Assembly: GCF_014202505.1 (NCBI RefSeq) | Contig: NZ_JACHGW010000001.1 | Span: 310,001 to 374,000 of the forward strand | Length of the DNA stretch: 64,000 nt | Reading direction: 5' to 3' | Source of the DNA: Armatimonas rosea | GTDB taxonomy: Bacteria > Armatimonadota > Armatimonadia > Armatimonadales > Armatimonadaceae | Shown here: piece after piece, positions 1-64,000 of the stretch | How the letters are laid out: the number at the start of each line of letters is the position of its first letter | Position numbering within the stretch: position 1 is the stretch's first letter | Translations under genes and position numbers: made by a program | The notes under the pieces: generated by a model | What the model was told of the DNA's origin: nothing | Database searches by the model: none | What the model saw: the letters and a program-made list of their open reading frames with translations, nothing else

Positions 1-611
1 GCGCTCTTCCAGAGGGTCGCGCCGGTCTTTTTGTCGAGTGCCACCATCGCGGCCGTCTCACTGCCCGGGCAGACAATCACCTTGTTGCCGTCCACGAGTG
101 GCGACTCAGCATAGGCCCAGACCCCCGCGGTCCCGCCGAAGTCCGTGCGCAGGCTCTTCTTCCAGACCTGCTTGCCGGTTGCTGTATCGACGCAAGCTAG
201 GTCGCCATCCGAGCTGAGCGCGTAGAGGAGCTTGCCATCGACCGTGGGGGTGGAGCGTGCCCCGGGATAGTTGGGCTGCTGCTTCGGGTTGCCCACCGCG
301 CCGAGCCGGGTGGACCAGAGCAGCTTGCCATTGGTGGTGCTGTAGGCGCGGACAAACTCATTCTCCAGCCCCTCGTTGCTCAGCACATAGAGCCGATTCC
401 CCACCACCACCGGAGTCGAGTACCCCGAGCCGATATCCTTCACCTGCCAGACCAGCTTTGGCCCACTCGCAGGCCACGCCTTCAGTAGTCCCTTCTCTTG
501 CGAGATACCATCGCGCTTCGGCCCGCGCCACTGCGCCCAGTCATCGGCCCGCGCCACGGTTCCCACTGCTGTGAGTGCAAGCGCTACCAGCGCCAAATTT
601 CGAATTTTCAT
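1..611 (-). CDS. Secreted PQQ-type beta-propeller protein (3' end outside window)
   Basis: Read on the minus strand from ATG at 611 with no stop before the window edge, so only the first ~203 residues are visible. The start MKIRNLALVALALTAV looks like a signal peptide ending near ARA-DD. After it come the opening DWAQWRGPKRDGIS, and repeated blades with A-x-D-x-x-T-G-K-x-x-W (TTNGKLLWST, DTATGKQVWKKS, DKKTGATLWKS). These are typical of PQQ-binding-like/BamB-like propeller repeats. An A/G-rich ribosome site (AAAGAAAGAAG) lies just upstream. Such proteins are periplasmic; without quinoprotein active-site residues in view I cannot say whether it is an enzyme or a structural propeller. Confidence 0.85.
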   Translation of the reverse strand, partial: MKIRNLALVALALTAVGTVARADDWAQWRGPKRDGISQEKGLLKAWPASGPKLVWQVKDIGSGYSTPVVVGNRLYVLSNEGLENEFVRAYSTTNGKLLWSTRLGAVGNPKQQPNYPGARSTPTVDGKLLYALSSDGDLACVDTATGKQVWKKSLRTDFGGTAGVWAYAESPLVDGNKVIVCPGSETAAMVALDKKTGATLWKS

Positions 612-714
612 AAGTGCTTCTTTCTTTCGCTAAAGTAAGTATGGATGATTATCTCACTATACCTGAGAGCTTATGAGGAGGTTCCTCGGTATAATTTTCT
701 TCCTGTTGCAATTT

Positions 715-888
715 GTGTGAGCCTTGGACGGTAAACGTCCGCGCCCAGAGGGCACCCGGGGCACTTCGTGCCGCCTCCTCGTCCCTCGTCGGTACAAGTA
801 GGCTCGTCGGTACAAGACTAATCTGAGCGAAGCGAACGGCGGAGGGACGACGCCCCAAAGCCGCACGATTTCCGTGCAGGGCTCACAC
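715..888. repeat. MITE-like palindromic element in a 303-bp gene-free gap
   Basis: The gap between the genes starting at 611 and 915 holds no credible gene. It contains a segment bounded by 9-bp inverted ends (GTGTGAGCC at 715-723, GGCTCACAC at 880-888). Inside are a perfect hairpin GGCACTTCGTGCC near 757-769, a direct repeat of CTCGTCGGTACAAG around 784-818, and a ~40-nt block beginning GGACGGTAAACGTCC at 726. That block recurs with few changes at 60777. The element probably does not encode protein; the apparent reading frames across it are fortuitous. Confidence 0.6.
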
Positions 889-914
889 GATCTCCGACAG
901 AAGGATAATATTTC

Positions 915-1703
915 ATGTTCAAGCCCAAGCCGACACTGCCCGCGCGTCTGAAGGTCTTCTTTGCACGGGAGGCACCGGTTGGGGTGATCTTTCGTGAGGG
1001 GCCACGCAAGCGGACTCGGCTGATTCTCTGGCACACGGACACCGATACCTTTGAGCCAGGGCACTGGTTCCTGGGCAAGCTCCAGTTCGGCGATCTCTCT
1101 CCCGACGGCAAGCTGCTGGTCTACGCGGCATCGAAATGGCATAAAAACCACGGTGTCTATGCCGACTCGTGGGTTGCCATCAGCAAGCCTCCCTACGTAA
1201 CCGCTCTGGCATTCTGGTGGACAGCCTGGGGGAGGGGGCAGGCTATTTTTCAGGATAACCAGACACTTGCCCTGGGGCGGTGGCTGGCGATCGGCTCGGA
1301 GCTGCATCCCGATTACGCGCTCGCCCCTTGGCTGAAGGTCACGAAGTACCCCGACGGAATCCCCGTGTCGCCGAGGGGGTGGCAGGTGGTCGGGGAGGGG
1401 GAAGAGCCCCTCTACGAAAAGCCCCTGTCGACACCCCAAGGCCGGTTTTTTCTGCGTGGCCAAGCACGCCAGAGCCGCTCGCCGCTCTACACGCTCTACG
1501 ACTCTTTTGAGCAGGCCACCCAGAACCTAGAGGCAGAGCAGGCCGAGGTCGATCCGCAGGGGCGGCTGATCCTCACGCGCGACGGCAAGCTCTTTGTGGC
1601 GGCCCTCCACGACGAGGGCTCTCTCACGACAACCGAGCTTGCTGACTTCAACGACATGGCCTTCGAGGCGCTCCCGCCCCCCGAGTGGGCCACGAGGTGG
1701 TAG
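915..1703 (+). CDS. Conserved-looking hypothetical protein, 262 aa
   Basis: ATG at 915 is preceded by AAGGAT at 901-906, a good ribosome site. The product is soluble, without signal peptide or membrane segment. It has alternating hydrophobic/polar strands and a segment LSPDGKLLVYAASKWHKNHGVYADSWVAIS that resembles one WD/TolB-like blade. Aromatic residues are frequent (LAFWWTAWGRG). No catalytic motif is recognisable and I assign no function. It stands alone: the upstream gene is divergent and the downstream one convergent, with 6 bases between the stop codons. Confidence 0.75.
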   Translation: MFKPKPTLPARLKVFFAREAPVGVIFREGPRKRTRLILWHTDTDTFEPGHWFLGKLQFGDLSPDGKLLVYAASKWHKNHGVYADSWVAISKPPYVTALAFWWTAWGRGQAIFQDNQTLALGRWLAIGSELHPDYALAPWLKVTKYPDGIPVSPRGWQVVGEGEEPLYEKPLSTPQGRFFLRGQARQSRSPLYTLYDSFEQATQNLEAEQAEVDPQGRLILTRDGKLFVAALHDEGSLTTTELADFNDMAFEALPPPEWATRW

Positions 1704-1709
1704 GACGGT

Positions 1710-4700
1710 CTAGCGCTTGAGGATGTCCTTGAGATTGGGCAGCGTATTGAGCTTGGCACCCGCCGTGAGCTTGAGGGCATCACACTTCTCCCACATACGG
1801 ATGTAGTCCTCGGCGGAGCGAAAGAGCGGCGCGAGCTCCTCGGGGCGCATCCCGGTGTTCTTGATATCCTGGAGCATGTCCGGGAGCAGGCCGTAGTGCG
1901 CCAGGCCATCGAGGTTGAAGTCGAGGTCCCGGGGGCCGATGGTCGAGCGGGTGAGGGCATTGGGTGCCCCGCTGCCGGAGGGAGCAAGGACGAGATAGGC
2001 GCGGCGGGTCATCTCAAAGGCGCGCTGGTAGAGTGCGGCGTCGGGTTCGTTGCGGTTGGTACGGCGGTGCTGCTCCAGAAACGGCAGGTAGTCTGAGGCC
2101 CCGAAAGGGCGGCTCGGGTTGGTGTCCACCCACTGCCGCGCCGCGCGGGCGGCGTGCTGGATATCGGGGCCTTTGTAGAGGTCCACAACCGGGTTCTCCA
2201 CCACCCCGCGAATCCCCTTGGCGATATTGATCATCCACTTGCCAGGGACATCGAAGATCGTCCGGGCGGCCTCCACCAAGAGGCTCCCGGTGGCGCTCAG
2301 CAGGTTCCACTCGAAGATCGGGCCTCCGGCAGGCTCTAGCGGGAGCGCGTCCAGCGGCTTGTTGCCCAGCCCCAGCGCCACGGCCTGGAAGGCATTGCGC
2401 TGGTCGGCGTTGTAGGTGCGATCTCCTGCTCTCTCGTAGGCATCTCCTTCCCACCGGTAGCCGCGGGTGTCGCTCAGGCGGGTGCGGTAGGCCACGGGCG
2501 AGCGCTGGCTATCGACAGCCTGGAGCCGGGTGAGGCCACGGGTCTGCTGGAGGAGCGTGTCGCCCTCCATGGCATGGGCACCGAGCGGGCCAAAGCGCGG
2601 CCCCAGCCCGCCCAGCATCGCCATGTCGGTCGAGAGGGCGACACTCTTGCCCCCCATCTGCTGTATGGCGTAGCGGTAGGCGGTCGCCCAGGAGGTCGAG
2701 CTACCGGGGGCATCTAGCCGCGAGGTCGTCTGGGCGTCTTTTCCCAGCGTGCTGGGCGCGACCATCCCTCCCAGCGCCCTCAGGCGGGCCATGACCTGCG
2801 GCGAGACATCGCTCTCGCAGGGGACCTTGTGGTGGTCGCTGGTGCGGGCGTGGGTGGTGCAGAGCCCCCGGAACGAGCAGTGGCCGGCGATCAGGGGGTA
2901 GCCCTGGACACTGCCCTGTGCCCGGCTCTCCGCGAGGGCGAGGACACGCTGCTGGGTGAGGTCGCTCATGTGGTCGATATCGATCACCATCCCCAGGTCC
3001 ATCAGCCGCTGGATCGCCGCCTCGCCCTTGGGAGTGAGACCCTGTGCGTTCATGTGCCCGGACTTGCTGGCGTAGTCCGGCTTGATCGCACGCACCTGCT
3101 CCAGCAGGGTCGCGGTGTCGAGGAGCATCCCGCCGGGGAGCCGGAGACGGTCTAGCCCCAGGCGGCGCGAGGTCTGTGCCAGCGACGAAAACATATCGCT
3201 GGGGAGGTCGAGAAACGACTCCATCGAGCGGTACTCCACCCCGGCGGCGCGGGCATCGGCATCGGGGCGCATCGGGTGGAGCGTGCCGCGCAGAGCGAAG
3301 TGGTTGAGGTCGAAGATCATGTTGTAGAGCGCGGAGCCGCCCAGGTCGTTGTCGGCGAGGTGGATGGGGAAGATGTGGCGGACGCCGCGCTGGTAGAGCG
3401 TGTTGAGCTCGTCTAGTACATCGGCCTCGGTTGGGTTGGTCTTCTTGCTCAGGTTGCCCAGGCTATCGACCTCGACTCCCAGCACCAGTGCCAGCTTGTT
3501 CTGCTCGATCAGCCGACGGGCCTCCGCAGGGGTCTTGGCGATCCCCATCCAGCTACTGTTGCGCCGCGCGAGCGCCTCTAGCTCCGTGAGCTGGGCATTG
3601 ATCGCATCCCAGTCCGAGACATTGCGGCTCCCTCGGGGCATGAGGTTTCCCAGGAGCTCGGTGTTGACCACGTGGGCCACCATGAGCCGTAGGCCGCCGT
3701 CGTAGGAGCGCCGAATCCACTGCTCGTGCATGTGTTGGTGGGTGCGGGAGTTGAAGCGTGGCCAGCCATCGTGGTTGTGCTCGACCCCACCCGTGCGGTG
3801 CCCAAAGCTCTCCTCCACGGCGTTGTAGGCCAGCTGCGCGATCGCGTCCTGGTCGAGCGGCCCCCAGCCCAGAGCGCGCTGGAGAAAACCGGCGGCCGTG
3901 GGCTCGGGGAGGCCGAAGGCACTGCGGATTCCATTGAAGGCCGACTGGGCAGGCCCCTCGGTGGCGACACTCAGGGTGCCCCTGACCGTCCCCAGCACCG
4001 CATTGGCAGTCTCGTTGGAGACTCCCTTGTAGGTCAAGAAGAGCCGCACCCAGTCGTCCCAGATCGAGACCAGGCTCACGCCATTGCGCACCAGTCCCAG
4101 GATCGCTCCCACATCCCGCAGGCCGGTGCCCCCGATTCCGTGGGCGGGTGTGCAGTCGTGGAGGGCCGTGGCGGGATCGCCGGTGTTGGAGCCCCAGTAC
4201 ATCCCGCCCCAGGCCAGCTGCGCCGCCGGGTGGGTGTGGGTGTCGGCGAAGCCCCAGAGCGGGCGCTTGAGGCTTGGGGCGGGGGGCAGAGGCAAGGGCG
4301 TGGCGGTCTCCGTGAGCTGGATATCATCGACCACGATATAGCCACTGGGGTCCTCGTCGATAATCTGCACCCGCACGGTCTTGCCCATCAGCTCGGCAGA
4401 GATCGGGAGCACCATTCGGCGCAGGGTATCGTCCTGGGGTGCCTCCAGAAACCCGATTCGGACAAACTCGCTATCGACCCGTGGGTACGGGCTGGTGGCC
4501 GGCTCACGGAGCTGGAGCTCGAGACGCGGCCCCGTGCCGGAGGTGCTACTGCCGCGTCGGCCCGCCAGCAGAACCTGCAAGAACGGCTTCTGGAGCGGAA
4601 AGCTCACCGAGCTCAGGCGGCCCCGGCGGCTCCCATTGCGCCCGGTCTGACCCGCGGTCGGTGCGCCGGTGTCGCAGAACCAAGTGCCTTGTGCCTGGAA

Positions 4701-5486
4701 GACCTGGACGGCACTATCGCGGACGGGCACCCAGTAGTCGCCCCCGAGGGGAACCGGGGCTGGGGGCGTGGGCGGGAGCTCCGGGCGTGGAATCGGGCAG
4801 ATCGCCTCCAGCATCGCCTCACTGCCGGACGTGGCGCTCCAGCCTTGGCTCTGCTTCTCAAAGTCCCAGTTGGTCTGCAGGAGCAGCGTGGGCTTGAGGT
4901 TCGGAGGAAGCGTGACCAGCGGCTTGTCTACCACGGGGGGCTGACTTCCCAGCCGTAGCTCCGCCTCTTCGTAGACCGCCGCCTCACCGGGTTTTTCATT
5001 GCCCAGCTTCAACCGGAGCGCCTTGAACTTATCGTCGGGGCTGACCGCAAAGATCAGTGCCAGCGCGCGCTTCTCTCCCGGCGCGACCACCGCCATGCTC
5101 CGTGGCTGGTCGCCCTGGGCCATATCGAGCCCCGTGAGGGCGTAAGTGCCATCGTCATCGGCGACCGCCTCGGCGCTCAGCCACTGAAGCCCCCGCTTGT
5201 CTTTGGAGAGATTGCTCACCTCAAGCTGCACCACAAAGAGCGTCTCACCCTCCTTTGCGCCGAACGCTCTCTGGCTCTTGCCGTAGCGCTCGCTCCACTT
5301 GGGGACCAGCTCCACCTTAGTCACCTGGAGCTGCCACTGCTTCTCAAAAAGCGCAAGCGGCGGCTGTCCCTGTGGGCTCGTGGCACTCACCGCGACTGCG
5401 GAGGGGAGGAGCACCTGTGCCGACACGGGACGAGGTAGTAGACTTGTGACGAGGCAGAGCGACGAGAGCCAGAGGCGGGTGTTCAT
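1710..5486 (-). CDS. Large secreted M19-type dipeptidase/amidohydrolase, 1258 aa
   Basis: Signal peptide MNTRLWLSSLCLVTSLL...VSA-Q, then an Ig-like domain (about 45-190) similar to the one in the upstream gene, then a jelly-roll-like region (about 205-400). The catalytic part begins at WGFADTHTHPAAQ, a metal-binding HxH. It continues with VLGVEVDSLGN, IFPIHLADNDLGG, MVIDIDHMSDLT, LIAGHCSFRG and SVALSTDMAMLGG, the order expected for membrane dipeptidase (peptidase M19)/amidohydrolase barrels. The tail LDFNLDGLAHYGLLPDM is common in large versions of this family. It is much longer than typical M19 enzymes (~350-400 aa) because of accessory domains. It lies 3 bases behind the 5490-6596 gene, so the two are probably co-transcribed. 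Substrate unknown; secreted or periplasmic. Confidence 0.8.
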   Translation of the reverse strand: MNTRLWLSSLCLVTSLLPRPVSAQVLLPSAVAVSATSPQGQPPLALFEKQWQLQVTKVELVPKWSERYGKSQRAFGAKEGETLFVVQLEVSNLSKDKRGLQWLSAEAVADDDGTYALTGLDMAQGDQPRSMAVVAPGEKRALALIFAVSPDDKFKALRLKLGNEKPGEAAVYEEAELRLGSQPPVVDKPLVTLPPNLKPTLLLQTNWDFEKQSQGWSATSGSEAMLEAICPIPRPELPPTPPAPVPLGGDYWVPVRDSAVQVFQAQGTWFCDTGAPTAGQTGRNGSRRGRLSSVSFPLQKPFLQVLLAGRRGSSTSGTGPRLELQLREPATSPYPRVDSEFVRIGFLEAPQDDTLRRMVLPISAELMGKTVRVQIIDEDPSGYIVVDDIQLTETATPLPLPPAPSLKRPLWGFADTHTHPAAQLAWGGMYWGSNTGDPATALHDCTPAHGIGGTGLRDVGAILGLVRNGVSLVSIWDDWVRLFLTYKGVSNETANAVLGTVRGTLSVATEGPAQSAFNGIRSAFGLPEPTAAGFLQRALGWGPLDQDAIAQLAYNAVEESFGHRTGGVEHNHDGWPRFNSRTHQHMHEQWIRRSYDGGLRLMVAHVVNTELLGNLMPRGSRNVSDWDAINAQLTELEALARRNSSWMGIAKTPAEARRLIEQNKLALVLGVEVDSLGNLSKKTNPTEADVLDELNTLYQRGVRHIFPIHLADNDLGGSALYNMIFDLNHFALRGTLHPMRPDADARAAGVEYRSMESFLDLPSDMFSSLAQTSRRLGLDRLRLPGGMLLDTATLLEQVRAIKPDYASKSGHMNAQGLTPKGEAAIQRLMDLGMVIDIDHMSDLTQQRVLALAESRAQGSVQGYPLIAGHCSFRGLCTTHARTSDHHKVPCESDVSPQVMARLRALGGMVAPSTLGKDAQTTSRLDAPGSSTSWATAYRYAIQQMGGKSVALSTDMAMLGGLGPRFGPLGAHAMEGDTLLQQTRGLTRLQAVDSQRSPVAYRTRLSDTRGYRWEGDAYERAGDRTYNADQRNAFQAVALGLGNKPLDALPLEPAGGPIFEWNLLSATGSLLVEAARTIFDVPGKWMINIAKGIRGVVENPVVDLYKGPDIQHAARAARQWVDTNPSRPFGASDYLPFLEQHRRTNRNEPDAALYQRAFEMTRRAYLVLAPSGSGAPNALTRSTIGPRDLDFNLDGLAHYGLLPDMLQDIKNTGMRPEELAPLFRSAEDYIRMWEKCDALKLTAGAKLNTLPNLKDILKR

Positions 5487-5489
5487 GGG

Positions 5490-6596
5490 CTAGTTTCCGC
5501 TCCGCAGGCTACGCACACAGTCGCGGATCGAGAACCAGTCCTGGCTGGTGGGGAAGGCGAGGCCGCGGCCGGTCTCGCGATCGACAATCGTGAGGGTCTT
5601 GGGGTGGACATCTTTAGGAACCCGGAAGAACACCCGGATGTCCTGCTTCTCCCCCTTGCTGAGCTCGCCTGCAAACGGTGTCGGGCGTGTCTCCAGCAAG
5701 AACCCCCCGATCCCACCGGGCGCTTCCTTGATGATCTTCTGGCCATCGTCTGTGGTAAGCACCATGTCAAAGGTACCAAAGTTCAGCCCGACCTTATCGG
5801 CGAGTGCCTGGAAGCTCAGGTGCGCCACGAGAAAGTGATTGCCCTCCCCCGGCTCCTCGTCCCCGTCGATCTTGGCCTCGCTCCACTCCAGGCCGCGCAG
5901 CCCCAGGTCGAACCAGCCCGCGGGCATCACGCAGTCCCGGATTCCCGCGATCACGTCCTTGGCGACCGCTCCCGTGCCCGCCCAGCTCGGGAGCGCGGCG
6001 ATCTTGTCCGTGAGGTCGTAGCGGAGCACCGGGGTGCCGTCCTCGCGCTGGACGATCAGCTTGTGGATGGATTCCTTGGCGGGCACCGTCACCAGCGCCA
6101 GCACCTCAAGCTTCTGGCCTGGCTTGAGAGGAAGATTAAGGCACTCCTTGCGGGTCTTGGGGTTGAGCAGGACAAAGCGCTCGCTATCGGTGCCATCGGG
6201 GGTGACAGCCGTGAGCTTGAGGCCGCCGGGGCTGAGCGCGAGCGGCTGCTGGGTGGGGTTTTGCAGGGTCAGCTTGAGGAGCAAGGTCTTTTCATCGGCC
6301 TTGGGCTGTGCGGGCTTGAACCCCTCGAAGGCGGACTCATAGACCCCGGGGGTGCTGGTGTACTCCGCGCCGGTGACCGTGACATTGAGCGGGGACTCTT
6401 TTCCCAGGGTGTAGGTCGTCGCCAGCTTCCCAAAGTCGCCGGCGAGCTGCTTGGTTCCCAGCACGATGGGGCGGGTCGTGTCGTTGATTGCCGCGGTCTT
6501 GGGCGGAGCCGCGGGCTTTGGCTTGGGCTTCTGCGCCAGGGCCAGCGCTGGCACCGTGAGCAAGAGCACGAGAGAGAGGGAGGTTGTTTTCATCAT
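5490..6596 (-). CDS. Secreted protein with Ig-like domains, 368 aa
   Basis: Starts MMKTTSLSLVLLLTVPALALAQ, a clear signal peptide (second Met at 6593 is an equally possible start). It is followed by a Lys/Pro-rich linker (KPKPKPAAPPK). Two beta-rich regions follow: about 75-175 (LLLKLTLQNPTQQPLALSP) and about 215-345 (HFLVAHLSFQALADKVGL, KQDIRVFFRVPKDVHPKTLTI). The pattern resembles DUF4352-like Ig folds and matches the N-terminal domain of the downstream dipeptidase. That suggests the two act together at the cell surface. No enzymatic motif is visible. It is first in a two-gene unit, divergent from the STAND regulator at 6659. Confidence 0.75.
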   Translation of the reverse strand: MMKTTSLSLVLLLTVPALALAQKPKPKPAAPPKTAAINDTTRPIVLGTKQLAGDFGKLATTYTLGKESPLNVTVTGAEYTSTPGVYESAFEGFKPAQPKADEKTLLLKLTLQNPTQQPLALSPGGLKLTAVTPDGTDSERFVLLNPKTRKECLNLPLKPGQKLEVLALVTVPAKESIHKLIVQREDGTPVLRYDLTDKIAALPSWAGTGAVAKDVIAGIRDCVMPAGWFDLGLRGLEWSEAKIDGDEEPGEGNHFLVAHLSFQALADKVGLNFGTFDMVLTTDDGQKIIKEAPGGIGGFLLETRPTPFAGELSKGEKQDIRVFFRVPKDVHPKTLTIVDRETGRGLAFPTSQDWFSIRDCVRSLRSGN

Positions 6597-6644
6597 GCCC
6601 TATTGTCTGGAGGCGACGTTACACCAAGCGTTACAAAATCGGCG

Positions 6645-6650
6645 TAAAAT
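6645..6650 (+). promoter_or_regulatory. -10 box TAAAAT close to the start of the STAND gene
   Basis: TAAAAT ends 8 bases before the ATG at 6659 and no Shine-Dalgarno-like sequence lies between. If used, transcription would begin at or next to the A of ATG, giving a leaderless mRNA. No good -35 box at standard spacing is seen, so this is a suggestion only. Confidence 0.35.
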
Positions 6651-6658
6651 AGGGACGC

Positions 6659-8989
6659 ATGGTGCTGCAGCTTAAATTTTTCGGAGGATGGGACGCCCGC
6701 TTGGGAGAGGCACCGCTCGCGTGTGGGCGTCAGGCGAGCCGCTTGCTGGCGCTGCTGGCCTGGCGGGCACCGCGCGAGGTGGAGCGGGCGTGGCTGGCGG
6801 AGACACTCTGGCCGGACGCCGACGAGAGCCGGGGGCGTTTTTACCTGCGGCGGACGCTGCTAGAGCTGCGTGAGGCGCTGGGGACGGCGGCGGAGAGCGT
6901 TCTGCATACCGAGGGAAGCCGCCTGCGCCTGACTGTCCGCACCGAGCTCCAGGACTTCGACCAAGCGCTCCAGCGCGGCGATCTCACGGCGGCGCTGGCG
7001 CTCCACACCGGGCCGTTTCTGGCGGGCTGGAGCGACGAGTGGGTGCTGACGGAGCGGACGCGCTGTGAGCAGGCGCTTCTCGTGGTGCGCGAGACCCGTA
7101 CTCTGGAGCGAGAGCGCCACGACAACCTCCCGCAGCCGCTCACGCCTCTGCGTGGCCGTAGCCGCGATGTCGAGCGCTTGGGCGAGCTTCTTGCACAGAG
7201 CCGCCTCGTGACCCTGACCGGTGCGGGTGGGGTTGGCAAGACCCGGCTCGCGCAGGAGGTCGCTCGGGGCTGTGCGAGGCGCTTTCGCCATGGGGCGGTC
7301 TTTGCGGACTTCAGCGCCCTCACCTTAGGCGCATCGCTGAGCGATACCCTGGCCCAGGCGCTAGGGCTGGGCTTTGGGGCGGCCAATGGGGGGCAGGATG
7401 CGGTCCTGCGTGCCCTCCAAGAAAACGAAATACTAATTTTTATTGATAACTGTGAACAAATACTCCCCGATGCAGCGCAGCTGGTGCGCACCCTGCTTAC
7501 GCGGACCACACAGGTTCGGCTCCTCGTGACCAGCCGCGAGCCCCTGCACCTTCCCGGTGAGACGGTCTGGCGTGTCTCCTCCCTCGCCCCCGCCGATGCC
7601 GAGGCGCTCTTCTGTGAGCGCGCCCGCGAGGCCAGCCCGGAGTGGCAGCCGACTCCCGCCGACGAGGCCGCGCTGAGCGTGATCTGCCGCCGCCTGGAGG
7701 GAATCCCCCTGGCCATCGAGCTGGCGGCGACCCAGATCGCGGCGCTCTCCGCGACCGAGCTGGCACAGCGGCTGGAGGGGAGCTTTCTCTCGCTCCTAGG
7801 AGAGGATCTCTCCGCGCCGCCGCGCCACCGGACCCTGGAGGCGGCGATCCGCTGGGGCGTGGAGCTCCTCACCGAGCCCGAGCGCCTGTTCTTTGCCCGG
7901 CTTGCGGTCTTCTCCGGGAGCTGGAGCCTGGAGGCCGCCGAGGCGGTCTGTGCCGATACGCTACTCTCGCAAGAGCAGCTCGCCCCGCTCCTCACTCGGC
8001 TGGTTGGGCGCTCTCTGGTGAGCAAGAGCGAGGGACGCTACCGGTTTCTAGAGCCGCTTCGTGCCTTCGCCGCCACTCTCCCGGAGGCAAAGACCCCGGA
8101 GCTTCAGGCCCGCCACGCCCAGTTCTTCTGCCAGCTCGCGACCCAGCAGCTCCGCGCCCTCCGAACCCACGGCGAGAGCGCGGCGCTGCGGGCACTGGTG
8201 CAGGAGCAGGCCAACCTGGAGGCGGCGCTGGGCCGCTGTGAGACCCCTGAGCGGGTGCGCTGCCTGGGGCTGGCACTAGGGCGCTTTCTCCGTCGCCGTG
8301 GCTACGCCCTCGCTGCCGTGGTGCCGCTGGAGCGCGCGCTGGGCACGGCCCCCGACGATCCCGAGCTGCTCTGTGAGCGTGCCAGCCTGCACCTGGACCT
8401 GGCGGAGTCCGCACTCGCCCACCACTGCGCGACCCAGGCTCTTGCCCAAGGGGGAGATCCACAGGTGCAGGCCGATGCTCACAATCTTATCGGGCAGGCC
8501 GCCGAGCAGGAGCGGGACTTTGCCCGAGCCCACACGCACTTTCTGGAGGCACTGCAACTCTACCGCTCCGTGGGCGAGCAGGCGGGAGCGGCACGGATGC
8601 AGAACAACCTGGGCTACCTGGCGTTTCTCGATCCCAGCCAAGACCGGGTGGCGGCGGAGGAGTCCCTGCGCGAGGCGATCACGGTGCTGGAGGCAAGCGG
8701 GGACCAGCACGCCGTGAGCTCCGCCCTCAACAACCTGGGGAACCTGGCGTTCCTGCGCGCGGACTGGAGGGCGGCCGGAGCTGCCTACGCCGCCTCGCAG
8801 GAGCGTGAGGAGGCACTGGGCAACCCGCTGGGGGTCGCGCGGGCGCTGAGTAACCTGGGCGAGGTTCGGCAGCAGCAAGGGGACCGCGAGTGCGCCCTGA
8901 GCCTCTACAACGATGCCGAGCGGCGCTTCCGTGAGCTGGGAAGCCCGCTGGCCGACTACACCGCACAGCTCAAGGAGAGCCTGGGATGA
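6659..8989 (+). CDS. BTAD-like wHTH + STAND (NB-ARC) ATPase + TPR regulator, 776 aa
   Basis: Residues 1-140 resemble the winged-helix plus BTAD arrangement of SARP-like regulators (LKFFGGWDARL, RQASRLLALLAW, FYLRRTLLELREAL). A STAND NTPase follows: Walker A TGAGGVGKT at 187-195 (Lys194), Walker B ILIFIDN at 258-264 (Asp263), sensor region LLVTSREPLHLPGE, then GIPLAIELAA and a winged-helix region. From about 560 to the end are tetratricopeptide-like repeats with NNLGYLAFL, NNLGNLAFL and SNLGEVRQQQG. These proteins are ATP-driven switches that oligomerise on sensing a ligand. Its stop overlaps the start of the CHAT gene (ATGA at 8986-8989), so the two are translationally coupled and probably partners. 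Confidence 0.85.
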   Translation: MVLQLKFFGGWDARLGEAPLACGRQASRLLALLAWRAPREVERAWLAETLWPDADESRGRFYLRRTLLELREALGTAAESVLHTEGSRLRLTVRTELQDFDQALQRGDLTAALALHTGPFLAGWSDEWVLTERTRCEQALLVVRETRTLERERHDNLPQPLTPLRGRSRDVERLGELLAQSRLVTLTGAGGVGKTRLAQEVARGCARRFRHGAVFADFSALTLGASLSDTLAQALGLGFGAANGGQDAVLRALQENEILIFIDNCEQILPDAAQLVRTLLTRTTQVRLLVTSREPLHLPGETVWRVSSLAPADAEALFCERAREASPEWQPTPADEAALSVICRRLEGIPLAIELAATQIAALSATELAQRLEGSFLSLLGEDLSAPPRHRTLEAAIRWGVELLTEPERLFFARLAVFSGSWSLEAAEAVCADTLLSQEQLAPLLTRLVGRSLVSKSEGRYRFLEPLRAFAATLPEAKTPELQARHAQFFCQLATQQLRALRTHGESAALRALVQEQANLEAALGRCETPERVRCLGLALGRFLRRRGYALAAVVPLERALGTAPDDPELLCERASLHLDLAESALAHHCATQALAQGGDPQVQADAHNLIGQAAEQERDFARAHTHFLEALQLYRSVGEQAGAARMQNNLGYLAFLDPSQDRVAAEESLREAITVLEASGDQHAVSSALNNLGNLAFLRADWRAAGAAYAASQEREEALGNPLGVARALSNLGEVRQQQGDRECALSLYNDAERRFRELGSPLADYTAQLKESLG

Positions 8990-11547
8990 GCCACGACCAA
9001 GTCCCCACACCCGAGGAGCTCGATCTGCTCCGTCGCGAGGCGGGTGAGGCCCGCCGGACACTCGACTACGAGAGAGCGATCACGCTCAACCGCCGCCGCG
9101 CCGACGGCTGGCGCAAGCGGGGGGAGCGCGCTCAGGAGGCCGCTACCCTGGTCGAGCTCTCGCGTGACTACCAGAGCAATGGTCAGCCGCTGGTGGCCTT
9201 TGTCTGCCTTGCCGAGGCGGAGGCGCTGGTCCCCGACGATGCGACGGTGCGGCTGGCGCTGGGCGATCTCTATACCCAGCTCCGCCTTCGTGAGCAGGCG
9301 ATTGCGGTCTACGAGCGTGCGGGCGCTCTGGCGACCAGTCGGCTCATGGCGGCCTATCTCAGTAAGGGCGACCGGGTGCGTGCCCGAACGTTTCTGGAGC
9401 GAGAGCGCCAGCGACTCCAGCAAGCCAAGAACCTGCGGGGCGAGGCGAACCTGCTGGCCGCTTGGGGGGAGCCCGCTACCTACGCCGAGGCGGAGGCCCT
9501 CCTGGTGCGTGCCCTCGCCGCGACCAAAGACCCTGTGGAGCAGGCACAGATGCTGTCCCTGCGGGCCACCCTGCTGGGCTTACTCAAGCGCCCCGACGAG
9601 GCCCGGCAGTGCTTCGAGGAGCAGCTGGCGCTCTGCCAGCGCGCGGGGCTCGTGCCGGAGCGCTTCATGGCCCTGGGCGCCTACGCATCGTTTGAGTACT
9701 TCCAGGGTGCCAAGCCCAAGGTGCTTGCGCTGGTGCAGCGCTACCTGTCTTTCGCGCAGCAGCAGCAGAGTCCCGTGGACGAGCGCGGGGCGCTCCAGAA
9801 GCGGCTCGACTTTGCCAGCTACGACCAGGACTGGGCACAGGTGGCAGCGGCCTGTAGTGAGCTCATTAGCCTCTGCGTGGCGCAGGGCTGGCGCGGAACC
9901 TACGACCTACCGTACTTCCAGGACCGCCACGCCGAGGCGCTCCAGAAGCTCGGAAAGCGCTCCGAGGCAAGTGCCGCCTGCCGCGCCGCGATCGCCGTCT
10001 TGGAGCAGCGCCGCCGCACCTACGCCGGGCTCAGCGATGCCGCTCTGGCGTTTCGTCAGGGAAGCCGGAGCCCCTACGAGCGCCTGCTGGGCCTCCTGCC
10101 TCCCCAGAGCCCCGAGGCCTTTGGGCTGGTGCAGCGGCTCAAGGCGCGGGCGCTTCGGGAGCAGCTAACCCTGGGACGAGGGAGCCAGGAAGCCGCCCCG
10201 AGCCCCGAGGAGACTGCCCTGCGCGCCCGCTGTGAGCAGCTCAATGCGGCGCTGGTCCAGGAGGGAATCGCCAATGCCGTGGGGGGAAAGAAGCGCTTTG
10301 CCGAGCTCCAGAGCGAGCTTCGCCAGGCCGAGACCGCGCTGGCACGCTTCTACGACACCCTCCACGCCCGCTCGCCCCAGACCGCCCTCTGCCGCGCCGC
10401 GTCGGAGCCGACTCTGGCCCAGGTCCAGGCGCAGCTGAAGCCGCGTCAGCTCCTCTTGGACTTCGTTCTGCCGACCCTCCCCGAAGAGAAAGTGCGCGTG
10501 CTGGCGCTCCAGCGCCAGTCCGTGACCCTGATCACCTTGCCCACCCCGCTGGCAGAGCTGCGTGGCCGGGTTCAGCAGCTCCGAGAGGCCTGTAGCTCCC
10601 CGGATCGTCCCTGGCAGGACGCGGCGCGGGCCCTGGCCGACGTGCTCATCGCGCCCTTAGCGTCCCAGCTTCGGGGGATGGAGCAGGTCGTTCTCTGCCC
10701 GGATGGGGCGCTCTGGGAGGTGCCGTTCCTGGTGCTCTTGGACCAGCCGGTCGTGAGCTATGCCTTCTCCGCCGCGCTCTGGCTCCAGCAGCGAACCCTC
10801 CCGGCCCTGCCGCCGCGCCCTCTCTCTCTCCTGGCGGTCGCCGCCCCGAACCTGGCGGGCTTCAACCGCCCGATTATCGCGCCCGAGCGGCCCATTATCG
10901 CTCCCGAGCGGCCGATCATTGCGCCCGAGCGGCCGATTATCGCGCCGGAGCGGAGTGTCTTTCTCCCGCCGGGGATGCTCTCGCTCTCCCTCCCAGGGAC
11001 TCTTCAGGAGGCGGCGGCCCTGGGGCAGCTCTTCCCTGAGGCGACCGTGCTCCTGGGAAAAGACGCCCAGGAGAGCCGGGTCAAGGCCGATGCCGTGCGC
11101 TGTCGGCGGCTCCATATCGCCACCCATGCCTTTGTCAACGACACAGCGCCTGCGCTCTCCTGCCTCGTCCTCTCCGACCCCACGGACTTGTCCCGGGAGG
11201 ATGGCTTTCTCACGGCGCGGGAGCTCATGGGGCTGGACCTCTCGGGGCTGGAGCTGGTGACCCTCTCCGCCTGCAACACCGCGCGAGGGCAGCTCCTCAC
11301 GGGCGAGGGTGTGCGCGGGCTGAGCTGGGCGCTCACCGCAGCGGGGGCACGCAACCTAGTGCTGAGTCAGTGGTCGGTCCCCGACGAGGCGACGGTGGTG
11401 GGGATGCAGGCGTTCTACGCGGCGCTCAAGCGCGGCCTGAGCAAGCCCGCCGCCCTGCGCCACGCGAGCCTGGAGCAGCGCAAGCTCCCCGGCCGCGAGC
11501 ACCCCTACTACTGGGGAGCGTTTATTCTGATCGGGAGTGGCCTCTAG
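8986..11547 (+). CDS. TPR-CHAT caspase-like protease, 853 aa
   Basis: The N-terminal ~600 residues are helical TPR-like repeats (LGDLYTQLRLREQAIAVYERAG and similar). The C-terminal ~250 residues form a CHAT domain: RRLHIATHAF with His714, and LVTLSACNTARG with Cys763, the expected His/Cys dyad of clan CD proteases. It then has GLSWALTAAGARNLVLSQWSVPD and ends YYWGAFILIGSGL, all typical of CHAT. A tandem of four RPIIAPE heptads interrupts the domain near residues 628-655. Coupling to an upstream STAND ATPase suggests a sensor-effector pair in which the ATPase controls proteolysis; the protein target is unknown. The 3' end overlaps the convergent gene at 11522 by 26 bases. Confidence 0.85.
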   Translation: MSHDQVPTPEELDLLRREAGEARRTLDYERAITLNRRRADGWRKRGERAQEAATLVELSRDYQSNGQPLVAFVCLAEAEALVPDDATVRLALGDLYTQLRLREQAIAVYERAGALATSRLMAAYLSKGDRVRARTFLERERQRLQQAKNLRGEANLLAAWGEPATYAEAEALLVRALAATKDPVEQAQMLSLRATLLGLLKRPDEARQCFEEQLALCQRAGLVPERFMALGAYASFEYFQGAKPKVLALVQRYLSFAQQQQSPVDERGALQKRLDFASYDQDWAQVAAACSELISLCVAQGWRGTYDLPYFQDRHAEALQKLGKRSEASAACRAAIAVLEQRRRTYAGLSDAALAFRQGSRSPYERLLGLLPPQSPEAFGLVQRLKARALREQLTLGRGSQEAAPSPEETALRARCEQLNAALVQEGIANAVGGKKRFAELQSELRQAETALARFYDTLHARSPQTALCRAASEPTLAQVQAQLKPRQLLLDFVLPTLPEEKVRVLALQRQSVTLITLPTPLAELRGRVQQLREACSSPDRPWQDAARALADVLIAPLASQLRGMEQVVLCPDGALWEVPFLVLLDQPVVSYAFSAALWLQQRTLPALPPRPLSLLAVAAPNLAGFNRPIIAPERPIIAPERPIIAPERPIIAPERSVFLPPGMLSLSLPGTLQEAAALGQLFPEATVLLGKDAQESRVKADAVRCRRLHIATHAFVNDTAPALSCLVLSDPTDLSREDGFLTARELMGLDLSGLELVTLSACNTARGQLLTGEGVRGLSWALTAAGARNLVLSQWSVPDEATVVGMQAFYAALKRGLSKPAALRHASLEQRKLPGREHPYYWGAFILIGSGL
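10868..10951 (+). repeat. Four tandem 21-bp units coding RPIIAPE
   Basis: Within the CHAT gene, CGGCCGATTATCGCGCCCGAG-like units occur four times head to tail, differing only at wobble positions. They encode four identical RPIIAPE heptads between NLAGFN and RSVFLPPG. Silent differences show selection on the peptide or gradual divergence after slippage. The array sits just before the catalytic half of the CHAT domain. Confidence 0.9.
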
Positions 11548-12265
11548 AAAAGAGCTCGTCTAGGCAGGCCGATGCGGCCGCGCGCACCCGTGGCGTGCGG
11601 TGCCAGCGTGTGCAGAGCCAGGCATGGGGCACCACAGACCAGTCTTTCGCATCTCCGAGCACGAGCAGGGCCGCGATACAGAAATCTGCATCGCCCGCCT
11701 GGTCCCACTTCATCGCGTCCCAAAGCCAGAGGCGCAGGTAGAGCCGCTCGATCCGTGTCAGCCGCCGCGCCGACTCGGTGGGGAGACGGAGGAGGAGCCG
11801 CTCTAGCTCCTGCCGCAGCTCTCGTCGCAGGGTAGCGTCCTCGCTGAGCCCAATGCTGCGAATCGCCGAGATGACCTTGGCGGCGGCGGTGCTGTCGGTT
11901 AGGTCACGAACACTGTAGCGCAGTAATCGGGTGAGGTTCACGCGCCGCGGTGTCTGGGTTTTCCCGATTTTCGATAAGACGAAGAGAAACACGGGGGAGA
12001 ACAGCACCATCGCGACCGCAAAAAGAAGGGAGAACTCCCAGACACTACAGAGAGCACAGCACACCCAGAAAATAGCCAGGTAGGCCAAGCACCCAAACCC
12101 TGCCCGCCACTCGGCACTCTTCTCTCGCTTGAGGAATTGTAAGAGAAGGGGCAAGAGGTTCTCTGCACCGTAGGCGGCGACAATGCTCTCCAGGGCGCTT
12201 TGGAGGGTAGGCTCCTGTAGCTGTTTCCACAAGCGGCTCTGTGTGTCGCGCTGGCGCTGCATCAA
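11522..12265 (-). CDS. Hypothetical membrane protein, 247 aa
   Basis: Starts MMQRQRDTQSRLWKQLQEP. A cytosolic helical N-terminus (about 1-50) is followed by two adjacent membrane helices at about 55-98 (YLAIFWVCCALCSVW and LLFAVAMVLFSPVFLFVL). A soluble C-terminal half then has helical, possibly HEAT-like repeats (LRRELRQELERLLLRLPTESARRLTRIERLYLRLWLW). No known family recognised. It sits 9 bases behind the propeller gene at 12275-14548 and reads toward the CHAT gene; this overlap at the 3' ends could allow antisense effects. Confidence 0.65.
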   Translation of the reverse strand: MMQRQRDTQSRLWKQLQEPTLQSALESIVAAYGAENLLPLLLQFLKREKSAEWRAGFGCLAYLAIFWVCCALCSVWEFSLLFAVAMVLFSPVFLFVLSKIGKTQTPRRVNLTRLLRYSVRDLTDSTAAAKVISAIRSIGLSEDATLRRELRQELERLLLRLPTESARRLTRIERLYLRLWLWDAMKWDQAGDADFCIAALLVLGDAKDWSVVPHAWLCTRWHRTPRVRAAASACLDELFSRGHSRSE

Positions 12266-12274
12266 AATTCGGTA

Positions 12275-14548
12275 CTACGGTGCCTTCTGGAAGGTCCAGG
12301 TGCTTCGGGGCAGGCGAAGCACCCCGACTCCTGTCAGCCAGAGGGTATCGTCGTGGTAGAGCACACTGTTGCCCGCGGCGCGGCCACTCTCACCAAGGAG
12401 AAGCTTCTGCCAGCCGGTCTCGGCGCTCCAGCGGGCGACCTCTCCGCGGAGCCGTCGTGCCTCAAAGCCTTCAAAGCGCCACGACTCTGGCCCGGTTTGT
12501 TTCCAGAGCGCGGTCTCGCCCTCGGGGCTCAGGCTATCGGCGAGCCCCTCCGCTGTCCAGGTATCGCGGCTGGCATCGTAGCGGAACAGGTGCTGGTCGA
12601 GCCGTAGCCAAGTCGTGCCCGTTGCGGTGAGAAAGCTACCACGGAGCGGCAAGAGGAACTCCATGGGAGGGCGTAGCACCACGGGCGGGATCGCCACCTG
12701 GGGGAAGCGCTTGAGCTGCTCATTGCGCTGTGTCTGGCGCTGCTTCAGATCCACTTGCTGGCGCAAGCCCGCCGCCCGCTGCGCCGCCACGCTGACCTCC
12801 CGAAAGAGTGACTCCGGGTAGCGCTTGACCGCACCCGTATTGCTGTCCCAGCGGATCACTACAGGAGCACCACGTCGCTCGTCGGGGGCCTTCTCCTCAG
12901 TCAAGAAGAAGAGGGTGCTCTCGGTGAATCCTGCCGACTTGGGCACGAGGCCCTCCAGCCCCCGCATCTCAAGCTTGGTCAGCTTCTTGGTAGGAATATC
13001 GTAGAAGAACAGGGTGTCGTACTTAATGGGGAAGGACTTAAACTCGTTGCCCTGACGCTCGAAACGTCGGCTGGCCTCGGCGGGGCCAAAGACTAACAGC
13101 TGGTTTCCACTCCGTCCTAGGGTGCGAAGCGATGCCCAGAAGCTTTGTTCTTCTTCGTTTTTGGGCATCGCACGCGGATCGGGGAGGATGGGGGAGTCGA
13201 AAAAGTCGGTCTCTGAGAGGTTCTGTGGCGCGGTGAAATCGTCGAGCTTGGGGTCGTAGCGCTTGGGTAAGACAGAGCGACTCATGCTGAAAATGCCCTG
13301 CTTGGTTTTCGTGATGCTCGCAAAGTTCGCCGCGATCCCTGTGACAGAGGGCTTGAAGCGCTCCCACTTTCCCGTGGCTAAGTCCAGACGCGCAATCCCC
13401 GCCGACTGGGGGTAGTTCGGGTCGTTGTAGTTGGCGACCCAGAGCGTATTGCCATCAAGAACAAAGTCCGTCCAGAAGGGGGTAGAGTTGCGCATGGCTT
13501 GCTGGATCGGGGTGGCCTGCTGATTGGTGATCTTCTCCGAGCCGATCAGCACGGGCTCTTTGAGGTTGGGAGCCACCCGGTGGCGCACCAGCGTGTGGGT
13601 TGCCGTGTAGCCTTCTCCCGGTGAGTTTGGCGTAAACTCACTGGCCAGCGACTCGATCAGAAACGTGCCGGGCCGTGTGTCGGGAACCAGTCGTGCGGGA
13701 CGGCCGCCCATGAGAATGGTAGAGGGGCGCCCTGCCACAGCAGGTTGGACGGTCGTCTGTCCCATTAAGCCCTGGCCGATGGGGTGGCGGGTGCCGCGCC
13801 CGGTCTGACGGTCGTAGAGAAGGATATGGGGGGGGAGCTCATCGCCCATGGGAATCATGGTGTTCACCACGGTAGGCGGCTGGCCATTTGCTCCCGGCAC
13901 GACCTGTGATTGGTTTATGTACCGCAGTTTTGTCTGAATAAAAAAGGCGAGAGTGCTCCCTGAGCTCCCAACAAGCTGGAGGCTGGAGACGTGGCCCGGG
14001 TAGGCGCTTGCTCTGGGGGGAGTCGGTTCAACGGTGACCTGCCTTCTCCACGCCTTCGCGGCTCGGTCCCAGGCTAGCGCCGCGCCTTTATCCGTGAACA
14101 CAAACGCCCAGCCGTCGGAGACACTCAGCCGGTAGTCGAGAAAGAACTGGTAGCCCATGCGCGCCGTGCGGGGGGCAGCAATCGGGGGCGCGACCGACTC
14201 CACCTTGCCGCTCGCTAGATCGAGCGTGACAATCCGAAGGTCGGGCTCGGGCTGCTCATTTGCCCAGTCGCCCCAGGAGCCGCAGAGCACCCAGAGCGTG
14301 TCGGGCTTGGCCTTGTCGAAGACCACATCGTGGATATTGTGGGTGGGGAGGCCGTCGTTTTGGGTGTAGACCCGCCACTTCTGGCTCGCACGCTCAAAGA
14401 CCCTCACGCCCCCCGAGGTCGCGAAGGCAACAAAGCTCTTGCCGGTGGCGATGCGCCGGACATTCTCGGCATTGGTGAAGTAGCGCGGTGCGCTGGCCTG
14501 TGCCGTAAAAACAACGAGAGCGGGAACAACAGGAACCATGGGACACAT
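12275..14548 (-). CDS. Secreted regulator-type beta-propeller protein, 757 aa
   Basis: The N-terminus MCPMVPVVPALVVFTAQASA is signal-peptide-like; the second Met at 14539 is also possible. The segment GVRVFERASQKWRVYTQNDGLPTHNIHDVVFD is a two-component-regulator-propeller (Reg_prop) blade. Similar blades recur (LWVLCGSWGDW, GTTWLRLDQHLFRYDASRDTWTAEGLADSLSPEG). No membrane anchor, kinase or receiver follows, so this is a free-standing propeller, probably periplasmic. A Gln/Arg-rich helix near 600-630 (AAGLRQQVDLKQRQTQRNEQL) breaks the blades. It lies downstream of 14675-15238 across a palindrome. Role unknown. Confidence 0.7.
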   Translation of the reverse strand: MCPMVPVVPALVVFTAQASAPRYFTNAENVRRIATGKSFVAFATSGGVRVFERASQKWRVYTQNDGLPTHNIHDVVFDKAKPDTLWVLCGSWGDWANEQPEPDLRIVTLDLASGKVESVAPPIAAPRTARMGYQFFLDYRLSVSDGWAFVFTDKGAALAWDRAAKAWRRQVTVEPTPPRASAYPGHVSSLQLVGSSGSTLAFFIQTKLRYINQSQVVPGANGQPPTVVNTMIPMGDELPPHILLYDRQTGRGTRHPIGQGLMGQTTVQPAVAGRPSTILMGGRPARLVPDTRPGTFLIESLASEFTPNSPGEGYTATHTLVRHRVAPNLKEPVLIGSEKITNQQATPIQQAMRNSTPFWTDFVLDGNTLWVANYNDPNYPQSAGIARLDLATGKWERFKPSVTGIAANFASITKTKQGIFSMSRSVLPKRYDPKLDDFTAPQNLSETDFFDSPILPDPRAMPKNEEEQSFWASLRTLGRSGNQLLVFGPAEASRRFERQGNEFKSFPIKYDTLFFYDIPTKKLTKLEMRGLEGLVPKSAGFTESTLFFLTEEKAPDERRGAPVVIRWDSNTGAVKRYPESLFREVSVAAQRAAGLRQQVDLKQRQTQRNEQLKRFPQVAIPPVVLRPPMEFLLPLRGSFLTATGTTWLRLDQHLFRYDASRDTWTAEGLADSLSPEGETALWKQTGPESWRFEGFEARRLRGEVARWSAETGWQKLLLGESGRAAGNSVLYHDDTLWLTGVGVLRLPRSTWTFQKAP

Positions 14549-14604
14549 TTCGCCACAAGCTCACCCCCTTCCTCTCTCCTTTCTCTCCCTCTCACTTTCC
14601 CTCT

Positions 14605-14653
14605 CCCCCTTCCTTCGTCCCGACGAAGTCGGAAATAGAGCGAAGGAAGGGGG
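14605..14653. repeat. C/T-rich palindrome with nested hairpin
   Basis: CCCCCTTCCTTCG at 14605-14617 pairs perfectly with CGAAGGAAGGGGG at 14641-14653. The loop contains a second hairpin CCGAC-GAA-GTCGG. A further pyrimidine-rich tract runs left to about 14560. It separates two minus-strand genes and may act as a terminator or processing site. Its style matches the element inside uvrA (52687-52804). Confidence 0.75.
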
Positions 14654-14674
14654 CCGGGGGGATGGATGTTGGGT

Positions 14675-15238
14675 TCAGAACCGCCAGCCGACCATGAGCG
14701 ACGAGCCGCGCAGGTCGCCGCTCTTGAGCTTGGTATCCAGCAGCTGGAGCTTGGCGATAAAGCCGACCTTGGTAGTCACTCCCATCCCCACCCGCCAGGC
14801 CAGCTTGGTCTCAGAGCTGGTGCCGCGGGCATGGTAGAGTCCCCAGCCAAAGTTCAGAAACGGGGAGACCGGTGCGTTGGCGCGGCGCTCCAGAAACGAG
14901 CCCCCGTTCATCCCCACCCCGATCACCTCCGCCTTGGTTGGGCCGTCGCCCTTGAGGTAGTCCAGGAACATCCCCTGCGACGCGAGCGTGTACTGGCGGA
15001 GCGAGCCGTAGCCCGCGCCCCGGGGATCGTAGGTGCCGGTGAGCAGGGTCACGGCGGGCTTGCCCCCGTCCTCGCCTTCATCGTCGTCGTCCTCGTGGGA
15101 TTTTTTGTCCTCGTCGACAAGATAGCGCCAGCGTTTCTTCTGGGACTTCTCTTTTTCTTTCTCTTGCTTCTTGTCCTCTTGGATGCGAAACGGTGAGCTG
15201 AGGGCGGGAGCGGGCGGAGCCGCGAGTAAGATTGGCAT
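14675..15238 (-). CDS. Hypothetical protein with charged linker and barrel-like end, 187 aa
   Basis: N-terminus MPILLAAPPAPALSSPF may be a weak export signal. A strongly charged tract follows at about 20-60 (DKKQEKEKEKSQKKRW, KSHEDDDDEGEDGG). The C-terminal ~120 residues alternate short strands and turns (FGWGLYHARGT, KLAWRVGMGVTTKVGFIAKLQLL) and end LMVGWRF. A terminal aromatic residue is typical of outer-membrane beta-barrel strands. This suggests a small outer-membrane or surface protein, but no family is recognised. AAGGAG-like sequence lies upstream of the start. Confidence 0.6.
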   Translation of the reverse strand: MPILLAAPPAPALSSPFRIQEDKKQEKEKEKSQKKRWRYLVDEDKKSHEDDDDEGEDGGKPAVTLLTGTYDPRGAGYGSLRQYTLASQGMFLDYLKGDGPTKAEVIGVGMNGGSFLERRANAPVSPFLNFGWGLYHARGTSSETKLAWRVGMGVTTKVGFIAKLQLLDTKLKSGDLRGSSLMVGWRF

Positions 15239-15325
15239 GGTTTGGTACTCCTTCGGAAGCTAAAGACGCGTTTTTTTGCGCGTTGGTGACAGGAAATCGC
15301 CGCGGCCGAGGGGAATGTTAGCGGC

Positions 15326-16084
15326 ATGAGCGAACAAAAAGTGGTGGTGGTGACCGGCGGGGCCGGGGGAATTGGGATCGAGACTGGCAAGATCTTCCGG
15401 CGCGACGGCTGGAAAGTGGTGCTGGTGGACATCAACGCCGACGCGCTGACGGGCGCGGCGGAGCAGGTGGGTGAGGGGACCGAGACCGCGGTGCTCGATA
15501 TCCGCAACGTGGCGCAGATCCGCGAGGTCTTTGCGGCGCTGGGCGCGAAGCTCGGGCGGCTGGACTGCCTGGTCAACAACGCCGGAGTCTTTCGGCTGGA
15601 GCCGATCTGGGATGTCACCGAGGAGACCTACGACTGGCTCATGGACATCAACCTGAAGGGCGCGTTCTTCTGCCTACAGGCCGCGGCTGTGGAGATGAAG
15701 AAGTTTGGCAACGGCGGAGTCGTCGTCAATGTCGCCAGCGCCGCCGGGCGCTCCGGGCGTCCCACCCAGACCATCTACGGGCTGAGCAAGGCGGGGATGA
15801 TCCACCTCACCAAGTCCGCCGCGATCTCGCTGGGCGAGGAAGGCATTCGTGTCTGCTGTGTCTGCCCCGCCGCCGTGGACACGGGGATGATGCAGAAGAA
15901 CTTCGCCGAGCGCCGCCAGACCGGTGGGGATAAAGATGTCGAGGCCTTCATGGCCAAGCTGCTGGTCAAGCGCCTCTCCCGCCCCGATGAGATCGCCGAG
16001 CTGATCGCCTACCTCGCCAGCGAGAAAGCCGCCTACATCACCGGCGGCTCGATCGATATCTCCGGCGGCCTGGACATGCACTAG
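15326..16084 (+). CDS. Short-chain dehydrogenase/reductase, 252 aa
   Basis: A classical SDR of standard length. The nucleotide-binding TGGAGGIG is at residues 10-17, an acidic residue follows beta-2 (LVDINADAL, favouring NAD), NNAG is at about 90, a catalytic Ser lies in NVASAAG and the catalytic YGLSK pair near 153-157. The C-terminus AYITGGSIDISGGLDMH matches the usual 'xITGxxxxVDGG' ending. It acts on an unknown alcohol/ketone in the cytosol. The gene is separated from the next one by a palindrome and is probably monocistronic. Confidence 0.9.
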   Translation: MSEQKVVVVTGGAGGIGIETGKIFRRDGWKVVLVDINADALTGAAEQVGEGTETAVLDIRNVAQIREVFAALGAKLGRLDCLVNNAGVFRLEPIWDVTEETYDWLMDINLKGAFFCLQAAAVEMKKFGNGGVVVNVASAAGRSGRPTQTIYGLSKAGMIHLTKSAAISLGEEGIRVCCVCPAAVDTGMMQKNFAERRQTGGDKDVEAFMAKLLVKRLSRPDEIAELIAYLASEKAAYITGGSIDISGGLDMH

Positions 16085-16090
16085 AACCGA

Positions 16091-16213
16091 GTGGTTGAAA
16101 ACCACTCGCTGGAGGCGCTTTGCGCCGGGCGCCCTCCGGGTGCAGGAACCCGTACCTGCCCAGAGGGCATTCGGCGCGAAGCGCCCACAGCGAGGAATTT
16201 TCAACTCCTCGCA
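16091..16213. repeat. ~120-bp imperfect palindromic element
   Basis: The left end GAGTGGTTGAAAACCACTCG and the right end GAGGAATTTTCAACTCCTCG are imperfect inverted copies. Inner arms GGAGGCGCTTTGCGCC and GGCGCGAAGCGCC continue the symmetry. The core CCAGAGGGCA matches the 727 element. It fills most of the gap between the SDR and esterase genes, and extends the apparent upstream reading frame of the esterase with repeat-coded residues. Confidence 0.7.
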
Positions 16214-16233
16214 AAATGCCGAAGGAGGCACTA

Positions 16234-17103
16234 ATGCGACATTTATGGAATGGAACCATTGCCCTGATACTACTGGCACTTGTGCCTGTTCAAACGCAGG
16301 CGCAAGAGGGTGTGGTTTTTGAGAAAAACATTGAGTTCTCCAACCCAGACAACCAGCACTTGATGCTGAACATGGCGCGCCCGGAGAAGGGCGATGGCCC
16401 GTTTCCCGCGGTGCTCTGTATCCATGGTGGCGGCTTTCGTGCGGGGACGCGCGACGGCTACGATGGCCTGGTCAAGCAGCTGGCGGCGCGGGGGTATGTG
16501 GCGGTGACGGTCGAGTACCGGCTGGCGCCCAAGTACCCGTTCCCTGCCGCCATCCACGATGTAAAGGCCGCTGTGCGCTGGCTGCGTGCCAATGCCGCCA
16601 AGTACCACATCAACCCGGAGCGGATCGGGGTGACCGGGGGCTCGGCGGGCGGGCACCTGGCGCTCTACCTGGGGGTCACCGGCGGTGTCAAAGAGCTGGA
16701 GGGCGACGGTGGCAACCCGGCGCAGTCCAGCAAGGTGAGCTGTGTCGTGAACTTCTACGGCCCCAGCGACCTGACGCGTTCCTATGGCAAGAGTGTCGAT
16801 GCCGCCGAGGTGCTCCCGCTCTTCCTCGGGGGAAATGTGGAGAAGGAGCGCCCCAAGCACCTGCTGGCCAGCCCGCTCTACTGGGTGACCCCACTCGCCC
16901 CGCCGACTCTCTGCGTCCATGGCACCAAAGACAACTATGTCGCCTACGAGCAGTCGATCTGGATGGTGGACCGCCTCCTCGCGGCGGGTGTGGACGCCGA
17001 GCTGGTCACTCTTCAGGGCGCGGGCCACGGCTTTGGCGGGGAGCAGGCCAAGGCCGCCGATGCCGCGCTCTTTGCCTTCTTCGATAAGTACCTTAAGCGG
17101 TAG
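16234..17103 (+). CDS. Secreted alpha/beta-hydrolase (esterase/acetylxylan-esterase-like), 289 aa
   Basis: I place the start at ATG 16234, preceded by AAGGAGG; upstream in-frame codons lie in the palindromic element. Signal peptide MRHLWNGTIALILLALVPVQTQAQ. It has the oxyanion motif HGGGF, the nucleophile elbow GGSAGG, an acid in GTKDNYV and His in GAGHGFGG. These are the landmarks of the BD-FAE/hormone-sensitive-lipase-like carboxylesterases. It likely removes acyl groups from a sugar or small ester in the periplasm. Substrate cannot be read from sequence. Confidence 0.88.
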   Translation: MRHLWNGTIALILLALVPVQTQAQEGVVFEKNIEFSNPDNQHLMLNMARPEKGDGPFPAVLCIHGGGFRAGTRDGYDGLVKQLAARGYVAVTVEYRLAPKYPFPAAIHDVKAAVRWLRANAAKYHINPERIGVTGGSAGGHLALYLGVTGGVKELEGDGGNPAQSSKVSCVVNFYGPSDLTRSYGKSVDAAEVLPLFLGGNVEKERPKHLLASPLYWVTPLAPPTLCVHGTKDNYVAYEQSIWMVDRLLAAGVDAELVTLQGAGHGFGGEQAKAADAALFAFFDKYLKR

Positions 17104-17143
17104 AGAGACCATAGCTCTTGCCAAGTTGCCGCAACCACGCGTT

Positions 17144-17196
17144 GCCCGAGGAACGAGTGCCCAAGGACTTGTTCCTAGGGCACTCGTTGTCCGGGC
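17144..17196 (+). terminator. Palindromic repeat, probable terminator after esterase gene
   Basis: GCCCGAGGAACGAGTGCCC and GGGCACTCGTTGTCCGGGC form a ~19-bp imperfect stem, followed by a T-rich stretch (TTCTGTGTTTT). Nearly the same arms occur at 30067-30203, so this is also a dispersed repeat. Confidence 0.65.
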
Positions 17197-17356
17197 TTCT
17201 GTGTTTTGAGGGCAGTTAAAAACATCTCAGTCCAGTTTTTGTTTCAATCAACCGACTTATAATCCAGCAAATTGTCATGATGGATTCCACAGCCGCACCC
17301 TGGTAATTGTATGGTATCCTTTCGGCAAATTGTCCCAAATAGAGGTTTAGCGAAAC

Positions 17357-19378
17357 ATGCGGCGAGAGATGTTCACAGAGTCGGACTTTTCAGCGGAGCC
17401 AGATGCGCCCGCTGCTGCACCACCGCCTGAGCTACCACGGCCAGAGCTCTCACAGTACGAGCGCGCGGCTGAGACCCCTACCCCCCTGGTAACGGCAAAG
17501 ACAGCCGATAAAAAGCTGATCCAGCGCCTCGATCCCATGGAGCGCATGAAGGTTGCGGAGCTGGCAAAGTGGGCGCTCCTGATCGGGATCGGTGGGCTGC
17601 TGATGTGGCTCAAGGCGATCCTCTGGTCGGCGTTCCAGACAACGAAGGCCAGTGGGCTGAAGGTGGGCTACAGCCTGATTCCTATCGGCGCGATCCTGGG
17701 GGCCTTTCTCGCCACCGCGATCCTGCGCTCTCTGGCGGCCAAGAAGGCGACCCAAGGGAAGCAGTCCACCTACAAGGCCGTGGATGCCATCCGTGACTGG
17801 GCAGTCACCGGTGTCGTGACCGGCGTCCTGGCGACCTTTATGCTGCTCATCGCCCGCGCCGTGCTCCCCGCCTCGTTTGCCACCGAGCGCTCCGCCCCGT
17901 TCTATATCTCCCGCTTTATCGCCATCGGGATCGCAGCCATTATCGGCCTCTTTGTCTCCCGGCGGCTGGCCGTCCGCGGCGACTCGGTGATGGCGGGGGG
18001 GAACTTCGGGCTGGTGCAGCTCCTGCCCCAAGCCGCGCTGGTTGCTCTCTTTACGCTGCCTCTTGAGGACTTTGTCCATGGGATTGTCAGCGGCTGGCCC
18101 TTCATGACCTGGGCGACCGGCATTCCGGCGCTGATTGGCTTTGGCTGGGCGGGCTCGACCCTGGCCTGGGCCTGGAAGGCCGACCAGAAACTGCGCTTCC
18201 TGCAGGGTGGCAAGCAGGGCAAGGACTCCCGCTATGTCGCCACCGGCGGCGAGGCCCTGGAGATGAACTTCACCGTGATCGGGGGCCGCGAGTCGGGCAA
18301 GACCGTGCTCCTGGCCGGTGCCTACAAAGAGTGGCAGGAAAACACGGCGGAGCGCTACGGGGTGATTGTCAAGCCCGTGGACATCACGCCGGTCAACTAC
18401 GAGCAGCTCGATGAGTCTCAGAAGCGCTTCTATCTCGACCGCAACCTGGACTATCTCTCGGACCTGATCTACACCTACAACCAGTGGCCGCCCAGTACCC
18501 AGGGGATGCGCGAGTTCAAGTTCGATGTCTATGTCCGCCTGCGCAAGGGCGAGCAGCCCACCAAGGTCGCCCGCATCAACCTGCTGGACTACCCCGGAAG
18601 CCTCCTGGTGACCAGCGACCACTCCGCCGAGGCCCACCGCAAGTACTGGAACCGGATCGCGGACTCGGATGGGATTCTCTTTGTGGGGGATATCTCGGCC
18701 CTGCGCCGCGGTGTCCAGGAAGAGGGTCTCAACGATGTCCATAGTGCCTTCCGCGCCGCGATGGATGTCCTGATCGACGGTAAGACCGACCGGAAGATGG
18801 GGGTCAATATCGAGGGGCGAATCGAGGGCAACGGGAAGAACCGCGTGATCCCGGTCGGGATGGTGATGACCAAGTGCGACGAGTGTGTCGAGCTCTCCAG
18901 CGGCCTGCCCAACCATGTCCAGATGGACAATCTGATCTACGGTGAGCGCCGCGTGCGGGATAAAAACGACGTGAACTCGTCGCTGCTGCGCTACAGCGGC
19001 CCCTACGGCATCCTGCAGGAGTGGGAAGAGAAGTGCCGCGCCACCGGCCCCGGCTTTGCCGATGTGGAGATCTTTAAGACCACCGCGATCACGGCGTCCC
19101 GGCCCGCCAATGGCCCCGATGGCAACCCCGATCTCTCCCGGAAGTTTGAGATGATCTCCCCGCAGGATACCAGCCCGACCAACTGCGCCACCCCGCTGCT
19201 CTGGCTGACCGCACGCGCCCTGCGCTGGAACGTGACGACATTTACCGAGCTGAAGCGCTGGCTCTTGGGAAGCACCGACACCACCGCGCAGCGGCACCTG
19301 GATGCCATTCGACATATCGAAAAAGTAGTGGAGCTCTGGCAGACCGCCATTGAAGAGCGACGCTCGACGGAGAAGTAA
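17357..19378 (+). CDS. Polytopic membrane protein with TRAFAC-like GTPase domain, 673 aa
   Basis: A Pro/Ala-rich cytosolic N-terminus (1-60) is followed by five or six membrane helices between about 70 and 275. The C-terminal nucleotide-binding domain shows G1 GGRESGKT at 309-316 (Lys315), G3-like DYPG at 411-414 and G4 TKCD at 505-508. The T/NKxD motif points to a GTPase rather than an AAA ATPase. A Met at residue 5 is an alternative start. The next gene begins 2 bases after the stop. The layout resembles the TRAFAC/'double-GTPase' families described in bacterial conflict-system surveys, but I could not compare sequences. It probably transduces a signal at the membrane with the protein encoded at 19381. 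Confidence 0.75.
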   Translation: MRREMFTESDFSAEPDAPAAAPPPELPRPELSQYERAAETPTPLVTAKTADKKLIQRLDPMERMKVAELAKWALLIGIGGLLMWLKAILWSAFQTTKASGLKVGYSLIPIGAILGAFLATAILRSLAAKKATQGKQSTYKAVDAIRDWAVTGVVTGVLATFMLLIARAVLPASFATERSAPFYISRFIAIGIAAIIGLFVSRRLAVRGDSVMAGGNFGLVQLLPQAALVALFTLPLEDFVHGIVSGWPFMTWATGIPALIGFGWAGSTLAWAWKADQKLRFLQGGKQGKDSRYVATGGEALEMNFTVIGGRESGKTVLLAGAYKEWQENTAERYGVIVKPVDITPVNYEQLDESQKRFYLDRNLDYLSDLIYTYNQWPPSTQGMREFKFDVYVRLRKGEQPTKVARINLLDYPGSLLVTSDHSAEAHRKYWNRIADSDGILFVGDISALRRGVQEEGLNDVHSAFRAAMDVLIDGKTDRKMGVNIEGRIEGNGKNRVIPVGMVMTKCDECVELSSGLPNHVQMDNLIYGERRVRDKNDVNSSLLRYSGPYGILQEWEEKCRATGPGFADVEIFKTTAITASRPANGPDGNPDLSRKFEMISPQDTSPTNCATPLLWLTARALRWNVTTFTELKRWLLGSTDTTAQRHLDAIRHIEKVVELWQTAIEERRSTEK

Positions 19379-19380
19379 GC

Positions 19381-20565
19381 ATGAGCGATGAGCACATCGG
19401 CGTGCAGTGGGCCATCTTCCGCAGTGGACGTGGCCCCTACGACGACTACAAAGTGACGGCGATGGTCGCCGATGGGACAGCGGACACGAAGGAGCGCCTG
19501 GCGGAGTCGATCCGCTTCCTGTGCCATAACTTCTACTCCGATATCGAGCTTCCCGCCGAAGACAACAAGGTGTTTTTCTTCTGGCAGATCCGCAAGGACC
19601 TCTGGGCGCTCTCCCGGATCACCGACGACAAAGAGCTGGCGGGGCAGCGGCGGGGGGTGGAGTACCTCCATCTGCTCTTGCCCGCGGAGCAGCTCCTGAA
19701 GATGGGCGGTCCGCTGACCCTGATGGGGGCCGATGCGGTCTGGGATACCCTGCGCTCCAAGGGGCAGGCGCAGGACTTCACTCTCCTCCAGCTCCAGCCA
19801 CCGCCGCCCACCAAGACCACGAGCACAGGAGTCCCCGAGCCCCTCGCCCCCGAGCTCCCGTTTAACCCCGAGAACGAGGCTAAGCTCAAGCGCTGGCTCC
19901 ACGCCTTGCTCGCCGCCAACCAGTTCTCGACCTTTGCGACCTGGTGGCCCTCCACCCGCCCCACCCCGCGCGGTGTCTTCTCGGTCGTGCTCCGGGCACC
20001 GTCGATGCTCCTTCCCGGTCGAGGGGAGATCAAGCAGCTGGCGGATAGATTAGGTGCGGAGCTGATTGGGATCTTGCCCTCGCCGCACGCCGACGATGAG
20101 CCGGCGCGGGAGCTGACCCAGGGGCTCACCCAGGATGCGACCAGCCTTGCCGATCAGGTGGCCGAGACCATGCGGCTGGGAGAGGCGATGGACCCCGACG
20201 AGTGGCGCAAGCGTACCAGCGATGGTGCCGGGATCGCGGGGAGGATCGCGCGCAATATCAAGGCCCTCGCGCTCCGCAACACGGTCAGCGACGAGACCGT
20301 CGAGAGCTTGGCTCGGATCGGGCGTGAGTACGCACGGCTGGAGTTTGGGCTGGAGAAGCAGCCCCCACCCTTCCGCCCTCAGCTCCTCCCCGAGCTGGAA
20401 GCCCTCCCCGAGGACGAGACCCTGGATGCCCGACCGGTCAACCGCAAGGTCGTGCTCGCCTTGGTGGGAATCGGGCTCTTTGCGGCAGGCTGGGGGCTGG
20501 GAACAATCACCGCTTCGCAAGGGGCGCACCCCTCAGCGACTAGCGGCGTATCCGTCACCAACTAG
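19381..20565 (+). CDS. Tail-anchored partner of the membrane GTPase, 394 aa
   Basis: It starts 2 bases after the GTPase gene. An N-terminal domain (about 1-145; VQWAIFRSGRGPYDDYKVTAM...FFFWQIRKDLWALSRI) is followed by a Pro-rich linker (LQPPPPTKTTSTG). A helical middle region spans about 165-350 and one C-terminal membrane helix about 360-385 (VVLALVGIGLFAAGWGLG). The RSGRG-x-Y opening faintly recalls GTPase-associated protein 1 (GAP1) N-domains; this is a hypothesis, not a recognised match. The tail anchor would place it beside the polytopic GTPase. The 3' end overlaps the convergent gene at 20533 by 33 bases. Confidence 0.7.
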   Translation: MSDEHIGVQWAIFRSGRGPYDDYKVTAMVADGTADTKERLAESIRFLCHNFYSDIELPAEDNKVFFFWQIRKDLWALSRITDDKELAGQRRGVEYLHLLLPAEQLLKMGGPLTLMGADAVWDTLRSKGQAQDFTLLQLQPPPPTKTTSTGVPEPLAPELPFNPENEAKLKRWLHALLAANQFSTFATWWPSTRPTPRGVFSVVLRAPSMLLPGRGEIKQLADRLGAELIGILPSPHADDEPARELTQGLTQDATSLADQVAETMRLGEAMDPDEWRKRTSDGAGIAGRIARNIKALALRNTVSDETVESLARIGREYARLEFGLEKQPPPFRPQLLPELEALPEDETLDARPVNRKVVLALVGIGLFAAGWGLGTITASQGAHPSATSGVSVTN

Positions 20566-21846
20566 CTGCCAGAGTGCGAGCAACAAGAGCAGGGCCGCCG
20601 GCACAAAGGCGGCCCTGTCTTTTTTTGTCAGCGCTGCAAAGCCCCCCACACAGACCAGCGCCACCGCCAGCAGCGACGGCAGAAAATAGCGTCCCTGCGC
20701 CTGGAAGACCTCGTAGATAAACTTGGTAAAAAAGGGCACCAGACACAGCGGCACCAGTGTCGCAAACCCAAAGACAGGCTCGACAGCCTTCTCTTTACTG
20801 GCCTTGTAGAGCCCAAAGAGCGGGATAAGGGCGGGGATGAGCGTGAGGAGCAGGAGCACGGGCGAGCCGATAAACTGAGCCAGTGGCACGGTCGGTAGAT
20901 GGGGGTCCAGAAAACACCAAAAGCTCACAAAGGAGCGTAGCCCGGCATTACGGGCATAATCGGCCCCACTCCACCCCGAGAGCTGGCTGATCTCCGCAGG
21001 GGATAGATTTGGCCCCGTTGCCTTGTAGATCGTCTGGGCCAGGAAGTCCCCATAGAGCTGCTGGTTGCGCGCCAGCCACGGAGCGGCAATCGCCAGCCCG
21101 ACCAGCACCGCGGCTCCAAAGACTCCAATGGTATCGGTGAAGGTGATGCGCTTGGCCCGGATCGCCAGAGCGCAGGCGACAAAGAGCACGGGGTAGAGCT
21201 GGAGGACCGTGAGCTTGGTGAGGAGCCCCAGCCCGAAAAACAGCCCCAGGAGCGCTCCTTCTCCCCAGGCATAGACCCGGTGGGGCGGGGCGATATGCGG
21301 TGCAAAGAAGCGTGCCATGCGCCAGACAATTAGCGCGCAGAAAAAGTGCGTGGTGGCATCGTTGCTGATCGCGCCCCCAAGCTGTGCCTGGATCGGTAAG
21401 AACGCCACAAACGCGGCGAGCGCGGGAGCAAGCACGGGCCGGTTAGGGAAGAGGTCTCGTCCTGTCTTCCAGGCAATCCAGACTGTCGCTAGGTGAAACG
21501 GAAGCGCGACCAAGCGTAGCGCCAGCAGGCTCCCGCCGCCTGTGATGGCAAAGACCAGCGCGGCGAGCGCGTAGTAGAGCGGCGGCTGGTGGGTCTCGTC
21601 GCGGCTGGGCGCTCCCTCGGGCACCTCGGTCATTCCCTCCCGCGCCTGCATCCTCTCGAGCACGGGGGCGGGCAAGGGCTTTCGGTCTTTGCTCGGGACA
21701 AACATCACCAGCCCTTTTTGCTCGACCATCAGCCGGATGTAGTCCCGGTGCGACGACTCATCGGGGTTATTGTTCAGCGGGACCTTGACCGCAAAACTCA
21801 CGGTGAGCACCAGCGCCGCGATAAGAACAGCCCAGAGGGATTTCAT
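20533..21846 (-). CDS. GT-C-type/DUF2142-like membrane glycosyltransferase, 437 aa
   Basis: Start at 21846 (MKSLWAVLIAALVLTVSF) overlaps the upstream stop by 4 bases (ATGA); longer in-frame extensions would overlap that gene heavily. The protein has about 10-11 membrane helices. An early extracytoplasmic loop carries NNNPDESSH, a DE motif in the position used by GT-C lipid-sugar-dependent transferases (PMT/ArnT superfamily). The loop QLGGAISNDATTHFFCAL also fits that family. It likely transfers a sugar from a polyprenyl-phosphate carrier on the outer face of the membrane. Acceptor unknown. Confidence 0.7.
   Translation of the reverse strand: MKSLWAVLIAALVLTVSFAVKVPLNNNPDESSHRDYIRLMVEQKGLVMFVPSKDRKPLPAPVLERMQAREGMTEVPEGAPSRDETHQPPLYYALAALVFAITGGGSLLALRLVALPFHLATVWIAWKTGRDLFPNRPVLAPALAAFVAFLPIQAQLGGAISNDATTHFFCALIVWRMARFFAPHIAPPHRVYAWGEGALLGLFFGLGLLTKLTVLQLYPVLFVACALAIRAKRITFTDTIGVFGAAVLVGLAIAAPWLARNQQLYGDFLAQTIYKATGPNLSPAEISQLSGWSGADYARNAGLRSFVSFWCFLDPHLPTVPLAQFIGSPVLLLLTLIPALIPLFGLYKASKEKAVEPVFGFATLVPLCLVPFFTKFIYEVFQAQGRYFLPSLLAVALVCVGGFAALTKKDRAAFVPAALLLLLALWQLVGDGYAASR
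20590..20627 (+). terminator. Strong intrinsic terminator inside the opposite-strand gene
   Basis: CAGGGCCGCC and GGCGGCCCTG form a perfect 10-bp stem around an 8-base loop, followed by TCTTTTTTT. It would end the GTPase operon transcript. It lies wholly within the 3' coding region of the convergent 20533-21846 gene, where it encodes part of a hydrophobic helix. Confidence 0.88.
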
Positions 21847-22748
21847 ACGCCCGCCTTCTCGCAGAGGGCTTTTATCTGCGCCAGGAGCGCCCGCTCTTGG
21901 TTGGGCAGAGAGATCGCGCTCTCCAGCGAGCCGTAGTGTGCTTCCAGGCACTCCAGCAAGAGCGTCTTGATCGCGGCTTCGTCCGGGCCGTGGGGGAGCT
22001 TGCTGGCGGTGTAGGCGCTCTCCAGCTCTTTCTCCTTGGTCACAAAGAACTCCTTGACCTGCTCTAGAGTCCACTCCCCACGCCGGATGGCCTTCATACG
22101 CTCTCTATCTCGTTGCAAGTCAAGATCGCCTAATGTTAGTATTTGCTCAATCTCGTCAAGTAATCGTATAACATGATAGGCGAACTTAACGTCGAAGCCA
22201 AACTCATCGACATTCTGGGCGCGCTTGCTGCCCTCTTGTGGGGTCTTGGTCTCCATCTTGTGGACCTGCGCGTAGGCGTAGCCTTTGAACTTATGCCAGG
22301 CGCCTTTGTGGAGAAATATCCGTCGCCTCTCGCGCACCCGCTCCCCGATGGTGTTGCAGTGAAGGACACACTCGCGTGGGGTGAAGAGCGAATCGACGAT
22401 ATTCGGGTTGTTCTCCATGGCGAGCTGGAAGAACTTGACCAGCGAGAAGATTGTCAGGTCGTACTCGCGGCCCTTGCCTGCCAGCGCGTCTTTGTCCTCG
22501 ATATGGTGCTGCTGGAACTGCTCGAAGCGCTGGAGCTGTCGCCCAAAGCCCGGAATCTCGCCGCGCAGGTGGGGGAAGACATCGTCTTTGGGGGGCACGC
22601 AGAAGCCGTAGACATCCATGTCCGACGAGTCCGAGGAGACGCCGTAGGCCATGGAGCCCATGATAGTCTCGTAGGCGACACAGCCGGGGAGCCACTTGGG
22701 GGGGCTGATGAGTTTTCTCTGCGCGAGGCGCTCGACTGTACTTGCCAT
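21843..22748 (-). CDS. RlaP-type nucleotidyltransferase (COG3541), 301 aa
   Basis: The N-terminal motif AYETIMGSMAYGVSSDSSDMDVYGFCVP holds the G-S and D-x-D signature of the DNA-polymerase-beta nucleotidyltransferase fold. The 'YGFC(V/I)P' continuation is characteristic of COG3541/RlaP, a family linked to RNA repair. The C-terminal region (EIEQILTLGDLDLQRDRERMKAIRRGEWTLEQVKEFF) is the usual helical part. A short AT-rich patch lies at 22120-22190 in otherwise GC-rich coding sequence. No RNA ligase or RtcB-like gene is nearby in this window, so the partner is unknown. Confidence 0.85.
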   Translation of the reverse strand: MASTVERLAQRKLISPPKWLPGCVAYETIMGSMAYGVSSDSSDMDVYGFCVPPKDDVFPHLRGEIPGFGRQLQRFEQFQQHHIEDKDALAGKGREYDLTIFSLVKFFQLAMENNPNIVDSLFTPRECVLHCNTIGERVRERRRIFLHKGAWHKFKGYAYAQVHKMETKTPQEGSKRAQNVDEFGFDVKFAYHVIRLLDEIEQILTLGDLDLQRDRERMKAIRRGEWTLEQVKEFFVTKEKELESAYTASKLPHGPDEAAIKTLLLECLEAHYGSLESAISLPNQERALLAQIKALCEKAGV

Positions 22749-22751
22749 GGC

Positions 22752-24302
22752 TTAAAAAGACTGTCCTAGCGAGACATAGGTTCGGGAGCGGTTGCCCAGT
22801 GCCAGGTCCAAACGAATCGGGCCGACCGGGCTCTGGAAGCGCAGGCCGATCCCGCCGCCGGTCTTGAGGCCGCCCGCCGAGACACTCTGACCCGGGAGCC
22901 AGGCGTTGCCGATATCGACAAAGGCGACTCCTGTGGTATCGGCGCCCAGGGGAATACGCACCTCCGCCGAGCCTAGGAGCATCTTATCACCGCGGACGGA
23001 GAAGAACTCGTAGCCGCGGAGGAGATCGAAGCCTCCCAGAAAGTACTGCTCGGAGAGGGGGACATCGCCCGTGGACGTTCCCCCCAGCAGGCGGGCGGCA
23101 AAGACCGAGCCGGGTTTCTTGGGAAGAGCCAGAGGGCTGTAGCGGCGCAGGTCCAGGCTGGTCTGGGTGAAGGTGCGGTTGCCTCCCAAGACACTGCCGG
23201 CGGACTCAAAGGTCAGGCGGTTGAGCGAGCCGATCCGGGGGCTGTCGAGGCGGTCGCGGGTATCGGTAGCGACCGTGAACCCCACCGCCCCTACTGTCGC
23301 ACGGGCACGGCTGAGCGCATCGACAGGAGGATCGAGGCGGCTGGGGACCGGGTCGTAGCCCACCGAGTCGTGGCGGGCCGTGAGCGCCGCGCTCCAGACT
23401 CCGCCGAGCGGTCGCCCGACTTGGAGCTTTCCCCCCTTGCGTCGCTCGTAGCTACGCAGGGTCTCGACCGGCGTCCCGAAGGTGGGTAAGAAGATCGTGT
23501 TCTGGTCGTAGATACTGACACCGTACGCCAGGCTCTTTGGGCCGAGCGAGGGGCGCTGGAGGGTGATGTCAAAGGCGGTGCGGGGGTCTTCCTGAACCAG
23601 AAAGCCGTTGTTGTCGAGGAAGACCCGCCCGAAGCGCTGCCACTGGGCGGAGAGCTGCTGCGCGGTTCCAAAGAGGTTGGCATCGGTGAGGTTGACAAAG
23701 CCGACAAGCCCGCTCTGGTCGCCGTAGCCGACCGTGGCCGCGACATTGCTGGTCTGTGCCTCCTTGACCCGAACCACGAGATCGACCTGCCCCAAGGAAT
23801 CGGTATCGGCGATCTCGTTCTCTTCCGGGAGCCGCCCTGTGACCACGACCTCCGAGAAGATTCCCAGGCGTCCCAGGCGCCCCTTGTCTTGCTGGACGGT
23901 GTCGGTGCGGTAGACCATCCCCTCGCGGAGGGTGAGGGCCTCGCGAACGACAAACGGACGCGTGTGGTGGATCCCTTCGACCACAATGCGCCGGATGCGT
24001 CCCTCGGCGACCGTGAGGGTCAGGGCACCGTCGGGGGTGAGCTGGTAGTTGACCACCTGGGCGAGGGGATAGCCCCGCTGCAGGTAGAGAGCTCTGATGG
24101 CCTCAAAGGCGCTCCGCAGGGTATCGGGAGTGAGGCTCTTGTCCTTTAGCACGGTTCTTGCTGTCTCCGCGATGAGGCTGGCAGGGAGAACCGAGACGCC
24201 TGCGGTCTCGATACGTGTCAGACGCGGAGCATCCTGTGCCTGTGCAAGAGCGGGTGCCGCCCCCAGCAGTCCGGAAAAAAGAAGAAGGTGGGAACCGTGC
24301 AT
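22752..24302 (-). CDS. BamA/TamA-family outer-membrane protein, 516 aa
   Basis: I choose ATG 24302 (MHGSHLLLFSGLLGAAPALAQ, a signal peptide); further upstream in-frame residues are Arg-rich and unlike protein. POTRA-like domains occupy about 30-190 (GYPLAQVVNYQLTPDGALTLTVAEGRIRRIVVEG). The barrel follows, with FDLLRGYEFFSVRGDKMLLGSAEVRIPL containing the LRGY version of the VRGF/Y motif. Near the end is GIGLRFQSPVGPIRLDLALG, and it finishes in the aromatic SF required for outer-membrane insertion. It inserts or transports proteins at the outer membrane and supports a diderm cell plan. It lies 3 bases upstream of the RlaP-like gene. Confidence 0.88.
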   Translation of the reverse strand: MHGSHLLLFSGLLGAAPALAQAQDAPRLTRIETAGVSVLPASLIAETARTVLKDKSLTPDTLRSAFEAIRALYLQRGYPLAQVVNYQLTPDGALTLTVAEGRIRRIVVEGIHHTRPFVVREALTLREGMVYRTDTVQQDKGRLGRLGIFSEVVVTGRLPEENEIADTDSLGQVDLVVRVKEAQTSNVAATVGYGDQSGLVGFVNLTDANLFGTAQQLSAQWQRFGRVFLDNNGFLVQEDPRTAFDITLQRPSLGPKSLAYGVSIYDQNTIFLPTFGTPVETLRSYERRKGGKLQVGRPLGGVWSAALTARHDSVGYDPVPSRLDPPVDALSRARATVGAVGFTVATDTRDRLDSPRIGSLNRLTFESAGSVLGGNRTFTQTSLDLRRYSPLALPKKPGSVFAARLLGGTSTGDVPLSEQYFLGGFDLLRGYEFFSVRGDKMLLGSAEVRIPLGADTTGVAFVDIGNAWLPGQSVSAGGLKTGGGIGLRFQSPVGPIRLDLALGNRSRTYVSLGQSF

Positions 24303-24364
24303 ACAAGATGCCTTGACGGAAAGGAGTTTCCTCGTTAGAATACGAGGGTAAGGAGAAGACGACA

Positions 24365-24457
24365 ATGGGGATCGGAATCTTGATCTACACGACGGCAGCG
24401 GTGCTGTTTTATGCCTACCTACTGGCAACCGCCCGTCCCGAAACAAAAACCGAGTAA
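24365..24457 (+). CDS. Small single-span membrane protein, 30 aa
   Basis: ATG at 24365 follows AAGGAG at 24354-24359 by a normal distance. The frame reads MGIGILIYTTAAVLFYAYLL then ATARPETKTE and a TAA stop, leaving one membrane helix and a short polar tail. A perfect terminator begins 5 bases after the stop, so the transcript would be a compact single-gene unit divergent from the BamA-like gene. Function unknown. It may accompany the neighbouring Sec/Tat translocase genes, as small membrane subunits often do, but that is inference only. Confidence 0.6.
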   Translation: MGIGILIYTTAAVLFYAYLLATARPETKTE

Positions 24458-24461
24458 ACAA

Positions 24462-24500
24462 AGAGGCTCCCCGGTTCAAGAGAAGAACCGGGGAGCCTCT
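24462..24500. terminator. Bidirectional 16-bp-stem terminator
   Basis: AGAGGCTCCCCGGTTC (24462-24477) pairs perfectly with GAACCGGGGAGCCTCT (24485-24500) around a 7-base loop. On the minus strand the stem is followed by TTTGTTT, so it ends the tat-secG transcript. On the plus strand it follows the 30-aa gene. Confidence 0.92.
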
Positions 24501-24505
24501 CTAGT

Positions 24506-24754
24506 TTAGACGCCGCTCAGCTCGTGGAGGAGGTAGAGCACGAAGGCAGTTCCCATCCAGGCAATGACGATATTGCGGGTGTAGACCGAGAGCATCTCGT
24601 CGTAGCCGGCCTTACCACGGAAGTTGCTACTGGGGGTGTTGGCGACACCGCCACCAAAGCCCTCGTTCTTGGGGGTCTGCATCGTCACAAAGCCGATGAG
24701 CCCCACCGAGAGCAGTAGCAAGACACCGGTCAGGATACCGATGAGGATGCTCAT
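24506..24754 (-). CDS. secG: SecG preprotein translocase subunit, 82 aa
   Basis: Two membrane helices (IGILTGVLLLLSVGLIGFVTM and IVIAWMGTAFVLYLLHEL) are joined by a Gly-rich loop (NEGFGGGVANTPSSNFRGKAGYDE). This is the standard SecG plan, as is the MQTPKNEGFGGG-like segment after helix 1. SecG stimulates SecYE-dependent export through the inner membrane. Its start overlaps the tatA stop by 4 bases, so Sec and Tat components are co-transcribed here. Confidence 0.88.
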   Translation of the reverse strand: MSILIGILTGVLLLLSVGLIGFVTMQTPKNEGFGGGVANTPSSNFRGKAGYDEMLSVYTRNIVIAWMGTAFVLYLLHELSGV

Positions 24755-24975
24755 GACTCGCTACCTGTCTTCTCTTTGTCGCCGTCGGGCTTCTTCTCGT
24801 CCTCTTCCTCTTTGGCAGGCTCGCCATTGATGGAGTTCTTAAACTCGCGGATGCCCTCGCCAAGGCCGCGTGCGAGCTGGGGGATCTTGCTCCCGCCAAA
24901 AAGAACCAGAACGATCGCGCCGACAATCAGCCAGTCGGTGTAGCTGGTGAAATAGGCAAATGTTGGGGTGAACAT
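24751..24975 (-). CDS. tatA: TatA-type twin-arginine translocase subunit, 74 aa
   Basis: One N-terminal membrane helix (WLIVGAIVLVLFGGSKIPQLARGLGEGIREFKNSI) carries the FGxxKxPxLxRxLGxxxxxFK hinge and amphipathic helix of TatA. The tail is acidic/lysine-rich and disordered (EEEDEKKPDGDKEK). TatA oligomers form the passage for folded Tat substrates. One likely local substrate is the protein at 30261, which starts with an RRxFL motif. Co-transcribed with the upstream TatB-like gene and downstream secG. Confidence 0.93.
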   Translation of the reverse strand: MFTPTFAYFTSYTDWLIVGAIVLVLFGGSKIPQLARGLGEGIREFKNSINGEPAKEEEDEKKPDGDKEKTGSES

Positions 24976-24994
24976 AGCTTTCTAACTCTTCTCC

Positions 24995-25567
24995 TTAAGC
25001 GCTCTTCGTCTCGATGTCAGCGCTGGTGGTGTGTGTGGTTATCTCGGTCTCGGCTTGAGGAGACACCTTTGTATCTACTGTCTCTACTACGGCTGCAACC
25101 TCGGTGTGCGTTACCGCCACAGCGGCCTCCTCAACGGTCGGGGAGAGCGCGGGCAGGTCGGCGGTGTGCTCGACCGTGGCGTGCAGCTCTGGAGTGGTAT
25201 CCAGCTCAGGGTTCGCATGTAGCTCGGAAGTCGCATGCTCGTCCGTTGCCACAAGAGCCGGCTCGCCCGCTTCGATCGCGGGGTGCTCCGTGGCAGCAGG
25301 CATGCCGTACTGGTCCAGTGGCTCGTGTCCGTACGACGTGCTCACGGGAGGGGTGTACTCATAGGTCGGCGGCTCGTAGCGATCATAGCTACTATGATCG
25401 TCTAAGTCGAACGCCGACTGAACTTCATTGGACATCTTTTTGAGGTCGCGCAGGGCACCCCCAATCTGGCGTGCCAGCTCTGGAACTTTTTGAGGTCCAA
25501 AGATGAGCAGCGCAATCACCAGAATGATGACGATATTCTGCATTCCCAAATAAGCTAACGTATACAT
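24995..25567 (-). CDS. TatA/TatB-like protein with long acidic tail, 190 aa
   Basis: The first 55 residues are a Tat hairpin: MQNIVIILVIALLIFGPQKVPELARQIGGALRDLKKMSNEVQS, with the FGPxKxPELxRxxG motif. The FGP form and longer amphipathic helix favour TatB. The remaining ~130 residues are low-complexity, rich in Glu, Thr and Ala, with tandem HAT/HAN-P-E-L-like phrases (TSELHANPELDTTPELHATVEH). No tatC lies in the window. It is first of the tatB-like/tatA/secG unit. Confidence 0.82.
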   Translation of the reverse strand: MYTLAYLGMQNIVIILVIALLIFGPQKVPELARQIGGALRDLKKMSNEVQSAFDLDDHSSYDRYEPPTYEYTPPVSTSYGHEPLDQYGMPAATEHPAIEAGEPALVATDEHATSELHANPELDTTPELHATVEHTADLPALSPTVEEAAVAVTHTEVAAVVETVDTKVSPQAETEITTHTTSADIETKSA

Positions 25568-25635
25568 GATCCGCCTCTACGAACCTCCATTATATCGCGG
25601 CTCAAAAGTGCCTCAAAAAAACGCGTCAATGCGCT

Positions 25636-27348
25636 CTATGTCTTGGGCCAGCGGATGGAGGCGACCGTCTCTTCGCCATCGCGGATAAGCTTGAACTCGC
25701 CTTGGAGATCGCCGCGAACCAGGCCCTGAATAATCTGGAGCCCGAGGTCGTGGTGCTTGTCCGGGTTGAAGTCCGGGCGGGGGGAGTCGCCGGTGTTGCG
25801 CACTTCTAGGAGCCAGTCCTCGGGTTTTTCCATCAGGCGCACCAAGATCGAGCCGTCGTCGGTGATCTTGAAGCCGTGCTCCACGGCATTTTGCACCATC
25901 TCATTGAGGATGAGCGCGACCGAGTTTGCCTGGTGGCTGGAGAGGCGCAGATCGGGGCCCTCGACACGGAAGTCAATGCGCTTGTTGGGCAGGGTCAGGC
26001 TCTGCTTGGTGGCCTGGACAATGTGCTCGGCGATCTTGCGGATGGAGATCGTGTCGAGGTCCTCGCGGGAGAGGAGCTCATGGACTGCGGAGACCGCCAT
26101 GACCCGCCCGATGGACTCTTCCAGCACCTCGGTGGCGGGGCGGTCTCCGGCGTAGTGCTTCTGCAGGCGGAGCAGGCTGGCGATCTGCTGGAGGTTGTTC
26201 TTGACCCGGTGGTGCATCTCCTGGAGCAGCGCGCCCTTGACCATGAGCTTGGCGTTCTCGATGGCGACCGCCACTTGGTTGCCGAGCGTGGAGAGGACGT
26301 TGAGCTCGTCCTCGGTGAAGTCGTGGGGGCGGTCGGTGTAGCAGTTGAGCACCCCGATCACCCGATCGCGCACCTTGAGCGGGACACAGGCGAGGCTGGT
26401 GAGGTTCTGCTCGCGGGCGATATCGCCAAACTTGTAGTCCAGCGACTTCTTCACATCGAGCACCGTGATCACTTTGCCGGTCTCGACCGCTTTTCCCGCA
26501 AGCCCCTCGCCGATATGGAGCGGGGGGCGGCGGGCGTAGTCCTTGGAGACCGCGTGCACGGCCTTGACCACGAGCTGCTGTTTTTCCTCATCGACCAGGC
26601 GCAAGGCGACAATCTTGAAGTTGAGGGTCTGGGCGGTGGCCGCGACTGCGAGCTGGAGGATCTCCTCAAGATAGAGGTTGGACGTGATGGTGCGGGAGAC
26701 CTCGGCGACTGTCGAGAGATGCGTGGCGCTCTTCTCGGCGTTGCGGACCTTGCGGCTGGCTTGGATCGCGCCGGCCACTTGGGACGCAATAGCGGAGAGG
26801 AGCTGGACCTGGGTCTTGGTGTAGGCGTGGGGGGCTTGGGTGCGGACATTGACCACCCCGATACACTCCTCGCGCCAGATGAGGGGCACGGAGAGAATGC
26901 TCTGGTAGCGGTCCTCGTTGAGGTCCGGGAGAAACTTAAAGCGCTCGTCGCTCCAGGCCTCGGAGGTCAGGGCGACATGCTTTTTCTCGCGAGCGACCCA
27001 GCCGGTGATTCCCTCCCCGATCTTGAGCCGGAGCTTGCCGACCTGGGGTTTGATCTGCTCATCGGTGGCGGCGCGCAGCACGAGCGTATCGTGGGCGTCG
27101 TTGAAGAGGTAGACCAGCGCCGACTCGGTGTCGGTCACTTCCAGGGCGATCTCGGCGATCAGAGGGAGGATATCGTCGGTGGTGACCACCTGTCCGGTGG
27201 CCTCGGAGATACGACGGAGGGCGGCGGCCTCGGAGGCACGCGCATCTAGGGCTTCTTCGAGCTGACGGATCCGTTGGCGGGCATCTGCCAGCTCGTGTTC
27301 GCGTCGCTCCAGGAGCCTCTCCAGCTCCTCCGTCGTTGCTTTCTGCAC
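25636..27348 (-). CDS. Soluble GAF-GAF sensor histidine kinase (HisKA_2 type), 570 aa
   Basis: Starts with GTG one base after the regulator's stop. A coiled coil (1-50) is followed by two GAF domains (about 55-200 and 215-360; GEGITGWVAREKKHV and GEGLAGKAVETGKVITV). The dimerisation/phosphoacceptor segment EMHHRVKNNLQQIASLLRLQ is the HisKA_2 form. An HATPase domain follows (LILNEMVQNAVEHGF, then DLGLQIIQGLVRGDLQGEF). There is no membrane segment, so it senses a cytosolic ligand. HisKA_2 kinases of this type pair with ANTAR regulators as in EutW/EutV, and the adjacent gene is exactly such a regulator. Confidence 0.9.
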   Translation of the reverse strand: MQKATTEELERLLERREHELADARQRIRQLEEALDARASEAAALRRISEATGQVVTTDDILPLIAEIALEVTDTESALVYLFNDAHDTLVLRAATDEQIKPQVGKLRLKIGEGITGWVAREKKHVALTSEAWSDERFKFLPDLNEDRYQSILSVPLIWREECIGVVNVRTQAPHAYTKTQVQLLSAIASQVAGAIQASRKVRNAEKSATHLSTVAEVSRTITSNLYLEEILQLAVAATAQTLNFKIVALRLVDEEKQQLVVKAVHAVSKDYARRPPLHIGEGLAGKAVETGKVITVLDVKKSLDYKFGDIAREQNLTSLACVPLKVRDRVIGVLNCYTDRPHDFTEDELNVLSTLGNQVAVAIENAKLMVKGALLQEMHHRVKNNLQQIASLLRLQKHYAGDRPATEVLEESIGRVMAVSAVHELLSREDLDTISIRKIAEHIVQATKQSLTLPNKRIDFRVEGPDLRLSSHQANSVALILNEMVQNAVEHGFKITDDGSILVRLMEKPEDWLLEVRNTGDSPRPDFNPDKHHDLGLQIIQGLVRGDLQGEFKLIRDGEETVASIRWPKT

Positions 27349-27349
27349 G

Positions 27350-27925
27350 TCAGACTGAGTTGGCGATAATGATCGCCTCTGCGATCTCGCGCATGGACTT
27401 GCGGGTGTTCATGCTCTGCACCTGAATACGGCGGAAGGCATCTTGCTCCTTCAGCCCATACAGGTCCATGAGAATCCCCTTGGCACGGTCAACGGCCTTG
27501 CGGGTCTCGAGCTTGTTCTCCAGATCAGCCACTTCCTTCTCGATCTCCAGCATCTCCTCGAAACGAGCGATGGCGATCTCAATGGCGGGCATGAGGTCAG
27601 CTTCTTTAAACGGTTTAATCAGATACGCAAAGACGCCTGCATCCTTAGCCCGCTCTACCAGCTCCCGGTCGGAGTAGGCGGTCAGAAGTAACACAGGGGC
27701 AACGCCCTCGGTGGAGATAACCTTGGCGGCATCGATTCCGTCCATTTGCGGCATCTTCACATCGAGGATCACGACATCCGGCTTGAGCTCACGGGTGACT
27801 TCGATCGCTTGACGACCGTCGCCTGCTTCCCCCGCGACAATATGGCCCATGTTCTCCAGCGTCCGCCGGAGGTCCATTCGGATGATCGGCTCATCGTCTG
27901 CGATCACTATTCGCAGTGGTTCCAC
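27350..27925 (-). CDS. ANTAR-domain response regulator (EutV/AmiR/NasT-like), 191 aa
   Basis: GTG start at 27925 is preceded by AAGGAG. The receiver domain (1-120) has DDEP, the phospho-Asp in VVILDVKMPQMDG, T in LLTAYSD and K in LIKPFKE. A coiled coil (about 125-150) leads to an ANTAR domain: DRAKGILMDLYGLKEQDAFRRIQVQSMNTRKSMREIAEAII. ANTAR domains bind paired RNA hairpins in mRNA leaders and prevent termination when phosphorylated. Upstream of and co-transcribed with its kinase. The RNA targets are not identified in this window. Confidence 0.93.
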   Translation of the reverse strand: MEPLRIVIADDEPIIRMDLRRTLENMGHIVAGEAGDGRQAIEVTRELKPDVVILDVKMPQMDGIDAAKVISTEGVAPVLLLTAYSDRELVERAKDAGVFAYLIKPFKEADLMPAIEIAIARFEEMLEIEKEVADLENKLETRKAVDRAKGILMDLYGLKEQDAFRRIQVQSMNTRKSMREIAEAIIIANSV

Positions 27926-27977
27926 TTATTCAAAACTCCTTAATTGTATCCAGGCAGTAGACCGAAAGCCTCCGCCA

Positions 27978-28007
27978 TAGACACGCGACAACTTTAGATT
28001 GTATACT
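27978..28007 (+). promoter_or_regulatory. Promoter TAGACA-18-TATACT
   Basis: A near-consensus -35 (TAGACA, 27978-27983) and -10 (TATACT, 28002-28007) are separated by 18 bases, giving a start near 28013. This excludes the in-frame ATG at 27999 and supports translation of the downstream gene from 28053. Confidence 0.7.
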
Positions 28008-28052
28008 AAATTCCTTGTCCTTGCCACCGTGCAGACAGAGGAACCGGTACCA

Positions 28053-29270
28053 ATGACAGCCCCAACCCCAACTCCCGACACCACACCGCCCTCCCGGCGT
28101 GCACTCCTGGCACTGGTGGGAGGTGTTCTGAGTGCCTTTGTCCTGACCCTCCTGAACCGCTACCTGGGGCTTTTTGTCTCCCTCCCGGCAGGGCGCTCGC
28201 CGCTGGTTCATCTGATCTCGCTGGCCTACCTCTTCCCACTCCTCTTTGCTCTGCTCAGCGCCGCCGCCGGGGCCGCGCGCCTCCCTCAGAGCCTGGGGTT
28301 TCTCGGGCTGGTAGGGCTCTTGCTCGGGGGGCCGATGGGGCTGGTCTACCTGCTGACCGAGAAGTTCCGTGTGGAGGTGCCGCTGCCGCTCTTTCTCACG
28401 GCCAACAACCTCTTTCTCCCGACCGGGGTGATGCTGCTGGGGGCGGCGCTAGGACGAAAGATCATCCGGCACCCCAATACCCTGCTGGCGCTGGCGGGGA
28501 TCGTGATCTTCTTTGATATTGTCATGGTGACCATGGGGACGGTCGCGCAGGCGATGCAGTCGGGCTCTAAGATTATCTCGCTGGTCTCGGTGGGGGGGGG
28601 AGCCGCCCAGCCCAGTGCCCCCTTTGCCAAGTCGATTCCCTTGCTCTCCGGGGTGACGATCGGTCCGGCGGATATCCTCATGCCCGCCCTCTTTTTTGCC
28701 GCGATTGTCCAGTTTCCCCGGTTGCGCGACGACTGGCAGATCCCGCTGAAGCCGACTTTTTGGTGGACGGTCGGGCTGCTGGCGCTGGCGCTGGTGATTG
28801 TCGAGACCACAGCACTCCCGATCCCCGCCTGGGTGCCGATGGGGATCGCGCTCCTGATCGCCAACTCCCGCTACGCCGCCTTCACCAAACAAGAGAAGCG
28901 GGACCTCTGGATCGGGGCGGTCTTTGCCCTCTTCTGCGCCGGGCTGATTATTGTCGGGGCGCGCAAGTTCTTCGCCAGCCAGCCCAAGCAGGCCGCCGAG
29001 CGGACCCCCAAGTGGGGCTGGGTGCTAGGCGTGGTGCGCGAGACCCGCGAGCGCCTCGTGCTCCAGGTGGTCAACGACTACCCGATTGCCAAGGCCGGGG
29101 TTCGTCCCGGCGATGTGATCGAGAGCCTCAATGGAGTCCCCAGCGCCAAGCTCCAGACCCAAGAGGCGCTCTTTGCCGTGCTCGATGCCGCCGAGAAAGA
29201 CGGCCTGACGATCCGCCTGCGCCGCTTGGGCGAGAAAAAGCCCCTTGAGCTGAAAGTGACACTTCCGTGA
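28053..29270 (+). CDS. Polytopic membrane protein with C-terminal PDZ domain, 405 aa
   Basis: Start at ATG 28053 follows AGAGGAAC and a promoter at 27978-28007. About eight or nine membrane helices fill residues 20-300. The last ~95 residues form a PDZ domain (WGWVLGVVRETRERLVLQVVNDYPIAKAGVRPGDVIESLNGVP...LTIRLRRLG). No HExxH or other protease motif is evident in the helices, so it is not an obvious S2P protease. The PDZ domain may recruit a partner. Its TGA stop overlaps the GTG start of the TauE gene. Confidence 0.75.
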   Translation: MTAPTPTPDTTPPSRRALLALVGGVLSAFVLTLLNRYLGLFVSLPAGRSPLVHLISLAYLFPLLFALLSAAAGAARLPQSLGFLGLVGLLLGGPMGLVYLLTEKFRVEVPLPLFLTANNLFLPTGVMLLGAALGRKIIRHPNTLLALAGIVIFFDIVMVTMGTVAQAMQSGSKIISLVSVGGGAAQPSAPFAKSIPLLSGVTIGPADILMPALFFAAIVQFPRLRDDWQIPLKPTFWWTVGLLALALVIVETTALPIPAWVPMGIALLIANSRYAAFTKQEKRDLWIGAVFALFCAGLIIVGARKFFASQPKQAAERTPKWGWVLGVVRETRERLVLQVVNDYPIAKAGVRPGDVIESLNGVPSAKLQTQEALFAVLDAAEKDGLTIRLRRLGEKKPLELKVTLP

Positions 29271-30043
29271 CCTATCTCCAGCTCGGGCTGGTCTTTGCGG
29301 CCTCGTTTGTGGCGGGGGGCGTGAACTCGGTAGCAGGGGGCGGCACACTCCTCACCTTCCCGGTTCTGCTCGCGGGGGGCCTCGACTCGATTGTCGCCAA
29401 TGCCACCAACTCCGCGGGGCTGGCTCCTGGCGCGCTGGCCTCGTTCTTGGGCTACCGGAAAGAGCTGGCGGGCCTCAAGCAGCTGATGCTCCCCCTGGCC
29501 CTGATCGCACTCCTTGGCGCAACGATCGGGGCACTACTCTTGCTGGCCACACCCACCAAGATCTTCGACCGCTTGATCCCTTTTCTAATCCTAGCCGCGA
29601 CCCTGCTCTTTGCCTTCCAGGACCAGCTGAAAAAGCTCGGCAAGCGCCCTGCTAGCTCGGGCGAGCTGGATAAGATCACGCTCACGGTCGGCTTCTTTCT
29701 GCTGGGGGTCGCGGTCTACGGCGGCTACTTTGGCGCGGGGATCGGGATCTTGACCCTCGCCGCGCTGGGGATGCTGGGCATGACCGAGATCCACCGGATG
29801 AACGGCCTCAAGACGATCTTCACCGGGGGCTTGAATGTCGTGGCATCGGTGGTGCTGATGCTCAAGGGGAAGGTGGACTTTCCCATCATGGGCGTCATGA
29901 TTGTCGGTGCGATGTTGGGCGGCTGGCTCGCGGTGGGAGTCGCCCGTAAGCTCGGGGCGGGCAATGTGCGCAAGCTGGTGATCGCGATCGGGGTCGTGCT
30001 CTCGGTGCAGACCCTCCTGCGCTACTGGGTCTTTCCCCCCTAA
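29267..30043 (+). CDS. TauE/SafE-family sulfite/anion exporter, 258 aa
   Basis: GTG start overlapping the previous stop (GTGA). The protein has about eight membrane helices in two homologous halves. The N-terminal FVAGGVNSVAGGGTLLTFPVLL is the hallmark repeat motif, echoed by YGGYFGAGIGILTLAALGMLG in the second half. The family exports organosulfur anions or sulfite, or takes up small anions, across the inner membrane. The actual substrate is unknown. Followed by two stem-loops that end the transcript. Confidence 0.93.
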   Translation: MTYLQLGLVFAASFVAGGVNSVAGGGTLLTFPVLLAGGLDSIVANATNSAGLAPGALASFLGYRKELAGLKQLMLPLALIALLGATIGALLLLATPTKIFDRLIPFLILAATLLFAFQDQLKKLGKRPASSGELDKITLTVGFFLLGVAVYGGYFGAGIGILTLAALGMLGMTEIHRMNGLKTIFTGGLNVVASVVLMLKGKVDFPIMGVMIVGAMLGGWLAVGVARKLGAGNVRKLVIAIGVVLSVQTLLRYWVFPP

Positions 30044-30066
30044 CCCCCGTCCGACGGGGGGACAAG

Positions 30067-30203
30067 AGCCCAAGGAACGAGTGCCCCAGGAACAAGTCCT
30101 TGGGCTTTAAAGGGCGACGCTCGCCTTCGCGAGCACTAAGCTCGGTTGGCTGCGAAGGCAGCCGTAGCCCTATCAAGCCCGGACACTCGTTGTCCGGGCT
30201 TTT
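30067..30203 (+). terminator. Composite palindromic repeat/terminator after TauE gene
   Basis: AGCCCAAGGA/TCCTTGGGCT (30067-30106) and AAGCCCGGACA/TGTCCGGGCTT (30175-30201, followed by a T run) are two stems. Outer pieces match the 17144-17196 repeat (GGAACGAGTGCCC; CACTCGTTGTCCGGGCTT). Between them ~65 bases carry another palindrome (GGGCGACGCTCGC...GCCGTAGCCC). The last stem is a good intrinsic terminator. Confidence 0.78.
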
Positions 30204-30260
30204 GCATTGTCCGGGCGCTCTTGCCGTAACTTCCAACGGCGCTCTTGCGTTACATAACCC

Positions 30261-31670
30261 ATGAATCGCCGTCACTTTCTCACCCTGAGCGCTCTGGGGC
30301 TGGGAGCCGCCGCGCTCACCGCCCGCGCCACCCTGGCCCGCCGCCAGTTTGAGTCTCGCCCCCCGCGCATCGTCACCACCAAGACCAGCGCCTACCTCAT
30401 CGGTAAGGTCGAGCCCGTGCTCAGCGGGAAGATCGGGGAGGTCGCTCCTGCGCCCTTGGGCCGCCACGCCCTCGTGGTCCAAGAGCTGCGCCCCGAGCCA
30501 ACCCCCGAGAACCGAGAGGTCATTGGCGAGGAAAAGCTCTGGCTCTACGATGGGCTGCGCCGTACCACCAAGCTTCTCTACCGCCTGCAAGACAACCCCA
30601 CTACCTCGGTGCAGAGCCGGATGGAGGGGATTACCTGGTTCCCTGAGGCCAAAAAGGCCGTGCTCCAGCAGGTCAGTGGCCCCACGGCGTCAGCGGATCG
30701 GCTACAGATGACCTCGACCCTCTCCTTGGTAGATATCGACCGCGGGAGTGTCCGCGGGCTTGTCGCTCCCACCCCGAACCGCCTCATTCTCCAGCCGCTG
30801 GCAGGGGTTGCGTCGCTGCTGTGCATGGAGTTCGACCCAAAGCGGATGGGGCTGACCCGGCGGCTGTGCTTTCTCTCCCCGGAGGGCGCCTTTACCCCCT
30901 TGGCGACGGTCGGGGAGAAGGGGAATGTCGCGGCCAGTGCGCTGAGTGCGGATCGCAAGAGTGTGATCTTTGTGGAGATTGTCCTCACCCGTGTCGAGGG
31001 GCAGGTAAAGCCACAGCGCCAGAACCACTGGTACGCCGTGCGCCTCAGCGATGCCCAGGTCACCCCGCTGAACGAGAAGCCACTCGATGCGACTCCCTTC
31101 CCCAAGGAGACCGAGCCCAATCTGCCGCTCAAGCTGATCGCCAGTGCCGCAAAGCTCAGCGCCGATGGTGGCCGGAGCGCGACCACGATAGCGCTCTGGC
31201 TGGAGGCGCGGGAGCCGGGGGAGGAGAAGAAGTACCTGCGTGGCCTAGTCACCGCCGAAGCAAGCCGCCCCTACCTGCTGCCCGATCTCTCCGCCGTGCT
31301 CTACACCCACGACGACTCCCTCTACGCCACCTCGATTGCGAGCCTGGACCGGGTGGCGTTTGAGAAGCTCCAGCGCGAGCTGACCATGAATCGCGCCAAG
31401 CAAGTCGGGTTGGGGATGATGATGTATGCCCAAGACTACGACGAGAACCTGCCCCACGATCCGTCGAATGTCGGTGAGGCGGTCATGCCCTACCTCAAGG
31501 ACGCCGCGATGCTGGCAGACTTTGTCTACACCTACAAGGGCCCGACGGCCTTTGGAAAGATCGAAAAGCCTAATGAGGCCGTCCTTGGGCATATTCCCAG
31601 CCCCGGCGGGCGCGCGGTGGTCTACGCCGATGGGCACGTGAAGTGGGAGCCAAGTAACCCGGGAAAATAG
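30261..31670 (+). CDS. Tat-exported propeller-like protein with pseudopilin-type tail, 469 aa
   Basis: MNRRHFLTLSALGLGAAALT is a Tat-type signal (RRxFL). Residues ~45-370 are beta-rich with blade-like repeats (LSADRKSVIFVEIV, LLPDLSAVLYTHDDSLYATS). From about 375 the sequence changes to ELTMNRAKQVGLGMMMYAQDYDENLPHDP and ends GGRAVVYADGHVKWEPSN. This is the pattern of the C-terminal region of DUF1559/type II pseudopilin-like proteins (NxKQIGLA-x-x-MYxxDYD and a DGHVK end), yet no N-terminal pilin helix exists. Probably periplasmic; role unknown. Confidence 0.75.
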   Translation: MNRRHFLTLSALGLGAAALTARATLARRQFESRPPRIVTTKTSAYLIGKVEPVLSGKIGEVAPAPLGRHALVVQELRPEPTPENREVIGEEKLWLYDGLRRTTKLLYRLQDNPTTSVQSRMEGITWFPEAKKAVLQQVSGPTASADRLQMTSTLSLVDIDRGSVRGLVAPTPNRLILQPLAGVASLLCMEFDPKRMGLTRRLCFLSPEGAFTPLATVGEKGNVAASALSADRKSVIFVEIVLTRVEGQVKPQRQNHWYAVRLSDAQVTPLNEKPLDATPFPKETEPNLPLKLIASAAKLSADGGRSATTIALWLEAREPGEEKKYLRGLVTAEASRPYLLPDLSAVLYTHDDSLYATSIASLDRVAFEKLQRELTMNRAKQVGLGMMMYAQDYDENLPHDPSNVGEAVMPYLKDAAMLADFVYTYKGPTAFGKIEKPNEAVLGHIPSPGGRAVVYADGHVKWEPSNPGK

Positions 31671-31735
31671 CGATGTTGCGTTGCTGTTGCGGAGGCGCTC
31701 TAGACTCGGTGAGCATCCCAAGGAGGAGCTTTCCT

Positions 31736-32644
31736 ATGCAGACAACGCGACGTCTTTTATTTGGGCTGGGGGCATTAGCACTTCTGGCACTCCCTAGCCG
31801 CGCGGCCGATCTCTGGACCGAGACGCGGATTTCCTATATCGCCCCTAATGGCGGCTACCTGAGCACGGTGCGCTCTAGCAAGCCCAATGGCACAGGGGAC
31901 ATTACCATGAGCACCTACGGCTGGTGTGCGAACTGGCACACCGATCCCTGGGGCTACGTCCAGCTCTCCTGGGCGACAACAAATGGAGGGAGTCCGCCGA
32001 GCAACGCGCTCTACCGCTGGGATGCCTGGTTTGGTACCTGGCAGACCACGACCACCGTGCTTCCTTTCACACTCTCCAGCAAGGTGGCCTGGACACGCGA
32101 TGGGCAGCAGGTCAGCTACGCACAGAGTGTTCTGGGAACTCCGCAGCTCTTTACCGCCGCCGCCAGTGGGACAGGGACGGTCCAGCGCACGACCCTCCCC
32201 TATCCCTGCCTTGATCCTGCCTGGTCGCCGGATGGGCAGAGCATCGCCTTTGTCAGTGTCCCCGCAGGCGGGAGCCTCGCGGAGGTCTGGGTGCTGAAGG
32301 TGACGGGGGGGAGCCTGCGACGGGTCACGGTCACGCCCACGAGCAGTGGACTGGACTATAAGCAGCCTGCCTGGTCGCCCGATGGAACCAAGCTTGCGGT
32401 GGTCCGTCGGGGGACGGCCGGGAGCACGCTCTGGACCCTACGTGTCGCCGATGGGGGCGGGCTGACCCAAGTCACCACCGGAGGCGCAGAGACCGAGCCC
32501 TGCTGGTCACCGGACGGCACTCGGCTAGCCTTCTGCCGGAGCAACGCTAAGATTGTCACCTGCCTGGCGAGTGGTGGCGATGAGCGCTTGGTGGCCCTCG
32601 GGACCGGACCCAGCTGGTCGGGTTTTGCGTGGTATCTGCCCTGA
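31736..32644 (+). CDS. Secreted TolB-like beta-propeller protein, 302 aa
   Basis: Start at ATG 31736 is supported by AAGGAGGAG just upstream and by a following signal peptide MQTTRRLLFGLGALALLALPSRA. Repeated WSPDG blades (PAWSPDGQSIAFVS, PAWSPDGTKLAVVRR, PCWSPDGTRLAFCRS) are PD40/TolB-type propeller units. It has about six blades and lacks the TolB N-terminal domain. Proteins of this type bind partners in the periplasm or at the surface. It follows the 30261 gene by 65 bases and may share its transcript. Confidence 0.85.
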   Translation: MQTTRRLLFGLGALALLALPSRAADLWTETRISYIAPNGGYLSTVRSSKPNGTGDITMSTYGWCANWHTDPWGYVQLSWATTNGGSPPSNALYRWDAWFGTWQTTTTVLPFTLSSKVAWTRDGQQVSYAQSVLGTPQLFTAAASGTGTVQRTTLPYPCLDPAWSPDGQSIAFVSVPAGGSLAEVWVLKVTGGSLRRVTVTPTSSGLDYKQPAWSPDGTKLAVVRRGTAGSTLWTLRVADGGGLTQVTTGGAETEPCWSPDGTRLAFCRSNAKIVTCLASGGDERLVALGTGPSWSGFAWYLP

Positions 32645-32660
32645 ACGCGAGACAACAGAG

Positions 32661-32666
32661 TATACT
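32661..32666 (+). promoter_or_regulatory. -10 box TATACT next to the start of the second STAND-like gene
   Basis: TATACT ends 8 bases before ATG 32675. No ribosome site lies between, and no convincing -35 is found. As at 6645, transcription from here would yield a leaderless message. Confidence 0.4.
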
Positions 32667-32674
32667 AGCGCTAT

Positions 32675-34744
32675 ATGGCACGGATCGCGGATCGGCTGGC
32701 GGCGACGCGGCGGCGGGTGGTGGGGCGAGAGAGCGAGCGGGCGCTGTTGCACGCGGCCCTAGTCGCGCCGGAACCTTCGTTTTGCGTCCTGAGTGTCTTT
32801 GGCCCGGGTGGGGTGGGGAAGACCACGCTTCTCAACACCTACGCCGCTCTCTGCACAGAGCTTGCAGTCCCCTGTGTCGCACTCTCAGGGCAGGAGCTCG
32901 AGCCCACCCCCGAGGGCTTTCGCTTCGCCCTGCAACGCGCGGGCTTCCAGGAAAACGCGATCGGTCGGCAGGTGCTGCTGGTCGATAGCTACGAGACGAT
33001 CCAGCCGCTGGAGAGCTGGCTCCGTAGCACCCTGATCCCCGAGCTTCCGGGCGAGACGCTGGTGGTGCTGGCGGGGCGCAAGCCGGTCGCCCCGGCGTGG
33101 CGCGCCGATCCGGACTGGCAGGGGCTGGTGCGGGTGCTACCCCTGCGCAACCTCAGCCCCGATGAGAGCAGGGAGTTTCTGGAGCGGAGTGGCATTCCCC
33201 CTGGGCTCCACCCCGAGCTGCTGGCCTCAACGCACGGCTACCCGCTCGCGCTCACCCTCGCCCGCGATCTCTACGAGCAGCAGGGGGAGGCGGCGTTCCG
33301 TGCGCCCGAGCCCTCGCCCGACCTGGTGCAGCAGCTGATCGAGCGCCTCCTCGACGACACCCCAACTTCCCTGCACCGCGCGGCGCTGGAGGCATCGGCA
33401 CTGGTGCGGGTGACCACCGAGCCCATTCTGAGCCGCTTGCTGGAGTGCGACGAGAGCGAGACGCGGCCCCTCTTCGACTGGCTCTGCTCCCTCTCACTGA
33501 TCGAGTCGGCCCAGCCGGGAGTCTCGCCCCACCCCGTGGCCCGCGATGCCCTGCTCGCCGACCTGCGCTGGCGCAACCCAGACCGCTGGGCGCAGCTCCA
33601 CCGCCGCGCCCGTCGCTACTACGGCGAGCGGATCGCCGAGGCCAGCGAGCGCGAGCAGCAGCGCCTGCTCTGGGACTATGTCTTTCTGCACCGTGACAAC
33701 CCCGTGATCCAGTCCGCCTTCACCTGGCAAGACGCCGGTGCCTACGCCGATAGCCCTCGCCCCGACGAAGCCCCGCTCCTGGAGAGCTGGGTGGAGAAGC
33801 ACGAGGGGCCGCTAGCGGCGCAGCGCTTCCGGCACTGGTGGGGCCACCCCGCACAGACCACCCTGGTCTTTCGTGGCGGTGAGGGGAACGCTCCCCTGGG
33901 CTTTGTGCTCTGGCTCGCGCTGGAGAGAGTGCTGCCTGAGGACCGCGCCCTCGACCCGCTTGTTGACAGTGCCCTCGCCTTTGTGGAGAGCAGTGCGCCG
34001 CTACGCCCCGGCGAGACCGCGACCTACTTCCGGTTCTGGATGGCGGCCGATACCTACCACACGGTCTCGCCCGTGCAGAGCCTGGTGATGGTCAATACGG
34101 TCCGGCACTACCTGGTCACCCCGCGCCTGGCCTACAGCTTCTTCCCCATCCGCGACCCCGCACGCTGGGAGCCGGTCTTTGCCTACGCCGAGGCCAAGCG
34201 CTGCCCGCCCGCCGAATCCGCCGCCGATGGCTTCCCGCTCGGTGTCTTCACCCACGACTGGCGTGTCCAGCCGCCCGCCGAGTGGCTGCGTGTGCTCGGG
34301 GAGAAAGAAGTGGCGGGGAGCACCACCCAGACTCGCCCCACCCCGGCGGAGACCTACCTCGTGCTGAGCCGCCCCGCCTTCGAGGGCGCCCTACGAGACG
34401 CGCTCAAGCACCTGGACCGGCTAGAGACCCTGGCACAGAGCCCACTCCTGCGCTCACGAGTTGTCGCAGAGCGGACACGGGGAAGTGAGGCCTCTCCTCA
34501 AGAGCGGGCCTCCGTACTCCAGAGCCTGATCCGTGAGACCGCGACCGGGCTCCAAGGTCACCCCAAGCGCGAGCGCGCCTACCGGGCCCTGCTCCACACC
34601 TATGTCCGCCCCGCGCCCACCCAAGAGAAGGCCGCCGAGCTGCTCGACCTGCCCTTTAGCACCTACCGCCGCCACCTTGCGGAGGGAATCGCGCTCCTCA
34701 CCGAGACCCTCTGGCTCCAGGAGCTCGGGGAGGCGCTGAAGTAG
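32675..34744 (+). CDS. STAND-like P-loop ATPase with C-terminal HTH, 689 aa
   Basis: N-terminal NTPase: VGRESERALL, Walker A FGPGGVGKTT (Lys49), Walker-B-like VLLVDSYETIQ, then VVLAGRKPVAP and a STAND-style DEsREFLERSGI...GYPLALTLA module. A winged-helix region (SLHRAALEASALVRVTTEPILSRLL) follows. The middle (about 370-560; QTTLVFRGGEGNAPLGFVLWLALE) has strands suggestive of a GNAT-like fold. The C-terminus (THR EKAAELLDLPFSTYRRHLAEGIALL) is helix-turn-helix-like. Such proteins are probably ATP-dependent signalling switches. It is a separate transcription unit from the 6659 homologue and has no CHAT gene beside it. Confidence 0.75.
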   Translation: MARIADRLAATRRRVVGRESERALLHAALVAPEPSFCVLSVFGPGGVGKTTLLNTYAALCTELAVPCVALSGQELEPTPEGFRFALQRAGFQENAIGRQVLLVDSYETIQPLESWLRSTLIPELPGETLVVLAGRKPVAPAWRADPDWQGLVRVLPLRNLSPDESREFLERSGIPPGLHPELLASTHGYPLALTLARDLYEQQGEAAFRAPEPSPDLVQQLIERLLDDTPTSLHRAALEASALVRVTTEPILSRLLECDESETRPLFDWLCSLSLIESAQPGVSPHPVARDALLADLRWRNPDRWAQLHRRARRYYGERIAEASEREQQRLLWDYVFLHRDNPVIQSAFTWQDAGAYADSPRPDEAPLLESWVEKHEGPLAAQRFRHWWGHPAQTTLVFRGGEGNAPLGFVLWLALERVLPEDRALDPLVDSALAFVESSAPLRPGETATYFRFWMAADTYHTVSPVQSLVMVNTVRHYLVTPRLAYSFFPIRDPARWEPVFAYAEAKRCPPAESAADGFPLGVFTHDWRVQPPAEWLRVLGEKEVAGSTTQTRPTPAETYLVLSRPAFEGALRDALKHLDRLETLAQSPLLRSRVVAERTRGSEASPQERASVLQSLIRETATGLQGHPKRERAYRALLHTYVRPAPTQEKAAELLDLPFSTYRRHLAEGIALLTETLWLQELGEALK

Positions 34745-35173
34745 CTAGCGCGTGTAGATATCGGAGAACTTGCGGGTCATCCAGCGGCCCGTCAGCTCGA
34801 CCTCGAAGCCGAACTTCTCGTAGAGCGTGTGGGCATCCTTGGTGACCAGCCCCCAGCGCCGACAGCCGAGCGGGAGCAAGTAGGCCTCGATCTCGCTCAT
34901 CAGCTGCTTGCCCAGGCCCCGCCCCTGAAACGCGGGGAGAATAAAGACATCGCAGAGATAGGCAAAGGTCGCGTGGTCGGTGATGAGCCGGGCAAAGCCC
35001 ACTTGCTCCCCCGTGCCGTCGGCGTAGACCCCAAAGCACACGGAGTTCTCGATCGCGCGCCGCTGTAGCTCCTCAGAGATCCCCTGCGCCCAGTACGACT
35101 CTTGGGTGAGGTAGGCGTAGATCACGGCGAAGTCGAGGCGCGCTCGGTCGGTGCTGATCGTGAAGGTCATCAT
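34745..35173 (-). CDS. GNAT-family N-acetyltransferase, 142 aa
   Basis: Compact GNAT fold with VGFARLITDHATFAYLCDVFILPAFQGRGLGKQLMSEIEAYL. The acetyl-CoA-binding Q/RxxGxG/A motif is QGRGLG. The ending (WGLVTKDAHTLYEKFGFEV) is typical of the family. Two Met codons (35173 and 35170) are possible starts. An AT-rich upstream region (TATTATAGAAAATACTATG) may hold its promoter. Acceptor molecule unknown. Its stop abuts the convergent 32675-34744 gene. Confidence 0.9.
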   Translation of the reverse strand: MMTFTISTDRARLDFAVIYAYLTQESYWAQGISEELQRRAIENSVCFGVYADGTGEQVGFARLITDHATFAYLCDVFILPAFQGRGLGKQLMSEIEAYLLPLGCRRWGLVTKDAHTLYEKFGFEVELTGRWMTRKFSDIYTR

Positions 35174-35229
35174 AGTATTTTCTATAATACCGCTAGGAAT
35201 ACAGGGTTAGAGCGGCAAATTTCGTGTGA

Positions 35230-35397
35230 TATACTGCCTACCAGTGAAGTGTTTTGGACTAGCTCTGGCATCGGCTACCCAGGCTGCGGCGGCTCCGGCT
35301 GCTGTGGCCGTGGCGTGATGCTGGGTTTTGTCTGAAGCACTTTAAAACGAGAGACTTCTTTTTAGACCGGCCCACGCAAGTGAGCCGGTCTTTTTTC
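35230..35397 (+). promoter_or_regulatory. Promoter plus structured leader ending in a terminator (candidate attenuator)
   Basis: TATACT at 35230-35235 predicts transcription from about 35242. The RNA would begin with AAGTGTTT (35248-35254 region), which can pair with AAGCACTT near 35336-35343, enclosing ~85 GC-rich bases. Then comes an intrinsic terminator: AGACCGGC (35364-35371) with GCCGGTCT (35384-35391) and TTTTT, only 15 bases before the Lrp-family gene. An earlier CCGGCT could compete with the 3' arm (AGCCGG). Short frames within it read either an Ala/Val-rich or a Cys/Gly-rich peptide. It matches no riboswitch class I recognise; it may also be an independent small RNA. Confidence 0.5.
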
Positions 35398-35411
35398 GTT
35401 TAGAGGAACCT

Positions 35412-35894
35412 ATGGACCTGGAAGTGTTGCGGATTCTGGAGAAGGACGCTCGCCTGAGCGCGGCGCAGCTGGCGGCGATGACGGGCAAGAGCGAGGCGGA
35501 GGTCGCGGCCACGGTGGCAGCGGCGGAGAAGGCGGGCGTGATTCGCTCGTACCGGACGCGGATCGACTGGGAGAAGGCGGGCGCGGGCCGGGTCTATGCC
35601 TTTATCGATGTTGCGGCGCAGCCTGAGCGCGGCACGGGCTACGACCGCATTGCGGAGCGAATCTACCGCTACCCCGAGGTGCACAGTGTCTACCTGGTCT
35701 CCGGCTCGCAAGATCTAAGAGTGGTGGTTGAGGGCAAGACGATGCAGGAAGTCGCGAATTTCGTGGCGGAGAAGCTGGCGACCATCGACGGTGTCCGGGG
35801 GACGGCGACCCACTTTCTGCTGAAGAAGTACAAGGACGACGGCGATATCTTTGGGGAGACGCCCACCGATGAGAGACTGGCGGTGACTCCATGA
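35412..35894 (+). CDS. Lrp/AsnC-family regulator, 160 aa
   Basis: An N-terminal helix-turn-helix (MDLEVLRILEKDARLSAAQLAAMTGKSEAEVAATV) is joined to a RAM/ferredoxin-like effector domain (VYAFIDVAAQ...VHSVYLVSGSQDLRVVVEG). This is the standard architecture, with a slightly longer tail. Binds an amino acid and controls transcription. It overlaps the aminotransferase start by 4 bases (ATGA), so it probably regulates that gene or senses its substrate or product. The preceding leader terminator implies further control by attenuation. Confidence 0.92.
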   Translation: MDLEVLRILEKDARLSAAQLAAMTGKSEAEVAATVAAAEKAGVIRSYRTRIDWEKAGAGRVYAFIDVAAQPERGTGYDRIAERIYRYPEVHSVYLVSGSQDLRVVVEGKTMQEVANFVAEKLATIDGVRGTATHFLLKKYKDDGDIFGETPTDERLAVTP

Positions 35895-37045
35895 AATCCC
35901 TCTCGCATATTGTCGGAAGCACCCCGGCATCGGGGATTCGCCGCTTCTTTGACCTGGTGGCGGAGCTCGACGATGTGATCTCGCTGGGCGTGGGCGAGCC
36001 GGACTATGTCACTCCCTGGCGCATCCGCGAGGCGGCGATCTACTCGCTGGAGAAGGGCCGCACGACCTACACGAGCAACTACGGCCTGCTGGAGCTGCGC
36101 GAAGCTATCGTCGCCAAGCACATCGAGCGCTACGGCACGGGCTGGAACCCGCGCACCGAGGTGCTGGTGACGGTCGGGGTCTCGGAGGCGCTGGACACGG
36201 CCTTTCGCGCGATCCTCAACCCCGGCGACGAAGTCCTGATCCCTGAGCCGTGCTATGTTAGCTACGCCCCCTGTGTCGCGTTTGCCGGCGGCGTTCCCGT
36301 GCCCGTCCCCACCCGGGCCAGCGCGGACTTTGCCACCCACCCGGAGGCGATCGCGGAGCGGATCACGGAGAAGACCAAGGCGATCCTGCTCTCGTACCCG
36401 ACCAACCCGACCGGTGCTGTGATGAGCCGGGAGGGGCTCCAGAAGGTGGTGGACATGGCGGTCGAGCACGATCTCTACATCCTCAGCGATGAGATCTACG
36501 ACCGGCTTTGCTACGACACGGAGCATGTCTCGGTGCCCGCGCTTGCTGGCGCAAAAGACCGGACCATTCTCCTCAATGGCTTCTCCAAGGCCTACGCCAT
36601 GACCGGCTGGCGGATCGGCTACGCCTGCGCGCCCGCGCCGATCATCGAGATGATGATGAAGATCCACCAGTACACCATGCTCTGCGCCCCGATCACCGCG
36701 CAGATCGCCGCGCTGGAGGCCCTCAAGAACGCGGAGCAAGACGCCGCCGAGATGGTCGCCGACTACGACCGCCGCCGTCGTCTTTTCGTCAGGGGCCTCA
36801 ATGAGCTGGGGCTGGAGTGCCGCATGCCTGGCGGGGCGTTCTATGCCTTCCCGAGCATCGAAAAAACGGGCCTCTCGTCCGAGGAGTTCGCCGAGCGCCT
36901 GCTAAAAGAGGAGCGCGTCTTGGTGGTCCCTGGCGATGTCTTCGGCGAGGGCGGCATTGGCCACGTGCGCTGCTGCTACGCCACGGCGACCAACAAGCTC
37001 ACCGAGGCGCTGGAGCGCATGGGGCGGTTCCTCAGCAAGTTATAG
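35891..37045 (+). CDS. Class I/II PLP aminotransferase (aspartate/alanine type), 384 aa
   Basis: Fold-type I aminotransferase of usual length: ISLGVGEPDYVTPW, YTSNYGLLELREAI, YPTNPTGAVMS (substrate-carboxylate region), ILSDEIYDRLCYD (Asp for PLP nitrogen) and LNGFSKAYAMTGWRIGY with the Schiff-base Lys. The C-terminal Arg region is VRCCYA. Transfers an amino group between an L-amino acid and a 2-oxo acid. Coupling to an Lrp/AsnC regulator suggests control by its own substrate. Specific substrate not determined. Ends overlapping the convergent terpene-cyclase-like gene by 6 bases. Confidence 0.92.
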   Translation: MKSLSHIVGSTPASGIRRFFDLVAELDDVISLGVGEPDYVTPWRIREAAIYSLEKGRTTYTSNYGLLELREAIVAKHIERYGTGWNPRTEVLVTVGVSEALDTAFRAILNPGDEVLIPEPCYVSYAPCVAFAGGVPVPVPTRASADFATHPEAIAERITEKTKAILLSYPTNPTGAVMSREGLQKVVDMAVEHDLYILSDEIYDRLCYDTEHVSVPALAGAKDRTILLNGFSKAYAMTGWRIGYACAPAPIIEMMMKIHQYTMLCAPITAQIAALEALKNAEQDAAEMVADYDRRRRLFVRGLNELGLECRMPGGAFYAFPSIEKTGLSSEEFAERLLKEERVLVVPGDVFGEGGIGHVRCCYATATNKLTEALERMGRFLSKL

Positions 37046-38836
37046 CTCGGTTCCCGCTGTCGCTCCAGCGCTGAAGAGAAGGGGATAGAGCCTCTCAAAG
37101 TACCAGAGATTGGCAAAGTAGAACCCGATAGGAGCGGGAGTGTGGTGGTGGCCTTCCTGCAGGTGCTTTCGTACCCACTCCCGACCTTGCGCAAGTGCCG
37201 TGTCGAGCGCGCTCGATTCCCCCGTGGCCCGTCGTGCTTGCGCGAGGGCTTGCAGGGCAAGTCCCGTTTCTTCGAGGGAGGGTCCGACTCCCTGGTCGCC
37301 TCCCCACCCTCCATTGGGGCTCTGTGCCTTGAGGAGCCAGGTGAGCCCTCTCTCTCTGCAGCCCTGTGCGGGCGTCGAGCTCTCCGGGAGGGAGTACAGG
37401 GCGAGGAGCACCCGCGCGGTGCCGTAGGTGGGGTTCTCATCGTGCGGGGCGGCGTGGTTGCCAAACCAGAGCGGGACCCAGGAGCCATCGGGGCGCTGCT
37501 GGCGGGCAAGATAGACCAGTGCCTTCTTGGTGGCCTGGTCGATACGCTGCGGGAGTGGCGTCGGAACCTGCTCTCGCCAGGTGCTCCAGGCGAGGAGGGC
37601 GTGGGCCGTGAGATCGGCGCCGCTTCTGTCAAAGGGCAGAGCGCCCCAGCCACGGCAGAAGGTCGGCATCCCGCCGTCGCGGTTCTGGAGCTCAAGAAGC
37701 CACGTGACCCCGAGCTGCGCGGCAGCGGCCACACCAGGAGCCTCCGGGCCAAGCCGGTGCAGGGCGATCAGCGCCCCCGCGGTATCGTCGGCATCGGGCA
37801 CCCCGCCGGGCAGGTCGGTCCAGGCCCAGCCACCGGGCGCGGCGTGGGTGTAGGGATGCTCCACTCTGTACTGCTGGTTGAGCAGCCAGGTGCGGAGCGT
37901 GTCTTTCTCGTCGGTTGTGAGGGGGAGGGGGCCGCTTGCCGAGAGCGCATTGATGGCCAGAGTCGTCACCCAGGTCGCAAGGTTTGTGTCGATGGGCCAG
38001 CTCCCATCCGGGCGGGCGGAGCGCACGAGGAAATCAAGCCCGGCGGCAACCACCGGGGAGTCGCGCTTGCCCGAGGCAATGAGGCTCATCGTCACGAAGC
38101 TGGTGAGGGGGGCCGCTTCGAGAAAACCCCCGCCCTCGGGCTGGATGGCTTGCAGGAGGGCAAGGGTCTTGGGGCGGGCCCGCTCGCGCAGGGCACGTAG
38201 GATGGGGTTGCCAGTCGGGTGGAGGTGGTGGCCGACCTGCCCGATTGCGATCAGCGCCGGGAGGGCGTAGCTGACAACCGGGAGCTGGAGCCACTGGAAC
38301 CAGGTGTGTGGCAGTGCGGCCAGCTCGAAGGGCAGGCGAGGGATCACGCGCCAGGCCGCTTCGCCGTCGCCAAGCCGGCCTGCCAGAGCGCACATGGTCA
38401 AGATCGGCACCGAAAACGTCCGGTCTTTGCCGTAGCGCGCCGCAATCGTGGCCGCGAGGTGCTCGGGGGTGAGGGCGCCCGCCGCGTTTTTCAGCCAGGC
38501 TTCTGCGGCGGTGATTACGGGGCTTGCCTCGGGCTGGAAGAACGAGAGTGCGGCCCAGCAGAGGGTGGTCGTGCTGATATTGCTGGGGCTGCGGGTCGTG
38601 TCGCCCCAGCCGCCATCGGGGTTTTGTGTCTCGGTCAGCCAGCGCGCGCCGCTGTCGACCAAGGGCGCGAGCTTTTCCCGCTCTGCGCTCGGGAGCGTGG
38701 GGTGGTGCTTGAGATAGAGCGCCAGCGTGAAGCTCGATGTTGCCGTGGAGAGGGCGCTACTGGAGAGGCACCCTATCCAGTGGCCGGTGTCGTTGCGCTC
38801 CGCGAGGAGCAGCTCCTGAGCGGTGGGCGCGCTCAT
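37040..38836 (-). CDS. Squalene-hopene-cyclase-like class II terpene cyclase, 598 aa
   Basis: Alpha-toroid with repeated QW-type motifs (QNPDGGWGDT, RPDGSWPID, QNRDGGMPTF, QRPDGSWVPLWFGN, QSPNGGWGGD) along the whole length. DADD at 348-351, in VPDADDTAGAL, is the DxDD proton donor of class II cyclases. Squalene-hopene cyclases are ~630 aa; this one is slightly short. It would start cyclisation of a polyprenyl chain at the membrane. Final gene of a ten-gene unit, overlapping the upstream start/stop by 4 bases. The substrate may be the product of the prenyl synthase at 39659, not necessarily squalene: no squalene synthase is in view. Confidence 0.85.
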   Translation of the reverse strand: MSAPTAQELLLAERNDTGHWIGCLSSSALSTATSSFTLALYLKHHPTLPSAEREKLAPLVDSGARWLTETQNPDGGWGDTTRSPSNISTTTLCWAALSFFQPEASPVITAAEAWLKNAAGALTPEHLAATIAARYGKDRTFSVPILTMCALAGRLGDGEAAWRVIPRLPFELAALPHTWFQWLQLPVVSYALPALIAIGQVGHHLHPTGNPILRALRERARPKTLALLQAIQPEGGGFLEAAPLTSFVTMSLIASGKRDSPVVAAGLDFLVRSARPDGSWPIDTNLATWVTTLAINALSASGPLPLTTDEKDTLRTWLLNQQYRVEHPYTHAAPGGWAWTDLPGGVPDADDTAGALIALHRLGPEAPGVAAAAQLGVTWLLELQNRDGGMPTFCRGWGALPFDRSGADLTAHALLAWSTWREQVPTPLPQRIDQATKKALVYLARQQRPDGSWVPLWFGNHAAPHDENPTYGTARVLLALYSLPESSTPAQGCRERGLTWLLKAQSPNGGWGGDQGVGPSLEETGLALQALAQARRATGESSALDTALAQGREWVRKHLQEGHHHTPAPIGFYFANLWYFERLYPLLFSAGATAGTEL

Positions 38837-39699
38837 ACGCTCAGGTGCCCCAGCGAGAGTAGGCCGTAGTAGGTGTACTCACAGTCCGGGAGATCGTCGG
38901 TCCAGCTCCCGAAGAAGGCACCCCGGCTGGTCCAGAGCGTGTCGAGAAAGTCCAGACACGGCTCTTTGAGCGTCTCCAGGGGCACTTGCATCCCCGCGAG
39001 CGCGTGGAGAGCCGTCGCGGTGGAGAGCAGGTCGGGGAGGGGGGCAACCGGCGTGGCGCAGAAGCCACCCTCGGCGCAGGCACGCTCCAGCAGCCACTCG
39101 GGGAGCTCGGGCGGGTGGGGCAGGCCTAGCTGGCGGATCAGGGTCGCTGCCGCCGCCGTTGACGGCGTCAGTCCCAGGGGAAAGTTCGCCTCATTGGCGT
39201 AGCCACCGTCGCGTGCCCGGAGCGAGTGGATACAGCCCGCCATCGCCTCGGGGTTGGGGAGGGGGACACCGAGGTCCTGGTAGGCTCCCCAGGCGAGGAA
39301 GCTACAGTAGAGCGTCCCGCAGTCCTGACCGGGCCGCATGTGGTAGCCACCGTCGGCGCTCCGGCACGCTTCGAGCCGCGTGAGGATCGCGTCGGTGGGC
39401 GTTTGTGCTTGGAGGGGCTTTGGCAGGTTCGCCCACGCGCGGGCGAGGCACGTCAGGTGGACAAAGTCCAGCGCCTCGCCGTCGCCGATACGCTGGAGGT
39501 AGGCGTGCAGAGACTCCGTCGGGAGCTCCCGCTGAAGCGCCGCGAGGCCCTCGACCCCGAAGACTGTGTAGTAGAGATCGCTCGCGCCGCCGCGGTCTTG
39601 AAAGCCGCCGTCGGGGTGCTGCTGCTGGGTCAGAAACCCCCCGACAAGCTCTGTTGCCTCACCCAGCAGGCGGGGCGCTAGGCGCGCCACCTGGAGCAT
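38833..39699 (-). CDS. Protein-prenyltransferase-beta/terpene-cyclase-like toroid, 288 aa
   Basis: I prefer ATG 39699 (MLQVARLAPRLLGEA), preceded by GAGG; GTG 39717 is possible. Helical repeats contain PDGGFQDRGGASDLYYTVFGVEGL, SADGGYHMRPGQDCGTLYCSF, ARDGGYANEANFP and DCEYTYYGLLSLGHL. These resemble the beta subunit of protein prenyltransferases and the single-domain relatives of squalene cyclases. There is no DxDD motif. Asp/Cys/His residues at the expected zinc positions (DCEYTYY...GH) are partly present. It may be a cyclase partner, a prenyl-binding subunit or a prenyltransferase. The start overlaps the preceding gene by 41 bases. Confidence 0.72.
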   Translation of the reverse strand: MLQVARLAPRLLGEATELVGGFLTQQQHPDGGFQDRGGASDLYYTVFGVEGLAALQRELPTESLHAYLQRIGDGEALDFVHLTCLARAWANLPKPLQAQTPTDAILTRLEACRSADGGYHMRPGQDCGTLYCSFLAWGAYQDLGVPLPNPEAMAGCIHSLRARDGGYANEANFPLGLTPSTAAAATLIRQLGLPHPPELPEWLLERACAEGGFCATPVAPLPDLLSTATALHALAGMQVPLETLKEPCLDFLDTLWTSRGAFFGSWTDDLPDCEYTYYGLLSLGHLSV

Positions 39700-41377
39700 T
39701 TCGAGCCTCAAACTCACTGCACCAGCCCTTTACTTCCACCTGAAATAGCTTGCCGATCACGCGGCGCAGCAGGCCCTTAAGGCTTGCGTTCTCCAGCTCG
39801 ACGAGGGAGCGAATCGCCTCATCCTTGTAGGACTCCATGAGATCGCGGCTTCGTGTGTCCGCGCCTAGCTCCGTGATCTGGCGGGCGAGGGCGGCGGTGT
39901 CTAGGCGAGAGTCGCGCTTCCAGGCGGCCTCTAAAAGTGCCTTGACCTCCGGGGCCTTGGCGCGCTCGCGGGCGATGGCGAGGGGCATCGACGGTCGCAG
40001 GGCGGAGAGGTCGCTGGGCTCGGACTCGCTCGCTAGATCATGGAGGTCATCTTGGATCTGGTAGGCGATTCCCAGGGCGAGGCTGTAGTTGGCGAGCACC
40101 TCGTGGATGGCATCGTCGGCCTCGGCGTAGGCGGCGCCCAGCTGGAGCGCGACCTCGAAGGCGGGCGAGGTCTTCTGGCGGAAGATATTGGCCACTTGGA
40201 GCGGGGTGAGGGTCTCGGGGTTGCGCATCCATGCCAGCTCCGCGCCCTGCCCGAGACAGAGGGTGCGGTGGCCCTGCGCGGCGATCTTGAGCAGGCGGGC
40301 GCGTGCAGCGGGGGCGGCATCGCTCTCGGCGAGCAGGCGGTAGCCCTCACCCAGCAGAAGGTCCCCCAGGTTCAGCGCGATCGGCACGCCAAACTGCTCG
40401 TGGAGGGTCTTCTCCCCGTAGCGCTGCGCATCGGCGTCCTCGATATCGTCGTGAATGAGCGATGCCTTGTGGAAGCACTCCACCGCGACCGCGATCTTGC
40501 GCAGGCCATCGGGGAGGGGGGCTTCGGAGTCGGACTGGAGGGCTTTGTAGACACAGGCGGTCAGGAACGGGCGCCAGCGCTTGCCGGCTCCGGCCAGCCA
40601 GGTGCGTGCCATGTCGTCGGTGGCACCTTCTGATGGCCCTAGGATGGCTTCGAGCGACTCGGGGGTGAACCAGCTCTCGACCTCCTGGCGCAGGGTATCC
40701 AGGTTGAGGCGGCGGGTCTTGTCCTCGCTGGTGTGGTGGATCACCTCCCAGACCCACTCCAGGTCGATTGTCGTGTCCTTGCAGTCGTCTTGGAGCAGTG
40801 GAATCGCCACACCGGGGACCGCGGCGGCCTCCATGTAGGGGAAGGCGCGCTCCAGCACATTCAGGCAGCTCACCCCCACGATCGCATCGATCTTTCCGGT
40901 CTGGATGATCGCCATCACGATCGCGGAGCCCTCCGCGACCAGCACGGCGTAGCCCAGGCGCTCGGCCTCGTCCTGGAGCTCCTCGATCGAGCAGAGGCCA
41001 CAGCGCTTGCAGAGTAGCCCGAACTCGTCAAATGGGGCGGGGCAGCGGTCCTCGACCCGGAGGCACTTGGGCAAGAGCAGCAGGCGGCGCTCAAAGGGGA
41101 TGGTGGCGAGGGTCTCGCGCCAGGTCTCGTTGTTGATCAGCACCCCGATATAGTCCACATAGCGCCGGTCCCAGCCGTACTGGTCGGCGAAGGTCTCCGC
41201 GTGGGTGCGTAGCTCCGCCTGGGAGAGGGGCGGGGTGGGGGCGACACGCTCGACATAGTCGATGGTCTGCTGGCGGATCAGCTCGCGCTCGGGGCGGGTC
41301 TGGGGGATATTTGCCTGTGGCTGGCGCTCGGGGCGCTGGGGCACGGGACGCGGGAGGATTGTCAGGGGTATTGCCAT
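39659..41377 (-). CDS. DUF116-polyprenyl diphosphate synthase fusion, 572 aa
   Basis: Residues ~90-215 match the DUF116 pattern: LLLPKCLRVEDRC, then FGLLCKRCGLC (Cys123/126/129), AIVMAIIQTGKIDAIVGVSCLNVLERAFP and LLQDDC. Residues ~240-560 are an isoprenyl synthase: AGAGKRWRP (263-270), first Asp-rich motif DDIED (310-314) and second motif DDLHD (443-447). All residues needed for trans-prenyl transfer are present. The Cys set suggests a metal or Fe-S site. Long-chain or geranylgeranyl product length cannot be read reliably. It sits 21 bases after the radical SAM gene and before two toroid genes, so it likely supplies their substrate. Confidence 0.88.
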   Translation of the reverse strand: MAIPLTILPRPVPQRPERQPQANIPQTRPERELIRQQTIDYVERVAPTPPLSQAELRTHAETFADQYGWDRRYVDYIGVLINNETWRETLATIPFERRLLLLPKCLRVEDRCPAPFDEFGLLCKRCGLCSIEELQDEAERLGYAVLVAEGSAIVMAIIQTGKIDAIVGVSCLNVLERAFPYMEAAAVPGVAIPLLQDDCKDTTIDLEWVWEVIHHTSEDKTRRLNLDTLRQEVESWFTPESLEAILGPSEGATDDMARTWLAGAGKRWRPFLTACVYKALQSDSEAPLPDGLRKIAVAVECFHKASLIHDDIEDADAQRYGEKTLHEQFGVPIALNLGDLLLGEGYRLLAESDAAPAARARLLKIAAQGHRTLCLGQGAELAWMRNPETLTPLQVANIFRQKTSPAFEVALQLGAAYAEADDAIHEVLANYSLALGIAYQIQDDLHDLASESEPSDLSALRPSMPLAIARERAKAPEVKALLEAAWKRDSRLDTAALARQITELGADTRSRDLMESYKDEAIRSLVELENASLKGLLRRVIGKLFQVEVKGWCSEFEARNAPGGAPSAPPAG

Positions 41378-41398
41378 TTGTCTTCGTGTCTTTCGGGG

Positions 41399-42589
41399 CT
41401 AGCTGTAGGCATTGAAGCCAAAGAACCAGTGCTTCTTCGCAAATCGGTAGACCCAGTGGTCTTCGGGGATCTCGTTGCCGGGGTTGTGCTGGCTGGAGCG
41501 CGACTCGAGCGCATCGAGCTCCGCCAGTGCGGTCTGGCGCTGCGTGGTGTCGTAGGCACCGTGCTGGAGCGCGAGCTTCTTGACCAGGTCGGGGCGCTCT
41601 AGGACAATGCAGCCGCGGGTGGTCTTGGCGGCGGTCTCGCGGAAGTCCTTCATAAACTCCGACTGGGTCAGTGCCTCGTAGATACCGCGTGGGTCGGAGA
41701 TATTCTCCTTGGCGAACTGGATGATCGGGCAGGGCTCGATATCGCCGCCGGGGCCGATATGGTGGCTGACTCCGGTCGCCATGGGGCAGAGCGCCTCCCC
41801 GTTGTCGTCCCAGTAGGCATCGATAATGGCGATCGGGAGCTTCTTGCGCATCTGAACAATAAAGCGCCGCACATTGAGAACCTGCTCCGGGCTCAGGGCG
41901 AGCTGGGGATTGGGATCGGGGCCGACCACGCGGTAGGTGTGGAACCAGGCGTAGTGCACCCCCATCTTGATGAGCTTCTTGAGCCACTCCTCGCTCACCA
42001 GCTCGTAGTTGCTCTGGCAGACACTGGTCGCCACCCCGACAACGAGCTTGTGCTTGACCGCGTTCTGGAGTCCTTCCATCGTCTTGTTGAGCACCTTGAG
42101 TTGCCCGCGTCGCGTGTCGCTGACAATCTCGGAGCCCTCGATACTGATCAAGACGGTCGCGTTGCCCAGCCGCCGCAGCTCCCGCGCGACTTCGTCGGTG
42201 ATGAACTGCCCGTTGGTGAAGATCTGGAAGTAGCAGTCCGGGTGCGCCGCAAGGATCTGTAGGATCTGCGGATGGAGAAACGGCTCCCCCCCGAGCAGCC
42301 CAAAGAGGCTATTGCCGTGCTTCTTCGCATCGTTGATGATGCGGTTCATGTCCTCGAGCGAGATCATCTTGCGCGGCGACTTGACATCCACCCAGCAACC
42401 CTGGCACTTGAGCTGGCAGCTATTGATGATCGAAATAAATAGAAACGGCGGGAAGTGGATGCCTTGCTTGAGCCGCTTCTTGTAGAGATTCACCGAGCGA
42501 ATCCCCTTGTAGGCACAGTTGTAGCTGATCTTCCAGAGCCCCTTGGGGTCGGTCTCGGTCAGCATGCGGTGCATGTACTGGAGCATCAT
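41399..42589 (-). CDS. Radical SAM enzyme (HpnH/SPASM-like), 396 aa
   Basis: The [4Fe-4S]/SAM motif is CQLKCQGC (Cys58, Cys62, Cys65; Cx3Cx2C), followed by GLLGGEPFLHP (the GGE motif) and VLISIEGSE. A later GGDIEPCPIIQFAKENI resembles the SPASM/twitch cysteine region. The N-terminal ~45 residues (KGLWKISYNCAYKGIRSVNLYKKRL) recur in membrane-lipid-associated radical SAM proteins. It generates a 5'-deoxyadenosyl radical to modify an unactivated carbon. With a prenyl synthase and cyclases next door, the substrate is probably an isoprenoid. Overlaps the ferredoxin gene by 4 bases. Confidence 0.88.
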   Translation of the reverse strand: MMLQYMHRMLTETDPKGLWKISYNCAYKGIRSVNLYKKRLKQGIHFPPFLFISIINSCQLKCQGCWVDVKSPRKMISLEDMNRIINDAKKHGNSLFGLLGGEPFLHPQILQILAAHPDCYFQIFTNGQFITDEVARELRRLGNATVLISIEGSEIVSDTRRGQLKVLNKTMEGLQNAVKHKLVVGVATSVCQSNYELVSEEWLKKLIKMGVHYAWFHTYRVVGPDPNPQLALSPEQVLNVRRFIVQMRKKLPIAIIDAYWDDNGEALCPMATGVSHHIGPGGDIEPCPIIQFAKENISDPRGIYEALTQSEFMKDFRETAAKTTRGCIVLERPDLVKKLALQHGAYDTTQRQTALAELDALESRSSQHNPGNEIPEDHWVYRFAKKHWFFGFNAYS

Positions 42590-43425
42590 GAGGCGGGCTC
42601 CTCACTGGAGCCGAGCGCACGGGCGGCCTTGGCCTGAATCTGCTCCATGGTCGGTAGCGATGCCAGGACTTCGTCGGGGATGTCCAGCTGCTTCTGGAGC
42701 TTGGTCAGGCAGAACTGCCGCTCTTTGAGGGCCCGGTCTTCGTCGCGCTCTTTCGAGAAGCGGGACTTGGCCTTATCGCTGCGGTCCCGGAGTGCGGCAT
42801 AGATATCGCCGCCCAAGAGCGCCGAGATATCGACCTTCATCGCCTCACGCCGCAGGTCCTCCGGGTCGATCTTGTCGCCGTTGATGGGGCCTTGTTTGTA
42901 CTTGGGGAAGAGGATCGCCACCTCGGGGCAGACACGGGAGCAGGCGGGGCAGTCGGTCTTGCAGTTGTTCTGGTTGAGGACCTTGAGCTTCTTATTTTCC
43001 ACGCCGTAGACATCGAAGAGGCAGAAGCTCAGGCACTGCATGCAGTTGGTGCAGCGGTCGTAGTCGATCACGGGGAACCAGGGCTTCCAGCCGCCGGGGG
43101 CCTTCGCCTCCAGCTCCCCGACCACCTCCTCCACCAGCGCGACTACGTCTTGCGGCGAGCGCTCGCCCAGCTCGCGGACGTGCACCGTGACCTTGCCGTC
43201 GTGGCTCTCGGCGAGCTCGGGGCGTGTTTCGGTGAAGCGACCGAGGACCAGCAGGAGCCCCTCTTGGATCGCGCTGACCCCGCCGTCTTTGAGGGCGCGG
43301 GTGACCTGGTAGCCTTTTTTCAGCAGGGCGCGGAAGAGCTCCAGGCGCTCCGGGGCGGCCAAGGGCTGGCTTCCGACACCTTCATAGAGCACAATACGAA
43401 GAGCGGGGGCGGCGTTTTGGATCAT
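42586..43425 (-). CDS. 2x[4Fe-4S] ferredoxin-like electron-transfer protein, 279 aa
   Basis: Start at 43425 (MIQNAAPALRIVLYEG) overlaps the previous stop by 4 bases. The N-terminal ~125 residues form an unknown alpha/beta domain. The cluster region at ~130-185 reads YDRCTNCMQCLSFCLFDVYG and NNCKTDCPACSRVCPEVA, two four-Cys sets. The helical C-terminus is Arg/Lys-rich (ALRDRSDKAKSRFSKERDEDRALKERQFCLTK). It likely passes electrons to the adjacent radical SAM enzyme. The N-terminal domain could be a dedicated docking module. Confidence 0.85.
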   Translation of the reverse strand: MIQNAAPALRIVLYEGVGSQPLAAPERLELFRALLKKGYQVTRALKDGGVSAIQEGLLLVLGRFTETRPELAESHDGKVTVHVRELGERSPQDVVALVEEVVGELEAKAPGGWKPWFPVIDYDRCTNCMQCLSFCLFDVYGVENKKLKVLNQNNCKTDCPACSRVCPEVAILFPKYKQGPINGDKIDPEDLRREAMKVDISALLGGDIYAALRDRSDKAKSRFSKERDEDRALKERQFCLTKLQKQLDIPDEVLASLPTMEQIQAKAARALGSSEEPAS

Positions 43426-43805
43426 GCTGTCTCCTCTAGAATCGCTGTGGACTCGGCCTCGATTACGGTCGTGAGCTCCGGTGCGAGCAGGCGCTCTAGT
43501 GCGGTCTCGGCGTTGAGGACCCGCAGGTTGATAAACTCGACTCCCTCGGTGGCGAGCGGTGCCTCTGCCGCGGAGAAGAGCCACTTGACCGCGCGTGGGT
43601 AGCAGGCGGCGATCTTCAGGCAGGGGGCCTGCGCCAGTTGCTTGAGCGCGGGGTCACCCTTGGCGGCCAGCTCACAGAGATCCGCGACCGTGTCGAAGGC
43701 CAGCTCGGATGCAGTTAGGCCCTCTAGGACCGCCTCTTTGACATCTTCGGGGACTACCCGAGCGTAGGCACAGTGGCAGTAGAGAACGCGTGGCACTTGG
43801 GACAT
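43422..43805 (-). CDS. Small cysteine-containing protein of unknown function, 127 aa
   Basis: ATG 43805 (MSQVPRVLYCHCAYARVVPEDVKE) lies 14 bases after the CobW-type gene's stop. The in-frame extension beyond it is shadow sequence. The protein has CHC near residue 10 and further Cys in ADLCELAAKG and PCLKIAACYPRAVKWLF, enough to bind metal or an Fe-S cluster. The fold looks like alternating strand/helix (~110 aa). I recognise no family. Its fixed position between a metallochaperone-like GTPase and a ferredoxin suggests a redox or cluster-handling role. A TATACT box in the gap may be an internal promoter. Confidence 0.72.
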   Translation of the reverse strand: MSQVPRVLYCHCAYARVVPEDVKEAVLEGLTASELAFDTVADLCELAAKGDPALKQLAQAPCLKIAACYPRAVKWLFSAAEAPLATEGVEFINLRVLNAETALERLLAPELTTVIEAESTAILEETA

Positions 43806-43819
43806 TTTCGTCAGTATAC

Positions 43820-44920
43820 CTAAGTTGCCTCGGTGAGGCGATGTGTGGGCTCCGGTCGCCCGGGCTGAAAGCTCTCCAGGTGCTCGATCTCGATCTCGAC
43901 AGGCAGCGCGGGCAGGGCGGCCAGCACGAGCGCCTTTAATTGCTCCGGCGGTGCCTCGGCGCGCAGGTTGAGGATCAGCTCGCCGAGCTCCAGCGGCTCC
44001 TGGAGCGTGTGGGAGAGCTCCGGCAAGAGATCGTTGCGGACCGCATTGATCACGCCCAGGTCGGTGCCGTAGTCGAGCGGGGTCAGGGTCAGCTTGAGGT
44101 GCGCGATCTCGACCCCCGCGGCCTGGAGGCGGGCCTGGATGTCTTGCGTGAGGCTCGTCAGGAGCACGTTGCCGTCGAAGGGCTCGTCGGCGGAGAGCTG
44201 GAGGGTCGCGTTGAGCCACCCCAGGAGCGCCTCGCCGTCGGCGTAGCGGTCGTAGTCCACCTCCATCGCGGTGCCGGTCTGCGCCTGCTCGTGGGAAAGC
44301 CGCTCCAGCCAGGGCTCTAGCCCGACTCCCTCACGGGCCGACGTACGCACCAGCTGGGCCTTGGGGAAGCGCGCCGTCAGTGCCTGCTCCAGCCGCTCCA
44401 GCCGCTCCGGGATGAGGGTATCGATCTTGTTGATGACGATCACATCGGCCTCTTCGAGCTGCTTCTCGTAGATGTAGACCACTTTTGGGGAGAACGACGC
44501 GCCGGTCTCCAGCCCCAGGATCCGCAGGGCGCGGGCGGGGTCGATCAGGACACTAAACGGAGCGATCGCAAAGTTGTCGCCGTAGAGCCGCCGCAGGGGA
44601 TAGTCCACGGTCGCCTTGAGGTCGGTGCAGCTTCCCACGGGCTCGGCGAGGAAGACATCGGGGCGGGTCTCTTCGGAGAGGCGCTCCGCGGCGGTGACCA
44701 GGGAGTTGAAGCGGCAGCAGAAGCACCCGCCGGTGATCTCCTCGACGGGAAATCCATGGGCACCGAGCAGGGTCGTGTCCACCAGCCCGACACTCTGGTC
44801 GTTGGTGATGAGCCCCACTTTCAGCCCTTGCGCGGTCAGTAGCTCCGCGAGGCGCAGGATCGCCGTGGTCTTGCCCGCCCCGAGGAAGCCGCCGATCATG
44901 ATGTAGCGCGCCTTAGCCAT
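43820..44920 (-). CDS. CobW/G3E-family GTPase (metallochaperone type), 366 aa
   Basis: P-loop GGFLGAGKTT (Lys17), the family's metal-binding CxCC in GGCFCCRFN (Cys66/68/69), VFLAEPVGSC, and guanine-specificity NKID (164-167). The C-terminal half (~230-366) does not have the usual CobW_C His pattern and is its own Ig/ferredoxin-like region (GNVLLTSLTQDIQARLQAAGVEIAHLKLTL). G3E GTPases deliver metals (Zn, Co, Ni) or cofactors to enzymes. It overlaps the GcvH-like gene by 8 bases; the client is probably an enzyme of this operon. Confidence 0.87.
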   Translation of the reverse strand: MAKARYIMIGGFLGAGKTTAILRLAELLTAQGLKVGLITNDQSVGLVDTTLLGAHGFPVEEITGGCFCCRFNSLVTAAERLSEETRPDVFLAEPVGSCTDLKATVDYPLRRLYGDNFAIAPFSVLIDPARALRILGLETGASFSPKVVYIYEKQLEEADVIVINKIDTLIPERLERLEQALTARFPKAQLVRTSAREGVGLEPWLERLSHEQAQTGTAMEVDYDRYADGEALLGWLNATLQLSADEPFDGNVLLTSLTQDIQARLQAAGVEIAHLKLTLTPLDYGTDLGVINAVRNDLLPELSHTLQEPLELGELILNLRAEAPPEQLKALVLAALPALPVEIEIEHLESFQPGRPEPTHRLTEAT

Positions 44921-45386
44921 CGCTCTCTCCCTGAGCTTGCTTATCGGTCATCTTGGCAATCGTGGCATCTAAAACATCGACATAGCCCTCGCCCACGACC
45001 GCCTCCGCCTCGGGGGTTCCGGCGGCGCGGTAGAGCCAGCCGCGCTGGTAGGGATCGGTGTCGGCGAGGGTGATGTCGGTCTCTAAGTCCGGGTTCACTC
45101 CCTGAAAGGTCCCCGCGATCACGCTATAGATCTCCGTGACCGCCTTAAAGCCCTCGATCTCCCCGATCACCTGCCCAACCGCGATCGCCTCGCCGGGCTG
45201 CACCTGGAAGCGAATCTCGACAAACTCGCCCAGCATCCGGATCGCAAACTGAGTGAAGCCGACCTGCCAGCTCTCTTGCGCCTCGTCGTGCTTTACCCAG
45301 AAGTGCGAGCGGGTGTAGAGGCGGTCGGTGGGAAGGCGGGTGGAGAAGCGGGAGCGCCGGTAGCGTATCTCGTCGGTTGAACTCAT
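44913..45386 (-). CDS. GcvH-like lipoyl-carrier protein, 157 aa
   Basis: Hammerhead lipoyl fold: WVKHDEAQESWQVGFTQFAIRMLGEFVEIRF, then GQVIGEIEGFKAVTEIYSVIAG with the lipoylated Lys81 in the ExxKAVxxIYS context. A C-terminal helix follows. Standard GcvH is ~125-130 aa. This one carries N- and C-terminal extensions and has no other glycine-cleavage genes nearby. Similar stand-alone carriers (LbpA type) serve sulfur-oxidising sHdr complexes. Here it may carry an intermediate or sulfur for the neighbouring enzymes. 23 bases after the cysteine desulfurase gene. Confidence 0.85.
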   Translation of the reverse strand: MSSTDEIRYRRSRFSTRLPTDRLYTRSHFWVKHDEAQESWQVGFTQFAIRMLGEFVEIRFQVQPGEAIAVGQVIGEIEGFKAVTEIYSVIAGTFQGVNPDLETDITLADTDPYQRGWLYRAAGTPEAEAVVGEGYVDVLDATIAKMTDKQAQGESDG

Positions 45387-45409
45387 AGGACCTTATTTTT
45401 CTTGACTCT

Positions 45410-46552
45410 CTAACAATAATCCTTGCGTGCGCGTTCCAGCGCTCTCACAAGAGAATCCGTGTTGGGTTCGGGGGTCATGTGGCACCAGGAGAGCCGGACC
45501 GCACCCTCGAGCTGCGCCTCAGGCAGTCCCATAGCCGTTAGCACCGGGCTACAGGTGCGGCTCTGCGACGAGCACGCGGCGCCGTGGGAGAGGGCGACCT
45601 GCTCGCGGAGGCACTCGACCACGTCCTCGCCGAGCAGGCCGGGGAAGGAGAGGTTGAGGATCTGGGGAGCCGCGTGCGCCTGGTCGCCGTGCAGGATGGG
45701 CTCCAGCGGCTGAAGTGCCTGCAAGAGTCTCTCACGAAAGCGCTGGCACTGCGCCGCCCGCTCCGCCTCTTCTTGCAGGGCCAGCTCCGATGCCTTTCCC
45801 AGCCCGACAATCAGCGCCACGGGGAGGGTCCCTGGCCGTAGCCCCAGCTCCTGCCCACCGCCAAACATCAGCGGCGTGAGCGGTACGCGCTCCTGCCCAC
45901 GGCGGCGCGTGATCAGCGCCCCGACACCTTTCGGGGCATAGAGCTTGTGCCCGCTGATACTCATCAAGTCGATTCGGGGGCTCCGTAGCACGTCGCTCTC
46001 CTTGCCGTAGCCCTGCGCCGCATCGACATGGAAGTACGCTGGGTGTCCCGCAAGCGCCTCGGCGAGCTCCGCGATCGGCTGGCGAATCCCTGTCTCGTTG
46101 TTGAGCTGCATCACGGAGATTAAGAGGGTACTCTCGCGAACGGCCGCAAGGACGCTCTCCACGGCAACCCGCCCCGAGCGCTCCGGGGGGACGAGGGTGA
46201 GGGTGAAGCCGCGCGCCTCCAGGGCACGGAGCGGCTCCAGCACTGCGGGGTGCTCGATCTCGGTGCTCACGAGATGTGTCTTGCCGGTTTGTCGGCCGTA
46301 CTCCGCAAGCCCAAGAATCGCGAGGTTGTTGCTCTCGGTCGCCCCGCTGGTGAAGACCACCTCGCTCCGTGCGGCCCCAACCAGCGCCGCGACCTGGTTA
46401 CGCGCCCGCTCGACCGCGCTCCGTGCCCGCTCGCCGTAAGCGTGGGTGCGGCTGCCCGCATTGCCAAACTCCACCGCGAGAAAGGCAAAGACCTCCTCTT
46501 GGACACGAGGGTCGAGTGGGGTCGTGGCGGCGCAGTCCAGGTAGATAGCCAT
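45410..46552 (-). CDS. Cysteine desulfurase (NifS/IscS family), 380 aa
   Basis: Start at 46552 (MAIYLDCAATTPLDPRVQEE); extension upstream is not protein-like. The PLP site is SISGHKLYAPKGVGAL, with HVDAAQ and TSGATESNNLAI. The sulfur-accepting Cys lies in GAACSSQSRTCSPVL. Removes sulfur from cysteine as an enzyme-bound persulfide for Fe-S cluster assembly, thiolation or related uses. No IscU or Dnd genes are nearby. In this operon it probably serves cluster assembly for the radical SAM, ferredoxin and Cys-rich proteins. 7 bases after 46560-47105. Confidence 0.9.
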   Translation of the reverse strand: MAIYLDCAATTPLDPRVQEEVFAFLAVEFGNAGSRTHAYGERARSAVERARNQVAALVGAARSEVVFTSGATESNNLAILGLAEYGRQTGKTHLVSTEIEHPAVLEPLRALEARGFTLTLVPPERSGRVAVESVLAAVRESTLLISVMQLNNETGIRQPIAELAEALAGHPAYFHVDAAQGYGKESDVLRSPRIDLMSISGHKLYAPKGVGALITRRRGQERVPLTPLMFGGGQELGLRPGTLPVALIVGLGKASELALQEEAERAAQCQRFRERLLQALQPLEPILHGDQAHAAPQILNLSFPGLLGEDVVECLREQVALSHGAACSSQSRTCSPVLTAMGLPEAQLEGAVRLSWCHMTPEPNTDSLVRALERARKDYC

Positions 46553-46559
46553 GGTGGGA

Positions 46560-47105
46560 CTATGAGCTCCAGCGGCGCGCGGCGCTCTGTCCGTAGAGGG
46601 CGCTGCCCCAGAGGCACAGCCCCGCTCCCCAGCACCCACTCGGGCAGCTCGGCCCCGCCGGCGAGAGAAACGGATAGACCACCGCCCCCAGCATCAGCAA
46701 GCCCCCGGTGACGGCGTGGGCTCGGTAGGAGAGCGCCTTGGAGCTCGCCAAGAAGGAGAGCCCCAGCAGGAAGATCACAACCGGCGTCCCCCAGTCGGCG
46801 TAGCGGGCGTGGTTGGTGAGCGCGTTGACCAGCACGAGCGCAAAACCAAGGACCGAGGCGGCCAAGAGTCCCCGGTGCGCTCGGTTGGGAGCTGACGGTG
46901 GCAGGGCTTGTCTGGGGAAGAAGGCGAGCGTAAAGGCGACAATCAGAAAAATCCACAGGTACTGCATGCCGTACTCGCGGATCACCCCTAGGAGGAGCCA
47001 GGAGGCACCTAGGACCAAGAACAGCATCGCCTCAAGCAGACGCTGGGTGCGAAACGCGACCGGCATCTCCGCTCCACTCTCCGTTTGTCCAATGAGGCTC
47101 GTCAT
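46560..47105 (-). CDS. Hypothetical integral membrane protein, ~181 aa
   Basis: About five membrane helices (LLEAMLFLVLGASWLLLGVI, YLWIFLIVAFTLAFF, GLLAASVLGFALVLVNAL, VVIFLLGLSFLASS, AVTGGLLMLGAVVYPFL), ending in a Cys/Gly-rich segment (AGPSCPSGCWGAGLCLWGS). The start is uncertain. 47105 is one option, and 47066 (MPVAFRTQRL) has a better ribosome site (GGAG). Earlier Met codons overlap a TACAAT promoter-like box at about 47116-47121. It lies directly upstream of the cysteine desulfurase and may begin the ten-gene unit. No family recognised. Confidence 0.65.
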   Translation of the reverse strand: MTSLIGQTESGAEMPVAFRTQRLLEAMLFLVLGASWLLLGVIREYGMQYLWIFLIVAFTLAFFPRQALPPSAPNRAHRGLLAASVLGFALVLVNALTNHARYADWGTPVVIFLLGLSFLASSKALSYRAHAVTGGLLMLGAVVYPFLSPAGPSCPSGCWGAGLCLWGSALYGQSAARRWSS

Positions 47106-47182
47106 GGCTGGCGTCATTGTACCCGCAAAGATCACGTGGGCTGTGCGGGAATTCGTGGTGCTCAAACGGTGTATTCACTAGC

Positions 47183-47977
47183 ATGAGCGACCCGATTATC
47201 GATGTGCGAGACCTGTACAAGGAGTATCCCAGCGGCACGAAAGCTGTCAACGGGGTGACCTTCTCCGTGAAAAAAGGGGAGTTCTTTGGGTTTCTGGGCC
47301 CCAATGGCGCGGGCAAGTCCACGACCATGAACATGCTGGTGAACTTGGTGAAGAAGACCCGCGGGACGATCACCATCGACGGTTTCCAGATCGACGAGAA
47401 CCCGGATGAGGTCTACAAGCGGGTAGGGTTTGCGATGCAGGAGGTGGGGCTGGACGAGACCGCCACCGCGCGCGAGATGCTCCAGCTACACGGCCGGCTC
47501 TACCACATGCCCAAGCGGGAGATCGACGAGCAGATCGCACGGCTCCTGAAGCTGGTGGAGCTGGAGAAAGTGGCGGATCGGTACACCTCGACCTACTCCG
47601 GCGGGATGCGTCGCCGCTTCGATCTGGCGCTCGCGCTCATGCACAAGCCGTCGGTGCTGTTTCTCGATGAGCCCACCACCGGCCTCGATCCCCACGCGCG
47701 CCAGCTGATCTGGAGCCACCTGCGCGAGCTCAACCGGGAGGGGATGACGATCTTCTTGACGACACACTTCATGGACGAGGCCGAGGCGCTTTGTGAGCGT
47801 ATCTGCATCATGGACGCCGGCAAGATTGTCACGGAGGGGACGGTGCCGGAGCTGCTGGAAAAACACAGCGCCAAGACCCTGGAGCAGGTCTTTCTCTCGA
47901 CCACAGGGAGCAACCTGGGCAACGAGGAGGCGAACCTCAACGCCAGCGACCCCTACGCGCGGAACCGAAAATCATGA
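47183..47977 (+). CDS. ABC transporter ATP-binding protein (DrrA-like), 264 aa
   Basis: Start MSDPIIDVRDLYKEYPSG at 47183. Walker A GPNGAGKST, Q-loop in GFAMQEVGLDETATAREML, signature YSGGMRRRFDLALAL, Walker [13 protein letters not shown] and switch His in TTHFMDEAEAL are all intact. The C-terminus matches the exporter-type DrrA subfamily. It powers an ABC-2 efflux system with the permease encoded immediately downstream (4-base overlap). Divergent from the ten-gene isoprenoid-like unit, so a link to that product is possible but unproven. Confidence 0.93.
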   Translation: MSDPIIDVRDLYKEYPSGTKAVNGVTFSVKKGEFFGFLGPNGAGKSTTMNMLVNLVKKTRGTITIDGFQIDENPDEVYKRVGFAMQEVGLDETATAREMLQLHGRLYHMPKREIDEQIARLLKLVELEKVADRYTSTYSGGMRRRFDLALALMHKPSVLFLDEPTTGLDPHARQLIWSHLRELNREGMTIFLTTHFMDEAEALCERICIMDAGKIVTEGTVPELLEKHSAKTLEQVFLSTTGSNLGNEEANLNASDPYARNRKS

Positions 47978-48747
47978 TGCAACACTTCCTCTCGGACTGG
48001 TACTACCTCTCGATCCGCAATATCAAGCAGATCTGGCGCCCCGTGCTGGCGCTGATTCCCTCGCTGTTTATCCCGATCTTCTTCTTTGCGGTCAACGCAA
48101 CCTCGCTGCAGGCCTTCGCCAACGCGCCAGGCTTTCCCAAGGGCATCTCCTACAAAGACTTCATCGCCCCAACCGCCATCTTCACGGCGATCTTCTTCTC
48201 GGCGGGCAATGCGGGGATCGAGCTGGTGCAGGACATCACCAGTGGCTACTTCAAGAAGCTCATCATCATGCCCATCCACCGGCTGGCGATCATCTTGGGA
48301 AAGCTCAGCGAGGTGGCGGTGCAGTCCGTGCTGCAGGGAAGCATCGTCTTGGTGCTCTTGCTCCTGGTAGGGGTGCATGTCAAGACCGGGTTTCTGGGCG
48401 TCCTGGCGATCTTTGCGATGCTGGTTCTCTTTGCGATGGCCTGGAGCTGTATCGGGATGATCGCGGCGCTACGGACCCAGAACGCGCGGCTGGTGCAGAG
48501 CATGTTCACGCTGGTCTTTCCGTTTCTCTATGTCACGACCTCGCAGGCACCCAAGGAGCTCCTCCCCAAGACCTTTGCGCTAATCGCTAGCTACAACCCG
48601 GTGACCTACATCATTGAGGGCGTCCGCGCACTGGTGCTCTCCGGCTGGAGCGATCCGGCGATTGGGAAGGGTTTCGTGGTCGCGGCGGTGCTCTTTGTCC
48701 TCCTCGTGTCAGCGGCGGTTGCTTCGTTCCGCAAGGCCCTCAAGTAG
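47974..48747 (+). CDS. ABC-2 type transporter permease, 257 aa
   Basis: Six membrane helices, beginning after an amphipathic N-terminus (DWYYLSIRNIKQIWRPVLALIPSLFIPIFFFAV). The stretch YITSGYFKKLIIMPIHRLAIILGK (with D/I-T-S-G-x-x-x-K) is the conserved cytosolic loop of DrrB-like permeases. It ends SAAVASFRKALK. Forms the membrane channel of the exporter with the ATPase at 47183. Exported molecule unknown; related pairs export antibiotics, lipids or polysaccharides. Confidence 0.92.
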   Translation: MMQHFLSDWYYLSIRNIKQIWRPVLALIPSLFIPIFFFAVNATSLQAFANAPGFPKGISYKDFIAPTAIFTAIFFSAGNAGIELVQDITSGYFKKLIIMPIHRLAIILGKLSEVAVQSVLQGSIVLVLLLLVGVHVKTGFLGVLAIFAMLVLFAMAWSCIGMIAALRTQNARLVQSMFTLVFPFLYVTTSQAPKELLPKTFALIASYNPVTYIIEGVRALVLSGWSDPAIGKGFVVAAVLFVLLVSAAVASFRKALK

Positions 48748-48753
48748 GGAAGC

Positions 48754-49251
48754 TCATTCGTACTCGTCCCAGACGGCGAGGCACTTGCGCTCCTGCCAGA
48801 ACTGCTCCAGTGTCAGCTTGGGCTCGATGACACAGCGCACCTGGAGCGGGCTGAGACGGATACTCAGAGCGTGCGACGACTCCCCGTTCCACGAGCCAAT
48901 GTCCACGACCTCGGTTCCTTGGAGCGTCAGCCCACGCCGCTGGAGCGACTCCAAGATCGCAGGGACTTGCAGGTCCACAGCGGTGGTTGCCTCCGCGTGT
49001 GGGTTACGGAGCACCTTGGCGGTCTGAATCAGCTCTGTCAGATCGCGCGGGTGCTGGTCAAAGTGCGCCTCGTAGCTCGCCTGGTACACCTGCTCCAGTG
49101 CTTGCTCTTGCGGGACAAACTCTCCCTCCAGCACGTAGCCGACCTCCCACCCCGACTCGCCGTACTGCCGGTCCCACTCTCGCTGTCGCGCCTCACGCCG
49201 CTTGACCGCTCCTGCCTTCCCAATCCGCCGCTCCACAACTTTCCAAGCCAT
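48754..49251 (-). CDS. Hypothetical protein, 165 aa
   Basis: A basic N-terminus (MAWKVVERRIGKAGAVKRREARQREWDRQYG) resembles a small ribonucleoprotein-like helix. The rest has acidic/hydrophobic alternation (VPAILESLQRRGLTLQGTEVVDIGSWNGESSHALSIRLSPLQVRCVIEPKL). No signal peptide or membrane segment. No family recognised. It is convergent with the ABC operon (6 bases between stops) and probably transcribed alone. Confidence 0.6.
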   Translation of the reverse strand: MAWKVVERRIGKAGAVKRREARQREWDRQYGESGWEVGYVLEGEFVPQEQALEQVYQASYEAHFDQHPRDLTELIQTAKVLRNPHAEATTAVDLQVPAILESLQRRGLTLQGTEVVDIGSWNGESSHALSIRLSPLQVRCVIEPKLTLEQFWQERKCLAVWDEYE

Positions 49252-49326
49252 GTTCTCTCTATCGCCCTGGCGTAGACAATTGAAAAACGGCCTTCCTCAA
49301 ATAGGAATTGCTCTACAATAGGGGAC

Positions 49327-49683
49327 ATGCGTCGTTTTGTTGCAGGTCTCCCGTTTCTGTTATTGCTTTTCCCAATACCTCACCTCTGGCTTCTCGTTCG
49401 AGTCACGCCACCTACGGATCGGTGGCAGTTCCGGGATTTAGGGGGAGTATCGCTTCTGCTCTTTGATATGCTGTTTGTCTTGGTTGTGCTGGCGCTTCTC
49501 AAGATTTCCTGGATTCGTTTGCGCTTCAAGTGGGCCGGATTTGCACTTCTGCTCGCCGCGACCACAGCGATGTGGCAAGGCTCTGGCAAAGACAGTTTTG
49601 CAGCCGTTTATCTTGGGGGCTGGTTGTTTTTGCTCGTTCTGTCGGGATTGTGGCTCCGTAGCCAGCGTGCCTCTCTTAAGTAG
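49327..49683 (+). CDS. Hypothetical four-helix membrane protein, 118 aa
   Basis: MRRFVAGLPFLLLLFPIPHLWLLV begins the first helix; three more follow (LLLFDMLFVLVVLALLKI, WAGFALLLAATTAMW, AAVYLGGWLFLLVLSGLWL). The tail is basic (RSQRASLK). Composition is somewhat AT-richer than its neighbours. No family recognised. It sits 44 bases upstream of the J-domain gene and may share a transcript with it. Confidence 0.6.
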   Translation: MRRFVAGLPFLLLLFPIPHLWLLVRVTPPTDRWQFRDLGGVSLLLFDMLFVLVVLALLKISWIRLRFKWAGFALLLAATTAMWQGSGKDSFAAVYLGGWLFLLVLSGLWLRSQRASLK

Positions 49684-49727
49684 GAAGACGATAACCTCGA
49701 CTTTATCGCCTGAGACAAAAGGTAAAC

Positions 49728-50387
49728 TTGGCTATCATGCCAGCTCTCTTGCCTGTTCCCGAGCCCGACTACTACGCACTCCTTGGTCTCTTGCCCGCCG
49801 CCACGCAAGAAGAGATCACAGCGTGTCTGTGGGAGCGCTTGCGCGAAGTGCATCCTGATCTCTATCCCTCGCCAGAGAACCGTGCGGCATTCGATCTGCT
49901 CTTAAAAGCCCGCGCCACTCTCACTGACCCTGAGAAGCGCCAACGGTACCATATTCAACAGGCCTTTGCCCCACTTCATAATCGCTACTGCCTCCATCAA
50001 TCAAAGCTCTCGATCGTGCAGCGACATGTCCAGTACTGGCAAGGAGAGGTGTATCTTCTCGATGGCAGCGATGTCTTTGATCGAACCGCATTTAAGCTCC
50101 GCGCCTACCAAGACTGGCCAAATATGGGAAACTACCGCGACCCTAGCACCAGCTGGGAGATGTTGCGCGATGTCCTGACGGACTCGCTACACGAGCGCTC
50201 TGGGCTGGTTGTTCTGGTTTGGACTGAGGCGCAGAATATGTTGCTCCGTGGGCTGGACGATTTACTGACGGCACACACGGTACTGCGCGACGTTGTTGTC
50301 AGTGTCAACCAAAACCAAGAGACTCTTGTAAATGCCCACTTCTTACTGATCGGTACAGGGCATAACTTTCCAAAGTCTTTGGGGTGA
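49728..50387 (+). CDS. J-domain protein with unique C-terminus, 219 aa
   Basis: TTG at 49728 is favoured by AAAGG spacing; ATG 49737 is the alternative. Residues ~13-75 form a J domain: YYALLGLLPAATQEEI...LREVHPDLYPSPENRAAFDLLLKARATLTDPEKRQRYH, with the HPD motif that stimulates DnaK/Hsp70. The C-terminal 145 residues (QYWQGEVYLLDGSDVFDRTAFKLRAYQDWPNMGNYRDPSTSW) are not zinc-finger or DnaJ-C domains and match nothing I recognise. It probably directs Hsp70 to a special client. Confidence 0.8.
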   Translation: MAIMPALLPVPEPDYYALLGLLPAATQEEITACLWERLREVHPDLYPSPENRAAFDLLLKARATLTDPEKRQRYHIQQAFAPLHNRYCLHQSKLSIVQRHVQYWQGEVYLLDGSDVFDRTAFKLRAYQDWPNMGNYRDPSTSWEMLRDVLTDSLHERSGLVVLVWTEAQNMLLRGLDDLLTAHTVLRDVVVSVNQNQETLVNAHFLLIGTGHNFPKSLG

Positions 50388-50390
50388 TCT

Positions 50391-50420
50391 CCCTCTCCTC
50401 CCGTTATCAGGAGGAGAGGG
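50391..50420. terminator. 11-bp perfect hairpin between J-domain gene and uvrA
   Basis: CCCTCTCCTCC (50391-50401) pairs with GGAGGAGAGGG (50410-50420) across an 8-base loop. The right arm lies in the last codons of uvrA, giving it the end LLPPSLSS. No T run follows on either strand, so termination ability is unsure. It resembles the pyrimidine-rich repeats at 14605 and 52687. Confidence 0.6.
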
Positions 50421-53409
50421 AAGGGGGGAGGAGGGCTTTCAAAAATCGCCCGGTGTGGGACTCGGGGCAGGCGGCGACGGTTTCTGGCGTCCCTTCGACC
50501 ACCATCGTCCCGCCGTTCTTGCCGCCATCGGGGCCGAGGTCGAGGACCCAGTCGGCGCACTTGATGATGTCGAGGTGGTGCTCGATCACCAAGACGGTGT
50601 TGCCGGCATCCACTAAGCGATTGAGGCAGTCTAAAAGCCGCTGGATATCGGCGAGGTGCAGGCCGGTGGTGGGCTCGTCGAGGATGTAGAGGTTCTTGGC
50701 ACCACGCTTGATCTTGGCCAGCTCGGTGGCGAGCTTGACACGCTGTGCCTCGCCGCCGGAGAGGATGGGAGCGGGGTGGCCCAGTGTGAGGTAGCCCAGG
50801 CCCAGGTCGGCGAGAACCCGTAGCTTGTGGGCGATCTTCTTGTGCTCCGTGAAGAACGCCGCGCCGTCCTCGATACTCATTGCCAGCACATCGGCGATGG
50901 ACTTGCCGTTGTACAAGACTTCCAGTGTCTCGGCGTTGTAGCGGCTGCCCTTGCAGGCGTGACAGGGCGCCTCCACATCGGGCATGAAGTTCAGCTTGGT
51001 GGTGATCGTCCCCTCGCCGCCGCACTCCTCGCAGCGCCCGCCCTTGACATTGAAGCTAAAGCGCGAGGCGCTGTAGCCGCGCTCCACCGAGAGCGGCACC
51101 GATGCGAAGAGCTGGCGGATATCGTCGTAGAAGCCCACGTAGGTCGCGGGGTTGGAGCGCGGCGAGCGGCCAATGGGCGACTGGTCGATCTCGATCACAT
51201 CCCCGATCTTCTCGATCCCCTCCAGCGAGTCGTGCGCCCCGGCGAGGACGCGCGAGTCGTACTTTTTATTGTAGAGCTGCTTGTGGAGGATATCGTTGAC
51301 CAGGGTGGACTTGCCCGAGCCCGATGCCCCGGTGACCGCGATAAAGACGCCCAAGGGGAAGCGCACGGTGAGGTTCTTGAGGTTGTTCTCCCGCGCCCCG
51401 GTCAGCACCAGCGCATCGTCCCCGATAGCGCGGCGTACTTTGGGCAGCGCGATCTCGCGCCGCCCGGAGAGGAACGCCCCCGTGAGCGAGTCTGGGCTGG
51501 CGCAGAGCTCGGCGACCGTGCCACTGGCGACCACCTCGCCGCCGTGAATCCCCGGCCCCGGCCCGATCTCTAAGATATGGTCGGCGGCGCGGATGGTGTC
51601 GGTGTCGTGCTCGACCACGATCACGGTGTTGCCGATATCGCGCAGCCGCCGCAGGGTCGCGATCAGCTTCTCGTTGTCTTTCGGGTGCAGGCCAATGCTC
51701 GGCTCGTCCAGGACATAGAGCATTCCCATCAGCTCACTGGCGATCTGCGCCGAGAGCCGAATCCGCTGCGACTCCCCGCCGGAGAGCGTCCCCGAGCGCC
51801 GTGAGAGCGACAAATAATCCAGCCCGATATCGCACAGGAGCTCGAGCTGTGAGAGGATCGCCTGGAGGATCTGCCGCGCCGCCTCGGGGCTACGCGCGGG
51901 CGAGGGGAGCGCCCGCAGAAACGCCGCGGCATCGGCGAGGGTGAGGTTGCTGAGCGTGTGGATATCCGTCCCGCCAAACCGAATCCGGGTGCGTGAGCGG
52001 CGCAGGCGGACCCCCTGGCAGTCCGGGCAGGTAGTCTCGACCATGACCTTTCGCAGCCAGTCCTCGGTGTTGGCGTTGGACTCCTGCTTCTGCCGATACC
52101 AGCGGTACCAGCGGTCGATCTGGGTGGCGACTCCCGCAAACTTCTGCTTCCGACCGACACTTCGATCGTCGCGCCCCCCCGGCGGCAGCACCAGCGTGAT
52201 CTCCTCGCCCTTGGTGCCCCAGAAGAGAATGTCTTTTATTGCCTCGGGCAGCTCCGCAAAGGGCGTCTCCAGTGAGAAGCCATAGTGCGCCGCGAGCCCC
52301 CAGATAATGCGCCCGTTGTTGGTGTTCTTATCGACATTGAACGCCTCTTTGACAAACGCGCCGCCCAAGATAGAGCGCGACGGGTCCGGGACGAGCAGGC
52401 CGGTGTGCACGCGCAGGTACGTCCCCAGCCCCGAGCAGGTCAGGCACGCGCTCTCAGGCTCGTTGAAGGAGAAGTACCAGCCCTCGCGCTCCACAAAGGT
52501 CAGCCGGTGCTCCGGGCAGCCAAAGCCCACATAGAACCGCGCCTCGGTTTTTTCGTCGTCGAAGCGGCAGCGCACAAAGCCCTCCCCCAGCTTGGCGGCA
52601 TCGGTCAGCGCGACAAGGAGCTGCTTGGCCTGGGAGCGCTTGACCAGCACCCGGTCCACCACCGCCTCGACTTGGTAGGCGCGCAACCTCTCCCCCCTGC
52701 CCCCTCCCCCGGGCGTTCGTACCTCACTGGGGAAGGGGGAGTCAGAATCTGGTTCCCCTTTCCCAGCGAAGAATGAGCGCCCGGGAGAGGGGCTAGGGGA
52801 GAGGTCACTCACGGAGAGGTCCTCTTCCTCCAGCGCCAGCTCATCCGCGAGGTCGCGTAGCTCGCCATTGACCCGAACGCGGCGGCAGCCCTTGGTGCGA
52901 AGCTCGGTGAAGAGATAGCTCCACTCCTCGCCGTAGACCTTGGCAACTGGCGCACACAGCTCGACCGCTGTGCCCTCAGGGAGCGCGAGCAGGTGCTCGG
53001 CGAGCTGGTTGAGGCTGACCGTGGGAATGGGGGCATCGCAGCGCAGGCAGTGCGCCTCGCCGCTGGTGGCGTAGAGCAGGCGCAGGTAGTCGCCCACATC
53101 GGTCATGGTCCCGACGGTCGAGCGCGGGTTCTTGGTGATGGTCTTCTGCTCGATGGAGATCACGGGCGAGAGCCCCAGGATCGCATCGACTTTAGGCCGA
53201 CTCTGCTGCTGCACAAACCGCCGCGTCCACGCCGAGAGCGACTCCATAAAGCGCCGCTGCGCCTCGGCATAGAGCGTGTCAAAGGCCAGCGACGACTTCC
53301 CCGAGCCGCTCAGCCCGGTCAGCACGATCAATTTGTCGCGCGGAATCTCCACCGTGACATTCTTGAGATTGTTCTCCCGCGCCCCCCGAATCAGAATCGT
53401 CTCTCGCAT
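50407..53409 (-). CDS. uvrA: UvrA excinuclease ATPase subunit, 1000 aa
   Basis: Nucleotide-excision-repair damage sensor. Two ABC modules: Walker [10 protein letters not shown] near residue 31 and GASGSGKST near 700; signatures [12 protein letters not shown] and [12 protein letters not shown]; Walker [15 protein letters not shown] and [12 protein letters not shown]. Zinc sites CPDCQG and CEECGG...CHACKG are present. UvrA is usually ~940-960 aa. This one is longer mainly because residues ~203-241 ([16 protein letters not shown]... [10 protein letters not shown]) are translated from a 118-bp palindromic repeat inserted in frame. Transcribed alone or with the preceding nucleotidyltransferase gene (3 bases apart). 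Confidence 0.97.
52687..52804. repeat. 118-bp palindromic element inserted in frame in uvrA
   Basis: The left arm (CCTCTCCCCCCTGCCCCCTC...) and the right arm (...GGGGCTAGGGGAGAGG) are ~27-nt imperfect inverted ends. Symmetry continues inward (CACTGGGGAAGGGGGA with TCCCCTTTCCCAGCG). It interrupts uvrA after about residue 202 and adds ~39 Pro/Gly/Ser-rich residues while keeping the frame open. Confidence 0.85.
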
Positions 53410-53412
53410 ATT

Positions 53413-54327
53413 TTAAAGCCCTCCCACAAAGACATAGCCTGCCTCGTCCACCGTGACCCGGCTGTCTTTGGTGAGGCGCAGCGGGACACCGACCCGGTCT
53501 AGGATTCCCTTGTCGACGAGCCAGTCGCAGGCTAAATCGAGGTGCTCGGCGTGCCAGTGGTGCTTGAAGTGGCTCTCCAGCTCGCGGACCGAGCGGGGGC
53601 CGTCGGCACCTTCGAACCAGTCCAAGAGCGGCGCGAAGCAGAGGGGGATGCGCTCGGTGAGGTAGGTATCGCAGAGGGCGAGAGCCTCCCCGATTGCTTC
53701 GTCGGTCTTGGGCCCCTCTAAAACATCGGTGTAGAGGCGCGTAAAGAATTTCGGGTTGAGCTTCAGGGCTTGGTGGATGACCTCTCGGCCAGGGTTCTGC
53801 CCGGCGGCGATCACCTCCACTTGGGCGAGCTCCCGGGAGGCTAGGAGCAGATAGACGGCGGCGTAGTGGAAGTCACGCTTGATTTTATGCCACTTCTCCG
53901 CCTTGGTGAGCACGGGCAGGCAGGCATTTCCCGCCCGCAGGAGCTGCGCCTGCCGGTCCCGCTCCCCGAGAGTCGCCACATTCTCCCAGAGCAGCGGCAG
54001 GGAGTCGTCCTTGGTAAAGAGCAGGCGGCTTCGGAGCTGCACTGATGACCAAAACGAGCCGACTAGGGCGCTGTCGAGCTGCTTGCGAAATGCGGAGCGG
54101 GTGAGCAGGATCGCATGGACCGAGATGTCTTCCTCTAGGAGCGTAAAGCTCCCCCCCTTGACCGACTCTTCGCCAATGATAATCAGGTCGATATCCGACT
54201 TCTCCCAGATATCGTCGTAGGCCAGCGACCCAAAGAGCACGGCTGCCAGCACGGTTCGATCTTTTTGTAGCTTCTCCGTGAGCGAGGCAATCGCCGCCTC
54301 GTAGCGTTCACGCGTGGTCATGAACAT
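53413..54327 (-). CDS. Nucleotidyltransferase-domain protein, 304 aa
   Basis: The N-terminal domain carries [24 protein letters not shown], the GS-x(9-13)-DxD signature of minimal Pol-beta nucleotidyltransferases. A third acidic position may be in EDISVHAI. A helical middle (about 130-230) resembles kinase-independent HEPN-like or substrate-binding helices. The C-terminus ([25 protein letters not shown]) is winged-helix-like. It likely transfers a nucleotide to a small molecule or protein. Start could be 54327 or 54321. Divergent from the MFS gene. Confidence 0.8.
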
Positions 54328-54400
54328 AAGTTTACCATGGCTTTCTGTCCCGATGCGAGGGCACTCCGACGTATACCCCTGTCATAAGGAACTCCTCTAC

Positions 54401-55666
54401 ATGACAACTGCTGCCGCAACCCCAACCTCCCTTCCCCAGAGTGCCTCCGAGCAGAAACAGACATCGGCGGTCTTGGCATCGGGCTGGCTCTTGACGTGGC
54501 TCGCGATCAATATCTGCACCCTGCCGATCAACCTCTATCTGAAAAACAAGCTCCATCTTGGTGCCGAGGCGGTGGCGTTCTTCAACCTGGTGATTGGGTT
54601 TGCGAGCTACGTCAAGCCTATCGCGGGCTTGTTCTCCGATAACCTCACCTTGCTGGGAACCCGGCGCAAGCACTACTTGCTCTTTAGCACGTTTGTGGGG
54701 GGGCTGTGCTGGCTCTTGCTGGCGCTCCTGCCCAAGACCTACAACACGCTCCTGGTGATGCAGACCATCACGATTGCGGTCTTTGTGGTGGCGAGCACGG
54801 CGCTCGGGGGGCTCTTGGTGGACGCGGGGAAGCGCAATGGCTCCATCGGGCGGCTGACCTCGCAGCGGCTGGCGATCAATAACCTGGTTGGGCTGATCGC
54901 GGGGCCGCTGGGGGGCTATCTGGCAACCAAGGCGTTTGGGCTGACCATTGGGATCTGCGCGGGGTGTTTCTTTCTCCTGGTTCCTCTGGTCGCCCTCTTC
55001 CTCCACGAGCCTCCCGTCGCGGACGCACCGGCACCGTCGTGGAGTGCGGTGGGGGAGCAGCTCAAGGCGACCTTTGCATCGCGCTCGCTCTGGTGGGGCC
55101 TGCTGATGTGCTGTTTGTTGTCGATCGCGCCGGGGTTTGGGACACCGCTTCTTTTCTACCAGCAAGACACGCTGAAGCTGAGCGAGCAGTTTATCGGCAA
55201 CATGGGGATGATCAGCGGGGGCTGTGGGCTCCTGGCCGCACTGCTCTACTCTCGTCTCTGTAGCCGGCTCTCCCTGCGGCGGTTGCTTCCCTTGGGGATT
55301 ATCTTGAGTAGTGTCGGGACGCTGTTCTATCTCTTCTACAACTCGGTGACCGCGGCTCTGGTGATCGAGGGGCTGGCGGGCTTTGTGGGGACCTTGGCGG
55401 TGCTGCCGCTCTGGGACCTCTGCGGGCGGGCGACTCCCAAGAAGAACGAGGCGCTGGGCTACTCCCTGCTGATGAGCGTCTTGAACCTGACTGCCGCCCT
55501 CTCCAACCTGCTGGGCTCCTGGTTCTACGAGCGCCTGCACTGGAACTTTAAGAACCTGGTCTGGCTCAATGCCGGCACGACCGCGCTGGTCTTGCTGATC
55601 GTCCCCCTGATCCCCGCCGCGCTGATGGACCGCCGCGATGGAGAGCTTGAGGAGCGGGTAAAATAG
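54401..55666 (+). CDS. MFS transporter, folate-biopterin (BT1)-like, 421 aa
   Basis: Start at ATG 54401 after AAGGA; the earlier in-frame ATG (54314) lies in the promoter region and overlaps the divergent gene. About 12 membrane helices. The loop after helix 2, SYVKPIAGLFSDNLTLLGTRRKHYLLFSTF, resembles the KP-x-x-G-x-x-SD...G-x-RR motif of BT1/FBT carriers. The central loop is polar (LHEPPVADAPAPSW). Transports an unknown small organic molecule. Four bases upstream of the serine hydrolase gene, so probably one operon. Confidence 0.85.
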   Translation: MTTAAATPTSLPQSASEQKQTSAVLASGWLLTWLAINICTLPINLYLKNKLHLGAEAVAFFNLVIGFASYVKPIAGLFSDNLTLLGTRRKHYLLFSTFVGGLCWLLLALLPKTYNTLLVMQTITIAVFVVASTALGGLLVDAGKRNGSIGRLTSQRLAINNLVGLIAGPLGGYLATKAFGLTIGICAGCFFLLVPLVALFLHEPPVADAPAPSWSAVGEQLKATFASRSLWWGLLMCCLLSIAPGFGTPLLFYQQDTLKLSEQFIGNMGMISGGCGLLAALLYSRLCSRLSLRRLLPLGIILSSVGTLFYLFYNSVTAALVIEGLAGFVGTLAVLPLWDLCGRATPKKNEALGYSLLMSVLNLTAALSNLLGSWFYERLHWNFKNLVWLNAGTTALVLLIVPLIPAALMDRRDGELEERVK

Positions 55667-55669
55667 CCC

Positions 55670-57025
55670 ATGACCTCTCTTCCCCGTAGCACGCCCGAGG
55701 CCCAGGGCGTCGATTCTTCCGGTATCGCCGCGTTTCTCTCCGCCTGCGCAGGCTCTGGCCTGGAGCTGCACAGCCTGATGCTCGTGCGCCATGGCTTTGT
55801 TGTCGCCGAGAGCTGGTGGCACCCGTACAGCTCAGACAAGCGCCACATGCTCTTCTCGCTCTCCAAGAGCTTCACGGCCACGGCGATCGGGCTGGCGGTG
55901 GCAGAGGGACGGCTAAGCCTCGACGATACAGTGGTCTCGTTCTTCCCGGAGAAGGCCCCGGCGAGCGTCTCCGAGAACCTCGCCGCGATGCGGGTGCACG
56001 ACCTGCTGACGATGTCCACGGGCCATGCGGTCGAGCCGATGAGCGGGCTTCGCGCGGAGACCAACGACTGGGTGAGCTCGTTTATGGCCGCCGATGTCCC
56101 TCATGCGCCGGGGACGCACTTTCTCTACAACAGCCTCGCGACCTACATGCTCTCGGCGATCCTGCACAAGCTCACAGGCGAGCGGCTACGGGACTACCTC
56201 ACGCCGCGCCTCTTTGTGCCGCTGGGGATCACCGACCCGACCTGGGAGCAGTGTCCGCTGGGGATCGACACGGGCGGCTGGGGGCTGAGTGTGCGCACGG
56301 AGGATATCGCCAAGTTCGGCCAGCTCTACCTGAGCGAGGGTGTCTGGGACGGGGTGCGCCTGCTCCCCGACGGCTGGGTGGCCAACGCGACCAAGAAGCA
56401 TATCGCCAACGGCGACAACCCCGAGAGCGACTGGGCGCAGGGCTACGGCTTCCAGTTCTGGCGCTGCCGCCACGGCGCGTATCGCGGCGATGGCGCGTTT
56501 GGCCAGTACTGCGTCGTCCTCCCCGAGCAAGACGCCGTCCTGGCGATCACGTCGGGGGTCAAGGACATGCAGACCGTCCTGAACCATGCCTGGGCCCAGC
56601 TCCTGCCCGCGTTTGGCGGGCGACGGGAGCTCACAAAACCTGCGGGAGTGGGGCGCGTCTTCGCCGGCACCTACGCCTTCCCCGAGAACGACCAGGGCCT
56701 CAAGACTCTACAGATCGAGAGCACGGAGTCACAGCTCACGCTCACGCTCGACGAGCACACGCTCACGGGCGGCTTTGGCGCGTGGCTCCCCGGCGAGACG
56801 AGCTTCCGGCAGTGGCACGGCAAGCCCCACGCCACAGCGGGAGCCGCGGCTTGGAGCGAAGACAACACGACACTCACCCTGCGTCTCTGCTCGGTCGAGA
56901 CCCCGTTTATTGCGGAGGCTATCTGTCGGTTTGAAGGCGAGAGTGTCACGCTTCACTACTCCCTCAACGCCAGCTTCGGCCCCACCGAGTTCGCGCCGCT
57001 TGTCGGGCAGCGGACAGAGGTCTAG
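55670..57025 (+). CDS. Serine hydrolase of the beta-lactamase class C family, 451 aa
   Basis: Catalytic SLSK at 63-66 (LFSLSKSFTATAIGLAVAEG), YNS near 155 (HFLYNSLATYML), and GYGFQFW...GQYCVV near the third motif. The domain is followed by a ~110-residue beta-rich tail (LQIESTESQLTLTLDEHTLTGGF). No signal peptide is seen, so it seems cytosolic. Family members act as esterases, D-amino-acid peptidases or beta-lactamases. Linked to the preceding transporter, perhaps degrading what it imports. Overlaps the convergent gene at 57022 by 4 bases. Confidence 0.9.
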   Translation: MTSLPRSTPEAQGVDSSGIAAFLSACAGSGLELHSLMLVRHGFVVAESWWHPYSSDKRHMLFSLSKSFTATAIGLAVAEGRLSLDDTVVSFFPEKAPASVSENLAAMRVHDLLTMSTGHAVEPMSGLRAETNDWVSSFMAADVPHAPGTHFLYNSLATYMLSAILHKLTGERLRDYLTPRLFVPLGITDPTWEQCPLGIDTGGWGLSVRTEDIAKFGQLYLSEGVWDGVRLLPDGWVANATKKHIANGDNPESDWAQGYGFQFWRCRHGAYRGDGAFGQYCVVLPEQDAVLAITSGVKDMQTVLNHAWAQLLPAFGGRRELTKPAGVGRVFAGTYAFPENDQGLKTLQIESTESQLTLTLDEHTLTGGFGAWLPGETSFRQWHGKPHATAGAAAWSEDNTTLTLRLCSVETPFIAEAICRFEGESVTLHYSLNASFGPTEFAPLVGQRTEV

Positions 57026-57516
57026 GTCGCTTCGTAGAACTCGTTGCTACGGATCTGGCGGGTGAGGTCGAGCACCTCGGTCTCGCTCATCTCCTCGGGG
57101 CCGGTGCACAGCACAATCCCCTTGGCCCCGAGCTCGCGGCAGGTCTGGATGAGCGCAGTCTTCTCGACATCGGTGAGGCCGCCCTCCCAGGTATCGAGCA
57201 TGTGGACCACAAAGTGCAGCCGCAAGAGCGGGATGCGCCGGTGGATGGCCTTGTCGAGGAAGTGCCGCAGGACCTTGTAGGTGTTCTCGAGGTCGTGGAT
57301 CGCCAGCCGGGGGTGGTGGAAGACCCGCGCCATGTCGTAGCCCCGTGAGTCGGCGTAGGGAGTCGCGGCGCTCCCAAAGGCGACCACTTCCTTGCTATGG
57401 GTGTGGTAGGCAAACTGAGGAACGTCCTCGTAGTAGCCGCCGGAGCCTTTACGGGCGATCACGCGAATGGCGAGGTAGTCACGCTGGATACGGAGGTAGG
57501 CGGTGTAGGTGGGCAT
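57022..57516 (-). CDS. Hypothetical protein, 164 aa
   Basis: A soluble alpha/beta protein: AYLRIQRDYLAIRVIARKGSGGYYEDVPQFAYHTHSKEVVAFGSAA, then HPRLAIHDLENTYKVLRHFLDKAIHRRIPLLRLHFVVHML and ELGAKGIVLCTGPEEMSETEVLDL. The G-S-A-A and GAKGIVLCTG turns recall actin/Hsp70-like (MreB-type) nucleotide folds at small scale, but the match is weak and no function is assigned. Convergent with the serine hydrolase. Confidence 0.65.
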   Translation of the reverse strand: MPTYTAYLRIQRDYLAIRVIARKGSGGYYEDVPQFAYHTHSKEVVAFGSAATPYADSRGYDMARVFHHPRLAIHDLENTYKVLRHFLDKAIHRRIPLLRLHFVVHMLDTWEGGLTDVEKTALIQTCRELGAKGIVLCTGPEEMSETEVLDLTRQIRSNEFYEAT

Positions 57517-57559
57517 TCTTGTCCCAAGTGTACCGCACGCACCGTGCCACGTGAGGGAG

Positions 57560-57733
57560 CTACTTCCCGCGGATCAGTCCAATTACCAGTAGCACGACTC
57601 CGGCAAAGATCGCCAGCCCGGCGTAGGGGGCCAGCAAGTGCCCTAGCACCAGTGCGACCCGAATCGCGATCCCCACGACCAGAAAAAGCATTCCCCACTG
57701 CATCAGTTTATTACTCTGTAGCTGTCGTTGCAT
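57560..57733 (-). CDS. Small membrane protein, 57 aa
   Basis: ATG 57733 follows AAGGTGAT by 5-7 bases. The frame reads MQRQLQSNKLMQWGMLFLVV... and ends GLIRGK. Two hydrophobic segments are joined by HLLAPYAG: WGMLFLVVGIAIRVALVLG and LAIFAGVVLLVIGLI. A short hairpin (CCCCC...GGGGG) precedes the ribosome site, as it does for other genes in this region. No family recognised. Located just downstream of argF, 98 bases after it, on the same strand. Confidence 0.7.
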   Translation of the reverse strand: MQRQLQSNKLMQWGMLFLVVGIAIRVALVLGHLLAPYAGLAIFAGVVLLVIGLIRGK

Positions 57734-57749
57734 CAAACATCACCTTTCT

Positions 57750-57772
57750 TCCCCCCCGATTAGAACGAGGGG
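57750..57772. promoter_or_regulatory. Hairpin upstream of the 57-aa gene's ribosome site
   Basis: CCCCC and GGGGG flank GATTAGAACGA; on the minus strand the G-rich arm leads into AAGAAAGGTGATG. It is comparable to the hairpins before argF and argB. Confidence 0.5.
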
Positions 57773-57831
57773 GACAGTGCTTAGAACCATGCTACCCCAT
57801 TCCCGTTACAGTGGGAAACCTCACTGGGGCG

Positions 57832-59241
57832 CTACAGGACAGCGGCGAGGAGCGCCTGCTGGACATGTAGGCGATTCTCGGCTTGGTCGAAGATGCCGGA
57901 CTGCGGGCTATCGACCGCGTCCTCGGTGATCTCCTCGCCGTAGTGGGCGGGGAGGCAGTGTAGGATCAGGGCATCCTCTTTGGCCTCCCGCAGTGTCTGG
58001 GGACCGATCTGGAAGCCGGCAAAGTCGGCGAGGCGCTTGGCCTTCTCGGCCTCCTGCCCCATCGAGGTCCAGACATCCGTGTAGAGCACATCGGCATCGT
58101 CGGCGGCGCGCACCGGGTCATGGACAATCTCAAACTCGGTGTTGTGCCAGGCGGCGAGCTCTTGTGCCTGCTGGATCAGGGGCGCGGGGGGCTCGTAGCC
58201 GGGCGGACAGGCGAGGGTGAAGTGTGTCCCGAGGCGCGGCGCCAGGAGCATCAGGCTGATGGCCGTGTTGCACCCATCGCCGATATAGACCAGCTTCTGG
58301 CCGCGGGTCTCCGAGCGGTACTCCAAGATGGTGTAAAAGTCTGCGAGTGCCTGGCAAGGATGCTCAAGGTCTGTCAGAGCATTGATCACCGGGACACGGG
58401 AGTAGTGCGCGAGCTCGGCGATATTGCGGTGCTCAAACGTGCGAATGATGATCGCATCCACCATCCGAGAGAGCACCCGTGCAGCGTCCTTGACCGACTC
58501 ACGCTGGCCCAGTCCGACCTCTTCTTTGGAAAAGTAGATCGCGTGTCCACCGAGGCGCTGCATCCCGACCGTGAACGAGAGCTTGGTGCGCAGGCTGGGC
58601 TTCTCAAAGAGCAGCGCCGCGCACTTGCCCGCCGCCACTTTCTGCGCCTTTCCGAGCTTGATCTCCCGGGTGAGGTCAAAGAGTTGCTCGATCTCATCGG
58701 TGGTGAGGTCGTTGACCGAGAGCAGGTGGCGTCCCTTGAGAAAGCCCGCACGGGGCATGGGGCGCGATACCAGGGGCTCGGGGGCGGGGTTGAACTCCTC
58801 GCTCAGCGCGCCGGCCATTCCCGACGAGAGCGCTTGGGCGACTCCTTCGTAGCTCAGGCCCACGCTCTCGACACTGGCCGGGGCCTCGTGGAGGAGCGCG
58901 AGCAGGAGGTGCTCGGTGCCGACATAGTCGTGACCGGTGGACTCGGTCTCCCGGCGCGCCTGCTCGACAATCTGCTTGGCGCTCGGCGAGAGCGTCGCGG
59001 ACTCGGTGCGGGCCGCGCCATTCTCGGGCTTAAGCAGGCCGGAGATGCGCAGGCGTAGCTCCTCGGGGGCGTAGCCGATCCGTGCCAGGAGCTGGAGGGC
59101 GCTGGTCTCCTCACCGTGCAGGAGCCCAAGGAGCAGGTGCTCCCGCTCCACGTAGTCATCGCCCCGCCGCATGGCCTCGACCTGTGCCCAGAGCATCGCT
59201 TTTCGTCCGTTGCGTGTAAATTGAATTGCCATACTTTTCAT
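57832..59241 (-). CDS. argF: Clp N-domain fused to ornithine carbamoyltransferase, 469 aa
   Basis: Residues ~5-145 are a double Clp N-terminal repeat (FTRNGRKAMLWAQVEAMRRGDDYVEREHLLLGLL; LSPSAKQIVEQARRETESTGHDYVGTEHLLLALL), as in ClpC/ClpA. Residues ~165-469 are a complete ornithine carbamoyltransferase: carbamoyl-phosphate site SLRT (216-219), IIIRT, HPCQ (294-297), VWTSMG and HCLP near the end. It converts ornithine and carbamoyl phosphate to citrulline. Normal OTC is ~310 aa, so the ~160-residue N-terminal module is extra. Start 59241 or 59232. The Clp domain usually binds adaptors or damaged proteins; here it may link arginine synthesis to proteolysis or to phospho-arginine signals. Confidence 0.93.
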   Translation of the reverse strand: MKSMAIQFTRNGRKAMLWAQVEAMRRGDDYVEREHLLLGLLHGEETSALQLLARIGYAPEELRLRISGLLKPENGAARTESATLSPSAKQIVEQARRETESTGHDYVGTEHLLLALLHEAPASVESVGLSYEGVAQALSSGMAGALSEEFNPAPEPLVSRPMPRAGFLKGRHLLSVNDLTTDEIEQLFDLTREIKLGKAQKVAAGKCAALLFEKPSLRTKLSFTVGMQRLGGHAIYFSKEEVGLGQRESVKDAARVLSRMVDAIIIRTFEHRNIAELAHYSRVPVINALTDLEHPCQALADFYTILEYRSETRGQKLVYIGDGCNTAISLMLLAPRLGTHFTLACPPGYEPPAPLIQQAQELAAWHNTEFEIVHDPVRAADDADVLYTDVWTSMGQEAEKAKRLADFAGFQIGPQTLREAKEDALILHCLPAHYGEEITEDAVDSPQSGIFDQAENRLHVQQALLAAVL

Positions 59242-59244
59242 TCC

Positions 59245-59262
59245 CGCCGATTGAGATCGGCG
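59245..59262. promoter_or_regulatory. Hairpin immediately upstream of argF
   Basis: CGCCGAT (59245-59251) and ATCGGCG (59256-59262) pair perfectly around TGAG. On the minus strand the stem's G-rich arm (CGGCGGGA) lies just before the ATG and may supply or mask the ribosome site. A near-identical hairpin precedes argB. Confidence 0.7.
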
Positions 59263-59263
59263 T

Positions 59264-59539
59264 CTAGTCTGTTTCTTCTACCCAGAGCTCCGCAGCCAAG
59301 GCGAGCGTATTGCCCAGCACCGGCTCTGTCTCCAGTATCTCCCAGACACGAGGCAGCACTTGCTCGGGCGCGTCTGCTTTTAGGAAGAGCAAGAGCGCGT
59401 TATCGTCCTCGTAGTCATAGCCATCCTCGTGGAGCTTGCCCTCACAGCGCTCACAGAGCAGGCGGGGCACCAGGTAGCGCAGATCCGCATCGGGGTTCGT
59501 GAGCTTCTCGGGGCGGAGCCTGAGGACGAGCGTGGGCAC
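59264..59539 (-). CDS. Hypothetical small acidic protein, 91 aa
   Basis: MPTLVLRLRPEKLTNPDADLRYLVPRLLCERCEGKL contains one CxxC pair. It is followed by an acidic strand-helix region (EDGYDYEDDNALLLFLKADAPEQVLPRVWEIL). Reminiscent of the Imm71-like or ferredoxin-fold 'cell-density' small proteins, but no family can be assigned. It sits between argD (3 bases) and argF (22 bases) and is surely co-transcribed, so a role tied to arginine synthesis or its control is plausible. Confidence 0.72.
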   Translation of the reverse strand: MPTLVLRLRPEKLTNPDADLRYLVPRLLCERCEGKLHEDGYDYEDDNALLLFLKADAPEQVLPRVWEILETEPVLGNTLALAAELWVEETD

Positions 59540-59542
59540 CGC

Positions 59543-60745
59543 TTAGCTTGCCTCTGCGTTTCGGATCGCCTTTTCCAGAAGATTCACCCCTTCGTCGGCT
59601 AATTCCTTGGTGAGGATCAGCGCGGGGATGATTCGCAGGGTCGTGTCTCCGGTGGCATTGATGATCAGGCCCAGCGCCAGCGCCTCGGACACTACTTTTT
59701 TTGCAATGGGTTTATCGAGCTCCAGCCCGATCATTAGCCCCATCCCACGCGGCGCTCCCAGCGAGGCAAGACGCTCTCTCAGATAGGCCCCGACGGTCGC
59801 GGCGTTCTGGGTCAGGCGCTCATCGGCGAGGATATCGAGCACGGCGTTGGCGGCGGCGGTGCAGAGGGGATTGCCTGCGAAGGTCGAGCCGTGGTCGCCG
59901 GGCTTGAGGGTCTCGGCGGCGGCTCCTCGGGCGAGGCACGCACCGATCGGAACTCCCCCGCCTAGCCCCTTGGCGAGGGTCATCACATCGGGGATCACGC
60001 CGTACTGCTGGTAGGCCCACATCTTGCCCGTCCGCCCGACTCCGGTCTGTACTTCGTCGAAGATCAGCAGGGCACCGTGCTTGTCGCAGAGCTCGCGAGC
60101 CTTGGCAAGGTACTCCGGCGTCGCGGGATGGACCCCGCTCTCGCCCTGGATCGGCTCTAAGAGCACCGCGCACGTGTTGTCGGTGACCGCGGCCTCCAGC
60201 GCCGCAATGTCATTAAACGGCACGTAGTCAAAGCCGGGCGGGAGCGGCGCAAAGGGCTCGTGGTACTTGGGCTGGCCGGTCGCGGTCACCGCCGCGAGGG
60301 TTCGCCCATGGAAGGAGTTGGTCGCGGTGACGATCCGTACCTTGCTCTCTGCAATGCTCCGCCCGTACTTTCGAGAGAGCTTGATCGCCGCCTCGTTGGC
60401 CTCCGCGCCGGAGTTGCAGAAGAACACGCGCTCAAAGTCCGAGAGCTCGATCAGCCGCCGCGCCAGCCGTGCTTGGGGCTGCGTGAGGTAGAGATTGCTG
60501 GCGTGCATCAGAGTCGCGGCCTGATCGGCAATCGCCTTGGTCAGATAGGGATGCGCGTGGCCCACGGAGCAGACCGCGATCCCCGAGAGAAAGTCCAGGT
60601 AGCGCTTGCCATCGGTGTCGAAGAGCCAGCAGCCCTCGCCGCGCACGAGCTCCACGGATTGCCGCGCGTAGGTGGTCATCACATGGGACTGGTCCCACTG
60701 CCGAGAGTCACTCTCGGTCTTCGTCGCTTCTGTCGTTGTTGTCAT
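59543..60745 (-). CDS. argD: Acetylornithine aminotransferase, 400 aa
   Basis: Start at 60745 (MTTTTEATKTESDSRQW) overlaps the upstream stop by 4 bases. Class III PLP aminotransferase: GSGIAV-type opening (DFLSGIAVCSVGHAHP), NSGAEANEAAIKLSRKY, SFHGRT, FDEVQTGVGRTG, PLP-Lys in TLAKGLGGGVPIGA, then HGSTFAGNPLCTAAANAV. It converts N-acetylglutamate semialdehyde to N-acetylornithine in arginine synthesis. Size and motifs are standard for ArgD. Its place between argB and argF supports this over other class III enzymes. Confidence 0.93.
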   Translation of the reverse strand: MTTTTEATKTESDSRQWDQSHVMTTYARQSVELVRGEGCWLFDTDGKRYLDFLSGIAVCSVGHAHPYLTKAIADQAATLMHASNLYLTQPQARLARRLIELSDFERVFFCNSGAEANEAAIKLSRKYGRSIAESKVRIVTATNSFHGRTLAAVTATGQPKYHEPFAPLPPGFDYVPFNDIAALEAAVTDNTCAVLLEPIQGESGVHPATPEYLAKARELCDKHGALLIFDEVQTGVGRTGKMWAYQQYGVIPDVMTLAKGLGGGVPIGACLARGAAAETLKPGDHGSTFAGNPLCTAAANAVLDILADERLTQNAATVGAYLRERLASLGAPRGMGLMIGLELDKPIAKKVVSEALALGLIINATGDTTLRIIPALILTKELADEGVNLLEKAIRNAEAS

Positions 60746-61386
60746 TTCGTGTTTTCCATGATCTCGGAGAGCCGCCGGGACGGTAAACGTCCGCACCCAA
60801 AGGGTACCCGGGGGCTTCGTTCCTCAGCCGCCTCGCTTCGCTCGGATTCTTTTAGTTTTGCGATTACTTTTTCCCGGCTCTCGGCGGGGATGTTTTGGGA
60901 GAGTTTGAACTTACCTTCGAGCCGCGAGATTTCTAGCTCCACACCCACGATTCCCTTAAGTTTGGGCGCGAAAAACGTATCGTCGTACGGGATTGGCTCC
61001 GGTTCGTAGTGCGCCTCCAGCGTGAGCAAGATTTTCGTGAGCGCCTCGGGCTCCGTGATGAGCTTGGGCTTCCCATACACGTGGACGGCGGTGTAGTTCC
61101 AGGTCGGGACGGCAGGTGCGTGGGTGTACCAGCGCGGCGAGATGTAGCCGTGCGGCCCGGTGAAGATCGCCAAGACGCTCTCAGTATTTGCCAAGTGCTC
61201 GCACTGCGGGTTGGCCTTGGCGAGGTGCCCGATCAGCGAGTTGGTCTCCGGCTGGTAGAGCAGCGGCAGGTGCGTCGCAAAGGGCTCGCCGTTGACAACT
61301 GTCACTAAGCTTGCAAAGCTATTGGCAAGGAGAAATGCCGTGAGCGCCTCGGGATCATCTACGCGAAAATGCGGTGGTATGTACAT
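60742..61386 (-). CDS. FMN-binding split-barrel protein (PaiB-like), 214 aa
   Basis: ATG 61386 begins MYIPPHFRVDDPEALTAFLLANSFASLVTVVNGEPFATHLPLL, the hallmark opening of PaiB/FMN-binding negative transcriptional regulators. IFTGPHGYISPRWYTHAPAVPTWNYTAVHVYG completes the family signature. PaiB proteins are ~205-210 aa. The last ~28 residues here (ERSPRVPFGCGRLPSRRLSEIM) are translated from a dispersed palindromic repeat. Role in Bacillus is regulatory; in this arginine operon it may be a flavin-linked enzyme or regulator. Gap of 1 base to the upstream GNAT gene. Confidence 0.9.
   Translation of the reverse strand: MYIPPHFRVDDPEALTAFLLANSFASLVTVVNGEPFATHLPLLYQPETNSLIGHLAKANPQCEHLANTESVLAIFTGPHGYISPRWYTHAPAVPTWNYTAVHVYGKPKLITEPEALTKILLTLEAHYEPEPIPYDDTFFAPKLKGIVGVELEISRLEGKFKLSQNIPAESREKVIAKLKESERSEAAEERSPRVPFGCGRLPSRRLSEIMENTK
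60777..60855. repeat. Dispersed repeat overlapping the 3' end of the paiB-like gene
   Basis: GGGACGGTAAACGTCCGCAC opens a ~40-nt block almost identical to 726-765 (same order, few substitutions). It is followed by TTCGTTCCTC...CTCGCTTCGCTCGGA, hairpin-rich. It is read in frame by the paiB-like gene. Confidence 0.8.
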
Positions 61387-61387
61387 C

Positions 61388-61882
61388 TTAGACCAGCCTC
61401 TTTTCCAAGTGTCCTGTTCGTACGGGCGTCCCATCTCGACAGACACTGTGCTCATCCACGAGAACAAAACCGCGCCGCAGGTACATGTTCAGATTCTTCT
61501 CGATCTCGATCCGCACCATGCAGGTGAGGCGTGTCGCTCCCGCCTGGTGTGCAATCTCTTCTAGCCTCTCTAACAGCAGAGTCGCGATTCCTTGGCGCTG
61601 AAACGAGGGACGAACCGCAAGCCGGGAGAAGTAGAGTGCATTGTCCTCAAACTGCCAGCGAACGGTAGCTGCGGGCCGCGAGTTTGCAAAGACGAGAAGG
61701 GCCTCGTAGCGTTTCTCCCCGAGTGCACAGTAAATGTCCCACGACTTCTCATCAAGCGCTGTGGAGCGAGGCTGAACCCCATTTTCGTCGTTGGCGTAGG
61801 CTTCCTGCAGCACAGACGCGATACTCATGGCGGCATCGGGTGTTGCAGTTGCTTCCCAAATTTTTAAGTTCTCTAGAGCCAT
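61388..61882 (-). CDS. GNAT-family acetyltransferase, 164 aa
   Basis: The GNAT core shows PAATVRWQFEDNALYFSRLAVRPSFQRQGIATLLLERLEEIAHQAG, with acetyl-CoA loop QRQGIA, then the strand LTCMVRIEIEKNLNMYLRRGFVLVDEH. Overlaps the other GNAT gene by 10 bases and lies between argB and argD. A single-domain GNAT in this location is a candidate N-acetylglutamate synthase or ornithine acetyltransferase substitute; sequence alone does not decide which of the two GNATs, if either. Confidence 0.88.
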   Translation of the reverse strand: MALENLKIWEATATPDAAMSIASVLQEAYANDENGVQPRSTALDEKSWDIYCALGEKRYEALLVFANSRPAATVRWQFEDNALYFSRLAVRPSFQRQGIATLLLERLEEIAHQAGATRLTCMVRIEIEKNLNMYLRRGFVLVDEHSVCRDGTPVRTGHLEKRLV

Positions 61883-62340
61883 TTTTCCATCACTCCCACG
61901 GGGATCACAAATCCGTTGCGCACCATCACATCCTCACCGTTTAGGGCGTAGCCGACACTCTCGTAGAGGGCGACATTGCGGCTGACCTTGGGCCGCACAT
62001 GACACCAGAGGCGCGACTTCTCGTGCGCTCGTCCCACTTCCTCCAGCCGTGCCAAGAGCGCCTTGGCGACTCCCTGCCGCCGCGCCGATGGCAAGACAGC
62101 AAGCCGGAAAAAATGCAGGCCGCGCCGGTCGAGCTCGTAGCGGACACAGCCCAAGGCCTTGCCGTCGCGCTCCGCCAGAAGCGCGTGGTGATTGCCTGCG
62201 GCCAGCTCTTTTACCACCTCCGCCTCGGTCTCAAAGAGCGCCGAGGGCGGCGGGACATCGCTGGCGTACTCCAGAAAGGCCGAGCGCGTGATGGCATAGA
62301 TCCGCCCGGCCTCGTCCGGCCGGGCGTCGCGAATCGTCAA
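61873..62340 (-). CDS. GNAT-family acetyltransferase, 155 aa
   Basis: TTG start one base after the argB stop. MTIRDARPDEAGRIYAITRSAFLEYASDVPPPSALFET opens a GNAT fold. The CoA loop is SARRQGVAKALLARLEEVGR, and the C-terminal strand-helix is VSRNVALYESVGYALNGEDVMV. Tight coupling with argB, whose substrate is N-acetylglutamate, makes this the more attractive candidate for a short N-acetylglutamate synthase. No argA, argJ or ArgB-fused GNAT lies in the window. The call of GNAT is firm; the pathway role is inference. Confidence 0.88.
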   Translation of the reverse strand: MTIRDARPDEAGRIYAITRSAFLEYASDVPPPSALFETEAEVVKELAAGNHHALLAERDGKALGCVRYELDRRGLHFFRLAVLPSARRQGVAKALLARLEEVGRAHEKSRLWCHVRPKVSRNVALYESVGYALNGEDVMVRNGFVIPVGVMEKWL

Positions 62341-62341
62341 C

Positions 62342-63190
62342 TCAGCGCACCATGGTCCCGATACCCGTGTCGGTGAAGAGCTCGATCAGCAGCGCATGGG
62401 CACGGCGACCGTCGATGATGTGTGCCCGCGGCACGCCGTCCTCGACTGCGCTTGCGCACGCCTCCAGCTTGGGGATCATCCCCTTGTCCACGATGCCGTC
62501 GGCGATCCACTGCCGCGCCTCACTAGCTGTGAGCTCGCTCACTAGGCTGCTCTTGTCCGAGAAGTCCCGGTAGAGGCCCTCGACATCGGTCATCAGGATC
62601 AGCTTCTCCGCATGGAGCGCCGCCGCCAGCGCCGCCGCGGCCGTGTCCGCGTTGACGTTGTACGCCTGCCCATCCGCGCCCACCGCCACCGATGAGATCA
62701 CCGGGATGTAGCCGCCGTTGGTGAGCGTGTGGATAATCTCCGGGTTCACGTGCGCGATCTTGCCCACAAATCCGATATCGCCGTTGTCGGTGTCCTTGGT
62801 GGCGATCAGCAGGTTCGCATCCTTCCCGGAAAGCCCGACCGCCTGCACCCCCTCGCCGTTGAGATGCGCGACAATGCTCTTGTTGGTCTTGCCCGTCAGC
62901 ACCATCTCCACGATCTCCATGGTCTCCGCATCGGTCACGCGCCGCCCCGCGACAAACTCCGGCTCCTTGCCCAGCTTCTTCATCGCCTCGTTGATCTCCG
63001 GCCCGCCGCCGTGCACGAGGATCGGGTTGATCCCGACCAGGCGCATCAGCACCAAGTCGCGCATCACCGCTTTCTTCAGCTCCTCGTCGATCATGGCATT
63101 GCCGCCGTACTTGATCACGATCGTCTTCCCGGCAAAGATCCGGATATAAGGCAGCGCCTGAATCAACGTCGCCGCAATCTGCTCTGGCAT
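62342..63190 (-). CDS. argB: Acetylglutamate kinase, 282 aa
   Basis: Start at ATG 63190, with GGAG 9 bases upstream (TTG 63193 also in frame). Amino-acid-kinase fold: TIVIKYGGNAM (phosphate-binding Lys), PILVHGGGPEINEAM, VAGRRVTDAETMEIVEMVL, NLNGEGVQAVGLSGKD, YNVNADTAAAALAAAL and LILMTDVEGLY. It phosphorylates N-acetylglutamate, the second step of arginine synthesis. The Gly-rich substrate motifs are intact. No N-terminal helix of the arginine-inhibited hexameric type longer than ~15 residues is seen, so feedback inhibition is uncertain. First gene of the arginine operon. Confidence 0.97.
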   Translation of the reverse strand: MPEQIAATLIQALPYIRIFAGKTIVIKYGGNAMIDEELKKAVMRDLVLMRLVGINPILVHGGGPEINEAMKKLGKEPEFVAGRRVTDAETMEIVEMVLTGKTNKSIVAHLNGEGVQAVGLSGKDANLLIATKDTDNGDIGFVGKIAHVNPEIIHTLTNGGYIPVISSVAVGADGQAYNVNADTAAAALAAALHAEKLILMTDVEGLYRDFSDKSSLVSELTASEARQWIADGIVDKGMIPKLEACASAVEDGVPRAHIIDGRRAHALLIELFTDTGIGTMVR

Positions 63191-63206
63191 CAAACATTTC
63201 TCCTAC

Positions 63207-63224
63207 CGCCCAATGAATTGGGCG
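63207..63224. promoter_or_regulatory. Hairpin immediately upstream of argB
   Basis: CGCCCAAT (63207-63214) pairs with ATTGGGCG (63217-63224), leaving GA in the loop (or TGAA). On the minus strand its 3' arm (GGGCGGTAGGAGAA) runs straight into the ribosome site. The following CTGAA and the loop TGA(A/G) are shared with the argF hairpin at 59245. A second small stem, AGCCC-ATTC-GGGCT, follows at 63241-63254. Confidence 0.72.
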
Positions 63225-63256
63225 TCTGAAATTCAAACAAAGCCCATTCGGGCTAT

Positions 63257-63397
63257 CTCTCCACGTCTAGAGACCTTTTCCCCACAAGACTTTAGCTACT
63301 CTCCAGGCTTGGAGAGAGAGTCTCCAGACAAGGAAAGGCTCTCTCCATGCGAAGAGAGAAACTCTCCAAATGTTGAGGGAATGTCTCCATTGGTTCT
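63257..63397. repeat. Seven 21-bp periodic units across the end of the ankyrin gene
   Basis: CTCCA (once CCCCA) recurs at exact 21-base spacing: the A falls at 63263, 63284, 63305, 63326, 63347, 63368 and 63389. Units vary elsewhere. Read on the minus strand, they give G-D/E-x-x-S heptads (GEFLSSH, GESLSLS, GDSLSKP). The TAG stop at 63296-63298 lies inside the array, so two units follow the stop. Confidence 0.93.
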
Positions 63398-63985
63398 TTG
63401 ATACTCTCTCACAAACGCAATGAGGTCTCCACGCCAAGGATCAGTTCCCTGAAGCCACTCAATTAAAATTTCGCAACTGTCAGGTGGATACGGAATCTCT
63501 GCCCCATGATCGAGTAAACAGGCAACAACATCCCCAGAGGCATAGTGTGCTATAGCCTCCCAAAGTGGCGTTGAGTCGTACTCAGTTTTGACATTGATAT
63601 CCGCTCCATGTTTAATAAGGGCTTCAATCACTTCTGTAAAATTATCTTCGTAGATGGCATTATGAAGTGGTGCCAACCCTTCCGTTTTTCCATTGGGATC
63701 AGCCCCAAGTTCAACAAGTAAATCCACCATGACAGCACTCCTAGCTCGCCATAGTGGATTTCGTTGCCCACTGATACTCGCTCCCCAATGGTGAAGCAAA
63801 CGAACCATATCCAGATCATCGTTTTCAACAGCAACCGTTATCGGGAAGCGTCCGTGCCAATCCCACTGATTGACATCGCCTATAATTCTCTCCTGAAGTA
63901 ACCGCTCGACTATCGTTCGGTCACGGCGGGAAACAGCAAAGGTCATCCAGGTATATTTATCGCCCTCTTTGCGCACCGTTTTCAT
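63296..63985 (-). CDS. Ankyrin-repeat protein with heptad-repeat tail, 229 aa
   Basis: About four or five ankyrin units: FPITVAVENDDLDMVRLLHHWGAS, LLVELGADPNGKTEGLAPLHNAIYEDNFTEVIEALIKHGADINV and TPLWEAIAHYASGDVVACLLDHGAEI. These are protein-interaction modules. The N-terminus (MKTVRKEGDKYTWMTFAVSRRD) has no signal. The last 30 residues are Ser/Gly heptads translated from a 21-bp periodic array. The gene is notably AT-richer than the rest of the window, which may indicate transfer or relaxed composition. The first Met shown is close to the window's right edge, so an upstream start cannot be ruled out. Confidence 0.88.
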   Translation of the reverse strand: MKTVRKEGDKYTWMTFAVSRRDRTIVERLLQERIIGDVNQWDWHGRFPITVAVENDDLDMVRLLHHWGASISGQRNPLWRARSAVMVDLLVELGADPNGKTEGLAPLHNAIYEDNFTEVIEALIKHGADINVKTEYDSTPLWEAIAHYASGDVVACLLDHGAEIPYPPDSCEILIEWLQGTDPWRGDLIAFVREYQRTNGDIPSTFGEFLSSHGESLSLSGDSLSKPGE

Positions 63986-64000
63986 AAACTCGTTAAAGCT

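Follow-up and report, generated by a model that had tools for sequence, protein, structure and literature searches.

The receptor domains of AAA+ proteases have so far been known from these proteases and from a few free homologues. A gene of Armatimonas rosea raises the question of why such a domain, a Clp-N domain of the ClpC type, should be carried by ornithine carbamoyltransferase (OTC), a core enzyme of the arginine pathway. The gene lies in a 64,000-nucleotide stretch of the genome, referred to here as the window, and the initial annotation of this stretch read it as a complete fusion that suggests a regulatory link between arginine metabolism and protein quality control. Below, we ask whether the fusion is genuine, how widely it occurs, where its N-terminal module comes from and what that module might do.

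A complete OTC with a ClpC-type N-domain

The gene occupies positions 57832-59241 on the minus strand as a single open frame of 469 codons without a stop, encoding a Clp-N domain, a linker and OTC (argF). Translation probably begins at 59232, nine bases downstream of the start first given, yielding 466 residues; this start is preferred because relatives begin with MAIQF or MWQRF and because GGCGGG lies just upstream. The double Clp-N domain (58807-59232, minus strand; residues 4-145 of the 469-residue frame) matches Pfam Clp_N (PF02861) in two tandem stretches (E 1.6e-15; 57.4 bits against a gathering score of 20.7). Among solved structures, those nearest to residues 1-145 are N-domains of ClpC (PDB, E about 1e-17), one of them being 5hbn with bound phosphoarginine. 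No AAA domain is matched in Pfam and OTC follows directly after the Clp-N part, so the protein is not a ClpC unfoldase with two AAA+ modules and a middle domain.

The OTC domain (57835-58737, minus strand; residues 169-469) is complete. Firstly, the C-terminal 300 residues score 357 bits against the full-length NCBIfam equivalog TIGR00658 (cut-off 280.85), and both Pfam OTC domains are matched (182 and 169 bits). Secondly, the motifs FEKPSLRT, HPCQ, DVWTSMG and HCLP are intact, in columns that are invariant or nearly so among relatives. Finally, an AlphaFold2 model built from 23 aligned sequences (mean pLDDT 85.9) contains two folded parts separated by a disordered stretch at residues 140-158 of the 466-residue form, and its best Foldseek matches are OTCs, led by 1a1s (E 5.6e-35). 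The predicted fold resembles the anabolic OTC ArgF (1a1s, 4nf2) with a TM-score of 0.93-0.95 over the target, differing from it by the additional N-terminal Clp-N domain and linker of about 165 residues. The flexible linker itself (58759-58815, minus strand; residues 143-161) is predicted to be disordered (pLDDT below 50) and is weakly constrained (dN/dS 0.38).

The claim of a complete fusion, with two Clp-N repeats and an intact enzyme in one frame, is thus borne out. The fusion is not a sequencing artefact, since the same frame is intact in the relative G001 (92% identity) and in other families, all from independent genomes. A separate OTC translated from an internal start, in a protein whose fusion is unconserved in relatives, had been named as what would refute the fusion. 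This reading is rejected: the internal ATG nearest the OTC, at residue 162, is not accompanied by a Shine-Dalgarno-like sequence, relatives have no methionine at the same place, and the fusion recurs in relatives as described below.

The protein is probably the working OTC of the cell, predicted to form citrulline. The genome has no second OTC; the next carbamoyltransferase match is 28% identical. One strand carries, in order, argB (acetylglutamate kinase; 62342-63193, minus strand; TIGR00761, 280 bits), two acetyltransferase-like genes, an FMN-binding-like gene, argD (acetylornithine aminotransferase; 59543-60796, minus strand; TIGR00707, 521 bits), a 91-residue ORF (59264-59539, minus strand) and the fusion. 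argD is the next upstream enzyme gene, and neighbourhood comparison places it ahead of Clp-N/OTC in many Armatimonadota genomes; the 91-residue ORF has no Pfam or NCBIfam match and is absent at the same place in G001. The two genes between argB and argD (60742-62340, minus strand) are different, tandem GNAT acetyltransferase-like genes that adjoin a gene for a PaiB-like FMN-binding protein. Clp-N occurs in just two other proteins of this genome, ClpC and a ClpB-like ATPase, so the domain is not generally promiscuous there.

Distribution of the link across Armatimonadota

We searched 291 Armatimonadota genomes and read the OTC loci of 123 of them in DNA. Clp-N is linked to OTC, either fused or as an adjacent separate gene, in 42 of the 123 genomes and 13 of the 33 families. 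Fusions account for 38 genomes, a count in which G002 is inferred from parts at contig ends and the draft frames of G006 and G016 are broken. The search for further Clp-N/OTC fusions that the initial annotation called for finds the architecture conserved in relatives. The break in G006 (L014/L080) falls close to OTC residue 389 in query numbering, after which the protein resumes in a different frame; an assembly error may be the cause. Four more genomes (G019, G033, G046 and G088) carry a separate Clp-N gene directly upstream of OTC. Separate genes lie between argD and OTC at L022, L031 and L237 and just before OTC at L032, and physical fusion is therefore not the sole form of the link. Many Armatimonadota families have an unlinked OTC. 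Searches of 151 Chloroflexota and 199 Bacillota genomes gave no Clp-N/OTC fusion, and none was present among those OTC loci from outside the phylum that were listed in a GTDB scan.

The number of modules and their companions vary. An extra Clp-N copy stands ahead of the fusion at L017, L041, L043 and L045, a free Clp-N gene precedes the fusion in family f7, and two Clp-N doublets precede OTC within one protein in family f4; G038 (family f19) has three. In family f2 (L021, from G017), the stretch between Clp-N and OTC resembles the leading portion of type II secretion/pilus ATPases (Pfam T2SSE, 50 bits) and is devoid of their ATPase core. A similar domain follows Clp-N in G014 (L285:1639-2538), there without OTC, as read by eye only. 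Two further G017 frames, likewise read from the sequence by eye, fuse Clp-N to a cytochrome P450-like protein (L283:1109-2953) and a sigma factor-like protein (L281:304-1914), and the domain seems mobile in the family of this genome.

Clp-N often stands at the argD-OTC junction, a position that would suit a structural or chaperone-like aid to OTC folding, assembly or association with ArgD that involves no regulation by ClpC. ArgD is itself fused to OTC, instead of Clp-N, in other lineages (L018, L019, L073, L074 and L075; frames of 704-866 residues), which fall into two groups, one being family f14 and the other a single genus within the window's own family. The loss of the pocket glutamates from some modules (the f4 doublets) also suits such a role. 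We nevertheless consider a purely structural part improbable, because a separate Clp-N gene replaces the fused one in some genomes and because the module has been copied repeatedly from the resident ClpC, rather than drifting as one old module.

Selection and origin of the Clp-N module

Between G000 and G001, dN/dS is 0.059 for Clp-N and 0.057 for OTC, as against 0.377 for the linker, and Clp-N values in four other pairs range from 0.056 to 0.171. A ratio as low as that of the enzyme indicates that Clp-N is a working part rather than a remnant.

In a tree of N-domains, the OTC-linked modules are intermixed with those of ClpC, with placements beside the ClpC of the same lineage, and the AU test rejects a tree in which 34 linked modules are constrained to one group apart from 16 ClpC N-domains (p 0.000126). 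At the DNA level, the fused module of G017 is 93.2% identical to its own clpC over 440 nt, and that of G038 is 81% identical to its own over 444 bases. The Clp-N domain of the window fusion has no DNA match to its own clpC, and the modules of the window's family have diverged far from ClpC in the tree. On the OTC tree, the link must have been gained or lost at least 15 times; for the fused state, well-supported branches alone demand no fewer than seven changes. A single ancient fusion inherited only vertically is thus rejected as the sole history, both by the AU test and by these changes.

Since the linked modules fail to group as a single clade and the G017 module is so close in DNA to its own clpC, comparison of the sequences indicates that OTC repeatedly acquired, or was converted by, the N-domain of the resident ClpC; recurrent capture and gene conversion would each account for the ClpC-like modules. 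The Clp-N/OTC architecture is real, selected, widespread in Armatimonadota and repeatedly renewed from ClpC. The module shares the double Clp-N fold of ClpC N-domains (B. subtilis ClpC/MecB, 5hbn; mycobacterial ClpC1), tree and DNA identity showing its descent from them or its conversion by them, and it differs in having no AAA+ modules and in being attached to an enzyme. Both parts of the protein belong to known families; their combination and its recurrence appear undescribed, and the fusion is unreported, in the open-access literature searched.

What the tethered domain may do

We infer the function of the fused Clp-N domain from sequence and from what is known of its ClpC counterpart, with ClpC residue numbers following a B. 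subtilis ClpC reference sequence, used for numbering only. In the window protein, Glu34 (59140-59142, minus strand) and Glu110 (58912-58914, minus strand; both in 469-residue numbering) align with ClpC E32 and E106, marking putative phosphoarginine sites 2 and 1, respectively. ClpC needs both glutamates for phosphoarginine (PMC12583610). The equivalents are kept in 31 of 32 and 32 of 32 fused modules, a pattern that is not diagnostic because ClpB has them too. The arginines of ClpC at 9 and 83 are lost in the window's family, where position 9 is N in all members and position 83 is S, V, T, G or A; R83 was placed at a site by a pseudo-symmetry reading rather than from a structure file. As a set, the pocket columns show no greater conservation than the remaining columns conserved in ClpC (p = 0.22), so that no significant enrichment of the phosphoarginine pocket is seen. 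The suggested comparison of binding sites with ClpC therefore yields a divided answer: the glutamates support recognition of phosphoarginine, while the arginine positions, the pocket columns and the occurrence of the same glutamates in ClpB do not.

These pockets bear on the possibility that Clp-N is a small-molecule sensor, its glutamates binding arginine or phosphoarginine to exert allosteric feedback on OTC at the citrulline step without any protease. Free phosphoarginine does act on ClpC through the N-domain, with E106 needed above all (PMC12583610), the glutamates are kept in nearly all fused modules, and the enzyme belongs to the arginine pathway and adjoins argD. A long disordered linker is, however, untypical of tight allostery, and the residue pattern set out above, with R9 and R83 lost and the pocket not specially conserved, fits poorly; we regard a sensor as unlikely.

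A gene of the McsB/guanido-kinase family, which includes the arginine kinase McsB, is present in the window genome, and among near-complete genomes McsB occurs in 29 of 33 with the link versus 41 of 68 without it (Fisher p 0.005, phylogeny not removed); among independent phylogenetic pairs, the association is not significant. Four genomes that keep the link (G019, G033, G088 and G231; 92-97% complete) have no McsB. A dependence of the link on McsB is suggestive only, and these four genomes further weaken the phosphoarginine basis of the original proposal. What is supported of that proposal is a conserved ClpC-type module on OTC, in a genome that also has ClpC and a McsB-family kinase.

The reading that we favour, at a probability of roughly 0.45, is that Clp-N serves OTC as a docking receptor, placing the enzyme in the ClpC/ClpP regulatory network. 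It is preferred because of what has been copied: in ClpC, the N-domain takes up adaptors and substrates phosphorylated on arginine, and free phosphoarginine bound to it helps ClpC to leave its resting state (PMC12583610). Each OTC subunit would bear a tethered copy of this domain, which would bind whatever ClpC N-domains bind: adaptors, proteins that are unfolded or phosphorylated on arginine, or the ClpC protein. The amount or activity of OTC would then follow the state of protein quality control, possibly through adaptor-dependent delivery of OTC to ClpCP or through competition for adaptors. Partner binding, the direction of the effect and its signal are all postulated here. Degradation by ClpCP of the related carbamoyltransferase PyrB during starvation of B. 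subtilis (PMC5746743) sets a precedent for the direction that such control might take.

Several lines of sequence evidence suggest docking, namely the linkage in 42 of 123 genomes, the constraint on Clp-N matching that on OTC, the repeated copying of the ClpC N-domain, the presence of ClpC and a McsB-family kinase in the window genome and the co-occurrence of McsB before correction for phylogeny. Because it is the resident N-domain that has been acquired time and again, ClpC-type binding appears to matter. In G029, the gene adjoining argD (L067:2586-4055) encodes Clp-N joined to an OTC-like domain that has lost the catalytic motifs, as expected of a regulatory part, and a different contig (L029) carries an intact OTC that is not fused. 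Against docking stand the four linked genomes that have no McsB, the loss of significance of the McsB association once phylogeny is removed, the many unlinked families and the divergence of Clp-N in the window's family. In view of the P450-like and sigma factor-like fusions of G017, the module may also serve a broader purpose.

Those same unrelated carriers would also suit a decoy, with OTC merely the abundant bearer of a sponge that shields ClpC from toxins or phage proteins. Mycobacterial ClpC2, a partial ClpC homologue that titrates cyclomarin A away from ClpC1 (PMC10030653), likewise presents a ClpC-type N-domain outside the ClpC ATPase, and a decoy would require just such recurrent copying from ClpC. 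ClpC2 differs in having its own non-homologous N-terminal region and in repressing its own gene, whereas the partner here is a metabolic enzyme. A decoy leaves unexplained both the recurrence of OTC across 13 families and the dead OTC carrier of G029, and we think it very unlikely.

The docking receptor reading can be taken one step further, to a ClpC N-domain copied repeatedly onto or beside one enzyme so as to couple arginine supply to quality control based on arginine phosphorylation, a form of the proposal that we hold to be rather doubtful. In Armatimonadota, a core metabolic enzyme has Clp-N as a part that recurs and is under selection. Should this domain bind the partners of ClpC, OTC would contain a switch between the synthesis of amino acids and proteolysis. 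The independent recaptures would serve as natural replicates showing which surfaces of the ClpC N-domain are needed, and arginine synthesis may be wired to protein quality control through a single OTC.
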